NCBI RefSeq assembly: GCF_001661595.2
Contig: NZ_LYPF02000018.1
Coordinates: 62,001-126,000, forward strand
From: Crocinitomix algicola
Lineage (GTDB): Bacteria > Bacteroidota > Bacteroidia > Flavobacteriales_D > Crocinitomicaceae
DNA length: 64,000 bases
Direction: 5' to 3'
Of the stretch, positions 1 through 64,000 are shown one piece after another. The number at the start of each line of letters is the position of its first letter. Positions within the stretch are counted from its first letter, which is position 1. The translations under genes were made by a program, and so were the position numbers. Below the pieces are notes generated by a model that worked only from the letters and a program-made list of their open reading frames with translations, did not search any database and was not told where the DNA came from.

Positions 1-90
1 TCAGTCATGGGCTATGTTTATGGGTTAATGATCCTACAAGTCATTGCTATCTCAACTTACCTCATCACACTAAAGTATAAAAAGACATGA
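1..90 (+). CDS. Partial membrane protein, C-terminal end only
   Basis: The first reading frame is open from base 1 and ends at TGA 88-90, leaving 29 residues. They form a hydrophobic segment followed by a short basic tail (LKYKKT), as at the end of a polytopic membrane protein. The stop overlaps the ATG of the next gene in an ATGA arrangement, so it belongs to the same polysaccharide operon. A Wzx-type flippase would fit the position, but no diagnostic motif is visible, so that is only a guess. Confidence 0.5.
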   Translation, partial: SVMGYVYGLMILQVIAISTYLITLKYKKT

Positions 91-1202
91 CAAAAAAAAT
101 TATTCATATAGCTCTTGGAAAAGCAAATCCAAATCGTATGAATGGTGTTAACAAGGTCATTCATAGTTTAATTTCAGCGCAAGTTGAAATGGGAGTTGAT
201 GCAGAACTTTGGGGAATAACATTTAATACAACACATAATTATCCGACTAGAAACTTTAAAACGTATACTTTTTTAGACTATCGATTTAAATTTAAATTAG
301 ATTATTCTTTAAAAGAAGCCATTAAAAGTCTTAAAAATAAAACCAATCATTGCTTCCATCTGCATGGTGCATTTACTCCTCAACTTTATAGTGTAGCGCG
401 TTTATTAAAAAAGTATCGAATTCCTTACATTCATACTCCTCACGGAGGTTACAACCTTAAAGCTCTTGAAAAATCCAATCTTCGTAAAAAATTATACATC
501 GTTTTTTTTGAACGTTTTTTGGTCAATAATGCACACGGAATTCAACTAATAGGTCAATCAGAAGTGGAAGGTTTAAACCGATATTTTAAACCAAAAAAAT
601 ATGCTTTCATTCCAAATGGACAAGAGAAATTATTAGACAAAATTCCACCAAAAACAAAAGGTGAGCCTTTAAACCTTGGCTATCTAGGACGAATTGATAT
701 TCATACGAAAGGATTAGACATTTTGTTTGAAGCATTAGCAATTGTAAAAGATACCGTCGAAATACGACTAAGTATTATCGGTGAAGGTGGAGAATTAATT
801 GATTTAAAGACAAAAGCTGATGAACTAGGACTGTCAGAGTTTATAGATTTTAAAGGCGCTAAATTTGGAGAAGAAAAATATAAGTGTCTTGAGCAACTTG
901 ATGTTTTTTGCTTAGTCTCTAGGAATGAAGGGTTACCTGGAGTCGTGTTGGAAGCTGCTGCCGTTGGAGTACCTTCGATTATATCGATAGGTACAAATAT
1001 GCGCCCTTATGTTGAGCCAAACAATGCAGGCTGGATTTTAACGAATTACAATGCTAAGGCTTTGGCTGAACACATAATAGACATCAACCAGGAAAAACAA
1101 AATCATACACTTTTAGAAAAATCTGAAAATGCGCTCTGTATGATAGACAAAGTCTTTTCATGGCGTAAAATTGCCGAAGAATTAGGAGATTTATATGCTT
1201 AA
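87..1202 (+). CDS. Glycosyltransferase family 4 protein
   Basis: A 371-residue GT-B fold glycosyltransferase, expected to add a sugar from a nucleotide-sugar donor to a lipid-linked glycan on the cytoplasmic face of the inner membrane. The N-terminal acceptor half contains HTPHGGY near residue 117. The donor half begins at LGYLGRID (about residue 197), continues with HTKGLDIL, and carries the retaining-family E-x7-E motif in NEGLPGVVLEAA (about residue 280). The start overlaps the upstream stop (ATGA), and the end overlaps the next gene by 8 bp, which suggests translational coupling. The sugar and linkage cannot be read from the sequence. Confidence 0.85.
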   Translation: MTKKIIHIALGKANPNRMNGVNKVIHSLISAQVEMGVDAELWGITFNTTHNYPTRNFKTYTFLDYRFKFKLDYSLKEAIKSLKNKTNHCFHLHGAFTPQLYSVARLLKKYRIPYIHTPHGGYNLKALEKSNLRKKLYIVFFERFLVNNAHGIQLIGQSEVEGLNRYFKPKKYAFIPNGQEKLLDKIPPKTKGEPLNLGYLGRIDIHTKGLDILFEALAIVKDTVEIRLSIIGEGGELIDLKTKADELGLSEFIDFKGAKFGEEKYKCLEQLDVFCLVSRNEGLPGVVLEAAAVGVPSIISIGTNMRPYVEPNNAGWILTNYNAKALAEHIIDINQEKQNHTLLEKSENALCMIDKVFSWRKIAEELGDLYA

Positions 1203-2496
1203 AAAGGAGCCATATTTTTTGCGTAATATTGAGTGGATACTCACCTTAATTTTGTTCATTAAAATTGCTGGTTATTTTTCGATTACAGACATTAAAATTA
1301 TAACCCAAATATTTAAAGTGATCAGTCGTGTGGGGATGACAGGAGTTATATTATTACTGTTAATGAAACTAAAAGCACTTGGCTGCATTAACATCTTACA
1401 AATAAGAAATAGTATGAGCGTTCTACTTTATCTCTTGTATTTAGGATTAGGTTTCGCGTCATTTACTTGGTCTACTGACCCAAAATACTCAGCTCTTCAA
1501 TGGTTTATGACTTTCGAAAGTTTTGTTTTTGTTTATATCTATTTTAAAGTAGTCTATACAATTAACCATTATTTTGACCATCATTTTATCGATTTGGTCA
1601 AAGTATTTACAAAAGCAACTTTTCCGATTTTAGTTATTTTTATCGTTGGATCTTTTGCCTTACCCGAATTCTTTTATCGGGAAATGAGAGGTGGTGAAGA
1701 AATTCGTTTGGGTGGATGGATAATGAACCCTAATGAATTAGGAATGCTTGCCAGTTTAAATGGTGCATTAGCTTATGTTTTATTAGAAAAAAAAACAGCC
1801 AAGACTCAACTTTACCCCATCTTATCAATTATTGCCGCTTTAGTGATTTTAGTCCTTACTTCTAGTCGTTCTTCGCTCATTGGATTTCTCTTAATAATTG
1901 GAATATTAGTTTTACAATCCGAGAATAAAAAATTGAAAATTTCCTTAATAGTTCTCACTGTATTAGCCGCGCCATTCGCCATTAAAACAATCATTTTTAA
2001 AGATGGTGGAGGTGTTGAAGAAGTACTTTCGATGACAGGTCGTTTACCTTTTTGGACTGCATTGTTGAATGAAGGAATCGTGAAGGAACCCTTTTTTGGC
2101 TATGGGTTTATGCGTATAAACTATACCGAATACTTTCAAGGATTAAATACTTATCCCGGTAAAATGACTCACAATACTTTCATGCAGATACTGATGAATC
2201 TGGGATTTGTAGGTTTATTTATAGGCCTCATGCAAGTCTTCTTTACGGTCAAAAATTATTTTAAAAATAGAAGTGACAGCTATGCCAGCTTTTTCATTGC
2301 TCTATTTATTCCTGTTATGATAAACTCTTTTACGGAGTTTGGAATCTTTGGGGACGCCAACTATGGCATTCTTTTTTGGCAATTTTTAATCTTTCTTTTT
2401 GTCTTCGAAAAACGTGCGCACTTAACAAGTTTGGAAAAAGCGTCAATTAAACGATTTGAAAAACGATTTAAGGATTCCCAAAATGGGAATAGCTAG
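1195..2496 (+). CDS. O-antigen ligase/polymerase (Wzy-like) membrane protein
   Basis: A 433-residue polytopic membrane protein with about ten or eleven hydrophobic segments. The motif TSSRSSLIGFLLIIG near residue 222 is typical of the Wzy_C/O-antigen ligase superfamily, and the larger periplasmic loop expected in this family lies near residues 275-330 (GRLPFWTALL, then a Tyr/Phe-rich stretch). Such proteins polymerise lipid-linked repeat units or ligate the polymer in the periplasm. It overlaps the preceding glycosyltransferase by 8 bp. The last codons (SQNGNS, stop) lie inside a repeated palindromic element described separately. Polymerase and ligase cannot be told apart here. Confidence 0.8.
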   Translation: MLKKEPYFLRNIEWILTLILFIKIAGYFSITDIKIITQIFKVISRVGMTGVILLLLMKLKALGCINILQIRNSMSVLLYLLYLGLGFASFTWSTDPKYSALQWFMTFESFVFVYIYFKVVYTINHYFDHHFIDLVKVFTKATFPILVIFIVGSFALPEFFYREMRGGEEIRLGGWIMNPNELGMLASLNGALAYVLLEKKTAKTQLYPILSIIAALVILVLTSSRSSLIGFLLIIGILVLQSENKKLKISLIVLTVLAAPFAIKTIIFKDGGGVEEVLSMTGRLPFWTALLNEGIVKEPFFGYGFMRINYTEYFQGLNTYPGKMTHNTFMQILMNLGFVGLFIGLMQVFFTVKNYFKNRSDSYASFFIALFIPVMINSFTEFGIFGDANYGILFWQFLIFLFVFEKRAHLTSLEKASIKRFEKRFKDSQNGNS

Positions 2497-2511
2497 TCCA
2501 TATTGAGACAA
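2475..2511 (+). repeat. Repeated palindrome + ATTGnGACAA element, copy 1
   Basis: Positions 2475-2489 read TTCCCAAAATGGGAA, a 5-bp inverted repeat with a 5-base spacer, extended by one A/T pair to 2474-2490. The block ATTGAGACAA follows with its TTG at 2503-2505. A second copy at 7661 has the same palindrome, the same 13-base distance from GGGAA to TTG and the TAG stop codon at the same offset. This copy covers the stop of the Wzy-like gene and the 25-bp gap before the next gene. Confidence 0.7.
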
Positions 2512-2521
2512 AACTGCAAGC

Positions 2522-5254
2522 ATGAAACATTTTAAACCGTTGAAAAACAACGTTTTAACATCTTTGGCACAATTCTGTACGCATGGTTTGAAAAACAGAA
2601 TTATGTTCGGTCCTCAAAAAATTAAATTTTCAGATCTCGCCTTAATTTCAAAAATTATGGTGGGAACAAAAACCAATTTAATCATCTTTGATCCCTTAGG
2701 TCAAGTAATTTATGATGAAGAGGGAAATTTTAAGAAAAATGCAAAAAATGTTTTTGTAAATTTTGGGCAAGAGGTAACGACTTTCAAAGAGTTCAAGTTG
2801 AATGATTTTGATGCCATTCTTGACTTTGGTTCTGTTAAAAATATTCAATCATTTAAAGCTCATAGCTTTCAGGTATTTTCTACTAAAGCGAAAGATGTTA
2901 AATGGATTACAAAATCAGAAGACCGGTCCAATTCTATTCTTAACTTTCTTAACACAGACAGTGTTCGAGCAAAAGTAATTCGAACGGGTTTTAAAGCATT
3001 AAATTGGATGCGTTTGTCACACTTAATCAGTACTTCTTTTAAGGTTTACAATCAGGGGAACAAACTGCATTTCGAGAATAACTTACCTGAAATTAGCTAT
3101 GATAATTATTCAATTTTCTGTGGTGTTCCTGGCGTTTACAGAAAACCGGTTATACAACTAGTAGAAAACAACAAACCCGTTTCTTTTGTAAAGTTGGCAG
3201 TATCACAGAATAGCCACATTCAAATTGAAAAAGAAAGAAATATACTGAGAAAAGTAAATCAAATTGAGTTTACAAATTTAAGTGTTCCTTCAATTTTGGA
3301 AACAAAAAGTGAAATCTCATTAGCCACTTCCCCATTGTTTAAAACATCCAATTCAAAAATTAATGATAACATTTTAATCGAAAGTTTAATTCAAATCAAT
3401 TTTGCGCAGCAAAAGCACGTAAAATTTAGTCTTTCTAAAACAGCTTTTGATATCAACAAGCGTTTAGAATGGTTAAAAAACAACGGAAATGATACTGATT
3501 TATCATTAATTAAAAAACTTGAATTAGTGTATGAAAACCTGGATAAGCACCAATACCTTTTCACCTCTATTGCCCATGGCGACTTTACTCCTTGGAATAT
3601 CATATTAGGAGAAAAACCACAAATTATTGATTGGGAAATGGCCGAAAACGAACGTCCTTTGTTCTATGACCTTTTCCATTTTATTTTAAGCAAAGAATTA
3701 TTTATCAACCGAAATACGGACGGTCTTCACGCCTTAAAAAAAATTAAGAAAGTGCTTGCTAGTCCCCCTCTTACTACAATTACAAATAAGTATCGCGTAA
3801 ACATTGAAACAAACTTAAAAATTTATTTATTACACAAAATTAGCGAGCAACTTGTACTCTTTAACAAACAACGTATTGTCCATCACGAACATGAGATGTT
3901 ACGTATTTTATGGATGAACATTTTAGACCACTTTTTACCTCAAACAACTACAGTGGATCAACGAAGAGCTTTCCTACAACAAATAGAGGGGGTACTACAA
4001 GCCAAATCCTATGCTGCGATTAAATTTTTACATAAACAATTTACTGAAATTCCTGAAACCAGCGATTTAGACTTGATTATCGCAAAAAAGGATATCGAGT
4101 TAGTGATTAAATTCTGTAAAACACATCCGTATGTTGAAATGACAAAAGTGTTTCAGGACGCACATATGCATACGATAAAATTATTTTTTAAAAATGGTTC
4201 TTTCTTATCGATAGATCTCATTCATGAATTATCTCGGAAAGGAGTGAAATTTATTAAGATTGAAGATTATATTGCCTCTGCCGAACCAGTAAACAATGTC
4301 AACAGACCAACTTTATATTTTGATTTTCTGTACCTCATTTATTTTTACAATTTAAATGGCCAAAACATCCCAACTAAGTATAAAAATTATCTTCGCGACC
4401 GCTTAAATTCTGAAGAAGAAAAAGAGACACTCCTCACTAAAATAAATGCAAAAACTGGTTTAAATTATTCACAGCTCGATTTCTATTTTCTGTTGAAAGA
4501 ATCTGACCGAACATTACTCCAAAAACAAGTGAAGCAATCCAACAGTTCTTTTGGACTTTTAATAAGACGTTTTAGGTATTTAAGCTTCACCCTTAAAAGA
4601 ATGTTGACTGATTATGGAAAAGTTATCACATTTTCAGGTGTCGACGGAGCAGGAAAGACAACTGTTTTGACTAAAATTCAAACAGAGTTAACCAAAACTT
4701 ATCGAAAAGAAGTTGTCATTTTAAGACATCGACCGGGCATTTTACCAATTATTTCCACACTCAAATATGGGACTAAAGAAAAGGCCGAAAATGCGGCGTC
4801 AAATAGGCTTCCGAGACAGGGAAAAAACAAAAGTTTTTTAAGTTCTTTATTGCGTTTTGGTTACTATTATATGGATTATATTTTTGGTCAGGTATTCGTG
4901 TTCTTCAAGTATCGTTTAAGAGGTAAAATCATTATTTATGACCGATATTATTTCGATTTTATCAATGACGCAAAACGATCAAATATTCAACTTAACAGAA
5001 AATTCATTAAACTACTTTATGCCTTGGTACATAAACCAAAATTCAATTTCTATTTGTACAATACTCCTCAAGTTATTTTATCACGAAAAAAAGAGTTAAA
5101 AGCGGAGGATATCATTCAATTGAACACCAATTATGCGCAATTGTTTAATGAACTACAGGCTCAGCAATCAAATTCAGAATACATCCAAATTAAAAATGAT
5201 TATTTGGATGAAACGGTGAACAATATTATGCAACGATTAAAAATTATACTATGA
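2522..5254 (+). CDS. Fusion protein: phosphotransferase-like + nucleotidyltransferase-like + thymidylate kinase-like P-loop
   Basis: A 910-residue protein with at least three recognisable regions. Around residues 350-375, HGDFTPWNII and then IIDWE match the catalytic and metal-binding loops of aminoglycoside phosphotransferase/choline kinase-like enzymes. Around 505-570, SDLDLII followed by a second carboxylate in LSIDLI resembles a minimal nucleotidyltransferase. From about 704, GVDGAGKTT is a Walker A motif, and DRYYFD near 802 matches the thymidylate kinase DR(Y/F) motif. The N-terminal 150 residues are unrecognised. It sits in a polysaccharide operon, so a role in phosphorylating or activating a sugar or lipid-linked intermediate is plausible but unproven. 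It overlaps the next gene by 4 bp. Confidence 0.75.
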   Translation: MKHFKPLKNNVLTSLAQFCTHGLKNRIMFGPQKIKFSDLALISKIMVGTKTNLIIFDPLGQVIYDEEGNFKKNAKNVFVNFGQEVTTFKEFKLNDFDAILDFGSVKNIQSFKAHSFQVFSTKAKDVKWITKSEDRSNSILNFLNTDSVRAKVIRTGFKALNWMRLSHLISTSFKVYNQGNKLHFENNLPEISYDNYSIFCGVPGVYRKPVIQLVENNKPVSFVKLAVSQNSHIQIEKERNILRKVNQIEFTNLSVPSILETKSEISLATSPLFKTSNSKINDNILIESLIQINFAQQKHVKFSLSKTAFDINKRLEWLKNNGNDTDLSLIKKLELVYENLDKHQYLFTSIAHGDFTPWNIILGEKPQIIDWEMAENERPLFYDLFHFILSKELFINRNTDGLHALKKIKKVLASPPLTTITNKYRVNIETNLKIYLLHKISEQLVLFNKQRIVHHEHEMLRILWMNILDHFLPQTTTVDQRRAFLQQIEGVLQAKSYAAIKFLHKQFTEIPETSDLDLIIAKKDIELVIKFCKTHPYVEMTKVFQDAHMHTIKLFFKNGSFLSIDLIHELSRKGVKFIKIEDYIASAEPVNNVNRPTLYFDFLYLIYFYNLNGQNIPTKYKNYLRDRLNSEEEKETLLTKINAKTGLNYSQLDFYFLLKESDRTLLQKQVKQSNSSFGLLIRRFRYLSFTLKRMLTDYGKVITFSGVDGAGKTTVLTKIQTELTKTYRKEVVILRHRPGILPIISTLKYGTKEKAENAASNRLPRQGKNKSFLSSLLRFGYYYMDYIFGQVFVFFKYRLRGKIIIYDRYYFDFINDAKRSNIQLNRKFIKLLYALVHKPKFNFYLYNTPQVILSRKKELKAEDIIQLNTNYAQLFNELQAQQSNSEYIQIKNDYLDETVNNIMQRLKIIL

Positions 5255-6543
5255 GTACACATAATCGGCATATATTAATTACAGCCTATGCTGTTAATCC
5301 ATATAAAGGTTCGGAGGATGGAACTGGTTGGAATATTCCATTAGAATTAGCAAAAAGGAATAATATTAGCGTTATCACACGTAAAAATAATCAACCAGAA
5401 ATTGACCGATTTTACCGTGAAAATCCAAATCTAGCTGCCCTAAAAAATCTGACTTTCTATTATTACGACTTGCCAAAATGGGCTATGTTTTGGAAGAAAA
5501 AAATTGGAGAAAGAGGTTATGTGCTTTATTACTATTTATGGCAAATGTTTATACCTTTCTTCATTCGAGCGAATAAAATTCAATTCGATATTGCTCACGC
5601 CTTGAACTTTCACAGTGATAGTCATCCTCAATTTTTATGGGTATTTGGAAAACCTGTAATGTGGGGTCCTATTGGACATCACCGTAAGGTTCCTAAGCCT
5701 TTTATTAAAAGATTCTACAGTACTAAAACGTTTTGGAAAGATCGGTTATACAATTCGGTTAAGTTTCTCATGAGGAACCTTGATCCTTTCTATTATATAT
5801 CGAAATGGACGGCAAAACGAATCTTTGTTATTAACTCAAAAATCAATGATTCAGTGAGAGCTAACCCTAAAAAAATCATTATTTTACCCGCGGTAGCCAC
5901 CAATAATGTCGCTAGTCCACCCGTTTTGCATAACAATTATTTTAACGTACTTTCTGTGGGACGGTTTACCTATATGAAAGGTTTCGATTTAACAATAAAA
6001 GCATTCGCTACTTTTTATCACCAACTTGAAAAATCTGATCAACGCAAAGTCAAATTAACATTAGTTGGAAAAGGGGAAGAAACAAATTTAATCAAAGCTC
6101 TTATTCAAACTGAAGGATTAAGCAGTGCTGTCAAAATCATAAAATGGGTCGATCACAAAGAAATGCCTTCCATTTACCATGATTCATCTGCTTTTATTTT
6201 TGGCTCACATGAAGGTGCTGGAATGGTTGTTCCTGAAGCACTGGGGTATGGTGTGCCTGTTATATGCTTTAATAATGAGGGGCCTGGAGAATTATGTGAT
6301 AATTCTAACGCTATTAAAATTGATCCTACTACCTACTATGAAGCCGTTCACAATTTTGCAAATGCCTTAAATGAGCTTTATCAAAATCCTGGTAAAAGAG
6401 AAGAGATGTCTAGAGCCGGGGTTGAATACGCCAAAGAAAAATTCAATTGGTCCTACAAATCAAATGTAATAAATGAGGCTTATGATGCTGCCTCTCTCAA
6501 AAAGCACGAATCCCTACTAATTAAAAGAACAAGAACTACATGA
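5251..6543 (+). CDS. Glycosyltransferase family 4 protein
   Basis: A 430-residue GT-B glycosyltransferase of the exopolysaccharide operon. The donor-binding half starts at VLSVGRFTYMKGFDL (about residue 230), and the E-x7-E motif is in HEGAGMVVPEALGYG (about 320). The N-terminal half begins ILITAYAVNPYKGSEDGTGW, a pattern seen in a subset of GT4 enzymes that use the Gly-rich loop near the donor. The ATG lies in ATGA with the upstream stop, and its own stop overlaps the next ATG in the same way, so three genes here are tightly coupled. Specificity is unknown. Confidence 0.85.
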   Translation: MSTHNRHILITAYAVNPYKGSEDGTGWNIPLELAKRNNISVITRKNNQPEIDRFYRENPNLAALKNLTFYYYDLPKWAMFWKKKIGERGYVLYYYLWQMFIPFFIRANKIQFDIAHALNFHSDSHPQFLWVFGKPVMWGPIGHHRKVPKPFIKRFYSTKTFWKDRLYNSVKFLMRNLDPFYYISKWTAKRIFVINSKINDSVRANPKKIIILPAVATNNVASPPVLHNNYFNVLSVGRFTYMKGFDLTIKAFATFYHQLEKSDQRKVKLTLVGKGEETNLIKALIQTEGLSSAVKIIKWVDHKEMPSIYHDSSAFIFGSHEGAGMVVPEALGYGVPVICFNNEGPGELCDNSNAIKIDPTTYYEAVHNFANALNELYQNPGKREEMSRAGVEYAKEKFNWSYKSNVINEAYDAASLKKHESLLIKRTRTT

Positions 6544-7682
6544 AAAATATTGCCATCTTCCATCCTAGCACCGAACTTTACGGTGCTGATCGCATTATGG
6601 TTAATGCTGCAAATGCGATGCGCGAAGGTAATATTACGATATACCTACCTAAAGAAGGTCCGTTGATTGAATTCATACATAAAAATCTTCCAAATGCAGA
6701 CGTGAAAATTGTTGATTTCATGCCGGTAATTCAACGTTCGATGTTTTCACTGACCGGAATTAAGACGGCACTTAAATATTACCGCAAATTTAAATCCTAT
6801 TTTAAGTCAGAACACAAAAATAAGAACTTTGATCTCGTTTATGTCAACACTTTAGCATGCTCATTGTGTCTTCCCTTATTAAATCGAAACAAATACAAGG
6901 TAATTGTTCATGTACACGAAATTCTTGAACACCCTAAAATTGTCGCTAAAGTAACTGCCAAGCTGGCTTCAAAGTATGCAGATCGTGTTGTATGTGTTTC
7001 TGATGCAGTAAAGCAGAACCTGCTGAATTACACAAAAGACGCAGACAAAATTATTGTACTAAGAAATGGTATTGATCCGATAGATCGAGAAATTCAACTC
7101 CCTAATATGCAAGTGGAGTTTTTTTTATTTGGTAGGATTAAACCTGAAAAAGGGCAATGGTATTTGATAGAAGCTCTCAAAAAAATTAACCCTAACACCC
7201 TGGAATTAGCACATTTCAACCTCGTAGGAGGAACGGCTGCTGGTCGAGATGACTTACTTTATGATTTAAAAGCAAAAATAAAATCATATGAACTGGAAGA
7301 ATTTATATCTCTTATCGGTTTTACTGAAAACATAACTCCACTTATTTCTTCGGCTGATGTTTGCCTAATTCCTTCGCAAATGAAAGATCCTTTTCCGACA
7401 ACCGTTTTAGAGGCAATGTCAATTGGAAAAACAATCATTACGACAGATACTGGTGGAGCCAAAGAAGCTGTTATTAATGGTGAATCCGGTTTAATTATTC
7501 CACCAGATGACCCTCAAAAGTTTGCTGATGCCATTGAATTTTGCATTCAAAATCGCTACGAAGCTAAAGACCTGGGATATAACGCAAGAGATCGTTTTGA
7601 AGAAAATTTTACCCTTGAACATTTTAATTTAAAATGGCGAAAACTAATCGCTAAACTTTTTTCCCAAAACGGGAAGAATTAG
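6540..7682 (+). CDS. Glycosyltransferase family 4 protein
   Basis: A 380-residue glycosyltransferase with an acceptor half containing IAIFHPSTELYGADRIM at the N-terminus and VHVHEIL near residue 126. The donor half contains FGRIKPEKGQWYL (about 199) and the E-x7-E-like region DPFPTTVLEAMSIG (about 283). It follows the preceding gene with a 4-bp overlap. The C-terminus reads SQNGKN then TAG and coincides with the second copy of the palindromic element. The upstream Wzy-like protein also ends in SQNG plus two residues although the proteins are unrelated, so the shared DNA element sets these codons. Donor sugar unknown. Confidence 0.85.
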   Translation: MKNIAIFHPSTELYGADRIMVNAANAMREGNITIYLPKEGPLIEFIHKNLPNADVKIVDFMPVIQRSMFSLTGIKTALKYYRKFKSYFKSEHKNKNFDLVYVNTLACSLCLPLLNRNKYKVIVHVHEILEHPKIVAKVTAKLASKYADRVVCVSDAVKQNLLNYTKDADKIIVLRNGIDPIDREIQLPNMQVEFFLFGRIKPEKGQWYLIEALKKINPNTLELAHFNLVGGTAAGRDDLLYDLKAKIKSYELEEFISLIGFTENITPLISSADVCLIPSQMKDPFPTTVLEAMSIGKTIITTDTGGAKEAVINGESGLIIPPDDPQKFADAIEFCIQNRYEAKDLGYNARDRFEENFTLEHFNLKWRKLIAKLFSQNGKN

Positions 7683-7697
7683 TTCAAATTGCGACAA
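7661..7697 (+). repeat. Repeated palindrome + ATTGnGACAA element, copy 2
   Basis: Positions 7661-7675 read TTCCCAAAACGGGAA, and TAGTTCAAATTGCGACAA follows to 7697. Over about 37 bases it matches copy 1 at 2475 except at roughly eight positions, with identical spacing and an identical offset of the TAG stop codon (7680-7682). It is followed by a 90-bp gap before the next gene, in an operon where most other genes overlap. Confidence 0.7.
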
Positions 7698-7720
7698 CTT
7701 CAACTTACAAATAAAAGTAA

Positions 7721-7743
7721 AAACTCCCAAAAATAGGGTGTTT
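7721..7743 (+). promoter_or_regulatory. Imperfect hairpin in the gap before the DUF1972 glycosyltransferase
   Basis: AAACTCCC (7721-7728) can pair with GGGTGTTT (7736-7743) with one mismatch around an A-rich loop. No U-tract follows on the plus strand, so it is not a classical terminator. It echoes the CCC-AAAA-GGG core of the palindrome 46 bp upstream. It could be a weak attenuator or a protein site. Confidence 0.3.
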
Positions 7744-7778
7744 AAGAGGTTTGGCACAAATTTGGAACTCAAGTGGTC

Positions 7779-8999
7779 ATGCCAAAACAAAAAAAAATAG
7801 CATTAATTGGAACAGCAGGAGTACCTGCTAAGTACGGTGGTTTTGAAACGCTTGCACACAATTTAGTTGAAAAATTGAATAATGAATTTGATGTTCACGT
7901 TTATGCAAGTAAAAAAATCTATCCTAAAAATGAACGACCTCAATATTGGAAAGGTGCTAGAATACATTATTTAAGACTTTCTGCCAATGGCATTTCAAGT
8001 ATATTATATGATTTTCTATCAATGCTACATGCCATCCGATACGCTGATACCTTAATTGTTTTAGGTGTATCGGGTGGTTTATTTATTCCTTTTATCCGCC
8101 TCATTTCACGAGCAAAAATTATTGTGAACATAGACGGTTTGGAATGGAGACGAGATAAATGGTCAAAACCCGTTAAAAAATTCCTTCAAATCTCAGAACG
8201 ACTTGCCGTCCGTTATTCACACGCAGATATTACCGACAATTTATCCATCAAAAGATATACAGCAATCAAATATGGATCAATAAGCCATATGATTGCATAC
8301 GGAGCCGATCATTGTATAAACACAAAAATTCAAGCTTCAGACTTTAATAAATATCCATTCTTAAAATTACCCTACGCCTTCAAAGTTGCACGTATTGAAC
8401 CCGAGAATAATATCGACCTGATACTAAAAGCATACACACAATTACCAAATCAGCAACTTGTTATTGTCGGCAACTGGAAGTCTTCCGATTATGGGACAGA
8501 ACTTCAAGCAACCTACAATAAATTCATGCATATGCATCTTCTTGATCCAATTTATGATCAAACTCAACTCAACGTGCTTCGAGGAAATTGTACATATTAT
8601 ATACATGGCCACAGTGCGGGAGGAACGAATCCTTCTTTAGTAGAAGCCATGTTTTTAAAATTACCGATTCTGTCCTTTGATGTATCGTTTAACAGGGCTA
8701 CAACTCACAATAAAGCCATTTTCTTTAAAAATGAGCAAGAATTAATTCAAAAAGTAAATCAACTGACAAGAAAAGAACTCACTACAACCGCTGAAGAATT
8801 ATACAAAATTGCACAACAAGAGTATACCTGGAAAAAAATTGCGAATCGATACCGCTCATTGGTGTACCTCACACAAATCGCAGGGTTTAAAGCTAACTAC
8901 AAAAATTATGAGAAAAATCTTGCGGATGAAAAATGGATTACTGCTAAGTATCCCCATTTACTAAGACAAAATTACAATTTCAACCACCTCAACGATTAG
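7779..8999 (+). CDS. DUF1972-type glycosyltransferase (rhamnosyltransferase-like)
   Basis: A glycosyltransferase whose N-terminus, IALIGTAGVPAKYGGFET (from about residue 6), is the hallmark of the DUF1972 group. Members in other bacteria include capsule and exopolysaccharide rhamnosyltransferases. The C-terminal half carries GHSAGGTNPSLVEAM (about residue 285) at the position of the donor-site Glu. I place the start at ATG 7779 (406 residues); a GTG two codons earlier at 7773 is possible. It lies 96 bp after the preceding gene and 2 bp before the initiating transferase gene. Linkage and sugar are not certain. Confidence 0.8.
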   Translation: MPKQKKIALIGTAGVPAKYGGFETLAHNLVEKLNNEFDVHVYASKKIYPKNERPQYWKGARIHYLRLSANGISSILYDFLSMLHAIRYADTLIVLGVSGGLFIPFIRLISRAKIIVNIDGLEWRRDKWSKPVKKFLQISERLAVRYSHADITDNLSIKRYTAIKYGSISHMIAYGADHCINTKIQASDFNKYPFLKLPYAFKVARIEPENNIDLILKAYTQLPNQQLVIVGNWKSSDYGTELQATYNKFMHMHLLDPIYDQTQLNVLRGNCTYYIHGHSAGGTNPSLVEAMFLKLPILSFDVSFNRATTHNKAIFFKNEQELIQKVNQLTRKELTTTAEELYKIAQQEYTWKKIANRYRSLVYLTQIAGFKANYKNYEKNLADEKWITAKYPHLLRQNYNFNHLND

Positions 9000-9001
9000 C
9001 T

Positions 9002-10102
9002 ATGGATAACCTGACTTTTTACTTTACGTTTCCCGTTGTGATTTTACTGTCATTTTTTGCTTTAAAACAGCATATCATCTTCTTTCATAAAAAAGGATTA
9101 CTAGACAACCCTGAAGGAAGAAAGCAGCACAAAATTCCTACGCCTACTGCAGGGGGAATTATTTTCATTATTCCTATGCTTGCATTTTACATCACCAACC
9201 CAAATCCAACAAATCTAATCGTTCTACTGGTCTTCTTAGGATTTTCAATTTTAGGATTAGTTGATGATTTAAAAAATCTTTCTGCAATTTTTAAATTTGG
9301 TTTGCAAATCGCTTTTTCTACGCTAATCATTTATTTAAATGGCCCCTACGAATTTATTGCTGAAATCACGCAACAAAGTTCTGCATTAAACGACGTGTTA
9401 TCAGTGGTATTCATGGTTGGAATTATAAATTCCGTTAATTTAATTGACGGTTCAGATGGACTTGCTGGATTATACGGAAGTACATTTTTTATTGTAAGTA
9501 TTGGAGCCTCACTTTTTGTTGGAAGTTCAGAATTGGCTGTAATGGCGACCTTACTCTTGGGTAGTTTATTAGTATTTCTATATTTCAATTTTGAACCAGC
9601 AAAAGTATTTATGGGAGATACTGGTTCCCTTACCATGGGCTTTTCGCTTGCTTATATCACCTTGCGCTTGGTAAACGAAAGCGGAACCAGTTATCCAACT
9701 ATTAATTACGCGCTTGTCCCTCTGCTACTACTTCCTGCAATGGACACTTTTCGCGTGATGATGTGGAGAATCATTAACAAGACAAGTCCATTTAAAGCTG
9801 ATAGGACTCACTTACATCACATTCTCTCTATTGCGGGACTCAATGCGAAAAAGATAAGTTTCACCTTTTCAACAATCGGAATAATCATCTTAAGTTTTAG
9901 TCTTCTCACCTATCATTGGGAAATGTCATTACTTAAGAGTTTGATGATGTCAACTTCATTAACAATCGCTGCAATAACAATAGCAATTCGGAAAATGCAA
10001 ATTCGGAGACATCAAAAAATGCATTCGCAACAAGAAAAACTTAACAAGACCCTACTCAGCAATCACCTATTAAAAAAACGTATAAAAAATGAAAACGCAT
10101 AA
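9002..10102 (+). CDS. WecA/TagO/MraY-family undecaprenyl-phosphate sugar-1-phosphate transferase
   Basis: A 366-residue polytopic inner-membrane enzyme that transfers a sugar-1-phosphate, commonly GlcNAc-1-P, from UDP-sugar to undecaprenyl phosphate and so starts glycan assembly. Family motifs appear in order: GLVDDLKNLS (about 83), NLIDGSDGLAGLYG (about 145), FMGDTGSLTMG (about 203) and DRTHLHH (about 267). The Asp-rich and His motifs form the Mg and substrate site. The C-terminal 40 residues are basic and cytoplasmic. It lies 2 bp after the DUF1972 gene and overlaps the next small gene by 14 bp. WecA-like rather than MraY is favoured by the polysaccharide context and the HLHH motif. Confidence 0.85.
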   Translation: MDNLTFYFTFPVVILLSFFALKQHIIFFHKKGLLDNPEGRKQHKIPTPTAGGIIFIIPMLAFYITNPNPTNLIVLLVFLGFSILGLVDDLKNLSAIFKFGLQIAFSTLIIYLNGPYEFIAEITQQSSALNDVLSVVFMVGIINSVNLIDGSDGLAGLYGSTFFIVSIGASLFVGSSELAVMATLLLGSLLVFLYFNFEPAKVFMGDTGSLTMGFSLAYITLRLVNESGTSYPTINYALVPLLLLPAMDTFRVMMWRIINKTSPFKADRTHLHHILSIAGLNAKKISFTFSTIGIIILSFSLLTYHWEMSLLKSLMMSTSLTIAAITIAIRKMQIRRHQKMHSQQEKLNKTLLSNHLLKKRIKNENA

Positions 10103-10568
10103 CCCAATTTTATTAGTAGTAGAGGACAATTATTTGCGCCAATTTACAAAAGAGTTTATCGAAGATAAATTTAGTGTTGCTGTGGCTGATTACGCATCAA
10201 TAAGCGAATTAGATCTAAATGAATTGAATGATGAATCTCTTTTAATCTCAGAAACAGATCAAAATTCCGTTAAAAAATTCCTTGAACGTACGAATCCAAA
10301 AAAATTTAATTGGATTGCACTTTCTTGGGAAAACTCAATATCCAACGCATTAAAAATTGTTGATGCCGGAGCCTGTGATTTAATTCGAATACAAAGCAAA
10401 AACTTCTTCGCTGAACTTGCAGAGAGTATCCATCCAATAATAAATGTCAATACTTCTCTCACCAAAATTGATGCATTGAAAAAGCACATTAAATCAGATG
10501 ATAAACAATATATAATTCTACTGGTCATCACCGCAGCTATCTTCTTCACTGCTTTAAGTATTCAATAA
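10089..10568 (+). CDS. Degenerate response-regulator receiver with C-terminal membrane anchor
   Basis: A 159-residue protein not matched to a named family. Residues 1-125 read like a CheY-type receiver: ILLVVEDNYLRQF supplies the first strand and acidic pair, and ALKIVDAGACDLIRI resembles the alpha4-beta5 region (AxxAGAxDYL). The usual phospho-acceptor Asp at the end of strand 3 is replaced (LLISETD), and the conserved Lys-Pro after strand 5 is missing. Residues about 138-157 (QYIILLVITAAIFFTAL) form one hydrophobic helix at the extreme C-terminus. It overlaps the initiating transferase gene by 14 bp, and a terminator follows. A pseudo-receiver tethered to the membrane that modulates polysaccharide synthesis is an inference. 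Confidence 0.6.
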   Translation: MKTHNPILLVVEDNYLRQFTKEFIEDKFSVAVADYASISELDLNELNDESLLISETDQNSVKKFLERTNPKKFNWIALSWENSISNALKIVDAGACDLIRIQSKNFFAELAESIHPIINVNTSLTKIDALKKHIKSDDKQYIILLVITAAIFFTALSIQ

Positions 10569-10595
10569 CCTCAAATTGATTATTCCAGCAGTAAT

Positions 10596-10630
10596 AAATC
10601 CCCTCTATTCGCAACCCGGAGGGGATTTTT
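10596..10630 (+). terminator. Rho-independent terminator of the polysaccharide operon
   Basis: AAATCCCCTC (10596-10605) pairs perfectly with GAGGGGATTT (10619-10628) around a 13-base loop and runs into TTTTT. It lies 28 bp after the last gene of the operon and before the AraC-type regulator. Confidence 0.85.
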
Positions 10631-10680
10631 AGTTGTTAGACAATTCAATATTGGATACCACTTTATACTTTTAAATTCTG

Positions 10681-10688
10681 TAATTTTG
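10681..10688 (+). promoter_or_regulatory. Candidate -7 element (TAATTTTG) upstream of HMA-AraC gene
   Basis: TAATTTTG matches the Bacteroidota TAnnTTTG -7 consensus and ends 7 bases before the ATG at 10696. No TTG at the usual 17-23 bp spacing is seen. If used, the mRNA would be nearly leaderless. Confidence 0.3.
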
Positions 10689-10695
10689 TCAAGTA

Positions 10696-11256
10696 ATGGA
10701 ATTACAAATAAAAAATATGGTATGCGACCGATGTATTATGGCCGTAAAAAATATACTTCAGCAAGCAGATGTTGAAATAAAATCCATTCAACTTGGCAGA
10801 GTTGTTACCAAGCATTCTATTACCCAGCAACAAATTGATTCCATCAATGAAAAATTAACGGCCATAGGTTTTGAAATAATTGAGAACAAAGATTCTAAAC
10901 TTATCAATGAAATAAAAACAAAAATCATAGAATTGGTTCATTACAATAAGACCAATTTGAAAGTGAATTTATCAACTCACATTGCGCAAAAATTAGGACA
11001 GGAATATAGTTATTTAAGTAAACTTTTTTCAAATTCTGAAGGCATAACAATTGAAAAGTATTATATCTTACAAAAAGTTGAACGCGTAAAAGAACTTTTA
11101 ACATACCAAGAACTAAACCTAGAAGAAATTGCAGATCAATTAGGCTATAGCAGCAATGCTTACCTTACTAATCAATTTAAAAAAATAACAGGTTTCACGC
11201 CTTCGCAATTTCGAAAGCTACCAATTGATCAGCGTCAAAAAATTGAACACCTTTAA
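10696..11256 (+). CDS. AraC-family regulator with N-terminal HMA-like metal-binding domain
   Basis: A 186-residue predicted transcription factor. Residues 1-65 resemble a small heavy-metal-associated ferredoxin-like domain: the metal loop reads MVCDRC (residues 8-13), matching the family's MxCxxC. Residues about 75-180 form an AraC/XylS DNA-binding domain with two helix-turn-helix units, including EEIADQLGYSSNAYLTNQFK and the end motif GFTPSQFRK. Joining the two in one chain suggests direct metal sensing at DNA. The next gene also begins with an HMA domain and is the likely target. It is preceded by the operon terminator, so it has its own promoter. The exact metal (Cu, Ag, Zn or Hg) cannot be read. 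Confidence 0.8.
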   Translation: MELQIKNMVCDRCIMAVKNILQQADVEIKSIQLGRVVTKHSITQQQIDSINEKLTAIGFEIIENKDSKLINEIKTKIIELVHYNKTNLKVNLSTHIAQKLGQEYSYLSKLFSNSEGITIEKYYILQKVERVKELLTYQELNLEEIADQLGYSSNAYLTNQFKKITGFTPSQFRKLPIDQRQKIEHL

Positions 11257-11258
11257 AT

Positions 11259-11287
11259 CTTACAATTTTTATCCATAATTATGTAAG
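11259..11287. repeat. Inverted repeat between regulator and HMA-membrane gene
   Basis: CTTACA (11259-11264) and TGTAAG (11282-11287) form a 6-bp inverted repeat 22 bp upstream of a candidate -7 element. It may be the AraC-type regulator's operator or a weak terminator for the regulator gene. No U-tract follows, which favours the operator reading. Confidence 0.3.
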
Positions 11288-11308
11288 TAAGTCGATTTGA
11301 TTAGCATG

Positions 11309-11316
11309 TATCTTTG
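11309..11316 (+). promoter_or_regulatory. Candidate -7 element (TATCTTTG) for the HMA-membrane gene
   Basis: TATCTTTG fits TAnnTTTG and lies 13 bases before the ATG at 11330, which would place a start site at about 11322. No clear -33 TTG is present at standard spacing, which could reflect dependence on an activator such as the adjacent AraC-type protein. Confidence 0.4.
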
Positions 11317-11329
11317 TTAATAAAAAACA

Positions 11330-12040
11330 ATGACACATCAATATACAGTAACAGGCATGACCTGTGGAAGTTGCGAATCAAAAGTTGAAAACGCCTTAAC
11401 ATCAGTCGAAGGTGTTGTAAAAGTTAATGCAAAAAAAGATGAAAACTTGGTTACCATTACAATGGAAAACCATATCCCTCTTAACCAGTTTAAATCAGTT
11501 TTACCCGAAAAATACACGATTACTAACAGATTCATAGACCAAAGTGAGGCGAAAAAAACCTGGTTTCAAACCTATAAACCAGTCCTTATGATATTCTTCT
11601 ATATCACGGGTATAACATTTTTACTTCAATTCAGCAGTGGAGACTTTAATTTAGCCGACTGGATGCGGCATTTCATGGCTGGTTTTTTTATTACCTTCTC
11701 ATTCTTTAAAATGCTCAATTTAAAAGACTTCGCAATGAGCTATCAAATGTATGATGTGGTGGCAAAACGATTTAAAGCATGGGGCTATATCTATGCATTT
11801 ACAGAACTAGGATTAGGAATTGCATTCTTGTTAAACTTATGGCCATTTTATATCCATCTCATTACATTTATTGTGATGTCTATTAGTATTATTGGCGCAA
11901 TTGAGACCGTTGCGAACAAAAAAAAGATTCAATGTGCGTGTTTAGGAGCCGTTTTTGATTTACCAATGAGTAACATTACAATTATTGAAGATGGTTTAAT
12001 GATTGTAATGAGCGGTGTTATGCTATTCCAGTTGTTTTAA
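11330..12040 (+). CDS. HMA-domain protein fused to MauE/DoxX-like membrane domain
   Basis: A 236-residue protein. Residues 1-65 are a classic heavy-metal-associated domain with YTVTGMTCGSCESKVENAL, in which the CxxC pair binds Cu(I) or a similar soft metal. From about residue 85 to the end there are four hydrophobic segments of the MauE/DoxX type, with a conserved-looking Cys pair in KKIQCACLGAVFDLPMS near residue 203. Metal relay to or across the membrane is likely. It follows the HMA-AraC regulator by 73 bp and precedes a methyltransferase by 13 bp. Whether it transports, chaperones or reduces is not clear. Confidence 0.75.
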   Translation: MTHQYTVTGMTCGSCESKVENALTSVEGVVKVNAKKDENLVTITMENHIPLNQFKSVLPEKYTITNRFIDQSEAKKTWFQTYKPVLMIFFYITGITFLLQFSSGDFNLADWMRHFMAGFFITFSFFKMLNLKDFAMSYQMYDVVAKRFKAWGYIYAFTELGLGIAFLLNLWPFYIHLITFIVMSISIIGAIETVANKKKIQCACLGAVFDLPMSNITIIEDGLMIVMSGVMLFQLF

Positions 12041-12053
12041 GTAATTTAACCAC

Positions 12054-12713
12054 ATGAATTTAAATCAGGAAGAACTTAAAGAGCTTGCGAGTCAATTGTC
12101 GCACCCAAAAGGAGATAACGGCCTTATTGTTGCTGACAAAATGCATGAAACCAACCAGAACATGACAGTAACCTGTTATGAGATTTTGGAACCTAAACGC
12201 AATGATGCTTTATTAGAAATTGGCCATGGAAGTGGGAAACACCTCTCTGAATTAATCAAGATCTATAATATTACAACCTATCAAGGAATTGAAATTTCTA
12301 AGAGCATGCATGAACTTGCAAAAGAATCAAATGCAAAAGAAATTAATGAAGGTAAAGCTCGATTTGAATTATATGACGGAAAAATCATTCCGGTTTCAAA
12401 TAATAATTTTGATAAAGTTGTTACCGTGAACACAATTTACTTTTGGGAAAAACCAATCGAATTGTTGAATGAAATATATAGAGTTCTTAAACCAGGTGGT
12501 CAATGTGCAATAGGATATGTAAATGCCGACACAATGAAAAACCTTCCTTTTACCGCACATGGATTTACATTATACCCTGAGCAAAAAATTAAGCGTTTAT
12601 GCGATGATTCTCATTTTGAGAGTTATCGCATAAACACTTATAACGAAAAAGTAAAATCAAATGCTGGAGAAGAAATAGATCGTAAATTTCATGTCTTAAT
12701 CCTTTCCAAATAA
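12054..12713 (+). CDS. Class I SAM-dependent methyltransferase
   Basis: A 219-residue Rossmann-fold methyltransferase. The SAM-binding motif I is LLEIGHGSGKHL (about residues 52-63), an acidic residue ends the next strand in YQGIEIS (about 78), and the post-motif EIYRVLKPGGQCAIGYV (about 141) is typical of the methyltransferase 11/25 group. It lies 13 bp after the HMA-membrane gene and is probably co-transcribed, so a metal- or stress-linked substrate is conceivable. The clustered Cys residues of arsenite methyltransferases are absent. Its stop is 3 bp from the stop of a convergent gene. Confidence 0.8.
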   Translation: MNLNQEELKELASQLSHPKGDNGLIVADKMHETNQNMTVTCYEILEPKRNDALLEIGHGSGKHLSELIKIYNITTYQGIEISKSMHELAKESNAKEINEGKARFELYDGKIIPVSNNNFDKVVTVNTIYFWEKPIELLNEIYRVLKPGGQCAIGYVNADTMKNLPFTAHGFTLYPEQKIKRLCDDSHFESYRINTYNEKVKSNAGEEIDRKFHVLILSK

Positions 12714-12716
12714 AGA

Positions 12717-13448
12717 CTAAAAATATACTATTTCGCGCTCCACAATAGCTTTTGTAGGACGAGATGAATGAGATAATTCAGCTTTGTACCAATTCCCTTT
12801 TACATCCAACCAGTAAGTCGTTTTAATTCGAATTCGATGGTCCATAAATTTAACACGCTTAACGACACGATTACGTTTATAATGATATGTAATTAAGTGA
12901 GATTCCTCCTTCGCAGTTCCGGTTACATAATCTCTAATTTTACGACCTTTCCGATCGTATTTGCTGTATACTTTTTGTTCATCAAAAGACGCATAAACAA
13001 CCTCGCCCAATGAGCTGTAACCGACTGAATCTGGTTCGTTTTGTAAAATTGTAGTCGTCATTGTTCTACCACGTATAGTATCTACCATTGCATTTCCTTC
13101 CAAAAAGTAAATAATATCTTCGTGGTCATAGGTCGATTCTGCCTTATGATAAAATTGTCGAATTAAACCTGAGCCATCTGGCTCAATTACCTCTATTTTT
13201 TTAAATAAACCTGCTTGATCGAAAGTATAATACTCATAGCGATACTCTGAAAATTGACTATTCCCAATAAAATCAAGTTTTACTTTAACCGATTCTACAT
13301 TTCCATTTAAGTTTTGATATTCAAACATGCTATGCTCAGCAAGCAGATTTGGATTATAAATCTGATTCACCCACAAATAGGGGTCTTGATCCTGTGAAAA
13401 ACCTATTCCGCAGTGAATCAAAAATAGGAGACTCAATAAAGTTTTCAT
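12717..13448 (-). CDS. Secreted hypothetical protein
   Basis: A 243-residue protein I do not recognise. Residues 1-19 (MKTLLSLLFLIHCGIGFSQ) form a Sec signal peptide with a typical Bacteroidota FSQ end. The rest is rich in Tyr, charged residues and alternating beta-like segments (YRYEYYTFDQAG, HLITYHYKRNRVVKRVKF), similar in texture to YD/RHS-like or MORN-like repeat proteins found singly in Bacteroidota genomes. There is no catalytic motif, no lipobox and no T9SS tail. A periplasmic location is likely. It converges on the methyltransferase gene with a 3-bp gap. Confidence 0.6.
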   Translation of the reverse strand: MKTLLSLLFLIHCGIGFSQDQDPYLWVNQIYNPNLLAEHSMFEYQNLNGNVESVKVKLDFIGNSQFSEYRYEYYTFDQAGLFKKIEVIEPDGSGLIRQFYHKAESTYDHEDIIYFLEGNAMVDTIRGRTMTTTILQNEPDSVGYSSLGEVVYASFDEQKVYSKYDRKGRKIRDYVTGTAKEESHLITYHYKRNRVVKRVKFMDHRIRIKTTYWLDVKGNWYKAELSHSSRPTKAIVEREIVYF

Positions 13449-13479
13449 TCCTTGCGATTTTCATTAAATGGCTGTTTTT

Positions 13480-13707
13480 TCAATTTTCGTCATGAATAAT
13501 TTTAACCCTTCCAACCTCTCCAGTATCAAGCATTACTTTTATTCCATGAGGGTGTTTTCTTGAATTCGTTAAAATCCTTTTTACAACACCATCTGTTAGA
13601 GTTCCTGTAGCTTGGTCAGCCTTTTTAACCACTTCTACATACGCCCCAACTTTGACATGATTTAAAAGTCTTCCGTCTAATTCCATTTCGTCATTTTTAT
13701 TTTTCAT
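13480..13707 (-). CDS. YwbE family protein
   Basis: A 75-residue protein matching the YwbE/DUF2196 family, a small conserved protein of unknown function. The core reads GAYVEVVKKADQATGTLTDG followed by VKRILTNSRKHPHGIKVML and GEVGRVKII. The KKADQ-TG-L--G-VK-ILT-S--HPHGIKV pattern is the family signature. The start is uncertain: the ATG at 13707 gives 75 residues, and an internal ATG at 13686 gives 68 and would fit better with a TAnnTTTG-like element at 13709-13716 just upstream. It is likely cytoplasmic. Confidence 0.8.
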   Translation of the reverse strand: MKNKNDEMELDGRLLNHVKVGAYVEVVKKADQATGTLTDGVVKRILTNSRKHPHGIKVMLDTGEVGRVKIIHDEN

Positions 13708-13879
13708 GCAAAACTATTTATAAAATCGGATAGCTTTTAATTCTCTCTCAAAGTTAACATAAGTATAAATACGTAGTTTTAACCTTCGACGGACGGACAA
13801 AATATTTCGTTATGGTGCTCTTTATTCCGAAAATTACGAGAAGTCAATTCTAAATAATCCAATCTTTCTTGCATTTCAC

Positions 13880-13887
13880 TATTTTTG
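13880..13887 (+). promoter_or_regulatory. Candidate -7 element (TATTTTTG) for the DEAD-box helicase gene
   Basis: TATTTTTG fits TAnnTTTG and ends 15 bases before the ATG at 13903. The 195-bp gap upstream of the helicase holds no other feature I can support, and a -33 TTG at normal spacing is absent. Confidence 0.35.
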
Positions 13888-13902
13888 AACAAAATCTAAA
13901 TC

Positions 13903-15024
13903 ATGGAAAACTTTAAGTCACTTGGCATTCGAAAAGATCTAATTAAAGGCATCAACGAGATGGGTATTATTACTCCAAGTGAAATCCAAGCACAGGCCAT
14001 TCCAATATTATTAAAGCAAGAAGTAGATTTAGTCGCTAAAGCGCAAACCGGAACTGGGAAGACAGCTGCCTACGCATTACCATTGATTGAAAAAATTAAT
14101 CCAAACTCTAAAACAATTCAAGGTTTAATCTTATGTCCAACGAGAGAATTAGGCCAACAAATTGCCAAACAAATCTTTAAATTCACAAAATACACTGATA
14201 AAATTTTTACTGAATGTGTTTATGGGGGAGGAAAAATTGAAGACCAAATTAAAAACTTAAAACGTACTACTCATATTTTAGTTGCGACACCAGGCCGTTT
14301 GAATGATTTGATTAAACGAAAAATATTAGATCTGAGTAATGTTCGAACAATAATTTTGGATGAGGCAGATGAGATGCTGAGCATGGGGTTTAAATCTGAA
14401 ATAGATATCGCTCTCAATTATGTTTCACCATTGGCAAGACGGTGGTTGTTTTCAGCGACCATGCCACATGGTATTTTACAAATTGTAAATAACCATTTAT
14501 CGGCTGAAGCAATTAAAATTGATATAAAAGGTAAAAGTGGGGTAAACAAACATGTTGAACATCAATTTTTATTGTGTGATGATCGCGAAAAACTTTCTGT
14601 GCTACTACAATTCTTATCCGCAACGGGTAAAGAAAGAGGTATAATTTTTTGCAAAACAAAGAAAACGGCTCAGACCCTCGTCAAACAGTTAATCGCAAAA
14701 AACATAAAAACGGATACCATTCATGGAGACCTTCTTCAAAAAGAACGTGAAAAAGCACTTAGAAATTTCACCAAAAACCATTTAAAAGTTCTAGTTGCTA
14801 CTGACATTGCTGCACGAGGAATTGATATTGATAACCTCGCTTTTGTTGTACATTATGAACTACCAAGCTCAGACGAATATTATACGCACAGAAGTGGAAG
14901 AACAGGAAGAGGTGGAAAATCAGGTATTTCAATCAGCCTCATTAATTCAAAGGAACTAAAACAAATAAGAGCCATTGAAAAGAAAGTACACATCAGTTTT
15001 AAACAGATACGTAGGGTAAAATAA
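13903..15024 (+). CDS. DEAD-box ATP-dependent RNA helicase
   Basis: A 373-residue RNA helicase consisting of little more than the two RecA-like core domains. Motifs in order: Q motif region TPSEIQAQAIP (26-36), Walker A AQTGTGKT (48-55), PTRELGQQ, TPGR, Walker B DEAD (about 151), SAT (about 184), ATDIAARGID (about 304) and HRSGRTGRGGKSG (about 330). There is no long basic C-terminal extension like those in RhlE or CsdA. It probably remodels structured RNA or ribosome precursors, for example in the cold. It converges on an esterase gene with a 4-bp gap and no visible terminator. Confidence 0.92.
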   Translation: MENFKSLGIRKDLIKGINEMGIITPSEIQAQAIPILLKQEVDLVAKAQTGTGKTAAYALPLIEKINPNSKTIQGLILCPTRELGQQIAKQIFKFTKYTDKIFTECVYGGGKIEDQIKNLKRTTHILVATPGRLNDLIKRKILDLSNVRTIILDEADEMLSMGFKSEIDIALNYVSPLARRWLFSATMPHGILQIVNNHLSAEAIKIDIKGKSGVNKHVEHQFLLCDDREKLSVLLQFLSATGKERGIIFCKTKKTAQTLVKQLIAKNIKTDTIHGDLLQKEREKALRNFTKNHLKVLVATDIAARGIDIDNLAFVVHYELPSSDEYYTHRSGRTGRGGKSGISISLINSKELKQIRAIEKKVHISFKQIRRVK

Positions 15025-15028
15025 CACT

Positions 15029-15742
15029 TTATTTTTTCAAAAAGTATGGGTCGTATAGTTTATCCGCGTTATAAGCAATCGTTAAGATATGACCCTGCCC
15101 CTCCATTTTAATGAGATGAACTTCTTTTACTTTCTTTTTTAATCTTTTTACATCTTCCTTAGCTGACGCGTACCATTCTTTATCGTCCTTTTCCCCGTAG
15201 GCAAATATGACTTTTAAATGCTGCCAAGTCTCTGTAGGAATGATTTTATCACCTAATTTACCAGGCGCTACAATGACACCTGCAAAACGATATGGATCAA
15301 CTTCAACAAAATTTAAGGCGGCTTCCCCCCCATTCGAAGTACCTGCAATCAACCAATTTGGTTTTGTATTAAACTCTTTTGAAATACCATTTAAAAGATC
15401 TTTTACCTCCTCATTCGTAAAACTCTTAAAATTGATGGTATCACGATCAACAACTGGCATAATCGTGAAATAATCGTTAAAATACCCAGATCTAAACCAA
15501 GCAGCATAACAATAATTGACCACTTTTAACGACTGATTTCCTCCAGATAATCCCAAAAACACATTGTACGATTTCTCAGGATTATAATCCTTAGGATATT
15601 TTACTTGTAACGTAAATGTATCAAGTTCTGTGTGGAGTGTAACAGTTTTTAATTCGTCCAATATCTCTTCTGATACTTTTAAATTTTGAGAAATAGCATT
15701 GTAGCCTACGGCCAGAATACAAAAAAGAAATAACCGCTTCAT
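15029..15742 (-). CDS. Secreted alpha/beta hydrolase (esterase-like)
   Basis: With the start at ATG 15742 the product has 237 residues and opens with a signal peptide, MKRLFLFCILAVGYNAISQ. An upstream in-frame ATG at 15766 would bury this signal and lies inside a candidate -7 element, so I reject it. The nucleophile elbow is IAGTSNGGEAALNF (G-T-S-N-G), with an Asp in FAYGEKDDKEWY and a His in EGQGHILTIA completing a plausible Ser-Asp-His triad. It resembles phospholipase/carboxylesterase or feruloyl-esterase-like hydrolases of the periplasm. The substrate is unknown. Confidence 0.75.
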   Translation of the reverse strand: MKRLFLFCILAVGYNAISQNLKVSEEILDELKTVTLHTELDTFTLQVKYPKDYNPEKSYNVFLGLSGGNQSLKVVNYCYAAWFRSGYFNDYFTIMPVVDRDTINFKSFTNEEVKDLLNGISKEFNTKPNWLIAGTSNGGEAALNFVEVDPYRFAGVIVAPGKLGDKIIPTETWQHLKVIFAYGEKDDKEWYASAKEDVKRLKKKVKEVHLIKMEGQGHILTIAYNADKLYDPYFLKK

Positions 15743-15763
15743 TAATAATAAGTAGGTGAACTT

Positions 15764-15771
15764 CAAAAATA
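15764..15771 (-). promoter_or_regulatory. Candidate -7 element for the esterase gene
   Basis: On the minus strand this reads TATTTTTG (TAnnTTTG). It lies 21 bases before the ATG at 15742 and overlaps the alternative ATG at 15766, supporting the shorter reading frame. Confidence 0.4.
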
Positions 15772-15804
15772 ATTATTTATTTAAAAATTCAACCTTTCTA
15801 TGAC

Positions 15805-16725
15805 CTATTGATTAACTTTTTGAACTTTAATCGTTTGCTCTGAATACGATGAAATTACCCTTACCAGGTATAAGCCTGATTCATTTTCGCTTAAATCAAG
15901 TTCAAAATTATGCTCACCACTGTCTAGCATCCCTTCGAACAAAGTTTGAATTTGGCGACCATTCATATCATAAACTTGAACTTGATAATACCCTCGATTC
16001 ACAATTTCAAAAACTACATTCGTTATACTTTCTACAGGATTTGGAAAAACTTTAAGATCAATTTCCATTATAGGTTCTTCAGTGTTCGGTTCCTCTTTCA
16101 AAGTATCCTCCAAATAGGCCATATATGTAGGTTGCTCAACTACTAAAGCCCCTGACAAGATCATCTGTGGTACACCTCCCAATTCTGATGGGCCAATTAA
16201 CGATTCTGTCAGAATAACTGTGTCTCCAAGCAACTCACTTTCTTCAGCTATGCACTCCACCTCTCCGGCTAATTCAGTTTTTCCCAAAACGGGAATGTCT
16301 ACAAAATCAATAAGATCAAATTCTTCTCTGTCATGAATCGAATTAATATATTGCGGTCGTTCACTCGGCCCTTTTGCCAATTGAATGGTAAAACTTTCTA
16401 TAATTTGACGATCAGACTCATTTGCACAACTGAATAAACCTATTCCAAAAACCAAAATTAAAGCAAATAAAAACTTAGATCTAAATGTTTTTTTACGGTT
16501 TGATTTCCATTGAACAAACTCACGATTAAGCTGATTTAGCTGAGCCGTTTTAAATTGACCACAAATGTGTTTTCCTTTACTGTTCAAAAGAATTTTATTG
16601 ACCGCTGCATTCGACATTTTTCGAAAATCGTAAGTATCGATTTTACATTTTGCACAAAATGCTCCTCTTTCAGTTGGCGTCATTTTGTTAAAATCTTCAT
16701 TACATGGCGATGGAATTGAAATCAT
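15805..16725 (-). CDS. Four-Cys domain, transmembrane segment and T9SS type A sorting domain protein
   Basis: A 306-residue protein of unusual build. Residues 1-60 hold Cys8, Cys24, Cys27 and Cys55 in a compact domain (PCNEDFNKM, FCAKCKIDTYDF, HICGQF) that recurs, as I recall, at the N-terminus of Bacteroidota membrane-anchored proteins. Residues about 84-102 form a hydrophobic helix ending GLFSC, which looks like a lipobox. A linker rich in Glu and Pro follows. The last 80 residues are a T9SS sorting domain with VFPNPVE, VYDMNGRQI and SGLYLVRV. No ordinary cleavable signal peptide is present. The 15-bp palindrome TTCCC-AAAAC-GGGAA lies in this gene at 16281. Function unknown. Confidence 0.65.
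   Translation of the reverse strand: MISIPSPCNEDFNKMTPTERGAFCAKCKIDTYDFRKMSNAAVNKILLNSKGKHICGQFKTAQLNQLNREFVQWKSNRKKTFRSKFLFALILVFGIGLFSCANESDRQIIESFTIQLAKGPSERPQYINSIHDREEFDLIDFVDIPVLGKTELAGEVECIAEESELLGDTVILTESLIGPSELGGVPQMILSGALVVEQPTYMAYLEDTLKEEPNTEEPIMEIDLKVFPNPVESITNVVFEIVNRGYYQVQVYDMNGRQIQTLFEGMLDSGEHNFELDLSENESGLYLVRVISSYSEQTIKVQKVNQ
16281..16295. repeat. Third exact copy of the TTCCC-AAAAC-GGGAA palindrome
   Basis: The 15 bases are identical to 7661-7675 in the polysaccharide operon. Here they lie within the coding sequence of the T9SS-tail protein, and the ATTGnGACAA block does not follow on either strand. It could be a protein-binding site or chance. Confidence 0.5.
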
Positions 16726-16822
16726 AATTCAAGTTTTTAATTCATACAATTAATGCTTCTCCCGGTTCATTTTATTTTAGAGATGCTTAACTTTCTTTCA
16801 TTCCATAAACCCATAAATTTCT

Positions 16823-16830
16823 TAAATTCG
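16823..16830 (+). promoter_or_regulatory. Candidate -7 element (TAAATTCG) for the PAP2 gene
   Basis: A one-base variant of TAnnTTTG that ends 5 bases before the ATG at 16836. If functional, the transcript would be leaderless or nearly so. No -33 TTG is apparent. Confidence 0.25.
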
Positions 16831-16835
16831 CCTTT

Positions 16836-17429
16836 ATGCTAGAGAAATTAGAAGGAATAGATCAATCCCTATTTTTATACTTGAACAGCTTACGTGCTGA
16901 TTGGCTCGACCCTGTCATGTGGTATTTTAGTTCGATAGGCTTAATGATTCCTGTATTTGCCTATATTCTATTCTATTCTTACAAAAAAAAAGGCTGGCCT
17001 TTTATGTTAATGATTCTATTAGGACTTGGATTTTGCATACTTCTATCTGACCGAATTTCAGTGGAATTGTTTAAAGAGGTTTTCCAAAGGTACCGTCCCA
17101 CACACAATGGTGAGATTGGAGAATTAGTACAAACCGTTATTAAACCTAATGGTGAAGAATATAGAGGAGGATTATTTAGTTTCGTTTCTTCTCATGCTAC
17201 CAACACTGCTTCCTTGGCAGTTTTTACATTTTTACATTTACGTCAATTCTCAAAGTACTGGGTATTCATTTTTATTTGGATGCTTCTTGTATCCTACACA
17301 CGTATTTATTTAGGGGTTCATTATCCTGCTGATATCATTGGAGGTATGATTTTAGGAGGAAGTATCGGAGCTTTCTTATACTGGATCTCACTAAGAGTCA
17401 ACCTTTTTAAATGGAAAAATAATGAGTGA
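16836..17429 (+). CDS. PAP2-family membrane phosphatase
   Basis: A 197-residue integral membrane phosphatase with about five or six hydrophobic segments. The three PAP2 motifs are present: KEVFQRYRP (about residues 80-88), VSSHATN (about 118; SSH in place of the usual PSGH) and YTRIYLGVHYPAD (about 153). Likely substrates are undecaprenyl pyrophosphate or phosphatidylglycerol phosphate at the outer face of the inner membrane. It overlaps crcB by 8 bp, so the two are probably translated together. Confidence 0.85.
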   Translation: MLEKLEGIDQSLFLYLNSLRADWLDPVMWYFSSIGLMIPVFAYILFYSYKKKGWPFMLMILLGLGFCILLSDRISVELFKEVFQRYRPTHNGEIGELVQTVIKPNGEEYRGGLFSFVSSHATNTASLAVFTFLHLRQFSKYWVFIFIWMLLVSYTRIYLGVHYPADIIGGMILGGSIGAFLYWISLRVNLFKWKNNE

Positions 17430-17793
17430 TTTAACGGCGTTTCTATTCGTGTTTTTAGGTGGAGGGCTTGGAAGTGTAAGTCGTCATGGAGTTGGGAAAT
17501 TAGCACTCAACTTATTTGAACATTCAAAATTTCCCGTAGGCACATTCATTGCCAACACATTAGCATGTTTTATCTTGGGATTAACACTCTATTTTTTCAA
17601 AGAAAGACTTTTAGAAAATGATTGGTTAAAATACCTTGTGGTTATTGGTTTCTGTGGGGGTTTTTCTACTTTCTCTACGTTTAGTATTGAGACTTTCAAA
17701 TTGTTTCAGGAAGGGTTTTATTGGATTGCACTACTAAATATTGCTGTTAGTATCGGTTTAGGAATAAGTGTTTTATGGCTGATGTTAAGGTAA
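17422..17793 (+). CDS. crcB: Fluoride channel CrcB/Fluc
   Basis: A 123-residue small membrane protein with four transmembrane segments. It shows the family motifs GGGLGSVSRHGVG near the N-terminus, FPVGTFIANTLACFILG (about residues 33-49, with the pore Asn) and GFCGGFSTFSTFSIE (about 75-89, with the Na+ and fluoride-binding Phe/Ser/Thr track). Fluc proteins work as antiparallel dimers that export fluoride. The gene overlaps the PAP2 gene by 8 bp, leaving no room for a fluoride riboswitch directly upstream. Confidence 0.93.
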   Translation: MSDLTAFLFVFLGGGLGSVSRHGVGKLALNLFEHSKFPVGTFIANTLACFILGLTLYFFKERLLENDWLKYLVVIGFCGGFSTFSTFSIETFKLFQEGFYWIALLNIAVSIGLGISVLWLMLR

Positions 17794-17796
17794 AAT

Positions 17797-17940
17797 CTAG
17801 CCACAACCACAATCATCACTTCCACAAGACTTTTCAGAATTACCAACTAATTTCTTTTTGAAATACTTCTTATACATTCGCAATCCTAAGAAGGTTGTTG
17901 CACCGAAAAAAAGCAAATAAACAATTATTTCTTGCGTCAT
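17797..17940 (-). CDS. FeoB-associated Cys-rich membrane protein
   Basis: A 47-residue protein. Its N-terminal half is a single hydrophobic helix (EIIVYLLFFGATTFLGL), followed by a Lys-rich cytoplasmic stretch and a C-terminal tail CGSDDCGCG with three Cys. This matches the small FeoB-associated Cys-rich proteins (FeoC-like position) found after feoB in Bacteroidota. The ATG at 17938-17940 lies 11 bp after the feoB stop, so it is the third gene of feoA-feoB-this. The Cys tail may bind Fe or respond to redox. It converges on crcB with a 3-bp gap. Confidence 0.8.
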   Translation of the reverse strand: MTQEIIVYLLFFGATTFLGLRMYKKYFKKKLVGNSEKSCGSDDCGCG

Positions 17941-17951
17941 ATGCTAAAATT

Positions 17952-20030
17952 CTATTTTAATAACTGAAAGGCTATTAATGCCATAAAATAAGCTAATAAC
18001 GTCATATAACCAAATTGAAGCAAGGTCCATTTTAACGATTTGGTTTCTTTATAAGTCACTGCTACTGTGCTCATACATTGTAAAGAAAAAGCATAGAACA
18101 ATAACAGTGAAATACAAGTTGCAAAACTAAATGCCGGTAAACCTGTTTTTGGATTAATTTCTGCTTTCAAACGATCTCTAATTGGTAAAATTTCTTCGGA
18201 TCCTACTGAATAAATAACTGATATCGTTCCAACAAAAACTTCACGTGCTGCCAAAGAAGAAATAAGTGCGATCCCAATCTTCCAATCGTATCCTAAAGGT
18301 GCAATAGCTGGTTCAATTGCTTTGCCAATTGTTCCTAAATAAGAATTTTCTTGCTCGTATGACGCAATTTTATTTTCAAGCTCTTCCTCTGACAGTTCCG
18401 GGTAATTTTCAGTAACTATAGATTCAGCATTTTTAAAATCTTCTCCTCCATTTGTAACTAACACAAATAAAACAATTGTTGTTGCAACTATAATCTTACC
18501 AGCATTCCAAATAAATGATTTAACATTGGTCCACATACTTATGAGTACATTTTTAATACCAGGAGTTAAATATTCAGGCATCTCCATTAAAAGGTAGCTT
18601 TTATAAGTAGGCTTCATGATATTTTTTAGAATGAATGCGACAATAAATGTCATTAAAACACCCAATAAATACATCGCCATTAAGGCTAGTCCCTGTTGAT
18701 TAAATATGCCAATATCCTTATCCGGAACGATTAGCGCAATCAGTAAAACATAAACTGGTATTCGGGCCGAACAGGTTAACAGTGGTGTAACAAGTATTGT
18801 AATTAAACGTTCCCGACTATTTTCAATGGTACGTGCGGACATTATAGCAGGAATAGCACAAGCCATTCCGGATATTAATGGGACAATACTTTTTCCACTC
18901 ATTCCAAATCCCTGCATCAGTCGATCAGTGAGGTATACAATTCTTGACATATAACCACTTTCTTCTAGGATCGAGAAAAAGAAAAACAAAATTGATATTT
19001 GTGGTATAAAAATGACCACACCTCCAATACCGGGAACCAAACCTTCGGTTACCAATCTTGACAAATAACCTTCAGGTAGTAACGCTGTAAGCGAAACTTG
19101 AATTTGTTCAAATAGGCTTTCAATCCATCCCATTGGATAGTCTGCTATCCAAAAAATAGATTGAAAAATTAAAAAGATAATTGCTAAGAAAATTAAATAT
19201 CCAAAAACAGGATGTAATAAAATACGATCAATACGTGATGTAAAATCGGTTGCTTTAGCTTTATCAATCGTTAAAACATCATTCAAATATGATTTAATGT
19301 GTTTATAGCGTAAAATGGATGCATTTTTCTTCCACGACCGAACATTGAGATTATTTCCTTCTATAAATGCATCTTTATGAGACTTATCAGCTTCTAATGA
19401 AACATCTGTTAATCGTAAAAAATTAATGTATAAATTTTTTTCCGCTCTAACATCAGCGAACTTTTTTAAGTACTCTTGATCTTCCTGTTGAATATACAAT
19501 TGAGGACGTTCGCTTATTTTCAAGGGTTGATTGAGATAAGAAAACAACTCATCGAAACCCTCTCCCGATTTAGCACTAATTTGAACAACTGGAACATCTA
19601 ATTTTGCTTTCAATTGTTCGATATCAACAAACACCCCTCTTTTGGCGCCAACATCCACCATATTAACAGCAACAACCATAGGAATATTTAAATCCCTTAT
19701 TTGCTCATAGAGATATAAATTTCGTTTTAAGTTAAGAGCGGAAAGCATTAAGACTATCTTATCCGGAAAATCATTTGATTGTTGATTCATAAGGTATTTC
19801 ACCACCAACTCTTCATCTTTAGACGTAGGATAAAGCGAATTAATACCCGGTAAATCAGTTACAACATATTTTTTATTCGATCGAATAAACTCTCCCTTTT
19901 TTTTGTCGACCGTAACACCCGGATAATTCCCAGTATGTTGTTTTAAGCCACAAAGTTTATTAAAAAGGGTAGTCTTACCTAAGTTGGGATTTCCAACTAA
20001 TGCTATTTTCAAGGGTTCTTGTTTAATCAT
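17952..20030 (-). CDS. feoB: Ferrous iron transporter FeoB
   Basis: A 692-residue inner-membrane Fe(II) transporter. The N-terminal GTPase domain carries G1 GNPNLGKTT (14-22), G3 DLPG (about 58) and G4 VNMVD (about 122). A helical linker region follows, with cytosolic segments up to about 260. The C-terminal membrane domain has two Gate regions, with conserved Cys in ISGMACAIPAIMSAR (about 390) and TPLLTCSARIPVYVLL (about 419). The start overlaps the feoA stop in ATGA, so translation is coupled. Fur-type control is expected in this family, but no Fur box was established here. Confidence 0.95.
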   Translation of the reverse strand: MIKQEPLKIALVGNPNLGKTTLFNKLCGLKQHTGNYPGVTVDKKKGEFIRSNKKYVVTDLPGINSLYPTSKDEELVVKYLMNQQSNDFPDKIVLMLSALNLKRNLYLYEQIRDLNIPMVVAVNMVDVGAKRGVFVDIEQLKAKLDVPVVQISAKSGEGFDELFSYLNQPLKISERPQLYIQQEDQEYLKKFADVRAEKNLYINFLRLTDVSLEADKSHKDAFIEGNNLNVRSWKKNASILRYKHIKSYLNDVLTIDKAKATDFTSRIDRILLHPVFGYLIFLAIIFLIFQSIFWIADYPMGWIESLFEQIQVSLTALLPEGYLSRLVTEGLVPGIGGVVIFIPQISILFFFFSILEESGYMSRIVYLTDRLMQGFGMSGKSIVPLISGMACAIPAIMSARTIENSRERLITILVTPLLTCSARIPVYVLLIALIVPDKDIGIFNQQGLALMAMYLLGVLMTFIVAFILKNIMKPTYKSYLLMEMPEYLTPGIKNVLISMWTNVKSFIWNAGKIIVATTIVLFVLVTNGGEDFKNAESIVTENYPELSEEELENKIASYEQENSYLGTIGKAIEPAIAPLGYDWKIGIALISSLAAREVFVGTISVIYSVGSEEILPIRDRLKAEINPKTGLPAFSFATCISLLLFYAFSLQCMSTVAVTYKETKSLKWTLLQFGYMTLLAYFMALIAFQLLK

Positions 20031-20242
20031 TCTACAATGATAAAAGCCGCTTCTTTTCTCCTTAAGGCGATTCGATTATTATCGATTTCAATAAAAATCG
20101 GTCCTTTAAACGGCGCTTTATTTAAGATAGCGAATTGCGCTCCAGGAATCACTCCGAATTCAATTAATTTAGCTGATAAATGATGTTCCAAAACTTCTTT
20201 GATTACACCAAATTCATTACTCTTTAAATCACTTAAACGCAT
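20027..20242 (-). CDS. feoA: Ferrous iron transport protein FeoA
   Basis: A 71-residue SH3-like protein, shorter than the usual 75-80, that assists FeoB in the cytoplasm. Features include LIEFGVIPGAQFAILNKAPF and the terminal IALRRKEAAFIIVE strand, matching the FeoA pattern (L-x-x-x-G-x-x-P-G-x-x). It overlaps feoB by 4 bp. A TATATTTG element lies 18-25 bases upstream of the ATG. Confidence 0.9.
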   Translation of the reverse strand: MRLSDLKSNEFGVIKEVLEHHLSAKLIEFGVIPGAQFAILNKAPFKGPIFIEIDNNRIALRRKEAAFIIVE

Positions 20243-20259
20243 TCACTTTTTATTTAGAA

Positions 20260-20267
20260 CAAATATA
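20260..20267 (-). promoter_or_regulatory. Candidate -7 element (TATATTTG) for feoAB
   Basis: On the minus strand it reads TATATTTG, matching TAnnTTTG, 17 bases before the feoA ATG. No -33 TTG is seen within the usual distance. Confidence 0.4.
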
Positions 20268-20342
20268 AATAATTCCCTGATGTTAATTTAGCGTTACCAA
20301 TTATGTTTTGTTAAACTTGATGGTGAATACCATAAAAAGGGT

Positions 20343-20377
20343 ATAAAAAAATCCCGTTAATAATTACTTAACGGGAT
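20343..20377 (-). terminator. Rho-independent terminator after eno
   Basis: ATCCCGTTAA (20351-20360) pairs with TTAACGGGAT (20368-20377), a perfect 10-bp stem with a 7-base loop. On the minus strand the stem is followed by a run of U (plus-strand A at 20345-20351). It lies 27 bp after the eno stop. Confidence 0.85.
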
Positions 20378-20403
20378 CTAATAAATTTTAAGCAAAAGTT
20401 TTG

Positions 20404-21693
<1,290 letters not shown>

Positions 21694-21720
21694 TTAGTTT
21701 GCCCAATCCTTAAAGGCGAA

Positions 21721-22809
21721 TTAATTCATATTTTTCACAAATTGGTCGAATAAATATCTAGAGTCGTGTGGACCAGCAGAAGCTTCGGGATGATATTGAA
21801 CAGAAAACACTTTTTTCCCTTTTAAGCGAATACCTGCAACCGACTCATCATTTAAATGAATATGTGTTAGCTCAACATTTTCACTTTTTTCTACAGACTC
21901 TTTTGAAACCACGAAACCGTGATTTTGTGAAGTAACCTCACCTTTACCCGTAATCAAGTTTTTAATTGGATGGTTAATTCCTCGATGACCATTATGCATC
22001 TTTTCCGTTGTTAAGCCTTGACTTAACGCCAACAACTGATGACCGAGACAAATTCCAAAAATTGGTAAATCACTTTCAACCATTTCTTTGATATTTTCTC
22101 TAACGTTTGGCATTGCTGCTGGATCACCTGGTCCATTTGACAACATAATTCCATCAGGGTTAAACGATTTTAAATCTTCCAAAGTAGCAGTAGAGGGAAA
22201 CACTTTTACTTGACATCCTCTTTCAACTAAACATCTTACGATATTCTTTTTCACACCCAAATCCAAAAGCGAAACTTTTTTTGCTGCGTTGTCATCTCCA
22301 ACGATATAAGGTGTTTTAGTACTTACCTCAGATGACAATTCCAACCCTTCCATAGAAGGTACTTTTGCTAATTTGGCTTTTAGGCTATCAATATTTAAAT
22401 CTTCACTTGAAATAATGGCATTCATAGCTCCTTTGTTACGCACATGACGCACTAAGGCTCTAGTATCAACATCTGCAATTCCAACCACGCCATCATTCTC
22501 CATAAAATTTTGGAGTGAATCAGTACCGGAAACTCTTGAATACATCGAAGAGAATTTTTTCGTCACTAAACCTGAAATTTTAATTGAGTCCGATTCAACT
22601 TCTTCCTCGTGCACACCATAATTTCCTATATGTGCCGTTGTCATTATTAAAATTTGCTTTAAATAAGAAGGGTCAGTGAAAACCTCTTGATAACCTGTCA
22701 TTCCCGTGTTAAAGGCAATTTCTCCGGTTGTTGTTCCAATTTTTCCAATTCCACGGCCATGAAAAACCGTTCCATCTTCTAATAAAATTACTGCTGGATG
22801 TTGCTCCAT
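21721..22809 (-). CDS. carA: Carbamoyl-phosphate synthase small (glutaminase) subunit
   Basis: A 362-residue subunit that hydrolyses glutamine and passes ammonia to CarB for arginine and pyrimidine synthesis. The N-terminal CPSase_sm domain includes GEIAFNTGMTGYQEVFTDPS (about 29-48). The class I amidotransferase domain has the oxyanion SNGPGDPA (about 223), nucleophile Cys in FGICLGHQLLA (about 250) and the catalytic His-Glu in QYHPEASAGPHDS (about 340). CarB is not in the window. It follows the ribosomal cluster, with its own candidate promoter at 22865-22891 and a terminator-like hairpin at 22991. Confidence 0.95.
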   Translation of the reverse strand: MEQHPAVILLEDGTVFHGRGIGKIGTTTGEIAFNTGMTGYQEVFTDPSYLKQILIMTTAHIGNYGVHEEEVESDSIKISGLVTKKFSSMYSRVSGTDSLQNFMENDGVVGIADVDTRALVRHVRNKGAMNAIISSEDLNIDSLKAKLAKVPSMEGLELSSEVSTKTPYIVGDDNAAKKVSLLDLGVKKNIVRCLVERGCQVKVFPSTATLEDLKSFNPDGIMLSNGPGDPAAMPNVRENIKEMVESDLPIFGICLGHQLLALSQGLTTEKMHNGHRGINHPIKNLITGKGEVTSQNHGFVVSKESVEKSENVELTHIHLNDESVAGIRLKGKKVFSVQYHPEASAGPHDSRYLFDQFVKNMN

Positions 22810-22864
22810 TTTTTATTTTTTAATTCGATTTCAAACTCGAATGCGAAATCTGGTTATTGGAATG

Positions 22865-22891
22865 CAAATTTAAGATATATAAAAAGATCAA
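22865..22891 (-). promoter_or_regulatory. Candidate promoter of carA-eno
   Basis: On the minus strand, TTG (22891-22889) is followed after 16 bp by TAAATTTG (22872-22865), close to the Bacteroidota TTG/TAnnTTTG pattern. The predicted start site near 22858 gives a leader of about 50 nt to the carA ATG. Confidence 0.45.
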
Positions 22892-22985
22892 ACTAGGAAT
22901 GTGCAAAATTTCTTAATAAGATTCCTAAAAAGTCTTTCCAATTCTTGTTAATAATCACTTATTACCATTTTATACAACAGCAAAA

Positions 22986-23020
22986 ACGAAAAAAAGGGAA
23001 ACCAAATAGTTTCCCTTTTT
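22986..23020 (-). terminator. Terminator after rplQ
   Basis: AAAAAGGGAAA (22991-23001) and TTTCCCTTTTT (23010-23020) form a perfect 11-bp stem with an 8-base loop. On the minus strand it ends in a U-rich run. It lies 23 bp downstream of the rplQ stop and marks the end of the ribosomal operon. Confidence 0.8.
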
Positions 23021-23042
23021 AACATAATGTGAAAAGTCGATC

Positions 23043-23507
23043 TTACTCTTCTTCTTTTTTTGCTTCTGTTTCTTTTGCAGCACCAGCAGCTTTTCCACCT
23101 CTTCGAGATCTTCTTGTTGTTTTCTTTTTAGTTTCAGTTCCATAGATCTCATTGAAATCAACTAGCTCTATTAAACACATTTCAGCGTTATCACCTAAAC
23201 GTTTTCCTGTACGGATGATACGAGTATATCCTCCTGGACGGTCAGCCACTTTTGGAGCTACTTCTCTAAACAATTCAGTTACTGAATACTTATTACGTAA
23301 AGCACGGAACACAATTCTTCTTGAATGTGTAGAATCCGTTTTCGATTTCGTAATTAACGGTTCAACAAAACCTCTTAAAGCCTTTGCTTTTGCAACTGTA
23401 GTAGTAATTCTTTTGTGCTCGATTAAAGAACAAGCCATATTTGATAACATTGCTTTTCTGTGAGCAGTTTTTCTACCTAAATGGTTGAATTTTTTTCCGT
23501 GTCTCAT
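23043..23507 (-). CDS. rplQ: 50S ribosomal protein L17
   Basis: A 154-residue L17. It begins [20 protein letters not shown], the family's hallmark start, and contains the helix [20 protein letters not shown]. Bacterial L17 has about 120-130 residues; here the last 30 form a Lys/Arg/Ala/Glu-rich tail ([14 protein letters not shown] and onward), as is common in Bacteroidota. L17 sits near the polypeptide exit tunnel. It is separated from rpoA by a 192-bp gap containing two inverted repeats, the widest gap in this operon. Confidence 0.95.
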
Positions 23508-23520
23508 TTCTCTTTATTTT

Positions 23521-23548
23521 CATCTAAACCTCTTTTAGTATTTAGATG
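23521..23548 (-). promoter_or_regulatory. Inverted repeat just upstream of rplQ
   Basis: CATCTAAA (23521-23528) and TTTAGATG (23541-23548) form a perfect 8-bp stem with a 12-base loop, 14 bases before the rplQ ATG. A hairpin this close to the start could affect ribosome access. Confidence 0.4.
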
Positions 23549-23612
23549 TTGTTTAACTTAAACTTTACCTTACTTTTAGTTTTAATTCCCTCACAAGGAT
23601 TTTGGGAAATAG

Positions 23613-23645
23613 AAAGTACACGTTGACAAAATCTTCGTGTACTTT
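23613..23645 (-). promoter_or_regulatory. Perfect 10-bp inverted repeat in the rpoA-rplQ gap
   Basis: AAAGTACACG (23613-23622) and CGTGTACTTT (23636-23645) pair perfectly around a 13-base loop. No U-tract follows on the transcribed strand, so this is not a standard terminator. It may be a leader structure or an RNA-processing or protein-binding site for rplQ expression. Confidence 0.5.
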
Positions 23646-23699
23646 AAATTATTTCGAATTAGTTCTCAAAGCTCACCTGTGTGATACTTAAACCAATTT

Positions 23700-24692
23700 T
23701 TACTCTTTATCCAATTTATATTTTGAAACATTCATTCCAAAAGCTAAACCTTTTGCTTCAACTAAATCTTCCAACTCAGTCAAAGATTTTTTACCAAAGT
23801 TTCTAAATTTCAATAAATCATTTTTGTTGTAAGAAACTAAATCACCAAGCGTTTCAACATCTGCAGCTTTTAAACAGTTAAGCGCTCTTACAGACAAATC
23901 TAAATCTACCAACTTAGACTTTAATAATTGACGCATGTGTAAAGAAGTCTCATCAAACTCTTCAGTCTCTGATTTAATCTCCGTATCTAAAGTAATTCTC
24001 TCATCAGAGAACAACATGAAGTGGTGAATTAAAATCTTTGCCGCCTCTTGCAACGCATCTTTTGGTGTAATTGAACCATCTGACTGAATATCGAAAACCA
24101 ATTTTTCGTAATCTGTCTTTTGTTCTACACGATAATTCTCAATTGAATATTTTACATTCTTGATTGGCGTAAAAATTGAATCTACCGCAATGGTTCCAAA
24201 TGCAGCACCAGAATTTTTATTTTCCTCCGCTGGTAAATAACCACGACCTTTTACGATTTCAATTTCCATATTAAACTTAACACCTGGTTCCATTTTACAA
24301 ATTACCAAATCCGGGTTTAATACTTGGAAAGCAGTTGTAAATTTCCCGATATCTCCTGCAGTTAAAGCTTCTTGACCTGAAACGGAAACTATTACTTTTT
24401 CAGAATCAGTTCCTTCAATCTGTTGTTTGAAGCGAACTTGTTTTAAGTTCAATATAATTTCTGTCACGTCATCTACAACACCTTTAATTGTTGAAAATTC
24501 GTGATCTACGCCTTCAATCTTCACAGATGAGATAGCGAAACCTTCTAAAGAAGAAAGTAAAATTCTTCTAAGTGCATTACCAATTGTTACACCGTATCCT
24601 GGTTCCAATGGTCTGAATTCGAATTGACCACGAAAGTCATCCGATTCAATCATAATTACCTTATCCGGTTTCTGAAAATCTAGAATAGCCAT
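23700..24692 (-). CDS. rpoA: RNA polymerase alpha subunit
   Basis: A 330-residue alpha subunit. The N-terminal assembly domain (1 to about 230) contains [21 protein letters not shown] split over residues 26-46 and the block [10 protein letters not shown]. The C-terminal DNA/activator-binding domain (about 250-325) has the HhH-like [17 protein letters not shown] and [11 protein letters not shown]-type segment ([15 protein letters not shown]). It lies 126 bp after rpsD, a gap carrying a long inverted repeat. Confidence 0.97.
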
Positions 24693-24709
24693 GTTTTATC
24701 TTCGTTTTA

Positions 24710-24779
24710 ATTGCGTTTTAGTTGCGCGGTTAATCCGTTTGAAGATTATACCGATCAACCCTTTCTGCTAAAACGCAAT
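24710..24779 (-). promoter_or_regulatory. Long structured leader between rpsD and rpoA
   Basis: ATTGCGTTTTAG (24710-24721) and CTAAAACGCAAT (24768-24779) form a perfect 12-bp stem. Inside it, GGTTAATC (24728-24735) and GATCAACC (24753-24760) pair fully on the minus-strand RNA with one G-U. The result is a two-storey structure in the 5' region of rpoA. There is no U-tract, so it is more likely regulatory or a processing site than a terminator. Confidence 0.55.
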
Positions 24780-24797
24780 GATTAATTTAATCTAATG

Positions 24798-24812
24798 CTC
24801 TTTTATAAAGAG
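24798..24812 (-). promoter_or_regulatory. Short hairpin after rpsD
   Basis: CTCTTT and AAAGAG (24798-24812) form a 6-bp stem with a 3-base loop, 6 bases after the rpsD stop. It lacks a U-run on the minus strand. It may mark an RNA 3' end or processing site. Confidence 0.3.
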
Positions 24813-24818
24813 GCTTTA

Positions 24819-25424
24819 TTATTTCGAGTATAATTCGACGATTAACTGCTCTTTAATTCCTTCAGGAATCATTTCACGAGATGGTTTACTTACGAAACGA
24901 CCTTCCATTGTAGAAGCATTCCAGTCTAACCATTCGAATGAGTTAATATTCGCAGCAACAGATGAAGAAATAGCCTCTAATGATTTAGATTTTTCTCTAA
25001 CTGCTACAACATCACCCTCTTTTAATGTATAAGAAGGTACATTTACGATCTCTCCATTCACAGTAATGTGTCTATGCGTTACCATTTGTCTTGCTCCACG
25101 TCTACTTGGAGAAATACCCAAACGATAAACTGTATTATCTAAACGAGACTCACAAAGGATTAGAAGGTTCTCACCAGTAATTCCTTTCATTCGTGAAGCT
25201 TTTTTAAACAAATTAGAGAATTGTCTTTCCAAAATACCGTAAGTATATTTAGCTTTTTGTTTCTCCATTAACTGAATAGCATATTCAGATTGTTTACCTC
25301 GTCTCTTGTTAGGACCGTGTTGACCAGGTCCGTAATTTTTTCTTTCCAATGCTTTATCAGGTCCAAAAATTGGATCTCTGAATCGTCTAGCTATCTTAGA
25401 TTTAGGGCCAGTATATCTTGCCAT
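24819..25424 (-). CDS. rpsD: 30S ribosomal protein S4
   Basis: A 201-residue primary 16S-binding protein and assembly initiator. It begins [15 protein letters not shown] and carries [15 protein letters not shown], a Bacteroidota-style spacer without the zinc Cys cluster. The S4 RNA-binding domain spans about 90-155 ([24 protein letters not shown]). In other bacteria S4 represses the alpha operon, and the structured gap just downstream is of interest for that reason. Confidence 0.96.
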
Positions 25425-25449
25425 GTTCTCTTTTTTACAAAATTCTTAA

Positions 25450-25836
25450 TTAAACTCTTCTTCGTTTCGGTGGTCTACAACCATTGTGAGGCATAGGTGT
25501 TACGTCTATAATTTCAGTAACTTCGACACCGCAATTATGAATTGCTCTGATGGCAGATTCTCTACCTGAACCAGGACCTTTTACGTATACTTTTACCTTT
25601 CTTAAACCAAGGTCATGTGCTTCACGAGCACAATCCTCAGCTGCAACTTGCGCTGCATAAGGAGTATTTTTCTTAGATCCTCTAAATCCCATTTTACCAG
25701 CACTTGACCAAGAAATTACTTGTCCAGCATTGTTTGTTAACGAGATAATAATGTTATTGAAAGAAGCTTGAATGTGAGCTTGTCCCACCGCTTCAACTTT
25801 AACATTTTTCTTTTTTACTTTACCTGCTTTTGCCAT
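25450..25836 (-). CDS. rpsK: 30S ribosomal protein S11
   Basis: A 128-residue protein of the 30S platform, near the mRNA exit and the E site. Diagnostic segments are [36 protein letters not shown] and the C-terminal [18 protein letters not shown] block. Length and order between rpsM and rpsD are as expected. Confidence 0.97.
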
Positions 25837-25906
25837 ATTTATTTAGTTAGAATATAAATCACTCCACAAGAAATACTCTTGCTTGAACTTAAATTCTGAT
25901 TACTAA

Positions 25907-26281
25907 TTATTTAGTTGCTTTCTTCTTGTTTGCAACTGTTTTTCGTCTCCCTTTACGGGTTCTTGAATTATTCTTTGTACGTTGACCTCTCAAAGGTAAA
26001 CCAGCTCTATGTCTGATTCCTCTGTTACATCCAATGTCCATCAAACGTTTGATGTTCAATTGAACCTCTGATCTTAATGCACCTTCAACTTTCATTTCTG
26101 CAACTGCAGCACGAATTTTTCCAGTCTGATCATCCGTCCAATCTTGAACTTTGATATTTCTATCTACTCCACAATCATCTAAAATTTTTGCAGCAGTACT
26201 GTTTCCAATACCGTAAATATAGGTCAAACTAATTACCCCTCTTTTGTTCTTTGGGATATCTATTCCAGCGATTCTAGCCAT
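25907..26281 (-). CDS. rpsM: 30S ribosomal protein S13
   Basis: A 124-residue head protein contacting the P-site tRNA and forming bridges to L5. It begins [19 protein letters not shown], has the H2TH motif YGIGNSTA, and ends with [20 protein letters not shown] followed by a Lys-rich tail. Confidence 0.97.
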
Positions 26282-26315
26282 AATTCTTATTTAATAGCTT
26301 CCAAAAAATTTTCGG

Positions 26316-26323
26316 CAAAAGTA
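26316..26323 (-). promoter_or_regulatory. Possible internal -7 element upstream of rpsM
   Basis: On the minus strand this reads TACTTTTG, matching TAnnTTTG, 34 bases before the rpsM ATG. No TTG lies at standard spacing. It could give extra transcription of rpsM-rpsK-rpsD-rpoA-rplQ. Confidence 0.25.
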
Positions 26324-26364
26324 ATACTAATAATTTAATTTTACCGATTCTTTCTCAGAAGATT

Positions 26365-26481
26365 TTATCCTTGTCTTTGTTTAAACTTTGGGTTCTTTTT
26401 GTTTATCACGTAAACTTTCCCTTTTCTTTTAACGATTTTACAGTCAGCAGATCGTTTTTTTACTGATGCTCTTACTTTCAT
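26365..26481 (-). CDS. rpmJ: 50S ribosomal protein L36
   Basis: A 38-residue L36: [20 protein letters not shown], then [18 protein letters not shown]. Of the CxxC...C...H zinc set only one Cys remains, so this is the zinc-independent (C-minus) type usual in Bacteroidota. It sits in its normal place between infA and rpsM. Confidence 0.95.
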
Positions 26482-26588
26482 AATTTCCAATTTTGGACGT
26501 AGATAGTTTTCTTTTTCGAAGAAAAAAGACATCTTCTTAATCGCCTTTTCTCGTCATCCACGTTGTCTTTTATCTTTCGTCTAATTTT

Positions 26589-26807
26589 TTATTTATACCT
26601 ATAAGTAATTCGCCCTTTCGACAAATCATAAGGCGACATTTCTAATTTTACTTTATCCCCAGGCAAAATTTTAATGTAATGCATTCTCATTTTACCTGAA
26701 ATGTGAGCTGTAATCGTATGACCGTTTTCCAACTCAACTCTAAACATTGCATTTGATAATGCCTCGATTATCGTTCCGTCTTGTTCTATTGATGCTTGTT
26801 TTGCCAT
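26589..26807 (-). CDS. infA: Translation initiation factor IF-1
   Basis: A 72-residue OB-fold factor binding the 30S A site during initiation. Family segments are [38 protein letters not shown] and [20 protein letters not shown]. It follows secY by 6 bp. No map gene lies between them, as is common in this phylum. Confidence 0.97.
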
Positions 26808-26813
26808 AAATCT

Positions 26814-28142
26814 TTATATCACATTACCAACTGGAGCCTCACCTCTTCGCCCACGAATGGCGCCGCCTTCCATCAAACCGTCGTAATGTCTATTTAATAA
26901 ATAGGTTTCTATTTGTTGCAGGGTATCTAAAACCACACCAACCATAATTAACATTGATGTACCGCCCATGAACATTGCAAAGCCTTCACCAATACCAAAC
27001 ATCATAGCAAATGCTGGAATTATTGCAATTGCCGCCAACATTAAAGATCCAGGAAGTGTAATTCTTGACAAAATATTATCTAGAAAATCAGCTGTTTCAG
27101 ACCCCGGTTTAACTCCAGGAACAAAACCACCATTTCTCTTCAAATCGTCTGCAATTTGCTTCGGATTAATTGTAATTGCCGTATAGAAATACGTAAAAAT
27201 GATAATCATTAAAGCAAATATAAAGTTATACCAGAATCCTCTAAAGTCAGCCATAAACCCAAGAATTGAATCTTGACCAATCATCGCAGGTACCGTCATA
27301 ATTGCTTGAGCAAAGATTATAGGCATTACCCCAGAAGCATTTACCTTTAACGGAATATAACTTCTTGAAGAAGCACCCATACTTGCACCTTGACCACCAA
27401 CAACTTCTTTTGCATAATTAATTGGAACACGTCTTACACCTTGAACGATAAGAACAGTTACCATAATTATTGCAAAGAATACGATTAATTCTACTAAGAA
27501 CATGAATATACCTCCAGCACCATCAATACGCACACCAAATTCGGTAAGGACAGAACCAGGGAAACGAGCGAGGATACCAACCGTAATTAGCAATGAAATA
27601 CCATTACCAATACCTTTGTCTGTAATTCTTTCACCTAACCACATTGCGAACATTGTTCCTGCGATTAATAAAGCGATAGACGTCGTCCACCACATTAGAG
27701 AAGGATCTACAGCTGCTTCATAATTTAAGACATACATCGTTAAGTAAGAAGGCGCTTGAAACGCACAAATCGCAATCGTCAAGAAACGGGTATACCCATT
27801 AATTTTTCGACGACCACTTTCCCCATCTTTTTGCATTTTTTGCACAACAGGAACGGCCATACCCAATAATTGCATGATAATAGAAGCAGAGATATACGGC
27901 ATAATCCCTAAGGCCATGATTGAAGCTTTAGAGAAAGCTCCACCTGCGAACAAGTCCAATAGACCGACGAGACCACCACTTTCACCACTGCTATTAATAG
28001 CTAAAGCACCTTGGTCAACACCAGGGATAATGATGAATGAACCCACACGATAGATTAGGATTAACCCTAGAGTTAACCCTATTCTATTTCTAAGTTCTTC
28101 AACTTTCCAAATATTTTTTATTGTTTCTATAAATTTCTTCAT
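26814..28142 (-). CDS. secY: Protein translocase subunit SecY
   Basis: A 442-residue channel subunit of SecYEG with ten transmembrane segments. Recognisable are RIGLTLGLILIYRVGSFI (TM1), the plug region after about 35-70, PYISASIIMQLL (TM2 and lateral gate), the cytosolic loop with QKDGESGRRKING, and the C-terminal YDGLMEGGAIRGRRG tail. It lies 18 bp after rplO. It also inserts all Sec-dependent precursors for the T9SS cargo found elsewhere in the window. Confidence 0.97.
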   Translation of the reverse strand: MKKFIETIKNIWKVEELRNRIGLTLGLILIYRVGSFIIIPGVDQGALAINSSGESGGLVGLLDLFAGGAFSKASIMALGIMPYISASIIMQLLGMAVPVVQKMQKDGESGRRKINGYTRFLTIAICAFQAPSYLTMYVLNYEAAVDPSLMWWTTSIALLIAGTMFAMWLGERITDKGIGNGISLLITVGILARFPGSVLTEFGVRIDGAGGIFMFLVELIVFFAIIMVTVLIVQGVRRVPINYAKEVVGGQGASMGASSRSYIPLKVNASGVMPIIFAQAIMTVPAMIGQDSILGFMADFRGFWYNFIFALMIIIFTYFYTAITINPKQIADDLKRNGGFVPGVKPGSETADFLDNILSRITLPGSLMLAAIAIIPAFAMMFGIGEGFAMFMGGTSMLIMVGVVLDTLQQIETYLLNRHYDGLMEGGAIRGRRGEAPVGNVI

Positions 28143-28160
28143 TCGAGGTGTTTATTAGAA

Positions 28161-28607
28161 TTAAACAGTTTCTACAGAACCACCAGCAGCTTCGATTGCC
28201 GCTTTTGCAGATGCAGAAAATCCATTTGCCGTTACCTTAATAGATGCTTTTAATTCTCCTCTTCCTAAAATTTTAACCAAATCTTTCTTTTGCGCCAATC
28301 CATTTTCACGGATTACATCTAAATTAACTTCCTTAATGTTAAGCTTTTCAACTAAATTTTGAAGTGTATCAAGGTTTATTCCCTTATATTCTACACGGTT
28401 CATATTAGTGAAGCCAAACTTAGGTACACGTCTTTGAAGTGGCATTTGTCCACCTTCGAAACCGATTTTACGGCTGTAACCAGAACGTGACTTAGCACCT
28501 TTATGTCCTCTTGTCGAAGTTCCACCGTGTCCAGAACCTTGTCCTCGACCGATTCGTTTTGTGCTTTTCGTCGCTCCTTTAGCCGGTTTAATATTATTTA
28601 AATTCAT
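28161..28607 (-). CDS. rplO: 50S ribosomal protein L15
   Basis: I take the ATG at 28607 (148 residues, MNLNNIKPAKGATKSTKR), because the family begins with this ML-L-L-PA-G pattern. A longer frame from 28637 would overlap rpmD. The Gly-rich RNA-binding N-terminus reads GRGQGSGHGGTSTRGHKG, followed by GFEGGQMPLQRRVPKFGF. L15 is a late 50S assembly protein. Confidence 0.95.
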   Translation of the reverse strand: MNLNNIKPAKGATKSTKRIGRGQGSGHGGTSTRGHKGAKSRSGYSRKIGFEGGQMPLQRRVPKFGFTNMNRVEYKGINLDTLQNLVEKLNIKEVNLDVIRENGLAQKKDLVKILGRGELKASIKVTANGFSASAKAAIEAAGGSVETV

Positions 28608-28629
28608 TGTACTAATGCTTATAGAATTC

Positions 28630-28806
28630 TTACTCAATTATTTCAATCATATGAGAAACTTTTTTCACCATACCTAAAATTTGTGGTGTAGCTTCTTTTT
28701 CGATTACTTGGTTCAGTTTTCTAAACCCTAATGCTTCAATCGTTCTTTTCTGATCTTTTGGACGATTGATAGCACTTTTTACTTGTTTAATTTTAATAGT
28801 TGCCAT
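28630..28806 (-). CDS. rpmD: 50S ribosomal protein L30
   Basis: A 58-residue protein: MATIKIKQVKSAINRPKDQK, then RTIEALGFRKLNQVIEKEAT, ending SHMIEIIE. The pattern I-x-x-x-x-S-x-I-x-x-x-x-x-Q-x-x-T-(I/L)-x-x-L-G-(F/L) identifies L30. It lies 22 bp upstream of rplO and 11 bp after rpsE. Confidence 0.95.
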   Translation of the reverse strand: MATIKIKQVKSAINRPKDQKRTIEALGFRKLNQVIEKEATPQILGMVKKVSHMIEIIE

Positions 28807-28817
28807 AATTGTCTTGA

Positions 28818-29327
28818 TTAACCGTTAAAAACTTTATCTAATGAAACACCTCTATCGTGAGCCACTTGTACGGCGTCTCTCATCTGCTCGAGAGCATCCA
28901 TAGTCGCTTTCACAACATTGTGCGGGTTTGAAGAACCTTGAGATTTTGCAAGGATATCAGTAATACCAGCACTTTCAAGAACCGCACGCATCGCACCACC
29001 AGCAATAACACCAGTACCATGAGCTGCAGGTCTTAAGAAAACACGTGCTCCTGAGAACTTACCTTTTTGAGCATGAGGAACTGTACCTTTAATAACAGGT
29101 ACACGAATTAAATTTTTCTTTGCATCGTCTACACCTTTAGAAATTGCTTCGACAACTTCCTTTGCTTTTCCTAGACCGTGTCCTACGACACCTTCTTCGT
29201 TTCCAACCACTACTACAGCAGAGAAAGTAAAGGTTCGACCACCTTTAGTAACTTTAGTTACACGATTAAGTGCAACAAGCTTATCTTTTAATTCTAAATC
29301 TGTAGATCTAACTATATTTGCTTTCAT
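28818..29327 (-). CDS. rpsE: 30S ribosomal protein S5
   Basis: A 169-residue protein of the 30S decoding fidelity region. The N-terminal dsRBD-like half includes [18 protein letters not shown] and [17 protein letters not shown]. The C-terminal half has [18 protein letters not shown] and [19 protein letters not shown]. Confidence 0.97.
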
Positions 29328-29332
29328 CTTTA

Positions 29333-29686
29333 TTAAAATTTAAGTCCACCTTCTCTTGCGCCTTCAGCAAGTGATTTCACTCTTCCGTGGTATTGGTATC
29401 CATTTCTATCAAAAACAACCTGCGTTACGCCTGCTTTAATCGCTTTTTCTGCAACATCTTTTCCAACGATTGCAGCTGCTTCAGTTTTATTTTTACCTTC
29501 TACAGCATTGTTTTTATAAGATGAAGCTGACGCCAAGGTCACTCCTTTATTATCATCAATTACTTGCGCATAGATTTGTTTATTTGATCTAAACACACTT
29601 AATCTTGGTTGTTCAGAAGTACCGAAAACGTTCTTTCTGATTCTTCTTTTTATTTTTGCTCTTTTTGCTACTTTATCTAAAGCCAT
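29333..29686 (-). CDS. rplR: 50S ribosomal protein L18
   Basis: A 117-residue 5S rRNA-binding protein. Segments [32 protein letters not shown] and [20 protein letters not shown] are diagnostic. It is placed 5 bp upstream of rpsE. Confidence 0.97.
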
Positions 29687-29694
29687 AATATCAA

Positions 29695-30246
29695 TTATTT
29701 CGCAGCTGATTTACCAGCTTTTCTTCTAATAAACTCATCAGAGTATCTGATTCCTTTTCCTTTGTAAGGTTCAGGTTTTCTTAAAGATCTAATCTTTGCA
29801 GCAGCCAAACCTAATAATTGTTTGTCATGCGACTCTAATGTAACAATTGGCGCTTTACCTTTTTGAGTTTCTGCGCTTAATTTAATTTCTGAAGGTAATT
29901 CGATAATAACTGGGTGCGAGTATCCAATAACCATTTCAAGTTTTTGACCACTAGCAGTAGCTCTATATCCAACACCGTGGAATTCTAATTTCTTTGTGAA
30001 ACCTTTCGATACTCCTTCAATCATATTATTCACTAAAGCACGGTACAAACCATGTTTAGCACGAACATCTTTATGATCGCTTGATCTTTCGAAAGTTAGT
30101 GTTCCATCTTCTTGTTTAATTGTAACACTCGGGTCTATACTCTGCGTTAATTCGCCCTTTGGTCCCTTTACAGAAATCGCTCCCTCTTCAATTTTAACTT
30201 CGACTCCACTTTCAATGGTAACCGGTGCATTTCCAATTCTAGACAT
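29695..30246 (-). CDS. rplF: 50S ribosomal protein L6
   Basis: A 183-residue protein with two similar folds, binding near the sarcin-ricin loop. Diagnostic segments are [29 protein letters not shown] and, at the C-terminus, [20 protein letters not shown]. Confidence 0.97.
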
Positions 30247-30268
30247 AACTAATTTTCTTTACTAATTA

Positions 30269-30661
30269 TTAATAAACGTAACAAATGACTTCACCACCTA
30301 CGTTTTCTTTTCTCGCTTCTTTATCAGTAATTACACCTTTCGAAGTTGAAAGAATTGCAATTCCTAAACCGTTGATTACACGTGGTAACTCACCTGCACC
30401 TACATACTTTCTTAATCCAGGAGTAGAAACTCTTTGGATTTTACGAATTGCTGGCGTACCATTAGTATATTTTAATGCAATCTTTATAATACCTTGTTTG
30501 TTGTCATCTTCAAATTTATGACTAAGGATATAACCTTTATCTTCAAGGATTTTTGTAATTTCTTTTTTGATACCTGACGCTGGAATTTCCACAACTTTGT
30601 GTCTTGCCAATTGTGCGTTTCTCACACGTGTCAAATAATCTGCTATTGGATCTGAATTCAT
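30269..30661 (-). CDS. rpsH: 30S ribosomal protein S8
   Basis: I start at ATG 30661 (130 residues, [20 protein letters not shown]), since S8 proteins begin M-x-D-P-I-A-D-x-L-T-R-I-R-N-A. A frame from 30691 adds ten unlikely residues. The C-terminal half contains [36 protein letters not shown] and the final [10 protein letters not shown]8 binds helix 21 of 16S rRNA and in other bacteria represses the spc operon. Confidence 0.95.
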
Positions 30662-30735
30662 TTTTCTTATTTTTAGACTTGTGACCATCAATTTGAACTT
30701 TTCAAACGACAGCCGCAGTTTCTAATTTATACTAA

Positions 30736-31023
30736 TTACCAGCTTGCTTTAGTTACACCTGGGATTTTACCTGCAAGAGCCATTTCTCTAAATGTTACCC
30801 TTGAAATTCCGAATTGTCTCATATAACCTCTTGGTCTACCAGTCAATCCACATCTATTGTGCACTCTAATCTTCATAGAGTTTTTTGGTAACTTTTGTAA
30901 TGCCATCATAGCATCCCAATCACCTTCATTTGCAGCTTTTCTCAATGCTGCTCTTTTCTCAGCATATTGATCAGCCATTTTAATTTTTTTGCGTTGTTTC
31001 GCCTTCATTGATTCTTTAGCCAT
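30736..31023 (-). CDS. rpsN: 30S ribosomal protein S14
   Basis: I start at ATG 31023 (95 residues, [16 protein letters not shown]). A longer frame from 31059 would overlap rplE. The C-terminal [20 protein letters not shown] and [18 protein letters not shown] are diagnostic. It is the longer zinc-independent form, lacking CxxC pairs, and slightly longer than the roughly 89 residues common in the phylum. Confidence 0.94.
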
Positions 31024-31027
31024 CTTA

Positions 31028-31579
31028 CTAATTTTTAACGAAAGGGAAACCAAACTCATTTAATAACGCTTTACTTTCTTCATCAGAAGAAGTACTCGTT
31101 ACGAAGGTGATATCCATTCCGAATATTTTATTCACTTTATCAATATCGATTTCTGGGAAAATGATATGCTCTTTAATTCCCATATTAAAGTTACCAGTAC
31201 CATCAAAACCATTCGCTTTTACCCCTCTAAAATCTCTTGTACGAGGTAAAGCAATGTTAATAAGACGATCTAAGAATTCATACATCTTATCACCTCTTAA
31301 AGTAACCTTTACTCCAACTGGCATCCCTTTTCTTAGTTTAAAGTTAGAGATATCCTTTTTAGAGTTAGTAGCGATAGCCTTTTGACCTGCGATTAATGTC
31401 ATGTCATTAACAGCTGATTCGATTAACTTTTTATCTGCGATCGCGTCACCAACTCCCTGGCTTAAAACGATCTTTTCGAGTTTAGGTACGCGCATATTCG
31501 ATTTGAAACCGAATTGCTCTTGCAATTTTTTTGCGATTTCATTCGCGTACTTTTCTCTTAGTCTTGGTGTATAGCTCAT
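31028..31579 (-). CDS. rplE: 50S ribosomal protein L5
   Basis: A 183-residue protein of the central protuberance, binding 5S rRNA and touching the P-site tRNA. Segments include [40 protein letters not shown] and [20 protein letters not shown]. Its ATG shares a base with the rplX stop (TAATG), so translation is coupled. Confidence 0.97.
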
Positions 31580-31896
31580 TATTTAACTACCTCCCCATTC
31601 TTTTTTAAAAATCTAACTAATTTACCGTTTTCGTCTTCTTTTCTTCCAACTCGAGAAGCGACACCGTCAACCACGACCATGATATTTGATAAGTGAATTC
31701 CAGCCTCAGTCTCTTCAATACCACCCTGCGGATTAGACGCACTAGGCTTCACATGTTTTTTTACGATGTTTACACCCTCAACAATTGCACGATTTTTCTT
31801 TCTATCAATACGTAGCACTTTTCCTTCGCTACCTTTTGATGTACCGCTGATCACTTTTACAGTGTCTCCTACTTTTACGTGTAGTTTCTTTTGCAT
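31579..31896 (-). CDS. rplX: 50S ribosomal protein L24
   Basis: A 105-residue KOW-domain protein that starts 50S assembly. Diagnostic segments are [34 protein letters not shown] and [18 protein letters not shown]. Its stop and the rplE start overlap by one base. Confidence 0.97.
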
Positions 31897-31907
31897 TTTC
31901 TTTAATT

Positions 31908-32276
31908 TTAAAGTACCTCAGGTGCTAGTGAAACAACTTTCATGTATTGTTTATCTCTTAACTCTCTTGCAACAGGTCCAAAGATACGAGTACCTCTCAT
32001 TTCTCCTGCTTCGTTAAGCAATACAACAGCGTTGTCATCAAATCTAACATACGACCCATCAGGACGTCTGATTTCTTTTTTTGTTCTAACAATAACTGCT
32101 TTAGTCACTTGTCCCTTTTTCACGTTTCCGGCAGGAATAGCACTCTTTACAGTTACAACAATTTTATCACCAACAGAAGCATATCTTCTTTTTGTTCCTC
32201 CGAGTACACGGATGCACAAAACTTCTTTTGCTCCACTATTGTCGGCTACTGCTAATCTACTTTCTGATTGAATCAT
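31908..32276 (-). CDS. rplN: 50S ribosomal protein L14
   Basis: A 122-residue protein at the subunit interface. It begins [20 protein letters not shown] and includes [20 protein letters not shown] and [15 protein letters not shown], all canonical. Confidence 0.97.
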
Positions 32277-32282
32277 TGTATA

Positions 32283-32543
32283 TTATTTAGCTCTTTCAAC
32301 AATTTCTACTAGTCTCCAACACTTATTTTTACTGAGTGGTCGCGTTTCCATGATACGCACAGTATCACCTTGATTACACTCATTTTTTTCATCGTGGGCG
32401 ACAAATTTAGTAGTTTTTTTCACGAACTTACCATATTTGGCATGTTTTACTTTTCTTTCTACCGAAACGACAACAGATTTATCCATTTTATCGCTGGTTA
32501 CCACGCCAATACGCTCTTTTCTTAAATTTCTTTTATTTTCCAT
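32283..32543 (-). CDS. rpsQ: 30S ribosomal protein S17
   Basis: An 86-residue OB-fold primary binder of 16S rRNA. Canonical segments are [38 protein letters not shown] and [20 protein letters not shown]. Confidence 0.97.
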
Positions 32544-32570
32544 ACTAGAAAGTCATTAATAAATAAAAGC

Positions 32571-32765
32571 TTAAGCTTTTAGCTCACGGCTTTTAATTTC
32601 TGTTTTTAAACGAGCGATTGTTTTACGCCCCTCTCTAATTTGAATTGGATTTTCCAGTTGAGAAACTGCATGAGTAAGCACAAGGCTTTTGTGTTGTGCA
32701 ATTGCTTCATCCAATTTTTCTTTTAGGTCTTCCAAAGAAAATTCTCTTATTTCCGCTGCTTTCAT
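32571..32765 (-). CDS. rpmC: 50S ribosomal protein L29
   Basis: A 64-residue two-helix protein near the exit tunnel, a docking site for trigger factor and SRP in other bacteria. It begins MKAAEIREFSLEDLKEKLDE and ends with IREGRKTIARLKTEIKSREL. Confidence 0.96.
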   Translation of the reverse strand: MKAAEIREFSLEDLKEKLDEAIAQHKSLVLTHAVSQLENPIQIREGRKTIARLKTEIKSRELKA

Positions 32766-32795
32766 TTGTTCTTAATATTAACTATTACACGTAGA

Positions 32796-33215
32796 TTAAC
32801 CTACGTAATCTTTACGAACCACAAACTTGCATTTAAGCGGAAGTTTTTGAGCTGCTAAACGCATTGCCTCTCTGGCAGTTTCAACGTCAACACCTTCTGC
32901 TTCAAACAATATTCTACCTGGTCGTACCACTGCTACCCAGTGACTTGGTGCACCTTTACCTTTACCCATACGTACCTCTGCTGGTTTTGCAGTAATTGGT
33001 TTATCAGGGAAAACGCGAATCCAGACTTTACCTTCTCTCTTCATGTAACGAGTAACGGCTATACGTGAAGCTTCAATTTGTCTAGAAGTCAACCATCCTG
33101 GCTCAAGTGACTTTAATCCAAAAGATCCGAAAGCGATCTGACTTCCTCGGTGTGCAAGACCAGTGTTTCTTCCCTTTTGAGCTTTTCTAAATTTTGTTCT
33201 TTTCGGTTGTAACAT
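32796..33215 (-). CDS. rplP: 50S ribosomal protein L16
   Basis: A 139-residue protein near the A-site tRNA elbow. It begins [20 protein letters not shown] and has [20 protein letters not shown] and [20 protein letters not shown]. The conserved Arg in RMGKGKG, hydroxylated in some bacteria, is present. Confidence 0.97.
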
Positions 33216-33234
33216 TCTCTAATGTTTTAACTAA

Positions 33235-33942
33235 TTATTTTCTTCTATTCTGAAATTTAGGATTACGTTTCCCACCTTTCTTTTGTTGTAAACCAACATT
33301 CGGCGAAAGGTCTCTTTTACCATAAACCTCACCCTTACAAATCCAAACTTTAATTCCGATTCTTCCGTAAGTTGTGTGTGCTTCTGATAATGCGTAATCG
33401 ATGTCAGCTCTAAAAGTATGCAATGGAGTTCGCCCATCTTTATACATTTCATTACGTGCCATCTCAGCCCCATTTAAACGACCAGAAATCTTTACCTTGA
33501 TTCCTTCGGCACCCATTCTCATTGTAGATTGGATTGCCATTTTAATTGCTCTTCTAAAAGAAATTCTTCCTTCAATTTGGCGAGCAATACTATCAGCAAC
33601 TAATTTTGCATCTAGCTCAGGACGCTTAATTTCAAAAATATTGATTTGAACTTCTTTACCAGTAATCTTTTTAAGCTCTTCTTTTAGTTTGTCAACCTCT
33701 TGACCACCTTTACCGATGATAACACCAGGACGAGCCGTATTAATTGTTACTGTTACTAATTTAATTGTACGTTCAATGATAATTTTAGAGATACTTGCTT
33801 TTTGCAAACGAGCAGATAGATATTCTCTAATTTTTTGATCTTCAACAATTTTAGCAGAATAGTCATTTCCACCAAACCAGTTTGATTCCCATCCTTGGAT
33901 GAATCCCAATCTATTACCTATTGGATTAGTCTTTTGTCCCAT
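33235..33942 (-). CDS. rpsC: 30S ribosomal protein S3
   Basis: A 235-residue protein at the mRNA entry tunnel. The KH domain has the GxxG loop in [16 protein letters not shown] (about residue 76). The C-terminal domain includes [20 protein letters not shown] and [16 protein letters not shown]. It begins [18 protein letters not shown] and lies 2 bp after rplV. Confidence 0.97.
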
Positions 33943-33944
33943 TC

Positions 33945-34346
33945 TTATTTTGTTTTTACACTATCAACGATGATAGTTGTGTGATTTGATCTTTTTCTAA
34001 TTCTATGTGCTCTACCTTGCGGTGCTGGTTGAATTCTCTTCAACATACCTGCAACATCTACTCGAATTTCAGACACAATTAGGGTTTCATCCTCTAAATT
34101 TTTGTCTTCATTTTTTTGTTCCCAGTTAGCGATTGCAGAACGCAACAATTTCTCTAAACGACCTGCTGCTTCTTTTGAATTGTGAGAAAGGATATTTAAA
34201 GCTTTATTTACTTCAACACCTCTTACGATATCAGCTACAAGTCTCATTTTTCTAGCCGAGATAGGACAATTGTTTAATTTAGCAATTGCTACTTGCGACT
34301 TTTCTTCCTTCAGCTTTTCAGCCTTTAATCTTTTTCTAGCTCCCAT
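33945..34346 (-). CDS. rplV: 50S ribosomal protein L22
   Basis: A 133-residue protein whose beta-hairpin lines the exit tunnel. Canonical parts are [39 protein letters not shown] and the hairpin [20 protein letters not shown]. Confidence 0.97.
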
Positions 34347-34366
34347 GTTATCTGATGTTTAGCCAA

Positions 34367-34639
34367 TTATTTCTTTTTCTTTTTGTCCGCGTGACCTCTA
34401 AAGGTTCTAGTCGGAGCAAATTCACCTAATTTATGACCTACCATATTTTCAGTAACATAAACAGGAATGAATTTATTTCCATTATGAACCGCGATTGTTA
34501 AGCCCACGAAATCTGGCGTGATAGTTGAAGATCTCGACCAAGTTTTAATCACAGCTTTCTTCTGAGACTCTTGTGCTTCTTCTACTCTTTGCATTAATTT
34601 ATAATGTACAAAAGGTGGTTTTTTTAATGATCTACTCAT
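34367..34639 (-). CDS. rpsS: 30S ribosomal protein S19
   Basis: A 90-residue head protein paired with S13. It begins [15 protein letters not shown] and has [20 protein letters not shown] and [18 protein letters not shown]. Confidence 0.97.
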
Positions 34640-34646
34640 GCCTTAA

Positions 34647-35471
34647 TTATTTCTTTCTCTTTTCAATTATATACTTAGAAGAGTATTTTTTCTTCGATCT
34701 TGTTTTGTATCCTTTAGCCGGCATACCGTTTCTTGATCTTGGGTGACCTCCTGAAGACTTACCTTCACCACCACCCATTGGGTGATCAACTGGGTTCATA
34801 ACAACACCTCTTACTCTTGGTCGACGACCTTTCCATCTTGAACGTCCTGCTTTACCAGAAACCAATAACATGTGTTCAGAATTGGAAACTGCACCAATCG
34901 TCGCTAAACAAGTCGTTAAAATCATTCTTGTTTCACCAGAAGGCAATTTTACGATTGCGTACTTACCTTCACGTGCTTGTAATTGTGCATAAGTTCCAGC
35001 TCCACGCGCTATTGCTGCACCTTTTCCAGGTTTCAATTCAATATTGTGAATAACTGTTCCGAGAGGAATATCAGCAAGATAAAGTGTATTTCCTACTTCA
35101 GGTTCAACACCCTTTCCAGAATTAATCACTGCCCCAACCTTTAATCCTTCTGGATGAATGATATATCTTTTTTCACCATCAGCATAGAACAATAAGGCAA
35201 TTCTTGCTGAACGATTTGGATCATATTCGATCGCTTTTACCGTTGCAGGGATACCAAATTTTTCTCTTTTAAAGTCTACTATTCTGTACTTCTTTTTGTG
35301 ACCACCACCGAGGTATCTCATGGTCATTTTTCCGGCATTATTTCTACCGCCTGATTTTTTCTTGCTCGCTAACAAAGACTTTTCTGGCGTTGATTTAGTT
35401 ATTTCACTAAAATCACTTGCGATTTTATGTCTTTGACCCGGTGTCGTTGGTTTTAACTTTCTAACTCCCAT
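34647..35471 (-). CDS. rplB: 50S ribosomal protein L2
   Basis: A 274-residue 23S rRNA binder required for subunit association and peptidyl transfer. Key segments are [31 protein letters not shown] and [20 protein letters not shown], which holds the conserved His in NPVDHP. Confidence 0.97.
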
Positions 35472-35482
35472 TTTAACTAATC

Positions 35483-35779
35483 TTAAATGTTTTCGTACAA
35501 GTTAATATCCTGACCTTCAGCAACTGTTACAATTGCTTTCTTCCATACCGGTTTAGACTCTTCGGAAATACCTCTTGAAGTATACTTCTTTTTTGGTTTC
35601 CCGCCACCATAGGTCATTGTACGAACGTTTTCTACTGTGACGCTATATTCTTTCTCAATAGCATCTTTAATTTCCAATTTATTTGCTCTTCTATCAACAA
35701 CAAAAGCATATCTGTTGTTTACTTCGCTATCCAACGTTGCTTTCTCTGTTAATAAAGGCTTTTTTATAATACTGTTCAT
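35483..35779 (-). CDS. rplW: 50S ribosomal protein L23
   Basis: A 98-residue exit-tunnel protein. Segments [40 protein letters not shown] and [19 protein letters not shown] match the family. It lies 11 bp after rplD. Confidence 0.96.
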
Positions 35780-35790
35780 CTCTTCAACTA

Positions 35791-36417
35791 TTAATTCAAT
35801 ATAGATTCAATTTTTTCAACAGCTCCTTCTACGATCACTAACTTATTAGCGTTAAGAATTTCGTAGGTATTTAAGCTATCAACAGTCACAACATTAGCGC
35901 CTTGAATATTGCGAGCAGAAAGAAAAACATTTTTGTTATCTTCTGGTAAAACAAACAATACTTTTTCATAAGCGATCTCCATATCAGCCATGATACTCAT
36001 AAAGTTTTTCGTTTTAACCTCATTCAAATCCATATTATTTACGACAATAATATTTTTTTCTTGAGCTTTGTATGATAATGCAGACTTTCGTGCTAAACGT
36101 TTTAATTTCACGTTCAATTTAAAGTCATAATTTCTTGGTTTTGGACCAAAAACACGTCCACCACCTCTGAAAACCGGAGATTTAATGCTACCCGCACGAG
36201 CTGTACCTGTACCTTTTTGCTTTTTGATCTTACGTGTTGATCCAGCGATATCAGCTCTTTCTTTTGACTTGTGCGTACCTTGACGTTGAGCAGCTAAATA
36301 CTGTTTTACATCAAGATAAATTGCATGATCATTTGGCTCGATACCGTAGATAGAATCAGCAAGCTTAACCTTTGCGGCAGTCTCCTTACCTTTTATGTCA
36401 ACTACTTTAATATCCAT
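35791..36417 (-). CDS. rplD: 50S ribosomal protein L4
   Basis: I start at ATG 36417 (208 residues, [13 protein letters not shown]), which leaves 1 bp to the rplC stop; a frame from 36429 would overlap rplC by 11 bp. Core segments are [40 protein letters not shown] and [14 protein letters not shown]4 lines the exit tunnel and in gammaproteobacteria represses the S10 operon. Confidence 0.95.
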
Positions 36418-36418
36418 C

Positions 36419-37033
36419 TTATTTCTCAATTATTACGTAAGAACCTTTCGCTCCAGGTATAGAACCTTTCACTAAAATCAAATTCTTATCAGTTAAAACT
36501 TTTAATATTTGCAAGTTTGGTTGAGTAACGCGAGCGTTACCCGTTTGACCTGCCATTCTCATTCCTTTAAATACTCTTGCAGGATAAGAAGCTGCACCGA
36601 TTGAACCTGGTGCTCTTAAACGGTTATGTTGACCATGAGTAGATTGTCCAACACCACCAAAACCGTGACGTTTAACTACCCCTTGAAAACCTTTACCTTT
36701 TGACGTACCGATTACATCAACAAAAGTGTTTTCCTCAAAAATATCAACACTGACAACATCTCCAAGATTTAAATCTTCAAAACCGTCAAACTCAACCAAT
36801 TTAGCTTTTGGCGTAGTTTTAGCTTTTTTGAAATGACCTTGTAGGGCATTTGGTGTGTTCTTAGCTCTTTTGTCTCCAAAAGCCAATTGTACAGCCTTGT
36901 ACCCATCTTTTTCTTCGGTTTTAACTTGCGTCACAACGCAAGGACCAGCCTCTATCACTGTGCATGGCGTTGCCTTGCCCTCGGCACTGTAGATGCTAGT
37001 CATCCCGATTTTCTTTCCAATAATCCCTGGCAT
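36419..37033 (-). CDS. rplC: 50S ribosomal protein L3
   Basis: A 204-residue early assembly protein whose loop reaches toward the peptidyl transferase centre. Canonical segments are [39 protein letters not shown] and [20 protein letters not shown]. Confidence 0.97.
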
Positions 37034-37050
37034 ACTTTACTTATTACTAA

Positions 37051-37356
37051 TTAAACTTTAATTTCAACGTTAACACCACTTGGCAATTCGAGCTTCATCA
37101 AAGCATCAACCGTTTTAGATGATGAGCTATAGATGTCAATTAATCTCTTATATGCAGACAATTGAAATTGCTCTCTTGCTTTTTTATTTACGTGTGGTGA
37201 TTTCAATACAGTATAAATTCTTTTGTGCGTTGGTAGAGGAATTGGTCCACTTACCACTGCACCTGTCGCTTTTACTGCTTTTACAATCTTTTCAGCAGAT
37301 TTATCCACTAAATTATGATCGTAAGACTTTAATTTTATTCTAATTTTTTGGCTCAT
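37051..37356 (-). CDS. rpsJ: 30S ribosomal protein S10
   Basis: A 101-residue protein of the 30S head, in other bacteria also NusE, the antitermination partner of NusB. It begins [20 protein letters not shown] and has [20 protein letters not shown]. It follows fusA by 15 bp, which joins the str and S10 clusters into one unit without tuf. Confidence 0.97.
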
Positions 37357-37371
37357 TTTTATAGCTCTTTA

Positions 37372-39510
37372 TTATGCTTCAATTTTACCTTGTACTTTCT
37401 TAATTACTGCGTCAGCAATATTCTTAGGAGTAGTTGCGTAATGCGAGAACTCCATAGTTGATGTCGCACGACCAGACGATAATGTTCTTAATGTCGTAAC
37501 ATAACCAAACATTTCTGCCAATGGAACATCTGCTTTAACAACTTTCGCTCCAGAGCGATCATCCATACCATTAATTTGTCCTCGACGTTTATTCAAATCG
37601 GCAACGATATCTCCCATATACTCTTCAGGAGTAACCACTTCAACTTTCATAATTGGCTCCAATAACTCAGGACTTGCATTTTTCAATCCATGTCTATAAG
37701 CCATTTTAGCACAAACTTCAAATGAAAGTGCATCTGAATCAACATCATGGTACGAACCATCGTTCAATTCAACTACAAGGCTATCAATTGGGAACCCAGC
37801 TAATACACCGTTCTTCATTGAGTCCTTAAATCCTTTTTCAACAGAAGGGATAAATTCTTTTGGAATGTTACCACCTTTAATGTTGTTAATAAATTCAAGT
37901 CCAGTTTTTTCAGCATCTTCTTGTGGGTAGATTTTAACAGAAATATCTGCGAATTTACCACGACCACCAGATTGCTTTTTATACACCTCTTTGTGCTCAA
38001 CTGAAGCATTAATTTTCTCTTTGTAGGCAACCTGAGGAGCACCTTCATTTACTTCTACACCGAACTCTCTTTTCAAACGATCAATTAAAACCTCAAGGTG
38101 AAGCTCACCCATTCCAGAGATTACAGTTTGACCAGAATCATCATTTGTAGAAATTTGGAAAGTTGGATCCTCTTCAGATAATTTATTAAGACCCATTCCT
38201 AATTTATCAACATCAGCCTGTGTTTTAGGCTCGATTGCGATACCAATTACTGGATCTGGGAAATCCATTGATTCTAATACGATTGGGTGTTTTTCATCAC
38301 ACAATGTATCACCAGTTCTGATATCTTTGAAACCTACACCGGCACCTATATCACCAGCCTCGATCATATCAATTGCATTCTGTTTATTCGAGTGCATTTG
38401 GAAGATACGAGAAATACGCTCTTTTTTATCCGTTCTAGTATTGTGGATATAAGAACCTGAATCAATTTTACCAGAATACATTCTAAAGAAACAAAGTCTT
38501 CCTACGAATGGATCAGTAGCAATCTTAAACGCTAAAGCCGCTGTAGGCTCATCAATACTTGGTTTTCTGAATGCAGGCTCATCAGTCTTAGGGTTGATCC
38601 CTTCAACAGCCTCTTTATCCATTGGAGAAGGAAGGAATGCCATTACCGCATCCAACATAGTTTGTACCCCTTTATTTTTGAAAGCAGATCCACACATGAT
38701 AGGTTGGATAGACATATCTATTGTTGCTTTTCTGATAGCAGCAAACATTTCCTCTTTAGTAATTGAATCAGAATCTTCGAAGAATTTTTCCATAAGCGCT
38801 TCATCAGATTCAGCTACCGCTTCAATTAACTTGTCTCTCCACTCTTGTGCCTCATCTACTAAATCAGCAGGAATTTCAACTTCCTCATATGTTGATCCGA
38901 AATTCTCATCATCCCATATGATTCCTTTCATTGTAATTAAGTCTACAACACCTTTGAATTCATCTTCAGCTCCAATTGGAATTTGAAGTGGCAACGGATT
39001 ACCACCAAGACGCTCACGCACTTCTTTCACACAACGCATGAAGTCTGCACCAGCACGATCCATTTTATTAACGAAACAAATTCTTGGAACACCATATTTA
39101 TCTGCTTGTCTCCAAACAGTTTCTGATTGTGGCTCAACACCCGACGCAGCACAAATAAGAGCTACTGCACCATCCAAAACACGTAAAGAACGCTCTACCT
39201 CAACGGTAAAGTCAACGTGACCTGGAGTATCAATAATATTAATACGATAATCTTTTGTATTATCAACAGGTTGCCCTTGTACCGTTGGATATTTCCAGAA
39301 ACAAGTTGTTGCAGCAGAAGTAATTGTAATACCTCTCTCCTGCTCCTGCTCCATCCAGTCCATAGTAGCAGCACCATCATGAACCTCACCAATCTTATGG
39401 CTTACACCAGTATAAAAAAGGATACGCTCAGTTGTTGTAGTTTTACCTGCATCAACATGGGCCATAATCCCAATATTTCTTGTATATGTTAAATCTCTTT
39501 TCTTAGCCAT
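37372..39510 (-). CDS. fusA: Elongation factor G
   Basis: A 712-residue translocase GTPase. The G domain shows G1 [12 protein letters not shown] (about 17-28), G2 [11 protein letters not shown]3 DTPGHVDFT (about 97) and G4 [10 protein letters not shown] (about 150). Domain II begins near 310, followed by the domain III-V region with YREKI-like VAYKEKI and [12 protein letters not shown] near the end. It lies 2 bp after rpsG. Being in the ribosomal cluster it is the primary EF-G. Confidence 0.97.
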
Positions 39511-39512
39511 TA

Positions 39513-39986
39513 CTAGAATCTATTAAAGTGTGAAAATGCTTTATTTGCTTCTGCCATTCTGTGCATATCTTCTTTCTTTTTGAAAGCAGCACCTTCTTCT
39601 TTAGCAGCCGCCATAATTTCGAATGCTAATTTTTGAGCCATTGTTTTCTCGTTTCTTTTTCTAGAGAAACCAATTAACCATTTCATTGCAAGAGATTGTT
39701 TTCTATTATCTCGAACAGGAGTAGGAATTTGGAAAGTTGCCCCACCAACTCTTCTACTTCTAACCTCTACATTAGGAGTAACATTATTCAATGCTCTTTT
39801 CCATACATCTACAGGGCTCTCTTCCTCATTCTTTTCAGCAACGATATCCATTGCATCGTAGAAAATCTTGAAAGAAACACTCTTCTTTCCGTGAAGCATT
39901 AAATTATTAACAAATTTAGTTACCAATACATCCTTATACTTAGGATCAGGCAATATCGTGTGTTTTTTTGCTTGTCTTCTTCTCAT
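39513..39986 (-). CDS. rpsG: 30S ribosomal protein S7
   Basis: A 157-residue primary binder of the 16S 3' major domain. Segments are [40 protein letters not shown] and [19 protein letters not shown]. It lies 7 bp after rpsL. Confidence 0.97.
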
Positions 39987-39993
39987 GATTCAC

Positions 39994-40368
39994 TTATTTC
40001 TTAGGACGTTTAGCACCGTATTTAGATCTTCTTTGTAGTCTTCCTTCAACACCTGCAGTATCTAATGCACCACGAACAATGTGATAACGAACTCCTGGTA
40101 AATCTTTTACTCTTCCTCCTCGCACAAGAACAATTGAGTGCTCTTGTAAGTTATGACCTTCTCCTCCGATATAAGCATTCACTTCTTTACCATTGGTTAG
40201 TCTTACCCTAGCTACTTTACGCATAGCTGAGTTCGGTTTTTTCGGTGTGGTAGTGTAAACTCTTACACATACTCCTCTTCGCTGCGGGCAAGAATCGAGA
40301 GCCGCTGACTTACTCGTTTTCACCTGCGCTACTCTACCTTTTCTAATTAATTGTTGAATAGTTGGCAT
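39994..40368 (-). CDS. rpsL: 30S ribosomal protein S12
   Basis: A 124-residue decoding-centre protein and first gene of the whole ribosomal unit. [20 protein letters not shown] holds the Lys that is wild-type for streptomycin sensitivity (about residue 43), and [13 protein letters not shown] holds the second classical site region. A well-spaced promoter lies 74-103 bp upstream. Confidence 0.97.
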
Positions 40369-40441
40369 AGTACCTTTAAATGTTGTTTTTATCTATTTAT
40401 TTCACAATATATTGCGCCCAAATTCGTAAAAATTCGGAGTG

Positions 40442-40471
40442 CAAAGGTATTAAGTTTTTTTTATTATACAA
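40442..40471 (-). promoter_or_regulatory. Promoter of the rpsL-to-rplQ ribosomal unit
   Basis: On the minus strand, TTG (40471-40469), a 19-bp spacer and TACCTTTG (40449-40442) match the Bacteroidota housekeeping promoter (TTG-N17-23-TAnnTTTG). The predicted start near 40436 gives a leader of about 68 nt to rpsL. This is the best-formed promoter in the window. Confidence 0.7.
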
Positions 40472-40619
40472 CTTTTGCCTTGTTAATTTTTTGATTTTTC
40501 ACAAATTACTGTTGAAAATATAAAATGGCATGAAAAGAAGCGGATGAAAAAATCCTCTTTAAAAACACAAAAATAGAACTAAATTAAATAGAGATAAATC
40601 AGGATCATTAATATTTATA

Positions 40620-40627
40620 TATTTTTG
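40620..40627 (+). promoter_or_regulatory. Candidate -7 element (TATTTTTG) for the UvrD/PcrA gene
   Basis: TATTTTTG matches TAnnTTTG and ends 5 bases before the ATG at 40633, so a transcript from it would begin at or next to the start codon. No -33 TTG is found at normal spacing. Confidence 0.35.
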
Positions 40628-40632
40628 TTCCT

Positions 40633-42915
40633 ATGGATTATTTATCGACGTTAAATCCTGCACAGCGGGATGCAGTTTTACATACTGAAGGAGCAACAAT
40701 GGTTATCGCAGGAGCTGGATCAGGTAAAACGAGAGTACTAACATATCGTATAGCGCACATGATTAAAAATGGCGTTGATCCTTTCAACATCCTAGCCTTA
40801 ACATTTACCAACAAGGCAGCAAAAGAAATGAAGGAACGTATTTCTCAAATAATTGGAGGTAGTGAAGCGAAGAATATTTCCATGGGGACATTTCACTCTG
40901 TGTTTGCACGAATTCTTCGACATCACTCTGATAAGTTAGGTTACCCGTCCAATTTTACAATCTATGACACACAAGATTCAAGAAGTTTATTAAAAACGAT
41001 AATTAAAGAACTTCGGTTAGACGATAAAATGTATAAACCGAATTTAATTTCAGGTAGAATTTCATCAGCGAAAAACAACCTTATCTCAGCGGCAGCCTAT
41101 GAGGCCAATACTGAAATTGTTGCTGAAGATCGAATGAGCGGTAAACCCCGGCTTTTTGAAGTCTATCGTTTATATGAAAAGCGATGTTTTATGGCTGGTG
41201 CGATGGATTTTGATGACCTTCTTTTTAAAACTAACATCCTTTTAAGGGACCATCCCGATGTGTTGCATTACTATCAGCATAAGTTTAAATATATTTTGGT
41301 TGATGAGTATCAGGACACCAACTATTCCCAATATTTAATTGTTAAAAAACTCGCTGCCGTCTTCAATAATATATGTGTTGTAGGAGACGATGCTCAAAGT
41401 ATCTATTCATTTAGAGGAGCAAATATTGAGAACATCTTAAATTTTAAGAATGACTATAAAGATCATCGTATATTCAAACTAGAGCAAAATTATCGCAGCA
41501 CAAAAACTATAGTTAACGCAGCCAATAGCGTAATAGCTAAAAACAAAGACCAAATCCAAAAGACTGTTTGGACAGACAATAATGAAGGGAATAAGATAAA
41601 AGTACTACGCTCCTTAACAGACAATGAAGAAGGTAAAGCGATAAGTAACATGATTTTTGAAACAAAAAATTTGGAACAGGCGGCCAACTCTGATTTTGCC
41701 ATCTTGTATCGAACTAATGCGCAATCGAGATCATTTGAGGAATCCTTAAGGAAATTAAATTTACCCTATAAAATATACGGAGGCTTATCTTTCTATCAAC
41801 GTAAAGAGATTAAAGATTTATTAGCCTATTTTAGATTGACTGCAAATCCCACAGATGAAGAAGCCTTAAAAAGGGTAATTAATTACCCCAAACGAGGGAT
41901 TGGTAAAACTACGATTGAAAAAATTATAATTGCCGCAGTAGAACATGAAACAAGTCTTTGGGAAATTATTACCAATCTGCCAAAATTTAATGTTGGAATT
42001 AGCAGTACTGCCAAGCAAAAAATTAATGCTTTTGTGACTTCTATTAACAGTTATGCTGTACAGTTAGAAAAACTTGACGCGTACTCACTTGCCGAGCACA
42101 TTGCAAAAAACTCCGGAATATTAAGAGACTTGTATGAAGATAAATCGCCGGAGGGTGTGTCCAGACATGAAAACATACAAGCATTACTTTCTGGTATAAA
42201 GGAATTTGTTGAATCAACTGATGAGAATGAGACCGCATATTTGAGTGATTTTATGGTTGATGTAGCTTTGTTAACTGATGCAGATCAAGACACAGAAGAA
42301 GACAAAGACAAAATTACATTAATGACCATTCACGCTTCAAAAGGACTTGAGTTCCCCTATGTCTATATTGTAGGATTGGAAGAGAACCTATTCCCTTCGC
42401 AATTGGCATTAAACTCTAGAACGGAATTAGAAGAAGAGCGGCGGTTATTTTATGTAGCAATTACTAGAGCAGAGAAGCAAGCTACGCTTTCTTATGCGAC
42501 GAGTCGATTTAGATGGGGAAATATAGTCACAAGTGAACCTAGCCGGTTCATAGAAGAAATTGACAACGAACATTTGGAATTATTGAATATACCAGGCGGA
42601 CGCAGTTTGGGTGGAGGAAGATCCATGAATCAAGTAAACATGGAAAGAAAAATAGGTTCGAAAAAACAGCCTTTATTTTCAGAAAGGCGAAAACTCACAC
42701 CTGTCAATCAAGCCAAACCTAAAAAAGCGACCAAGGGTGTAACTGCGAATAACTTAGATTTGAAGGTAGGTAATAATGTAATTCATGAACGATTCGGTAA
42801 AGGTAAAGTGGTAGGTTTGGATGGTAATCCACCTTCAAAAGCAACAGTATTCTTTCCGAAAGCTGGAAACAAACAATTATTATTAAAATTCGCGAAACTT
42901 GAAATTGTAGACTAG
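40633..42915 (+). CDS. UvrD/PcrA-type ATP-dependent DNA helicase
   Basis: A 760-residue superfamily 1A 3'-5' helicase for nucleotide excision and mismatch repair and recombination control. Motifs: LNPAQRDAV (Q motif), AGAGSGKTRVLT (Walker A, about 28), VDEYQDTNYSQ (about 222), GDDAQSIYSFRGA (about 250), QNYRST (about 285), LMTIHASKGLEF (about 560) and YVAITRAEK (about 608). The last 50 residues (VGNNVIHERFGKGKVVGLDG onward) form the Tudor-like C-terminal domain typical of PcrA/UvrD. Its TAG overlaps the stop of the opposite kinase gene in CTAG. Confidence 0.93.
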   Translation: MDYLSTLNPAQRDAVLHTEGATMVIAGAGSGKTRVLTYRIAHMIKNGVDPFNILALTFTNKAAKEMKERISQIIGGSEAKNISMGTFHSVFARILRHHSDKLGYPSNFTIYDTQDSRSLLKTIIKELRLDDKMYKPNLISGRISSAKNNLISAAAYEANTEIVAEDRMSGKPRLFEVYRLYEKRCFMAGAMDFDDLLFKTNILLRDHPDVLHYYQHKFKYILVDEYQDTNYSQYLIVKKLAAVFNNICVVGDDAQSIYSFRGANIENILNFKNDYKDHRIFKLEQNYRSTKTIVNAANSVIAKNKDQIQKTVWTDNNEGNKIKVLRSLTDNEEGKAISNMIFETKNLEQAANSDFAILYRTNAQSRSFEESLRKLNLPYKIYGGLSFYQRKEIKDLLAYFRLTANPTDEEALKRVINYPKRGIGKTTIEKIIIAAVEHETSLWEIITNLPKFNVGISSTAKQKINAFVTSINSYAVQLEKLDAYSLAEHIAKNSGILRDLYEDKSPEGVSRHENIQALLSGIKEFVESTDENETAYLSDFMVDVALLTDADQDTEEDKDKITLMTIHASKGLEFPYVYIVGLEENLFPSQLALNSRTELEEERRLFYVAITRAEKQATLSYATSRFRWGNIVTSEPSRFIEEIDNEHLELLNIPGGRSLGGGRSMNQVNMERKIGSKKQPLFSERRKLTPVNQAKPKKATKGVTANNLDLKVGNNVIHERFGKGKVVGLDGNPPSKATVFFPKAGNKQLLLKFAKLEIVD

Positions 42916-45900
42916 ACCAGAAGCCGCATAATTACTTTTGTTCCTTTTGAGGTCCCGTTCTCTTCAAATAGATCTACAATTTCGAATGGATTGAAATTTT
43001 GGCTTTGATTGATATTAGCCAATCGTTCTTGTGCCACTTGTAATGCCGTGGATTTATGATAGACATCTTTTTGCGCATTTCTTTTTGCGGAAACCATTCT
43101 TCCCACGCCATTATCTTGAACACTGCAAACTAAAACGTTTTCATTCATCCAATCGAAAGAAACAACAATCTTACCTTTTTTACCACTTCCCATTAATCCG
43201 TGGATAATAGCATTTTCAACAAATGGTTGAATCATTAATGGCGGTAGTACCTCCTCTTCTGTATCGACTAAATCACCTATTATAAACTCAAGTTCTACGT
43301 CAATATTAGATGTTAAACGCTCTAATTGAACATAATTCTTTAACGTCTTCATCTCGTCATCAATGGAAATCAGTTTTTCGCGAGAATTTTCAAGTACTTG
43401 ACGCATCAATTTTGAAAATTTTGACAAGGCATACCTCGCCTTATCAGAGTCATTTAATATTATTAGGTTATGAATTGAATTGAGAACATTAAATATAAAA
43501 TGAGGATTCATCTGCAACCTCAATGCTTTTTGTTCTAACTCAAGAAGATTTTTTTCAAGCTTTAACTTCTCGTTTAATTCTTTATTTTTTCGTTTTTGTC
43601 TTTTAAATAAGAGCAATATAACTAAGATTAAAATCAATCCTCCAGTGGAGTAATACGCAAATTTAAACCAGAATTTATCCCAATAAGGTTTGTCGATAGT
43701 AAAATCTACAGTCAATGGGGTTAATTTCCATTGATCATCCACTGAAGCTTGAACATTAAAAGTATATTTACCAGGTAACAAGTTTGGATAAGTTGCAATA
43801 TTAACTTTAGTAGCGGGGTTCCAATCAGATTCAACACCATCTAACTTCCAGCGGTACTTGATTCGTTCAGGAAAACTATAATGAATGGCTTTAAAAGAGA
43901 AGCTTATATGATTCTCATTATAATTCAAAAGAATTGACTTAATCACCTTACCTTTCTCAAAATTCTTGGCAAATCTGGTATTTTCAATTGATTCAAAAAC
44001 AATTCGAAAATCACTTAAAGTCAATGTTGGTGGATTTTCACGCAATATATTTGGGCTTAGCCCCTTATACAAATACAAGCCGTCAACTGTACCAGACCAA
44101 AAGTTACCTGCTTTATCAAAATGACCTGCATTAATATTTGTTTCAACACCTTCGAATCCTTCTTCATACCCAAAATGCTCTGATTTTTGGATAACATGGC
44201 TTGAATCCAACTCCAAACGATCCAACCCTCTCTCTGTTCCCACCCATAATTGGTTTTTATGCAATACCAATTGATACACATTATTCGATGCAATTACTCC
44301 AGAGTTGGCAGCGGTGATCCACTTTGTATGGACTAAACTGTCACCTGATATTTTAATTTTAAGAATACCATTATCTTTTGTTCCTAACCAAAAAACACTA
44401 TCACTTCCAACTATATTCCTAAAGCTAACCTTCGGCTCAAAAAATCGTTTACATTCCTGATTTGAAGAATAAAAGCCATAATCTCCAGCAGCAGTTACAT
44501 ACCACAGGCGGTTATTATTAAAATGCAAATCACCCACTCCTTTAAGATCACCTAATGTTTCATCCTTTAAACGCTTGAAACTAATATTCTGATAATTTTT
44601 AGAATTATAATTCATGTAAAAAATTCCATTCTCGGATGAACCGATATAAATACGTTTATTTTTCTGATCTTCAGCGAAACTTCTTATCCAGTTACCATAA
44701 AGACCAGCGCTTGCATTAAATTTATATATGGTGTCTTTATTATCAACAGAACTGTAGAGACCTACGCCTTTACCCTCTGTACCCAACCAAATATTTCCTT
44801 GACTATCTTCAAAAATTGCTTTGACCTTTTCCGAATAAAACCCATACTCCTCATCAAACAAAACACGCGAAGTATCATTTATTCTCATGACCCCTGTACC
44901 CTCCGTTCCGAGCCACAGATTATTTTTAGAATCATTTAATACGGAGAAAACATAATTCCCATTTAAACCAGAAGAACTAGTATATTTTAGGAAAGGGCTA
45001 TTTTGATAAACTGAAATACCTCCTCCACTAGTCCCAATCCAGATATTACCCCAAACATCAGATTTAATAGTTTTGATATGATTTCCAGATAACCCATTAG
45101 ATGTCTTAAAATTTCGAAGATCGTCGGTTTCAGCAACATATCTAAAAACTCCTTTGTTTAATGTTCCGATCCATAATTCATTCTGCTTAGAGACATATAA
45201 CGATAAAATAATTGCATCATTTAAATCTCTGAATTTCTCCTTTTGATAAATTTCATTTTTCTTATAAAAATTAAGCCCACCTCCGTAAGTACCTAATACC
45301 CATTCATCATTAAAAACAACAACTTCTTGCACATTATTATGAGACAATCCCTTTCCTTTATTCAATTTACCAAAAACATTGTCGAAACTTATTAAGCCCT
45401 TTTCAGTACAGAGCCATAAATTTGATGAGTCAGGGGTAAAAAACTTAAAAATGTTCAGTTGTTTTAGATTCGGATTATCAAGAAAAGGCTCAACCTTATT
45501 TTCATTTATAGTTAACAAGCCATCATTACTTGCTAAGTAGATCTGATCATCGAAAAACACTATATCTTGAATGGTTTGATTTGGGTTATCAGAATAATAG
45601 TTGCAAACAAAACTACCATCAGAATTAAAGACTGACACCCCTCCTTTTTGTCCAATCCATAGCTGGTTATTAATATTCTCTAAAGAATATATTCTATTTG
45701 ACAACAAAGAGTCATTTTTAGTGAAATATAGAAACTCTTTACCATCATACCGGCAAAGTCCCCCTCCTTGCGTTCCGATCCAAACTTGATTATCATCATC
45801 AAAATCCAAACAAAAAGCCTGAGATTGCGGTAAACCGTTTTGAATAGATAAAAAATTAAAATTATATGCCTGTGCAAATAATTGTGAGGATCCAATTATT

Positions 45901-45941
45901 ATTAGAAAAGAAACAAATAAGCTCTTCAACAAATTAGGCAC
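42912..45941 (-). CDS. Two-component-type sensor histidine kinase with beta-propeller sensor
   Basis: A 1009-residue membrane sensor. A signal peptide (1 to about 24) precedes a periplasmic region of many two-component propeller repeats (WIGTQGGGLCRYD, WIGTSGGGISVY, WLGTEGTGVMRI, WLGTEGKGVGLY and others, about 50-640), a Y_Y_Y-like domain (about 665-755, KYRWKLDGVESDW) and one TM (about 762-785). The kinase part is LytS-like: the phosphorylated His is in LQMNPHFIFNVLNSIHNL (about 815), and HATPase motifs are QPFVENAIIHG (about 900) and DNGVGR (about 945). No response regulator or SusCD-type locus is adjacent. The ligand is unknown. Confidence 0.9.
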   Translation of the reverse strand: MPNLLKSLFVSFLIIIGSSQLFAQAYNFNFLSIQNGLPQSQAFCLDFDDDNQVWIGTQGGGLCRYDGKEFLYFTKNDSLLSNRIYSLENINNQLWIGQKGGVSVFNSDGSFVCNYYSDNPNQTIQDIVFFDDQIYLASNDGLLTINENKVEPFLDNPNLKQLNIFKFFTPDSSNLWLCTEKGLISFDNVFGKLNKGKGLSHNNVQEVVVFNDEWVLGTYGGGLNFYKKNEIYQKEKFRDLNDAIILSLYVSKQNELWIGTLNKGVFRYVAETDDLRNFKTSNGLSGNHIKTIKSDVWGNIWIGTSGGGISVYQNSPFLKYTSSSGLNGNYVFSVLNDSKNNLWLGTEGTGVMRINDTSRVLFDEEYGFYSEKVKAIFEDSQGNIWLGTEGKGVGLYSSVDNKDTIYKFNASAGLYGNWIRSFAEDQKNKRIYIGSSENGIFYMNYNSKNYQNISFKRLKDETLGDLKGVGDLHFNNNRLWYVTAAGDYGFYSSNQECKRFFEPKVSFRNIVGSDSVFWLGTKDNGILKIKISGDSLVHTKWITAANSGVIASNNVYQLVLHKNQLWVGTERGLDRLELDSSHVIQKSEHFGYEEGFEGVETNINAGHFDKAGNFWSGTVDGLYLYKGLSPNILRENPPTLTLSDFRIVFESIENTRFAKNFEKGKVIKSILLNYNENHISFSFKAIHYSFPERIKYRWKLDGVESDWNPATKVNIATYPNLLPGKYTFNVQASVDDQWKLTPLTVDFTIDKPYWDKFWFKFAYYSTGGLILILVILLLFKRQKRKNKELNEKLKLEKNLLELEQKALRLQMNPHFIFNVLNSIHNLIILNDSDKARYALSKFSKLMRQVLENSREKLISIDDEMKTLKNYVQLERLTSNIDVELEFIIGDLVDTEEEVLPPLMIQPFVENAIIHGLMGSGKKGKIVVSFDWMNENVLVCSVQDNGVGRMVSAKRNAQKDVYHKSTALQVAQERLANINQSQNFNPFEIVDLFEENGTSKGTKVIMRLLV

Positions 45942-46111
45942 AAACGGTCGTATAAAAAATGAACGTACTCGGATAATAAAAGTCGTTTTAATTATTAGAT
46001 TATTTCATTAGATTCGTTTCGAAGTATGTCAATAAAAACATAAAAATCGCATAAGTTTAAACAATCTAAAGATACTATTTGAAACGGATAAAAAAAATAA
46101 AAGACGGATTC

Positions 46112-48448
46112 ATGATGTTTATAAAAAAACAGCGCTATCCTATTGCTCTATTCTCTATTATTCTATTCACAACATGGTATTTTTGCCTACCAGACCAATT
46201 GTTCGACAAACCTACAAGCACTGTTATTTTGGATCAAGACGGTAATTTATTAGCTGCGAGTATTGCAGAAGACGGTCAATGGAGGTTTCCTCAAAACGAT
46301 TCTGTACCTTATAAATTTGAAAAAGCTATAATACAATTTGAAGACAGGAATTTCAGGAATCATCTGGGAATTAGCGTTAAAGGAATAGGCAGAGCATTGT
46401 ATCAAAATTTAAAATCAGGTAAAAAAGTAAGTGGAGGAAGTACTATTACCATGCAAATAATGCGCATGAGCAGAGGAAATAGGTCGAGAACTATTTGGCA
46501 AAAAATAATTGAAATGTTCTGGGCGAGTAGAGCAGAATGGCGTTTTAACAAAGATGAATTACTAGCAATATATGCTTCAAATGCGCCCATGGGTGGGAAT
46601 GTTGTAGGATTAGATGCAGCAGCTTGGAGATATTTTGGGCGATCCGCTAACGAGTTGTCTTGGGCAGAAACTGCGACTCTTGCCGTTTTGCCAAATGCAC
46701 CATCTCTGATGCATCCTGGAAAAAATAGAGTTGCCCTTAAAGCAAAAAGAAACCGCTTACTCGATAGACTTTATGAGGTTGGAGAAATGGACTCTATCAT
46801 GTGGGAATTATCGAAGCTTGAACCACTCCCCAGCAAGCCACATCCAATACCTAGAATAGCACCACATTTAATGAATCGTGCAATTGCCGACGGGCTATCT
46901 GGTCAGGTAGTTAAAACAACTGTAAACGCAGGTTTACAGGCGCGAATTAATGCAATTTTAAAACATCACCATCGCCAATTATCAGAAAATGAAATTCATA
47001 ATGCTGCCGTTATGGTAATGGATGTAAAAACAGGTGAGGTTTTAGCCTACAACGGAAACGTTTTAAGCACGGGAACTGAACACAGTAAAGACGTAGATAT
47101 TATAACAGCTCCAAGATCATCGGGGAGCATATTAAAACCATTTTTATATGCCTCAAACCTTGAAAGTGGTACTATTACACCTAGTATGGCAGTTCAAGAT
47201 ATTCCAACAGTCATGTCAGGTTATTCTCCAAAAAACTATAACTTGAAGTATGACGGCATCGTTCCTATTGACGAAGCTCTATCACGATCATTAAATGTTC
47301 CAATGGTTAGATTATTAACCCAGTTTGGAATTGAAAAATTTCACTATACTTTAAAAAAAATTGGCTTTACAACGATTACTAAAAGCCCTAAACATTATGG
47401 ACTATCGTTAATCTTAGGCGGAGCAGAAGTTAACTTATGGGATTTAGTAAATATCTATGCTAAAATGGCTCGTTGTTTGAATCAATACCCAACTATTGAA
47501 AAAGGCGTAAATCGTGATGCAAGTTATTTAAAAAAAGACCACAATTATGAAATGGAACGCCCCATTTTCTCGGCTGCCACTTGCTGGTTCACTTTCAAAG
47601 CTATGCGCGAAGTTGAACGACCAGAAGAAGATATAAACTGGGAATTATTCAATACCTCACAAGAAATAGCATGGAAAACAGGAACTAGTTTTGGATTCAG
47701 AGATGCTTGGGCCGTGGGTACCAACTCAAAATATGTAGTAGGAGTTTGGGTAGGCAATGCCGATGGAGAAGGAAGACCTGGTCTAATTGGAAGAACAGCT
47801 GCTGCCCCCATACTATTTGACGTTTTTTCGAGCTTACCAAAAGCTGAATGGTTTAATCCGCCATTTGACGAATTAGAGCAAGTAAAAATTTGTAGTAAAA
47901 CTGGTTATCGAGCTAATTCCGCATGCGAGCAAATCAATCTATCCTATGTACCCAAATCGTCATTAAAAACTAAAGAATGTATCTATCATAAATTCATTCA
48001 TCTGGACAGTACAAAAAAGTATCAAGTCAATGCATCCTGCTACCCATTATCTAACGCAATAAAAACACCTTGGTTTAAACTTCCTGCTATTGCCGAATTT
48101 TATTATAAGAATCACGATCCCAACTTCAAAAAACCCCCAAGCTATTTCCCAGGGTGTAGCGGAAAAAATGACAATGAAGAACTAGCAATCCTTTACCCCA
48201 AATCTAATAGTACGATTTTTATACCTTTAAATTTTGAAGAGGAAAATGAATCTATTTTCTTTGAAGCTACTTTAGTGAATAGTGCTCACACTTTATACTG
48301 GCATTTAGATGAAAATTTCATTGGTCAAACTAATAAAATTCATCAAATAGAATTTAAGCCAACAACCGGAAAACACCGATTAATGATAATTGATGAAAAA
48401 GGTAATCAAACGCATGTTGATTTTGAAGTGGTTGTAAGTAATAACTAA
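46112..48448 (+). CDS. pbpC: Penicillin-binding protein 1C (bifunctional)
   Basis: A peptidoglycan glycosyltransferase/transpeptidase-like enzyme of about 778 residues. After an N-terminal membrane anchor come the GT51 motifs (FEDRNFRNHLGIS with the catalytic Glu, GGSTITMQIMRM), the transpeptidase SxxK in SSGSILKPFLYA (about 344), SLN in SRSLNVP and KTGTS (about 520), and a C-terminal beta domain as in PBP1C. I choose ATG 46112; the TTG at 46079 adds 11 residues but lies within an AT-rich stretch upstream. No alpha-2-macroglobulin gene is adjacent, unlike in many bacteria. It overlaps ispF tail-to-tail by 4 bp. Confidence 0.9.
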   Translation: MMFIKKQRYPIALFSIILFTTWYFCLPDQLFDKPTSTVILDQDGNLLAASIAEDGQWRFPQNDSVPYKFEKAIIQFEDRNFRNHLGISVKGIGRALYQNLKSGKKVSGGSTITMQIMRMSRGNRSRTIWQKIIEMFWASRAEWRFNKDELLAIYASNAPMGGNVVGLDAAAWRYFGRSANELSWAETATLAVLPNAPSLMHPGKNRVALKAKRNRLLDRLYEVGEMDSIMWELSKLEPLPSKPHPIPRIAPHLMNRAIADGLSGQVVKTTVNAGLQARINAILKHHHRQLSENEIHNAAVMVMDVKTGEVLAYNGNVLSTGTEHSKDVDIITAPRSSGSILKPFLYASNLESGTITPSMAVQDIPTVMSGYSPKNYNLKYDGIVPIDEALSRSLNVPMVRLLTQFGIEKFHYTLKKIGFTTITKSPKHYGLSLILGGAEVNLWDLVNIYAKMARCLNQYPTIEKGVNRDASYLKKDHNYEMERPIFSAATCWFTFKAMREVERPEEDINWELFNTSQEIAWKTGTSFGFRDAWAVGTNSKYVVGVWVGNADGEGRPGLIGRTAAAPILFDVFSSLPKAEWFNPPFDELEQVKICSKTGYRANSACEQINLSYVPKSSLKTKECIYHKFIHLDSTKKYQVNASCYPLSNAIKTPWFKLPAIAEFYYKNHDPNFKKPPSYFPGCSGKNDNEELAILYPKSNSTIFIPLNFEEENESIFFEATLVNSAHTLYWHLDENFIGQTNKIHQIEFKPTTGKHRLMIIDEKGNQTHVDFEVVVSNN

Positions 48449-48924
48449 ACATAGATTAAAGCCGAAGCATACGCCTGTATGCCATCACCATTTCCTACAA
48501 ACCCCATTTTTTCTCCTCTCGTAGCCTTTATAGAAATCCTGTCAATATCTACCTGCAAAAGCTCTGCAATCACATTTTGCATCGCAGGAATATGGGGGTT
48601 AACTTTTGGCGCCTCAAGTAAGACCGTGCAGTCAATATTTCCAACTTTATACCCTTTATCTTTAATTAATTTATACGATTCTTTTAGGAGCTTCTTACTA
48701 TCTGCACCTTTATATCGTGGATCAGTATCTGGAAAATGAAATCCAATGTCTCTCAAGTTTGCCGCACCTAGAATAGCATCACATATTGCATGGAGCAATA
48801 CATCGGCATCAGAATGTCCAAGCGCACCAAATTCGGAATCAAATTTCACCCCTCCAATAATTAGATCACGGCCAGGTACAAGTTGGTGAATATCTACACC
48901 AAAGCCAATTCGAATATTAGGCAT
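48445..48924 (-). CDS. ispF: 2-C-methyl-D-erythritol 2,4-cyclodiphosphate synthase
   Basis: A 159-residue trimeric enzyme of the MEP isoprenoid pathway that forms MEcPP and CMP. RIGFGVDIHQLVPGRDLIIG supplies the zinc Asp and His, GHSDADVLLHAICDAILGAA continues the site, and ATRGEKMGFVGNGDGIQ is the family signature. I start at ATG 48924; a frame from 48945 would overlap porV. IspF feeds undecaprenyl and quinone synthesis. Confidence 0.95.
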   Translation of the reverse strand: MPNIRIGFGVDIHQLVPGRDLIIGGVKFDSEFGALGHSDADVLLHAICDAILGAANLRDIGFHFPDTDPRYKGADSKKLLKESYKLIKDKGYKVGNIDCTVLLEAPKVNPHIPAMQNVIAELLQVDIDRISIKATRGEKMGFVGNGDGIQAYASALIYV

Positions 48925-48928
48925 CGAA

Positions 48929-50161
48929 CTATTCTCCAGCTGCATTATTTAATTTATTGTTACCAAATTTAAATTTAAGCGAGAATCTGACAGTATTAGA
49001 AAGCGGATTATTTCTTCGAAGAGCTGCTAAGTATGAAACGTCAATACCAAAAACGCTATAATATAAACCTGCTCCAAATGTAAAATATTTACGATTTCCT
49101 TTAGCTCTATGCTCATAAAAGTAACCTCCTCTTAATGCGAGTACATCACCATACCAATACTCTAGACCACCTCCAATATTTATTTCATTTAATTCTTCTT
49201 TTAATCGGCTGCCACTTTGTACTTCAAAATCACCATTATCATCTTCAATTACATTACCTGGAGCATCATAAAATGACTGCAACATCCCTAATGTTACCCC
49301 GACGTTGTTTTCATATCCCGACAAAATTTCGCCATCTCCATTTCTTCTTGGCAATGTTGGCACAAGAAGTTTATTAAAGTCTACTGTTGTTGTTAATGAG
49401 TTATAGTCATCAAAAATAAACTTCATTGCTGACCCCAGTCTTAAGTTGGTGGGTAAAAAATCCCTATCTGCTTCATCGGTGTAAGACATTTTATTTCCAA
49501 TATTAGAGATTGTCGCACCCCAAGAGAAAACAGCATCATAATCAGCCACATCAACATCTTCATTGACATAAGAATATGACAAGTCAACCGCTCCTGCCAA
49601 CCCAGCTTTTGTCGCTGTATTACCAGAATTTACACCACCAGTTAAGTTCGAGTAAATAAATTTACCATTAAAACCTATTGCACTTCGATCAGACATTTGA
49701 AAGGCATAACCTCCGAGTATTTCAAATTCATTTGGACTAAATTCGCGAATTAAATTTCCTTGATTATCTGTAAATGTGATGTTACCAAGTGAAAAGTATC
49801 GCATCGAACCTCCAAAGGTATGGTTTTTACCAACTTTTGTATACCCGCTAATGTACGAGAGGTGAATATCATCAACAAGTTGCTTTAACCAAGGAGAATA
49901 AGACACCCCAAATTCAGCTTTCTCTTTGGAAAAAGCCAATTTTGCTGTATTCCAATGAAAAGAATTTGCATCAGCGCTAGTCGCAGCACCGGCATCACCA
50001 ATAGCACTTGCACGTGAGTCGGGAGCGATAATCGCGAATGGAACAGCAGTGGTTATCGTGTTTAGTTGGATAGGAAATTCATCTCCATCCTTAGACACAT
50101 TTTGCGCATTTACACCGGTTACAAATAGCAGCGATGCGATATAAGCTATACTTTTTTTCAT
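48929..50161 (-). CDS. porV: T9SS outer membrane protein PorV (LptO)
   Basis: A 410-residue outer-membrane beta-barrel that shuttles T9SS cargo from the translocon to the PorU sortase. A signal peptide (MKKSIAYIASLLFVTGVNAQ) is followed by the family start TTAVPFAIIAPDSRASAIGD and DAGAATSADANSFHWNTAKL, then amphipathic strands and an aromatic-ended C-terminus (VRFSLKFKFG). It lies 178 bp downstream of porU in the same direction and 4 bp before ispF. PorV and PorU work together in the attachment complex. Confidence 0.93.
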   Translation of the reverse strand: MKKSIAYIASLLFVTGVNAQNVSKDGDEFPIQLNTITTAVPFAIIAPDSRASAIGDAGAATSADANSFHWNTAKLAFSKEKAEFGVSYSPWLKQLVDDIHLSYISGYTKVGKNHTFGGSMRYFSLGNITFTDNQGNLIREFSPNEFEILGGYAFQMSDRSAIGFNGKFIYSNLTGGVNSGNTATKAGLAGAVDLSYSYVNEDVDVADYDAVFSWGATISNIGNKMSYTDEADRDFLPTNLRLGSAMKFIFDDYNSLTTTVDFNKLLVPTLPRRNGDGEILSGYENNVGVTLGMLQSFYDAPGNVIEDDNGDFEVQSGSRLKEELNEINIGGGLEYWYGDVLALRGGYFYEHRAKGNRKYFTFGAGLYYSVFGIDVSYLAALRRNNPLSNTVRFSLKFKFGNNKLNNAAGE

Positions 50162-50256
50162 TTAAAAATAATCTGTTGTAAATATTTCAGTTCAATTTCA
50201 TCAAGCCTAAAGCTCTGTTCTGCCGCCTCAAACTGACTGAATCTCTATACTTGACC

Positions 50257-50264
50257 CAAATATA
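50257..50264 (-). promoter_or_regulatory. Candidate -7 element (TATATTTG) for porV
   Basis: On the minus strand it reads TATATTTG in the 178-bp gap after porU, 95 bases before the porV ATG. A TTTG occurs 9 bp further upstream, which is too close for a classical -33. It suggests porV can be transcribed independently of porU. Confidence 0.35.
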
Positions 50265-50339
50265 CGTATTAATCAAAGCTTTATTGTAAACGAATATAAA
50301 ATTTCGTTGAATCTATTTTTAAAATCGTTCAATTGCCGT

Positions 50340-53300
50340 CTAGAGCAAAACTAACTTCTCAATTTTTTCAGCCTTTTTACCCTCCTCTGTTTCAATAGAT
50401 AAACGATAAACGTAAACTCCACGACCTAAACGATCTCCAAAATCATCTCTTCCATCCCAATTAATACCGTCACTTCTGAAACCTTGCGAATGAACAGTTT
50501 GAAGAATTGTTTTGACTAATTTTCCTGAAACTGTAAAAATTTCAACCTTTACATCCAAAGAATTACAAACTTGGTTATGTTCGAAGTAAAAATCGGTATT
50601 GGTTGTAAATGGGTTTGGATAATTTAACAAATGTGAAATCCCTATTTCCTCTTCATTATGTACCACAAATTCCAAAGTAGATTCTGATGAGTTATTGTTT
50701 ACGTCCCACACTTTAAAAGTAATTGTATGTGAACCTTCCTCTAGTTCAGACAGTTGATAATTAACTTTACCACTTTGATAGGTATCCAAATCGGCTTCAT
50801 AAAAATTGTTCAGCACAATTGGATCTGACGTGTTCCCGTCCAATATCAAAGTAATATCATGACCAATTCCATTGCCCGTTGTATTGACACCATTTTCATC
50901 AGAAATATGAGCTATAAAAAGTGGATTTTTATTGGTCATCCCACCATTCACAAAGTGCTCATCGTTCATATACAATTCAATCTCCGGACCAATTTCATCA
51001 TCAAGACCATCTGGATTGACACCTCCTACAACTATAGATGTATCATATCCGTAATTATTCTCATTTTCAGTATTCCCGTAATAGCTTATTTTTCCTTTGC
51101 CGTAAGCATAATCAATGTCCTTTGGTACAACAAAAGTAAACTCAAACTCACCGTTGGTAACCGTGGATTTTCCTTTATAAATTATATTGTTTTGAGTTTC
51201 AAATGGTAAAACCGGAGACTCAGGATCTTGCCCTAAAGAATAGCGTGTTTTCCATTTATCATAAACGGTAGGTGTTACATACCCGTTATAACTATTTAAC
51301 AACTCACCCATTTCATTTTCAAGGTGACCTTTCACTGTAATTTTTGAAAGCGCCTTAATGGAATCTGTTTCCATTGTGATGCTGACTCCATTAATACTAT
51401 CGGTTACAATTCGTGGTTTTGGTTTACCTAACTCCATAGCCGGATCACCTAAAAGCGTAAAATTTCTCATATTCTGATCGCCAGCCGTCAAATTCTTTGT
51501 TCGTCTGATAATTTCACCTAATGTTAGCGCCTTTCCATCTTCTTCCTTAAACAATTGGGTGTACATATTTCTAACCATCGTTGTATTCGTCCCAATATTC
51601 ACCAAACGCGTAGTTGTCAATAATCCAACGGCACCTCCATAAGGTGTTGTTAAAGTAAATTCACCAGCTGATACTCGAGCTGGGTCATCAAACCGACTAA
51701 ATTCACAAGTAGCAGAAATGAAGACTGTCATGTTATTAACATTGGCCCAATTTTGGATCATTGGAATGGTTACCACACGCTCATGAGCCAAACCTGTTTC
51801 ACCACCATGTCCAACATAATTAAAAACAAGTGCACCTTTGTTCATATTTTGATTAATTGCTTCTTCTACATCGGGGTATCGTCCACCTCCTGAAGTAACA
51901 ATTTGTTTATAAGCATCCAAATACACCTTTACAATATTCATTTCAGGAAAATATTTTTCAGTTGTATCACTCATCGACTCACAATCTAAAATAAATTGAC
52001 CAGAATCTTCGTCATCCGCCATTAACACCAGTCGATTTCTCCAATCACCAAATGTTGAAGCATAACCATCGTCACCGCATTGAACCCCATCAGCATTAGA
52101 ATATAACATAGAACCATAGTTCATGTAATGATCTATTTTATCGACAACTTGCTCTGCACTATTGACATCTGAAACCGGTATACGACCAACTCCTATATCG
52201 ATTAAATCAGAAGACGACATACTTTCATTATCATCTAAAATACCAAAGAAATCATCGGATGTAAATGCACTTGAATAGAATTGATTTCCGTCTTCTACAC
52301 TATTATATGTTGGTAATAAATAATTATTATCATCTAGACGATTTAATGGGTCATAAGAACCATCACCAAATAAACATAAATATTTTATTGAATTTTCAGG
52401 ATCTAAATCAGACCTGTCGTAAAACATCTTCGCCATCCATCTCACAGCAACTGGATCAGAAACTCCACCACTGAACTCATTGTAGACTTTTTGGATATCT
52501 ACAACATGTACCGTAGTGCCAAAATTTCGATGAATATCAGCTAAACGATCAGCCTGTGCTCTTAAACTTTCATGCGTAATAATTAAATAATCTACTTGTG
52601 GTAATGCATGTAAATTTTGATTTGGAATCTTGCCTAAGTACTTTCCTGACAAAATAGGAGTTTTTCCTTGGCTGGAATTATACGCTAGAAAGGCCCTTAA
52701 CGAATCAGCGTTCATCTTAAATTCGTAGTTTGATCCGCTAAGCGAACCATTTACTAGGGAAATATTAGCTGGGTCGGTAATTTCCCAAACTCGTGTATTG
52801 GAATTGGCATTTGAAATGCTATACTTTGCTACCTCCCCTAACCCTACAGACTGCATATCCCTTATAATCAACGCATCGCTACCCATCCTAAGATGTCTTC
52901 TATAGTTAAAAAGAAGATAATTCACCCATGCTTCACCAGAAGGAGATGTTCGATAAAATTCAACTTCTACATTAAAACTTGAACTTGCTGAAGTAAACGT
53001 TGAAGCCGTAGCATTCCTTTTCGCTATTGTCGAAGCACCATTGGCTAAAATTTCAATATCATCAACAACCCCTCCATTTACTTTAATTGTTGCCCCACCC
53101 GTTCCAGACAACATCGATGAATAAATTTCTGCCTCCAAAAACACAGGCTCACTTGTCACTCTATTCTCAACATTCAAACTAAAAGAAGTCGTAAGTTCAG
53201 AACCTTCTAAATTTTCTCCGAACCATGCATCACCAGAATGCAATAGATTTTCCTCATTCTTTTCGTGTAAAGAATAGCCGTTATAAGTGGTTACATTTTT

Positions 53301-54179
53301 TGTTTCCGGATTGGGTGATTGTGATACTGAAGAAATTCTCTTGGGCGAATCTGAAGGGTCAATGTGAATAAAATAATAGGTCAATGAATCTATTTTATTC
53401 TTTCGAGCATTAAAATCAAAAGTATTCGCAAAGACATTATCAGGTCCTTTAGCATAAAACAATACATAGTCACTTGCATCAAATGACAGGTCAGCCTCAC
53501 CCGAAATCAAAATGGCATTTTTTAGCAAATCATCTGGTCTATAAGCCGCGTTATTATGGGACAATTCAGTTTGATGATTCCCATAAATATTTATACTTTT
53601 CGGATTAATAGATTCAACAGGAATTCCAAGCGAACTTAAGTTAATGTATGTTAATTTATACAAACCATCTGAAGGAATTCCAATTTTATACCAGTCCCCA
53701 GAAGCCAATACGGAAGAACTTGCAAATTCAACTTCTCTTGAATCTCCACCATTAACAGTAGAAGCATTAACCTTAATTGACAATTCTTTAATTAGTTCAA
53801 CGCCACCATTCCTTTGAACTAAGGGTTGGTATCGCACTGAAAGAAAATTCTCTCCTCTACTCTTCCCAAAATTAACTTCCAAATCCAACTCTTTAGGCAA
53901 CAAAGACTTGTCGTAACGAGCCGGCAAATCAATTGTTTGATAAATAACATCTTCTACTTCATATGTGAATTCATTATCACCACGCAAGCCTATATTTTTA
54001 GTAATTGTTGTAAAAACTTCGGCTGTAATTGAATTATAATCACATGGAGCGCAAGTACTTGACTGAGCATCCCATGAAGTTGAAAACACAAACTCTTTAG
54101 TTTGAGCACCGATAAAAAAGCTTGACATTAAGATACTTAGCACTAAAAACAATGATTTATTGTAGATTACTTCCTTCAT
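50340..54179 (-). CDS. porU: T9SS C-terminal signal peptidase PorU
   Basis: A 1279-residue gingipain-like (C25) sortase that removes the C-terminal domain of T9SS cargo at the cell surface and attaches it to the outer membrane. I start at ATG 54179, which gives a signal peptide (MKEVIYNKSLFLVLSILMSS). The C25 domain holds the catalytic His in NYVGHGGETG (about residue 786) and Cys in ISATCEFSRFDDP (about 823). The C-terminus has a FlgD/T9SS-like beta domain (GRGVYVYRLSIETEEGK). It reads divergently from the porP/sprF-like gene across a 161-bp region. Confidence 0.93.
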   Translation of the reverse strand: MKEVIYNKSLFLVLSILMSSFFIGAQTKEFVFSTSWDAQSSTCAPCDYNSITAEVFTTITKNIGLRGDNEFTYEVEDVIYQTIDLPARYDKSLLPKELDLEVNFGKSRGENFLSVRYQPLVQRNGGVELIKELSIKVNASTVNGGDSREVEFASSSVLASGDWYKIGIPSDGLYKLTYINLSSLGIPVESINPKSINIYGNHQTELSHNNAAYRPDDLLKNAILISGEADLSFDASDYVLFYAKGPDNVFANTFDFNARKNKIDSLTYYFIHIDPSDSPKRISSVSQSPNPETKNVTTYNGYSLHEKNEENLLHSGDAWFGENLEGSELTTSFSLNVENRVTSEPVFLEAEIYSSMLSGTGGATIKVNGGVVDDIEILANGASTIAKRNATASTFTSASSSFNVEVEFYRTSPSGEAWVNYLLFNYRRHLRMGSDALIIRDMQSVGLGEVAKYSISNANSNTRVWEITDPANISLVNGSLSGSNYEFKMNADSLRAFLAYNSSQGKTPILSGKYLGKIPNQNLHALPQVDYLIITHESLRAQADRLADIHRNFGTTVHVVDIQKVYNEFSGGVSDPVAVRWMAKMFYDRSDLDPENSIKYLCLFGDGSYDPLNRLDDNNYLLPTYNSVEDGNQFYSSAFTSDDFFGILDDNESMSSSDLIDIGVGRIPVSDVNSAEQVVDKIDHYMNYGSMLYSNADGVQCGDDGYASTFGDWRNRLVLMADDEDSGQFILDCESMSDTTEKYFPEMNIVKVYLDAYKQIVTSGGGRYPDVEEAINQNMNKGALVFNYVGHGGETGLAHERVVTIPMIQNWANVNNMTVFISATCEFSRFDDPARVSAGEFTLTTPYGGAVGLLTTTRLVNIGTNTTMVRNMYTQLFKEEDGKALTLGEIIRRTKNLTAGDQNMRNFTLLGDPAMELGKPKPRIVTDSINGVSITMETDSIKALSKITVKGHLENEMGELLNSYNGYVTPTVYDKWKTRYSLGQDPESPVLPFETQNNIIYKGKSTVTNGEFEFTFVVPKDIDYAYGKGKISYYGNTENENNYGYDTSIVVGGVNPDGLDDEIGPEIELYMNDEHFVNGGMTNKNPLFIAHISDENGVNTTGNGIGHDITLILDGNTSDPIVLNNFYEADLDTYQSGKVNYQLSELEEGSHTITFKVWDVNNNSSESTLEFVVHNEEEIGISHLLNYPNPFTTNTDFYFEHNQVCNSLDVKVEIFTVSGKLVKTILQTVHSQGFRSDGINWDGRDDFGDRLGRGVYVYRLSIETEEGKKAEKIEKLVLL

Positions 54180-54340
54180 AATTATAAAATGTGATGCCAA
54201 ATTTGTTTTAAAAACGAACTAAAATAATTATTATTGCAAACCTTGTTAAAGAATTTGACTTTCGTAACCTTTCTAAAAACAAAGTCGTATTCCCTATGCA
54301 AAGTTGATGAAATTTATGGATAACAAAAGCCATACTTGAG

Positions 54341-55333
54341 ATGAAAAAATTTTTTATTGGGTTATTGGTTCTCTGTATGAATGTAACATCATTCGCGCAA
54401 GACCCTGAATTCACCCAGTTTTATGCGAACCCTATTTATTTAAATCCTGCCATGGCAGGAACGCATGGATGTCCGCGTTTAAACTTAAATTACCGAAACC
54501 AATGGCCTTCTATTTCAGGCGCATTTGTTACCAATAGTATTTCATACGATCAATTTGTGAACGTATTGCAAGGCGGTGTAGCCCTAATGGTAACAAATGA
54601 CATGGCAGGTAAAAATACTTTAAACTGGACGACCATTAACTTGGCCTATTCTTACCACCTACAAGTAAGCAGAAAGTTTACAATGTTGTTTGGTGCACAA
54701 GCAGGATGGAATCAAAAGTTTTTAGATTGGAGTAAATTAACTTTTGGTGATCAAATTGATCCAAGACGAGGATTCATATACCAAACGGGGGATTTACCAA
54801 GAGGTAACTTCTGGAATGATGGCAGTAGCTGGGGAACAAAAGGTTTTTTTGATTTATCAGCAGGGTTTGTAGGATATTCAGAAAATTTTTATTTCGGTTT
54901 TGCAGCAAAGCACTTGAACACGCCAGAGGAAAGTTTAATTTTGAATCCTGACGGTGAAAGTAGACTCCCTATGCGATTTACTGGACATGTTGGAGCGAAT
55001 ATTGAATTTGGAAAAGGTTCTCAATATCAAAATGTAACCTCAATTTCACCAAACGTTATTTATACTTATCAAGATGGGTTTATGCAATTAAACTTTGGAA
55101 CCTACATTAAGTATGGTATATTTACGGCAGGAGCATGGTGGAGAGCAAGAGACGCTTTTATATTGTCTGTTGGAGTAGATGCTGGAACATTTAGATTTGG
55201 TTATAGTTACGATATCACTATCTCACCTTTGACGAATGCTTCAGGTGGATCACATGAATTATCCATGGGATTCAATTTTAATTGTAAAGAAAAACCTAAA
55301 AAGTTTAGAACAATATCTTGTCCTTCTTTTTAA
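54341..55333 (+). CDS. Type IX secretion membrane protein, PorP/SprF family
   Basis: A 330-residue outer-membrane barrel. Signal peptide MKKFFIGLLVLCMNVTSFAQ, then the hallmark DPEFTQFYANPIYLNPAMAG and NYRNQWPSIS. Family members anchor adhesins such as SprB or form part of the T9SS/gliding apparatus. It lies 53 bp upstream of gldJ, in the same direction. The SprB-like PKD-repeat partner often seen next to sprF is absent, so whether this is the core PorP or an SprF paralogue is undecided. Confidence 0.9.
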   Translation: MKKFFIGLLVLCMNVTSFAQDPEFTQFYANPIYLNPAMAGTHGCPRLNLNYRNQWPSISGAFVTNSISYDQFVNVLQGGVALMVTNDMAGKNTLNWTTINLAYSYHLQVSRKFTMLFGAQAGWNQKFLDWSKLTFGDQIDPRRGFIYQTGDLPRGNFWNDGSSWGTKGFFDLSAGFVGYSENFYFGFAAKHLNTPEESLILNPDGESRLPMRFTGHVGANIEFGKGSQYQNVTSISPNVIYTYQDGFMQLNFGTYIKYGIFTAGAWWRARDAFILSVGVDAGTFRFGYSYDITISPLTNASGGSHELSMGFNFNCKEKPKKFRTISCPSF

Positions 55334-55386
55334 GGAAAAGTGTAACCAATGAATTGGGAATTGTTATAGCAGAAAGGAAATAAAAA

Positions 55387-57441
55387 ATGAAAACGCGAAA
55401 TAAACCATATAAGATGAAAGGGATTAAGTTTTTAGTAGTGTTGTTGGCTGGAATTTCAATCGTTGCTTGTCAGCGAGAAAGATCTAATACAACAGGCTGG
55501 GAATACAACAGACCGGAGAACGGTGGATTCCAAAAAGTACCTTATTTTGACCAAGAAACAGGTCCAGGTCTCATTCTTGTTGAAGGAGGTACCTTTACTA
55601 TGGGTCGTGCAGAACAAGACGTTACTTATGAGTGGAATAACATTCCTCGAAGAGTAACAGTTTCTTCCTTCTACATTGACCAATTTGAGGTAACAAACTT
55701 TAACTGGTTAGAATATTTATATTGGGTAGGCAGAACATACGAAGAGTATCCAATGATTTACCAAAACGCACTTCCTGACACATTGTGTTGGCGTTCACCT
55801 TTATCGTACAACGAACCGTATGTGGAGTATTACTTGAGACACCCTTCATACCAAAATTACCCAGTTGTAGGAGTGAGTTGGGCGCAAGCAAATGATTTTT
55901 GTAAATGGAGAACGGATCGTGTAAATGAATATATCTTAATTCGCGAAGGTATTTTACAAATGAATCCAGATCAAGCAGGTGAGCCATTTACCACAGACGC
56001 TTATTTGGCTGGACAATATGAACCAGAAGGAACACAATTTTTAAGAGACTTAAATCCAAACCAAGGATGGAGTGGTAAGAAAAAAGATTTAGGACAACGA
56101 ATTGTTCGTATGGAGGATGGAATTTTACTTCCGAGATACCGACTACCGACTGAAGCTGAATGGGAATTTGCTTATTACGGATTAATTGGTTCGATGACTA
56201 ACCCTGAAGATGGTGGTGTGATTGAAAACAGAAGAACGTACCCTTGGACAGGTCACTGGGTTCGTCAAGACGATAAAGAATTTCAAGGAGATATCCGAGC
56301 AAACTTTGTGAGAGGTAGAGGTGATTACATGGGAGTTGCTGGAAACCTTAATGACGCTGCTGATGTTACTGCTCCAGTAGATTCATATTGGCCAAATGAC
56401 TATGGTCTTTATCATATGGCCGGAAACGTTTCAGAATGGGTGTTGGATGTGTACAGACCTCTTTCACATGAAGATTTTGAAGAATTCAGACCTTTTAGAG
56501 GTAATGTTTTCAAAACAAAAGTTCTAGGAAATGACGGAGTGATTGACGAAAAAACAATTCAGGTTATTTATGACCCACACGGTATTAAAGAATACTTGCA
56601 TGAATTTGAAAGTAAACGTTTTCAGCGTATTTCAGCTCAAGAGCATATTCCAGAACCAACTGACACAGCAGATTTAATGTTCCCTGGAATGTCACAAGGT
56701 GTGAAATCTAGAAATGATATTGACTACTATAATAATCCACCTGAACAAGTTTACTTATCTCGTAATAAAGCTAAAGACTCATTGGAATTATTATTACTTG
56801 ATGAATTAAACAGAGTTGTAGATGATGCCATTCGAGCTGCTGACAACGAATTTTACATGGAAGCGTCAGAAATTATTCAAACTAATATTTTCGACGGTTT
56901 ATTCGATGGTGTTGATCAACGTTTTATTCGAATGGATGAAATGCAAAATGAATACCCATTAGAAATAATTCCAATTTTACGAGAAGGTATTTCCGAATAT
57001 ATTGTAAACACACCAGGTCGTTTAAAATGGAGAGAAGTTGTTGCTGAGGAAAATGTTGGCCGTTTAAATTATCGTAATTCAGATTATAGAGATGAACGCG
57101 ATGGAGATTTCGAATCTTCAATTTATTATGGTGACGACAAACGTAAGAACGATATAAATCAAGGTGTTCGAGATCAATCATTGGTGATGTATCAGAATGA
57201 ACACGAAGAGTATGATCTAAATGGTAGAACAATTAAACCAAACGATCGTACAAGTTGGCCAACAACTTTAATTTCGGACAACTCACGTGTCTATAAAGGA
57301 GGTTCTTGGAAAGATAGGGCTTACTGGATTGTAGGTTCTCACCGTAGATTCTTAGATCAAGAACAATCGTCTGCCACTATTGGATTCAGATGTGCGATGG
57401 ATCGTATGGGTAGTCCAAGAGGATTAGGAAGATCTAGATAG
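55387..57441 (+). CDS. gldJ: Gliding motility/T9SS lipoprotein GldJ
   Basis: A 684-residue lipoprotein with a lipobox ending at Cys28 (AGISIVAC); an ATG at codon 10 is an alternative start. The mature start TTGWEYNRPENGGFQ matches GldJ. An FGE-sulfatase-like fold follows: GGTFTMGRAEQD (about 63), VSSFYIDQFEVTN (about 90), VGVSWAQANDFCKW (about 160), YRLPTEAEWEFAYYG (about 252) and YKGGSWKDRAYW and GFRCAMDR at the end. GldJ is needed for gliding and stabilises GldK and the T9SS. It is longer than the roughly 560 residues I recall for Flavobacterium, with extra sequence in about 370-590. Confidence 0.85.
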   Translation: MKTRNKPYKMKGIKFLVVLLAGISIVACQRERSNTTGWEYNRPENGGFQKVPYFDQETGPGLILVEGGTFTMGRAEQDVTYEWNNIPRRVTVSSFYIDQFEVTNFNWLEYLYWVGRTYEEYPMIYQNALPDTLCWRSPLSYNEPYVEYYLRHPSYQNYPVVGVSWAQANDFCKWRTDRVNEYILIREGILQMNPDQAGEPFTTDAYLAGQYEPEGTQFLRDLNPNQGWSGKKKDLGQRIVRMEDGILLPRYRLPTEAEWEFAYYGLIGSMTNPEDGGVIENRRTYPWTGHWVRQDDKEFQGDIRANFVRGRGDYMGVAGNLNDAADVTAPVDSYWPNDYGLYHMAGNVSEWVLDVYRPLSHEDFEEFRPFRGNVFKTKVLGNDGVIDEKTIQVIYDPHGIKEYLHEFESKRFQRISAQEHIPEPTDTADLMFPGMSQGVKSRNDIDYYNNPPEQVYLSRNKAKDSLELLLLDELNRVVDDAIRAADNEFYMEASEIIQTNIFDGLFDGVDQRFIRMDEMQNEYPLEIIPILREGISEYIVNTPGRLKWREVVAEENVGRLNYRNSDYRDERDGDFESSIYYGDDKRKNDINQGVRDQSLVMYQNEHEEYDLNGRTIKPNDRTSWPTTLISDNSRVYKGGSWKDRAYWIVGSHRRFLDQEQSSATIGFRCAMDRMGSPRGLGRSR

Positions 57442-57465
57442 ATTAATCTAAAAAATATATTTTAC

Positions 57466-57499
57466 AAAGCTGATTCATAATTGAGTCAGCTTTTTTTTT
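57466..57499 (+). terminator. Terminator after gldJ
   Basis: AAAGCTGATTCA (57466-57477) pairs with TGAGTCAGCTTT (57482-57493), one G-U, and is followed by a long T run. It lies 24 bp after the gldJ stop. Confidence 0.85.
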
Positions 57500-57542
57500 G
57501 AACCTAATGAAACTTCGTTTGTACAATATCAAAAAACGAACG

Positions 57543-59234
57543 ATGAAAACATTATTATTTATATTTAGCCTAGCACTATTTCAAGGCTTCTCAAATGAAG
57601 ATTACACCATTAAATCAAAAATTAATAACGTAGTAGTTTATCAACAAGGTGCCCAAATCAATCGAACCGGAACCTATACTGTGCGAAAAGGAATAACTGA
57701 ACTTCATATTACTGGAATCAGCAGTCAAATAAACCCTCAAACTTTACAAATAAAGGCCAGCGGTAACATCGTCATTTTAGACTCTAAACACAACAGGTTT
57801 TACCCTGAGCCAGAAGCGACATCCAATCAAAACCTTGAAGTACCTCTAAAAGTAAAGCGACAAATCAATACGTTAAAAGACTCTTTATTTGAATTAAGTT
57901 TTGAATTGAACACCCTTAAAAATGAAATTAGTGTATTGCAAAATGAGAAAAGAATCATTGAAAATAACGGTACAATAAAGGGAGTTGGCAAGGTAAATGA
58001 TTCAATACCACTTTTAAAAGATGCCCTAACCTTTTACCATAACCAAATGAACAAGATTAATGCCTCTATACTGAATCTCAGTCGTAAAGAAATGAAATTC
58101 AACAAACTAAACGCCTTAATGAAAGAACGGCTCAACGAATTAGAAAATTATAGTCTTCAAAATAAACCCGTTTCGCCTCAATCGTATGCGCCAATAGACG
58201 AAATTATAATTACCGTTTCAGCTAAAGAGTACGTTTCAGGAACCTTAAAAGTATCATACCTTGTTAATGGAGCTGGTTGGACACCTTTATATGACATAAG
58301 AAGTAACGGAAATCAAGAAACCATCGAACTTACATATAAGGCTCAAGTTTATCAAAACACAGGCATCAATTGGGAAAATACTTCTTTATCAGTTTCAACG
58401 AATAATCCTTATACAAATAAAACAAAACCCACCCTAAAACCATGGTATCTGGCAATTCAAAATAACTCGTATAATTCAATTCCGCAACCTCAATATCAAC
58501 GAGAGGCCAAAAAAACAGAAGCTTTTAATCAAGAGGAAATTACAGATGATGAATTATCATTTGATTATGAAGAAACAAGCGCCATACACGCAAATCAATT
58601 TATGACAATGATTGATCAATCAATTGCTGTTGAATATAAGATTGATCTCCCCTACACTATTAAATCTGACAACCAGAAAAACATGGTCCTTGTAAAACAA
58701 GCAACGCTAAAATCAGAATACACCCATTATACCGCACCCAAACTCGATAAAAGCGTTTATCTAATCGCACAAGTCACAAACTTGGATGAATTAAACCTCA
58801 TCCCTGGAACTGCAACCATTTTTCATGATGGCACTTATCTAGGAAATACTTATCTAAACCCAACCACCTTAAGTGACACATTAGATCTAAGTCTTGGAAG
58901 AGCTACCCAACTGCAAGTAGAACGTAAATTACTTAAAAATGCAACAAAAGAAAGAATAGTTGGCGATAAGGTAGAAAAAACCTATACCTACAACATTGAG
59001 GTTAAGAATCACAGTAAGCAAACAATGACATATATTTTAGAGGATCAAATTCCAATCACTAGAAATGAAATAATCATGGTTGAATTACTTGAAGGTTCAA
59101 AAGGAAAATTGAATGAAATAAATGGAACGATTACTTGGAATGAAAAAATAAAGCCGGGAAGTAAAAACAACTATGAACTAATCTTTAAAGTAACCTATCC
59201 AAAAGCGCAACCTATAAATTTAGCGCTGAATTAA
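57543..59234 (+). CDS. DUF4139 domain secreted protein
   Basis: With ATG 57543 the product has 563 residues and starts with a signal peptide (MKTLLFIFSLALFQGFSNED); an in-frame ATG at 57498 lies in the gldJ terminator and is unlikely. Residues about 25-100 resemble DUF4140 (VVVYQQGAQINRTGTYTV), about 95-210 form a coiled coil (LKDSLFELSFELNTLKNEIS), and about 220-560 match DUF4139 (VSYLVNGAGWTPLYDIR, LVKQATLKSEYTHYTAPKLD). Relatives are annotated as mucoidy inhibitor A. The molecular function is unknown. It follows the T9SS genes but is transcriptionally separate. Confidence 0.8.
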   Translation: MKTLLFIFSLALFQGFSNEDYTIKSKINNVVVYQQGAQINRTGTYTVRKGITELHITGISSQINPQTLQIKASGNIVILDSKHNRFYPEPEATSNQNLEVPLKVKRQINTLKDSLFELSFELNTLKNEISVLQNEKRIIENNGTIKGVGKVNDSIPLLKDALTFYHNQMNKINASILNLSRKEMKFNKLNALMKERLNELENYSLQNKPVSPQSYAPIDEIIITVSAKEYVSGTLKVSYLVNGAGWTPLYDIRSNGNQETIELTYKAQVYQNTGINWENTSLSVSTNNPYTNKTKPTLKPWYLAIQNNSYNSIPQPQYQREAKKTEAFNQEEITDDELSFDYEETSAIHANQFMTMIDQSIAVEYKIDLPYTIKSDNQKNMVLVKQATLKSEYTHYTAPKLDKSVYLIAQVTNLDELNLIPGTATIFHDGTYLGNTYLNPTTLSDTLDLSLGRATQLQVERKLLKNATKERIVGDKVEKTYTYNIEVKNHSKQTMTYILEDQIPITRNEIIMVELLEGSKGKLNEINGTITWNEKIKPGSKNNYELIFKVTYPKAQPINLALN

Positions 59235-59239
59235 AAAAG

Positions 59240-59269
59240 AAGTCAGTCTAATTTTGGTTAGACTGGCTT
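59240..59269. terminator. Bidirectional terminator between convergent genes
   Basis: AAGTCAGTCTAA (59240-59251) pairs with TTAGACTGGCTT (59258-59269), 12 bp with one G-U, flanked by A-rich and T-rich runs on the two sides. The stop codon of the acyltransferase gene on the minus strand (59248-59250) lies inside the stem. Confidence 0.75.
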
Positions 59270-60021
59270 TTTAAATTTTCATCATGCCAATTATATGATG
59301 GTGATTGTTCTATTGCATCCATGATCTGATCCAAGATATCTTCGACCTTATCATCGTAATTAATATTCATAGGTGGTTTTACAGTCATACTTAATACCGA
59401 ACCACGTTTTTTATTCTTTAGTCCTTTTTTATCAAACGCCCTCCTAAAACCGTCTATTACTACAGGGACAACGATAGGTTGATGCTTCTTGACTAATATT
59501 GCTGTTCCAATACGCCCCTTTGTATAAGGCGTTGTTGTTCCTTGCGGGAAGGTTATTGTCCAACCAGTTTTAATAGCCGTATCAATTTTTTGAGTTTCAG
59601 ATCTATCAACTTTTCTTCTTACATTTTTACCATTTGCTCTCCATGACCGATTTACCGTAACAGCACCTGAATAAGCCAACATTTTGGGTAAAAACCCTGA
59701 TTTCATTGTCTCTTCTGCAGCGACATAATAAATGTTATGTTTTTTACAGAACAAAAAACCCGGATATTTTATATTGTTGGGCCTACCACCTAGCGATGAA
59801 TATATAGCGTGAAGGAAAAATGAAACATCTGCGAAATAGGTTTGATGATTGGATACAATTAGGACATTTTCATTCGGTAGATCTCTAAATATCTCCGCTC
59901 CTCTCACTCGAGGTTTATGAACCCAATTGAATCTAAAATAAACAATTGTTCCAAACAATCTAATAATTACTCTTTTGAGAAAAATTGATTGACCAAAAAC
60001 ATTTTTTTTAAATAATCCCAT
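59248..60021 (-). CDS. PlsC-like 1-acylglycerol-3-phosphate acyltransferase
   Basis: A 257-residue membrane-associated acyltransferase. The catalytic H-x4-D is VSNHQTYFADVSFF (about 56-70), and the glycerol-phosphate site block is TFPQGTTTPY (about 154), a variant of FPEGTRS in which Gln replaces Glu. PIVVPVVIDGFRRAF follows. One N-terminal hydrophobic segment is likely. It may use an acyl acceptor other than lysophosphatidate, given the altered block. Its stop codon lies in a shared terminator. Confidence 0.8.
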   Translation of the reverse strand: MGLFKKNVFGQSIFLKRVIIRLFGTIVYFRFNWVHKPRVRGAEIFRDLPNENVLIVSNHQTYFADVSFFLHAIYSSLGGRPNNIKYPGFLFCKKHNIYYVAAEETMKSGFLPKMLAYSGAVTVNRSWRANGKNVRRKVDRSETQKIDTAIKTGWTITFPQGTTTPYTKGRIGTAILVKKHQPIVVPVVIDGFRRAFDKKGLKNKKRGSVLSMTVKPPMNINYDDKVEDILDQIMDAIEQSPSYNWHDENLKSQSNQN

Positions 60022-60039
60022 ACCTGATTTAAACCTTTA

Positions 60040-60047
60040 CAAAGATA
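60040..60047 (-). promoter_or_regulatory. Candidate -7 element (TATCTTTG) for the acyltransferase gene
   Basis: On the minus strand this reads TATCTTTG, 18 bases before the ATG at 60021. No -33 TTG is seen at usual spacing. Confidence 0.35.
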
Positions 60048-60173
60048 ATCAATCTAAAAAGTATTACTTGGATAGAACACATATTTAGTTTAAATAACAT
60101 AACAAGATTAACGAAATAAGATTTTTTATTATTCATTCAATAATTCGTATCTTGTGCGTTCATAAATTTTACC

Positions 60174-61994
60174 ATGAAAAAAACGCTACTTATTATTACT
60201 ATATGCTTTACGGCATTAAATTCACTTGGGCAAACACCAGAGGTAAGTTTTGACCAACCACGAAGTTTTTATAAAACACCACCATTACGTGACCTATTAA
60301 GAACAATTCAACCCGTAAACGATAGTATTATCCATCTTTCAGATGCACCAAAGCCAATAAAAACATTTCGTTATGGAGACACTACGCTTCTTGATCATTC
60401 TGTCTATAAGGAAGATGATGCCATTCAAACCGAACAAGGCAACAGAAGCGATCGCGGATATCGCTGGAGTTTAAACATTGATGGACAATTTGGCGCCTTT
60501 CCACCTGACCCTACTGGAGCCGCAGGTGCAAATTATTATGTGCAAGCCGTGAATAGTACTTTCCGAGTTTTCACCAAAGATGGTGACCCTGAAACTCCAC
60601 CGTATCCCCTAAACACTTTATGGGACCGATCAGGAAATGGCGACCCTATTGTAATGTACGACCGATTTGCTGAACGATGGTTCATAAGTCAATTCTATTT
60701 TAACGATGTTTCGGAGGAATATGGACTTTTAATTGCAATATCGGTTACATCTGATCCGTTAGGTGAATATTATACATACGATTATGATTTTGCGCTTTTC
60801 CCTGATTATCCAAAGTATGCAGTTTGGTCTAACGCCTACTTCATGTCAGGAAATTCATCTTCAGCAGACTGTTGCGCTTTTGAAAGAGAGAAAATGTTAG
60901 TTGGAGACCCTACCGCGGGAGTAATCAAAATGACATTCCCTTCTTTGTATTTGCAATTTAACAGCCTTGCCCCTGCTTATGCTGAAGGATATGTAGAACC
61001 TGACTCTGATGAACCAGGTTATTTCTTTGCTGTGCAAGACAATAGTTATCCTGGTGTATCTACTGACCATATCAAAATTCTTAAAGCTGATATTAATTGG
61101 GATAGCCCTGGTACTTCAACAGTTTCAATTCATCAAGAATTAAATACAGCCTCTTTTAATTCTGTTTTCGGAGGTGGTTGGACAGAAAACATTACTCAAA
61201 AAGGTACATCACAGCGCTTGGATGCAATTCCTGGAATATTTATGTATCGTGCTCAATATAGAAGATTTGATGGCTATAATACAATCATGCTTTGTCATAA
61301 TGTTAATGTGGGGGGAAGCAGAGCAGGTATGCGATGGTATGAATTACGCGACAACAACGATGGAGTTTGGAACATACATCAACAAGGAACTTATGCTCCT
61401 TCAGACGGCAATAGTAGATGGTTGGGTAATTTAGCTATGGATGCTCATGGAAACATTGCTATGGCTTATTCTTTCACCGGTTCGGATGATTACGCAGGAA
61501 TAAGATATACAGGTCGATTTGCAGATGATCCGTTGAACGAAATGACCGTTCCTGAACAGATTGCAGTTGAAGGAGAAGGAGCTCAAACTGGCGGAGGTCG
61601 ATTTGGTGATTATTCTCAAATGACAATGGATCCTTCAGACGACATGACATTTTGGTATACTGGAGAATATCTTGGTGCTGGAGGATCTCGAAAAACAAGA
61701 ATACTGGCTTTATCTACTTGGTATTTCTTAGGAACGGAGGAAGAGAAACCAGCTATATTCAATGCATTTCAACCTTATCCTAATCAACTACAATTGGATT
61801 GGTCGAATTTAAAAGATGAAGATATAGTTGTATCAGTATTGAATATAGATGGAAAGGAAATTATTAATAAACAAATTAAATCATCAACTACAGATAGGTT
61901 AGTACATCTACCAAACAATCTTTCTGGTATATTCATTGTAAGGTTAATTGGAGAAAACACTAATCTTAACAAGAAAATTTATTTGGGGAATTAA
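60174..61994 (+). CDS. Secreted protein with T9SS type A sorting domain
   Basis: A 606-residue predicted T9SS cargo. Signal peptide MKKTLLIITICFTALNSLGQ, then a large beta-rich body with GAFPPDPTGAAGANYYVQAV (about 104), YDRFAERWFISQFYF (about 163) and WLGNLAMDAHGNIAMAYSFT (about 410), a pattern found in secreted repeat or propeller proteins. The last 75 residues are a sorting domain (PYPNQLQLDW, LNIDGKEIINK, SGIFIVRLIGE). PorU and PorV in this window would process and attach it. Enzymatic role unknown; no catalytic motif stands out. Confidence 0.8.
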   Translation: MKKTLLIITICFTALNSLGQTPEVSFDQPRSFYKTPPLRDLLRTIQPVNDSIIHLSDAPKPIKTFRYGDTTLLDHSVYKEDDAIQTEQGNRSDRGYRWSLNIDGQFGAFPPDPTGAAGANYYVQAVNSTFRVFTKDGDPETPPYPLNTLWDRSGNGDPIVMYDRFAERWFISQFYFNDVSEEYGLLIAISVTSDPLGEYYTYDYDFALFPDYPKYAVWSNAYFMSGNSSSADCCAFEREKMLVGDPTAGVIKMTFPSLYLQFNSLAPAYAEGYVEPDSDEPGYFFAVQDNSYPGVSTDHIKILKADINWDSPGTSTVSIHQELNTASFNSVFGGGWTENITQKGTSQRLDAIPGIFMYRAQYRRFDGYNTIMLCHNVNVGGSRAGMRWYELRDNNDGVWNIHQQGTYAPSDGNSRWLGNLAMDAHGNIAMAYSFTGSDDYAGIRYTGRFADDPLNEMTVPEQIAVEGEGAQTGGGRFGDYSQMTMDPSDDMTFWYTGEYLGAGGSRKTRILALSTWYFLGTEEEKPAIFNAFQPYPNQLQLDWSNLKDEDIVVSVLNIDGKEIINKQIKSSTTDRLVHLPNNLSGIFIVRLIGENTNLNKKIYLGN

Positions 61995-61995
61995 T

Positions 61996-62361
61996 ATGAA
62001 GTACGTTATAATTATTCTTAGCATGTCATTACTCGCTTGTGCCACAAGAAAAGAGGAGCAATATGAGAAACAAGCCACTGAAAATTCATCTCAACAAGAG
62101 AGCATTTCAGACCACACGGAACACAAAGGAATTATTTGGGTAGACGGCGTAATTGTACAACAAACCGAAACTAAACCAGAATGCGAATTCTTAATTGAAG
62201 TCGTTTTGGACAACCAAAAACAGCAGTTGGTGCCATTACATATACCAGAAGAACACAAAATTGATGGTAAAAAAATTAGATTCTATTATTCAATGTCAAG
62301 AAGACAGTCGAGTTGTGGAAATGCAATACCGATTGTTATTGAGGAGATTGAACAGAAATAG
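61996..62361 (+). CDS. Small lipoprotein of unknown function
   Basis: With ATG 61996 the product has 121 residues and a lipoprotein signal ending LSMSLLAC (Cys at about 16). The rest is charged, with IIWVDGVIVQQTETKPECEF and a second Cys pair in the C-terminal part (QSSCGNAIPIV). The start lies 1 bp after the stop of the T9SS cargo gene, so the two are likely expressed together. A longer frame from 61948 overlaps that gene and hides the signal. No family recognised. Confidence 0.7.
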   Translation: MKYVIIILSMSLLACATRKEEQYEKQATENSSQQESISDHTEHKGIIWVDGVIVQQTETKPECEFLIEVVLDNQKQQLVPLHIPEEHKIDGKKIRFYYSMSRRQSSCGNAIPIVIEEIEQK

Positions 62362-62368
62362 TTTTATT

Positions 62369-62395
62369 AAGCCATCTTTCGGGATGGTTTTTTTT
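62369..62395 (+). terminator. Terminator after the lipoprotein gene
   Basis: AAGCCATC (62369-62376) pairs with GATGGTTT (62383-62390), one G-U, followed by a T run. It ends 11 bases before the moaA ATG, so any moaA promoter must lie in or around it. Confidence 0.75.
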
Positions 62396-62405
62396 AAAAT
62401 TTTAA

Positions 62406-63401
62406 ATGGCAAATACACTAATTGACAATTTTGGTCGTCAACACGATTATCTGCGCATATCTTTAATTGAACGTTGCAATTTACGTTGTACATATTGTAT
62501 GCCAGAAGAAGGCATTCGGTTACGTGACAAATCTGAATTCATGACTCAAGAAGAGTTAATTCACTTGGCAAAAACTTTTGTCGATTTAGGGGTGAGAAAA
62601 ATTCGATTAACAGGTGGTGAACCGTTGATAAAAAAAGATTTTGCTGAAATTTTGTTCCAACTTGGTCAATTGCCTGTAGAACTGGCAATAACCACAAATG
62701 GCGTGTTATTGGACAAATATTTTCCCGCAATGCGAAAAGCAGGTCTAAAAAAGCTGAACATTAGTTTAGATTCCCTTAATGAAGAAAAGTTTAACGCAAT
62801 ATCGAGACGAAAGAATTTTAAACGAATATGGAAAAACATAAATACTGCTGTACGTGAAGGTTTTGATGTTAAAATCAACGTTGTACTTATGAAAAACGTT
62901 AATGATAACGAAATAATTGACTTTATTCGACTTTCTAAATCAGCCCCCTTAAAAATTCGCTTTATCGAATTTATGCCTTTTAATGGAAATGAGTGGGATT
63001 GGACTAAAACCGTAAGACATTCTGAAATTATAGACCAGGTCGATAAATATTACGCGCAGCAGTATTCACAGCAAAACACAAAGAAAAATAGTACTTCTAA
63101 GAACTATAAAATAAATGGTTTTAAGGGAGATTTTGGTATCATTAGTACATTAACCAACCCTTTTTGTGATGGCTGCAATCGAATTCGTTTGACAGCAGAC
63201 GGAAAAATTAAAAACTGCCTGTTTTCTTCGGACGAAACCGATCTACTAACTGCTTTTCGGAATGGTGAAGATATTGTGCCATTAATCAAATCTTCAATTC
63301 AGTCCAAACATGAAAAAAAAGCTGGAATTAAAACATTTAGAAATGATGACGATGCTTCTATTTACAATAACAATCGCTCAATGACTACAATTGGAGGTTA
63401 A
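62406..63401 (+). CDS. moaA: GTP 3',8-cyclase MoaA
   Basis: A 331-residue radical SAM enzyme starting molybdenum cofactor synthesis by cyclising GTP with MoaC downstream in the pathway. The first Fe-S site is ERCNLRCTYCMPEEG (CxxxCxxC, about 22-34), and the SAM-site glycines are in RLTGGEPL (about 69). The second, GTP-binding Fe-S cluster is NPFCDGCNRIRLTADGKI and KNCLFS (CxxC then C, about 255-275). The C-terminal Gly-Gly required for radical transfer is present (TTIGG). No other moa gene is in view. Confidence 0.95.
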   Translation: MANTLIDNFGRQHDYLRISLIERCNLRCTYCMPEEGIRLRDKSEFMTQEELIHLAKTFVDLGVRKIRLTGGEPLIKKDFAEILFQLGQLPVELAITTNGVLLDKYFPAMRKAGLKKLNISLDSLNEEKFNAISRRKNFKRIWKNINTAVREGFDVKINVVLMKNVNDNEIIDFIRLSKSAPLKIRFIEFMPFNGNEWDWTKTVRHSEIIDQVDKYYAQQYSQQNTKKNSTSKNYKINGFKGDFGIISTLTNPFCDGCNRIRLTADGKIKNCLFSSDETDLLTAFRNGEDIVPLIKSSIQSKHEKKAGIKTFRNDDDASIYNNNRSMTTIGG

Positions 63402-63406
63402 GTTGG

Positions 63407-63841
63407 TTAAGTTAACTGCAATCGTTTAAGCTCATTAACAATACGATCTATTTGAATTTCGGTTAAGTAATTTACCTCTAATTTATCCGACCATGAGCTT
63501 TTAAATCTGGTAACATTATAACCTGATTTCTGTCCAAACTCTTGTATGGCACTAAACACCTTTTCTGTTCGCATTGCTGAACATAAAATAAAATCACAAG
63601 CGCTATGATCTAGGTTTCGAATCGAATTAATTAGGCGTTCTTCTTTTTTATCTTCAATTGCAATTCCAATTTTTAAAGCGTTTAATTCTATGATTGTGCT
63701 ATTACTATCCATTAAGTCAATTGCCCCTATATCCCTTATTGCTTCATCACTCAATCCAATCAATATTTGACTGACTGTTCTAATAATTGAAGACTTCTTT
63801 TCTCCCCAACCGTTCTCTATAACAATAATCGCTTTATTCAC
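63407..63841 (-). CDS. Hypothetical protein
   Basis: A 144-residue soluble protein I do not recognise. It opens MNKAIIVIENGWGEKKSSII, a strand-loop-helix that looks like a P-loop but lacks the GK(S/T) signature (it has KKS), then alternates predicted strands and helices to the end (FILCSAMRTEKVFSAIQEF). There is no signal peptide and no TM. A degenerate P-loop or Rossmann-like fold is possible. It converges on moaA with a 5-bp gap. The 159 bp upstream to the window end hold nothing I can support. Confidence 0.6.
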   Translation of the reverse strand: MNKAIIVIENGWGEKKSSIIRTVSQILIGLSDEAIRDIGAIDLMDSNSTIIELNALKIGIAIEDKKEERLINSIRNLDHSACDFILCSAMRTEKVFSAIQEFGQKSGYNVTRFKSSWSDKLEVNYLTEIQIDRIVNELKRLQLT

Positions 63842-64000
63842 TTTCCTAAATCGTTTTACTTTTTGCTTTTAGCATTTTGATTCACGGAACAAAGATGAAC
63901 CTTTTTGGTCATTTATAAAACAGTAGAAAAACGGTGACGTAGCACAATTTAATAGGTAAAAATGCTTAAGTTTAGGTAATAAGCTATACCAAACCTAAAC

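Follow-up and report, generated by a model that had tools for sequence, protein, structure and literature searches.

Two unrelated polysaccharide genes of Crocinitomix algicola end in nearly the same stretch of DNA, which raises the question of what a sequence lying across two stop codons could be doing there. The window analysed here is the whole stretch of 64,000 nucleotides that contains these genes. A first-pass annotation had described a 37-base repeat at 2475-2511 and 7661-7697, and both copies are indeed found there, with 30 of 37 bases identical in the alignment. One covers the 3' end of a Wzy/O-antigen ligase-like gene (1195-2496, plus strand; PF04932, E 9e-18), upstream of junction B, and the other that of a glycosyltransferase gene (6540-7682, plus strand; PF00534, E 4e-33), upstream of junction C. 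The TAG stop falls at the same offset (+19) in each copy, and the unrelated proteins do share an S-Q-N-G tail, their C-termini reading DSQNGNS and FSQNGKN. The same annotation had opposed the tight packing of other junctions in the operon to wider gaps at these two. Re-measurement returned the same overlaps of 8, 4, 4, and 14 bp and the same 2-bp gap; the wide gap of ~96 bp stands, but that of 25 bp relied on an upstream ATG at 2522. Promoter position and the relatives favour the in-frame ATG at 2603 as the start of the 883-aa gene behind junction B, which makes this gap 106 bp, comparable to the 96 bp at junction C.

At both junctions, the repeated unit extends beyond the 37 bases. It begins with the palindrome TTCCCAAAAYGGGAA, taken here as a primary operator, which overlaps the 3' end of the Wzy-like gene at junction B (TTCCCAAAATGGGAA, 2475-2489, plus strand) and that of the glycosyltransferase gene at junction C (TTCCCAAAACGGGAA, 7661-7675, plus strand). 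The block ATTGnGACAA of the earlier description is a weaker copy of this palindrome, 20 bp downstream, and is taken as a weak second operator on the plus strand: AGTCCATATTGAGAC at 2495-2509, which is the best-scoring second site in the flanks and holds most of the block, and AGTTCAAATTGCGAC at 7681-7695. The sequence TTTGGCACAAnTnTG is also common to the two units, 88 and 89 bp past the palindrome starts (2563 and 7750). A -24-like TGGCAC starts 90-91 bp from the palindrome start and opens a sigma54-like candidate promoter on the plus strand (TGGCACAATTCTGTA, 2565-2579, at B; TGGCACAAATTTGGA, 7752-7766, at C), in which the -24 element is good and the -12 element imperfect; an ATG follows 27-38 bp further on. 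At B, this ATG, 38 bp past the TGG, is the revised start of the 883-aa gene (2603-5254, plus strand), the product of which has an APH-like phosphotransferase part and a C-terminal kinase-like part, the latter scoring under the Pfam cut-off; at C, a DUF1972-family glycosyltransferase gene follows (7779-8999, plus strand).

The explanation that we favour, with a probability of about 0.88, is that the repeat constitutes tandem enhancer sites driving sigma54 promoters within an exopolysaccharide cluster, and it is most likely no new type of element but a well-formed example of a gene switch already known in kind. The enhancer, or upstream activating sequence, would consist of a strong and a weak operator some 20 bp apart, usually located about 70 and 90 bp ahead of the -24 element of a sigma54-type promoter. 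The most likely binder would be the NtrC-type response regulator encoded at C10:52638-53975, at the head of the cluster, which, once phosphorylated and bound to both operators, would reach the sigma54-RNA polymerase through a loop and hydrolyse ATP to open the promoter. Promoter A (see below) would then act ahead of a short orphan gene, a REC protein, and Wza/Wzc-like export genes, promoter B ahead of the 883-aa kinase-like gene, and promoter C ahead of the DUF1972 glycosyltransferase.

The first-pass annotation had named the lack of further copies as a condition against its reading, and a whole-genome search found such copies. The exact 15-mer palindrome occurs four times in the genome, versus none for a reversed-pattern control and ~0.013 expected by composition. 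One copy belongs to a third composite, site A, at C10:56936, 7.5 kb upstream and thus ahead of the window, between the regulatory and export genes of the cluster, where an unrelated kinase gene has its stop 8 bp before it. The lone fourth palindrome (16281-16295) lies inside a minus-strand gene and outside the proposed system: within 250 bp of it there is no plus-strand TGGCA, and the single minus-strand TGGCA (TGCCA at 16375) precedes the palindrome in the direction of that strand. When a strict composite was defined as the operator, then 52-78 bp, then TGGCAY, the 3.7-Mb genome gave only three matches, all in the exopolysaccharide cluster, and the control gave none. Across the family, this composite was present in 14 of 150 genomes, versus 1 of 150 for the reversed pattern, and a homologue of the activator was found in 13 of these 14 genomes as against 71 of the 150 overall. 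A stricter pattern requiring TTG near -12 matched nothing in the C. algicola genome and 6 of the 150 family genomes. Two further composites, with spacings of 68 bp (G020) and 93 bp (G090, C7), have by eye the appearance of coding sequence and were set aside.

The regulatory role is supported by the recurrence of promoter-linked composites at matching junctions in relatives. Where the export genes are downstream, the operator is found at site A in 7/7 genomes and at site B in 7/7, and the search rule matches at site C in 4/6, with only degenerate look-alikes at junction C of G023 and G119; a rule match at that junction of G119 falls within the glycosyltransferase gene and did not enter the count. 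The gene order is kept among the relatives examined (Wzy, site, 883-aa gene; GT3, site, DUF1972 glycosyltransferase), and the type strain Crocinitomix catalasitica ATCC 23190 also carries the system. The operators keep close to gene ends, 22 of 22 starting between -30 and +32 bp from the upstream stop. The mirrored change TTCTC-N5-GAGAA occurs in G049, G061, and site A of G119 and G134, the latter two having TGGAAC instead of TGGCAY. In G026, site A and the sensor genes are kept, and none of the exopolysaccharide genes in the query set was found in the 35 kb examined. Among 20 loci examined in which the activator gene is beside an H-NOX gene, 9 had no site, namely eight distant ones (two of them short contigs) and G115, and these 9 are without export genes. 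No site was found in two activator/export loci that are without H-NOX (L051 and L078), and G052, G042, and G034 gave weak matches only.

The geometry of these sites is that of dyads upstream of a promoter on the same face of the helix. The distances from the primary operator to the TGG fall into clusters of 69-71, 88-91, and 113 bp (22 sites) and are phased at 10.5 bp (Rayleigh p ~2e-5) in a set of 18 sites that leaves aside the near copies G097 A and G118; an extra composite (G090, C111), at 76 bp and out of phase, was excluded from the phasing sets. In 21 of the 22 sites, the first operator is accompanied by a second at a distance of 17-22 bp; 300 shuffles gave 4.2 such sites on average and never more than 10. 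An ATG triplet occurs 27-47 bp past the TGG at all 22, as scored by its presence, frames not each being checked. The -24 element is TGGCAY at all three C. algicola sites, though imposed by the search rule; since the search rules themselves called for TGG[CA]A and for this range of distances, neither is independent evidence. The dinucleotide 10 bp after the GG is GT, TA, and GA in the three promoters, the canonical GC being present in none; a C occupies the -12 position in only 8 of 22 sites, and GC is found at site A of C. catalasitica, G060, G097, and G008. IHF-like matches were also seen between operator and promoter in 3 of the 22 sites (shuffles: mean 0.17, maximum 2).

The head of the cluster encodes an NtrC-type sigma54 activator, a protein of the H-NOX family of NO sensors, and a hybrid histidine kinase. 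The activator combines a REC domain (PF00072), an AAA+ domain (PF00158) with GAFTGA, a lid domain, and, by eye, a Fis-like HTH, which are the features of an NtrC-type enhancer binding protein, and the genome encodes one RpoN (E 7e-54). The H-NOX gene (PF07700, E 3e-46) lies between those of the activator and the kinase. The protein has the HNOB domain, and its alignment with solved H-NOX chains places IHPEV and YRSSR as the proximal His and the YxSxR motif; a Phe presumably occupies the position of the distal Tyr of O2-binding members, and this substitution suggests that the protein binds NO rather than O2. The kinase is of the PAS-PAS hybrid type with, by eye, a C-terminal Hpt; it would be the source of phosphate for the activator under the control of the H-NOX protein, in which case NO would set exopolysaccharide production. 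Sequence and conservation thus support the sites, their spacing, the activator gene, RpoN, and the recurrence at matching junctions, and it is from sequence that we infer the binding of the operators by the cluster's activator and the use of the candidate promoters by sigma54; NO would be the signal and would probably lower activity.

How far the operator extends beyond this cluster was addressed by scans of activator loci. The exact TTCCC-N5-GGGAA gave only two palindromes in 60 loci, both without a promoter, in a set that included C. catalasitica (L020), whose sites carry mismatches. When one mismatch was allowed and TGGCAY was required, there were 24 matches versus at most 5 for any of nine permuted palindromes, in a set that included loci picked by the motif. 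A scan of 59 loci for tandem operators found one convincing case, in an uncultured Microscilla (L053), in which two perfect cores, spaced by 21 bp, precede a TGGCAT by 91 bp; 63 control cores in the same scan averaged 0.05 matches at two or fewer mismatches. At four mismatches, the 8 matches of the real core were not above the controls (mean 3.2, maximum 13).

The same elements might be wired otherwise, through a different regulator, a non-sigma54 promoter, or an H-NOX ligand other than NO, which we consider unlikely. The genome has six strong sigma54-activator genes, the -12 elements are imperfect, and NO is a predicted ligand of this H-NOX; moreover, the presumptive helix GKSTIYRM occurs in 65 of 94 homologue rows (GQTT/GQST in 12; the rows include repeats of one gene), although most of those loci show no such site. 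From the scans, the operator is no general feature of this activator family, despite the 65 rows. However, among the C-termini read (four of the six C. algicola activators), GKSTIYRM is confined to that of the cluster, a close paralogue having GQTTVYRLL, and the sites recur beside the activator gene in relatives.

The other readings stem from the first-pass annotation, which had proposed an RNA element for antitermination or attenuation, a cassette boundary or recombination site and, as a condition against any such role, common descent of the two 3' regions. An RNA hairpin acting on a long operon, in the manner of RfaH/UpxY, is very improbable. The palindrome could form a hairpin of 5-8 bp, but folding over six sites is weak to moderate (z of -1.1 at A, -1.2 at B, and -2.3 at C, and -0.2, -0.5, and -2.3 at three sites of relatives, the last not folding as the simple hairpin); site A of both C. 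catalasitica and G008 has lost the outer base pair with no compensating change; and the centre is found either way round with respect to transcription (AAAAY here, GTTTT in G026). A search of 2300-7900 against Rfam gave no family at threshold, the sole match being a microRNA at 20 bits versus 51, and the one NusG-domain protein of the genome, with no second protein of the RfaH type, is encoded on another contig. The element, moreover, precedes a promoter-like site at a phased spacing. A recombination site for the shuffling of gene modules would account for palindromic repeats at gene ends, but the genes flanking sites B and C keep their order in the relatives examined, so that we give this idea hardly any credence. 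Equally remote is a duplication of 3' coding sequence as the source of both tails: the S-Q-N-G tail and stop offset are common to both genes, but the third copy follows an unrelated kinase gene, the B operator starts after the Wzy stop in 4/6 relatives and overlaps the gene end at other offsets in the other two, and the C operators satisfying the rule start after the stop in 3/3. Since the B operator lies past, or variably across, the gene end, the shared tail looks like a by-product of operator placement.

The sigma54 enhancer mechanism is itself already known, and what tandem enhancers at this locus would add is a concrete case of sigma54 control in Bacteroidota, from operator and activator to promoter geometry and target operon, in a phylum for which, to our knowledge, few activator-operator pairs have been worked out. 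We found no published description of a tandem-operator/sigma54/H-NOX arrangement in this phylum. With odds slightly better than even, the locus may be a complete NO switch for exopolysaccharide, with H-NOX, hybrid kinase, and sigma54 activator at its head and three phased tandem-operator promoters distributed along the operon and co-activating the export, kinase-like, and glycosyltransferase modules, that arose independently of the Vibrio syp circuit.

In Flavobacterium psychrophilum, sigma54 promoters (SM4) were mapped by transcript ends and one was tested by mutation; the targets given in the excerpted text are protein quality control, envelope stress, gliding motility, and exported proteins, and candidate activators are counted there without assigning sites (PMC9723704). 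These are likewise sigma54 promoters of Bacteroidota, but the same excerpts describe neither an activator site nor an exopolysaccharide cluster. The PEP-CTERM system PrsK/PrsR of Proteobacteria, as excerpted, has an NtrC-type regulator linked to exopolysaccharide and a 17-nt motif, sometimes repeated, at an average of 63 nt (32-92) ahead of a -24/-12 element (PMC1569441). Regulator and upstream motif resemble those proposed here; however, the PrsR motif ends in TTTACA, most of its targets are single PEP-CTERM genes, the kinase, of another type, is a transmembrane protein, and the excerpts describe no H-NOX. The PrsR model TIGR02915 scored 354.9 bits on the cluster's activator versus a cut-off of 502.6.

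In Vibrio fischeri, hnoX-hahK lies apart from syp, which has several sigma54 promoters, whereas the Crocinitomix sensor, kinase, activator, and export genes are together, and in a different phylum. The excerpted accounts of V. fischeri describe a pathway from the NO sensor HnoX through a histidine kinase to a sigma54 activator and an exopolysaccharide locus (HnoX - HahK - SypF - SypG - syp), two upstream sites for SypG at qrr1, and LuxO as the nearest relative of SypG (PMC12369376, PMC10162802). The LuxO model NF041946 (NCBIfam) gave 321.7 bits on the cluster's activator versus a cut-off of 800, and the SypG operator, TTCTCANNNTGMDWN in those excerpts, is unlike that of Crocinitomix. The likeness is in the NO sensor, the kinase, the sigma54 activator, and the exopolysaccharide target as the excerpts present them; the H-NOX input, if true, would tie NO to matrix production in this lineage, in parallel to the circuit of the squid-symbiont Vibrio.

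The two 37-base stretches that the first-pass annotation had singled out at the stop codons of two polysaccharide genes match its description: 30 positions are identical, the TAG lies at the same offset, and the encoded tails are DSQNGNS and FSQNGKN. The palindrome within them, TTCCC-N5-GGGAA in its general form, occurs as the exact 15-mer TTCCCAAAAYGGGAA four times in the 3.7-Mb genome, every copy on contig C10 and three of them inside 13 kb, with no match to the reversed-pattern control. Downstream of three of these palindromes is the element TGGCAY, which resembles the -24 part of a sigma54 promoter and lies 71, 90, or 91 bp from the palindrome start, followed by an ATG 27–38 bp past the TGG. 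The repeat is most simply read as an enhancer that would serve a sigma54 activator, with the palindrome as the predicted primary operator. A whole-genome search for the composite (operator, 52–78 bp, TGGCAY) found three matches, confined to the slime-gene cluster, and the inner operator core alone added one, on contig C11. The fourth exact palindrome (window 16281–16295) lies inside a minus-strand gene (15805–16725), and TGGCA is absent from the 250 bp downstream on both strands; from base composition, about 0.013 exact copies would be expected in a genome, so chance is no easy answer for this one.

The cluster begins with an NtrC-type response regulator (C10:52638–53975), the candidate activator, which has REC, AAA+, and lid domains and the GAFTGA motif; the genome has one RpoN gene. 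It is followed by an H-NOX protein, which carries the expected His and YxSxR residues and has Phe at the position of the Tyr of O2-binding relatives, and then by a PAS-PAS-histidine kinase-REC protein, in which LAHKIKPS points, by eye, to an Hpt part. Site A (C10:56936) lies between this hybrid kinase gene and that of a 127-aa orphan, after which come a REC-only protein, Wza-like and Wzc-like proteins, a flippase (assigned by eye; Pfam and NCBIfam gave no match), a glycosyltransferase, and a Wzy-like protein. From site B on, the genes encode an 883-aa kinase-like protein, two glycosyltransferases, then, past site C, a DUF1972 glycosyltransferase and a WecA/MraY-like protein. The orphan, the first gene past site A (L018:17045–17428), is recognisable at 29–34% in G026, G060, and G097, and Pfam and NCBIfam searches with it were without a match. 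The 883-aa protein (window 2603–5254) has an APH-like phosphotransferase part and, near its C-terminus, a weakly thymidylate-kinase-like P-loop; in the relatives examined at junction B, its gene comes after Wzy. Further on (window 10696–11256 and 11330–12040), an AraC-type HTH protein, whose N-terminus looks metal-binding-like by eye, adjoins a membrane protein that resembles it at the N-terminus.

Relatives were chosen by protein similarity and not by motif, G026 being recovered by both types of search. Site A is present in all seven genomes in which export genes follow the sensor genes (our own, C. catalasitica, G097, G008, G023, G119, and G134), as well as in G060, where the contig stops at that point, G026, G049, and G061, which gives 11 of the 20 loci with the activator beside H-NOX. 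It was not found at the other nine (L055, L059, L060, L062, L063, L065, L066, L075, and G115), none of which had an export-gene match. Site B occupies the Wzy/883-aa junction in the same seven genomes. Site C, at the junction between the upstream glycosyltransferase GT3 and DUF1972, was found in four of six (our own, C. catalasitica, G008, and G134), G023 and G119 having only degenerate look-alikes there. In G049, G061, and sites A of G119 and G134, both arms are changed in mirror to TTCTC-N5-GAGAA.

Across 22 sites, which include non-independent orthologues and were found under rules restricting the distances allowed, the primary operator lies 69–71, 88–91, or 113 bp from the TGG. A phase test on 18 sites, a set that overlaps the 22 and includes six found via the motif in other genomes, gave R = 0.78 at 10.5 bp (p ~2e-5). 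Within 45 bp around the primary operator, the best second, weaker operator lies 17–22 bp away in 21 of the 22 sites, G026 being the exception (300 shuffles: mean 4.2, maximum 10); the scoring matrix had been derived from the primary operators of these very sites. In the 21 sites, the second operator is upstream when the primary is at about 70 and downstream when it is at 88 or more. Positions of about 70 and 90 are thus occupied regardless of which of the two operators is the stronger; two sites, at 93–94 and 113, are exceptions. The second operators at window 2495–2509 and 7681–7695 account for the ATTGnGACAA block and its fixed spacing, both noted in the first reading.

Measured from the final base of the stop codon upstream, the start of every one of the 22 operators falls in the interval from -30 to +32 bp. 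The B operator overlaps the end of the Wzy gene in our genome, G008, and G119 and starts past the stop in C. catalasitica, G023, G097, and G134; since its position varies in this way, the shared S-Q-N-G tail is, on the sequences compared, a local accident and no conserved protein signal. The gap at junction B, previously put at 25 bp, becomes 106 bp when the start is placed at the in-frame ATG at 2603, the one that follows the TGG there.

None of our three promoter candidates has the canonical -12 GC, which is present at site A of C. catalasitica, G060, G097, and G008; a stricter pattern requiring TTG near -12 did not recover our genome. The -24 of sites A in G119 and G134 is TGGAAC. Of the 22 sites, 3 have IHF-like matches in the stretch that separates the operator from the promoter (shuffles: mean 0.17, maximum 2).

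In the family, the strict composite occurs in 14 of 150 genomes and the reversed pattern in one; an activator homologue (E <= 1e-90) is present in 13 of these 14 vs. 71 of the 150 overall, and H-NOX matches in 53. In genus g17 and G108, it is other genes that lie behind the composite, and the products of several look by eye like secreted proteins or lipoproteins. At six loci with the composite before unrelated genes (L129 in G098, L131 in G105, L138 in G108, L144 in G148, L146 in G136, and L147 in G063), the products include, by eye, secreted-looking repeat proteins, a lipoprotein, and a LuxR-type regulator, which suggests a wider regulon in other genera. In an uncultured Microscilla (L053:11341–11460), two perfect TCCC-N5-GGGA cores spaced 21 bp apart, with TGGCAT 91 bp on, are flanked by the activator gene and a FIST-domain gene; the predicted operator recurs here in a more distantly related lineage of Bacteroidota. 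An exact operator lies directly ahead of the activator gene at L127:4138–4152, with near matches by eye before the activator in L134, L135, and L137. Autoregulation is thus possible; inspection by eye of the 180 bp preceding our own activator gene showed no such operator.

The arrangement was not found among the leading titles and abstract openings of the open-access literature searched, so it may well be published elsewhere. From gene order and the Vibrio fischeri circuit, the signal would pass from H-NOX to the hybrid kinase, then to the activator and the three promoters; the direction of the NO effect in our cluster is a guess by analogy. In V. fischeri, according to two papers (PMC12369376, PMC10162802), HnoX is an inhibitor of HahK, and syp is switched on by SypG together with sigma54.
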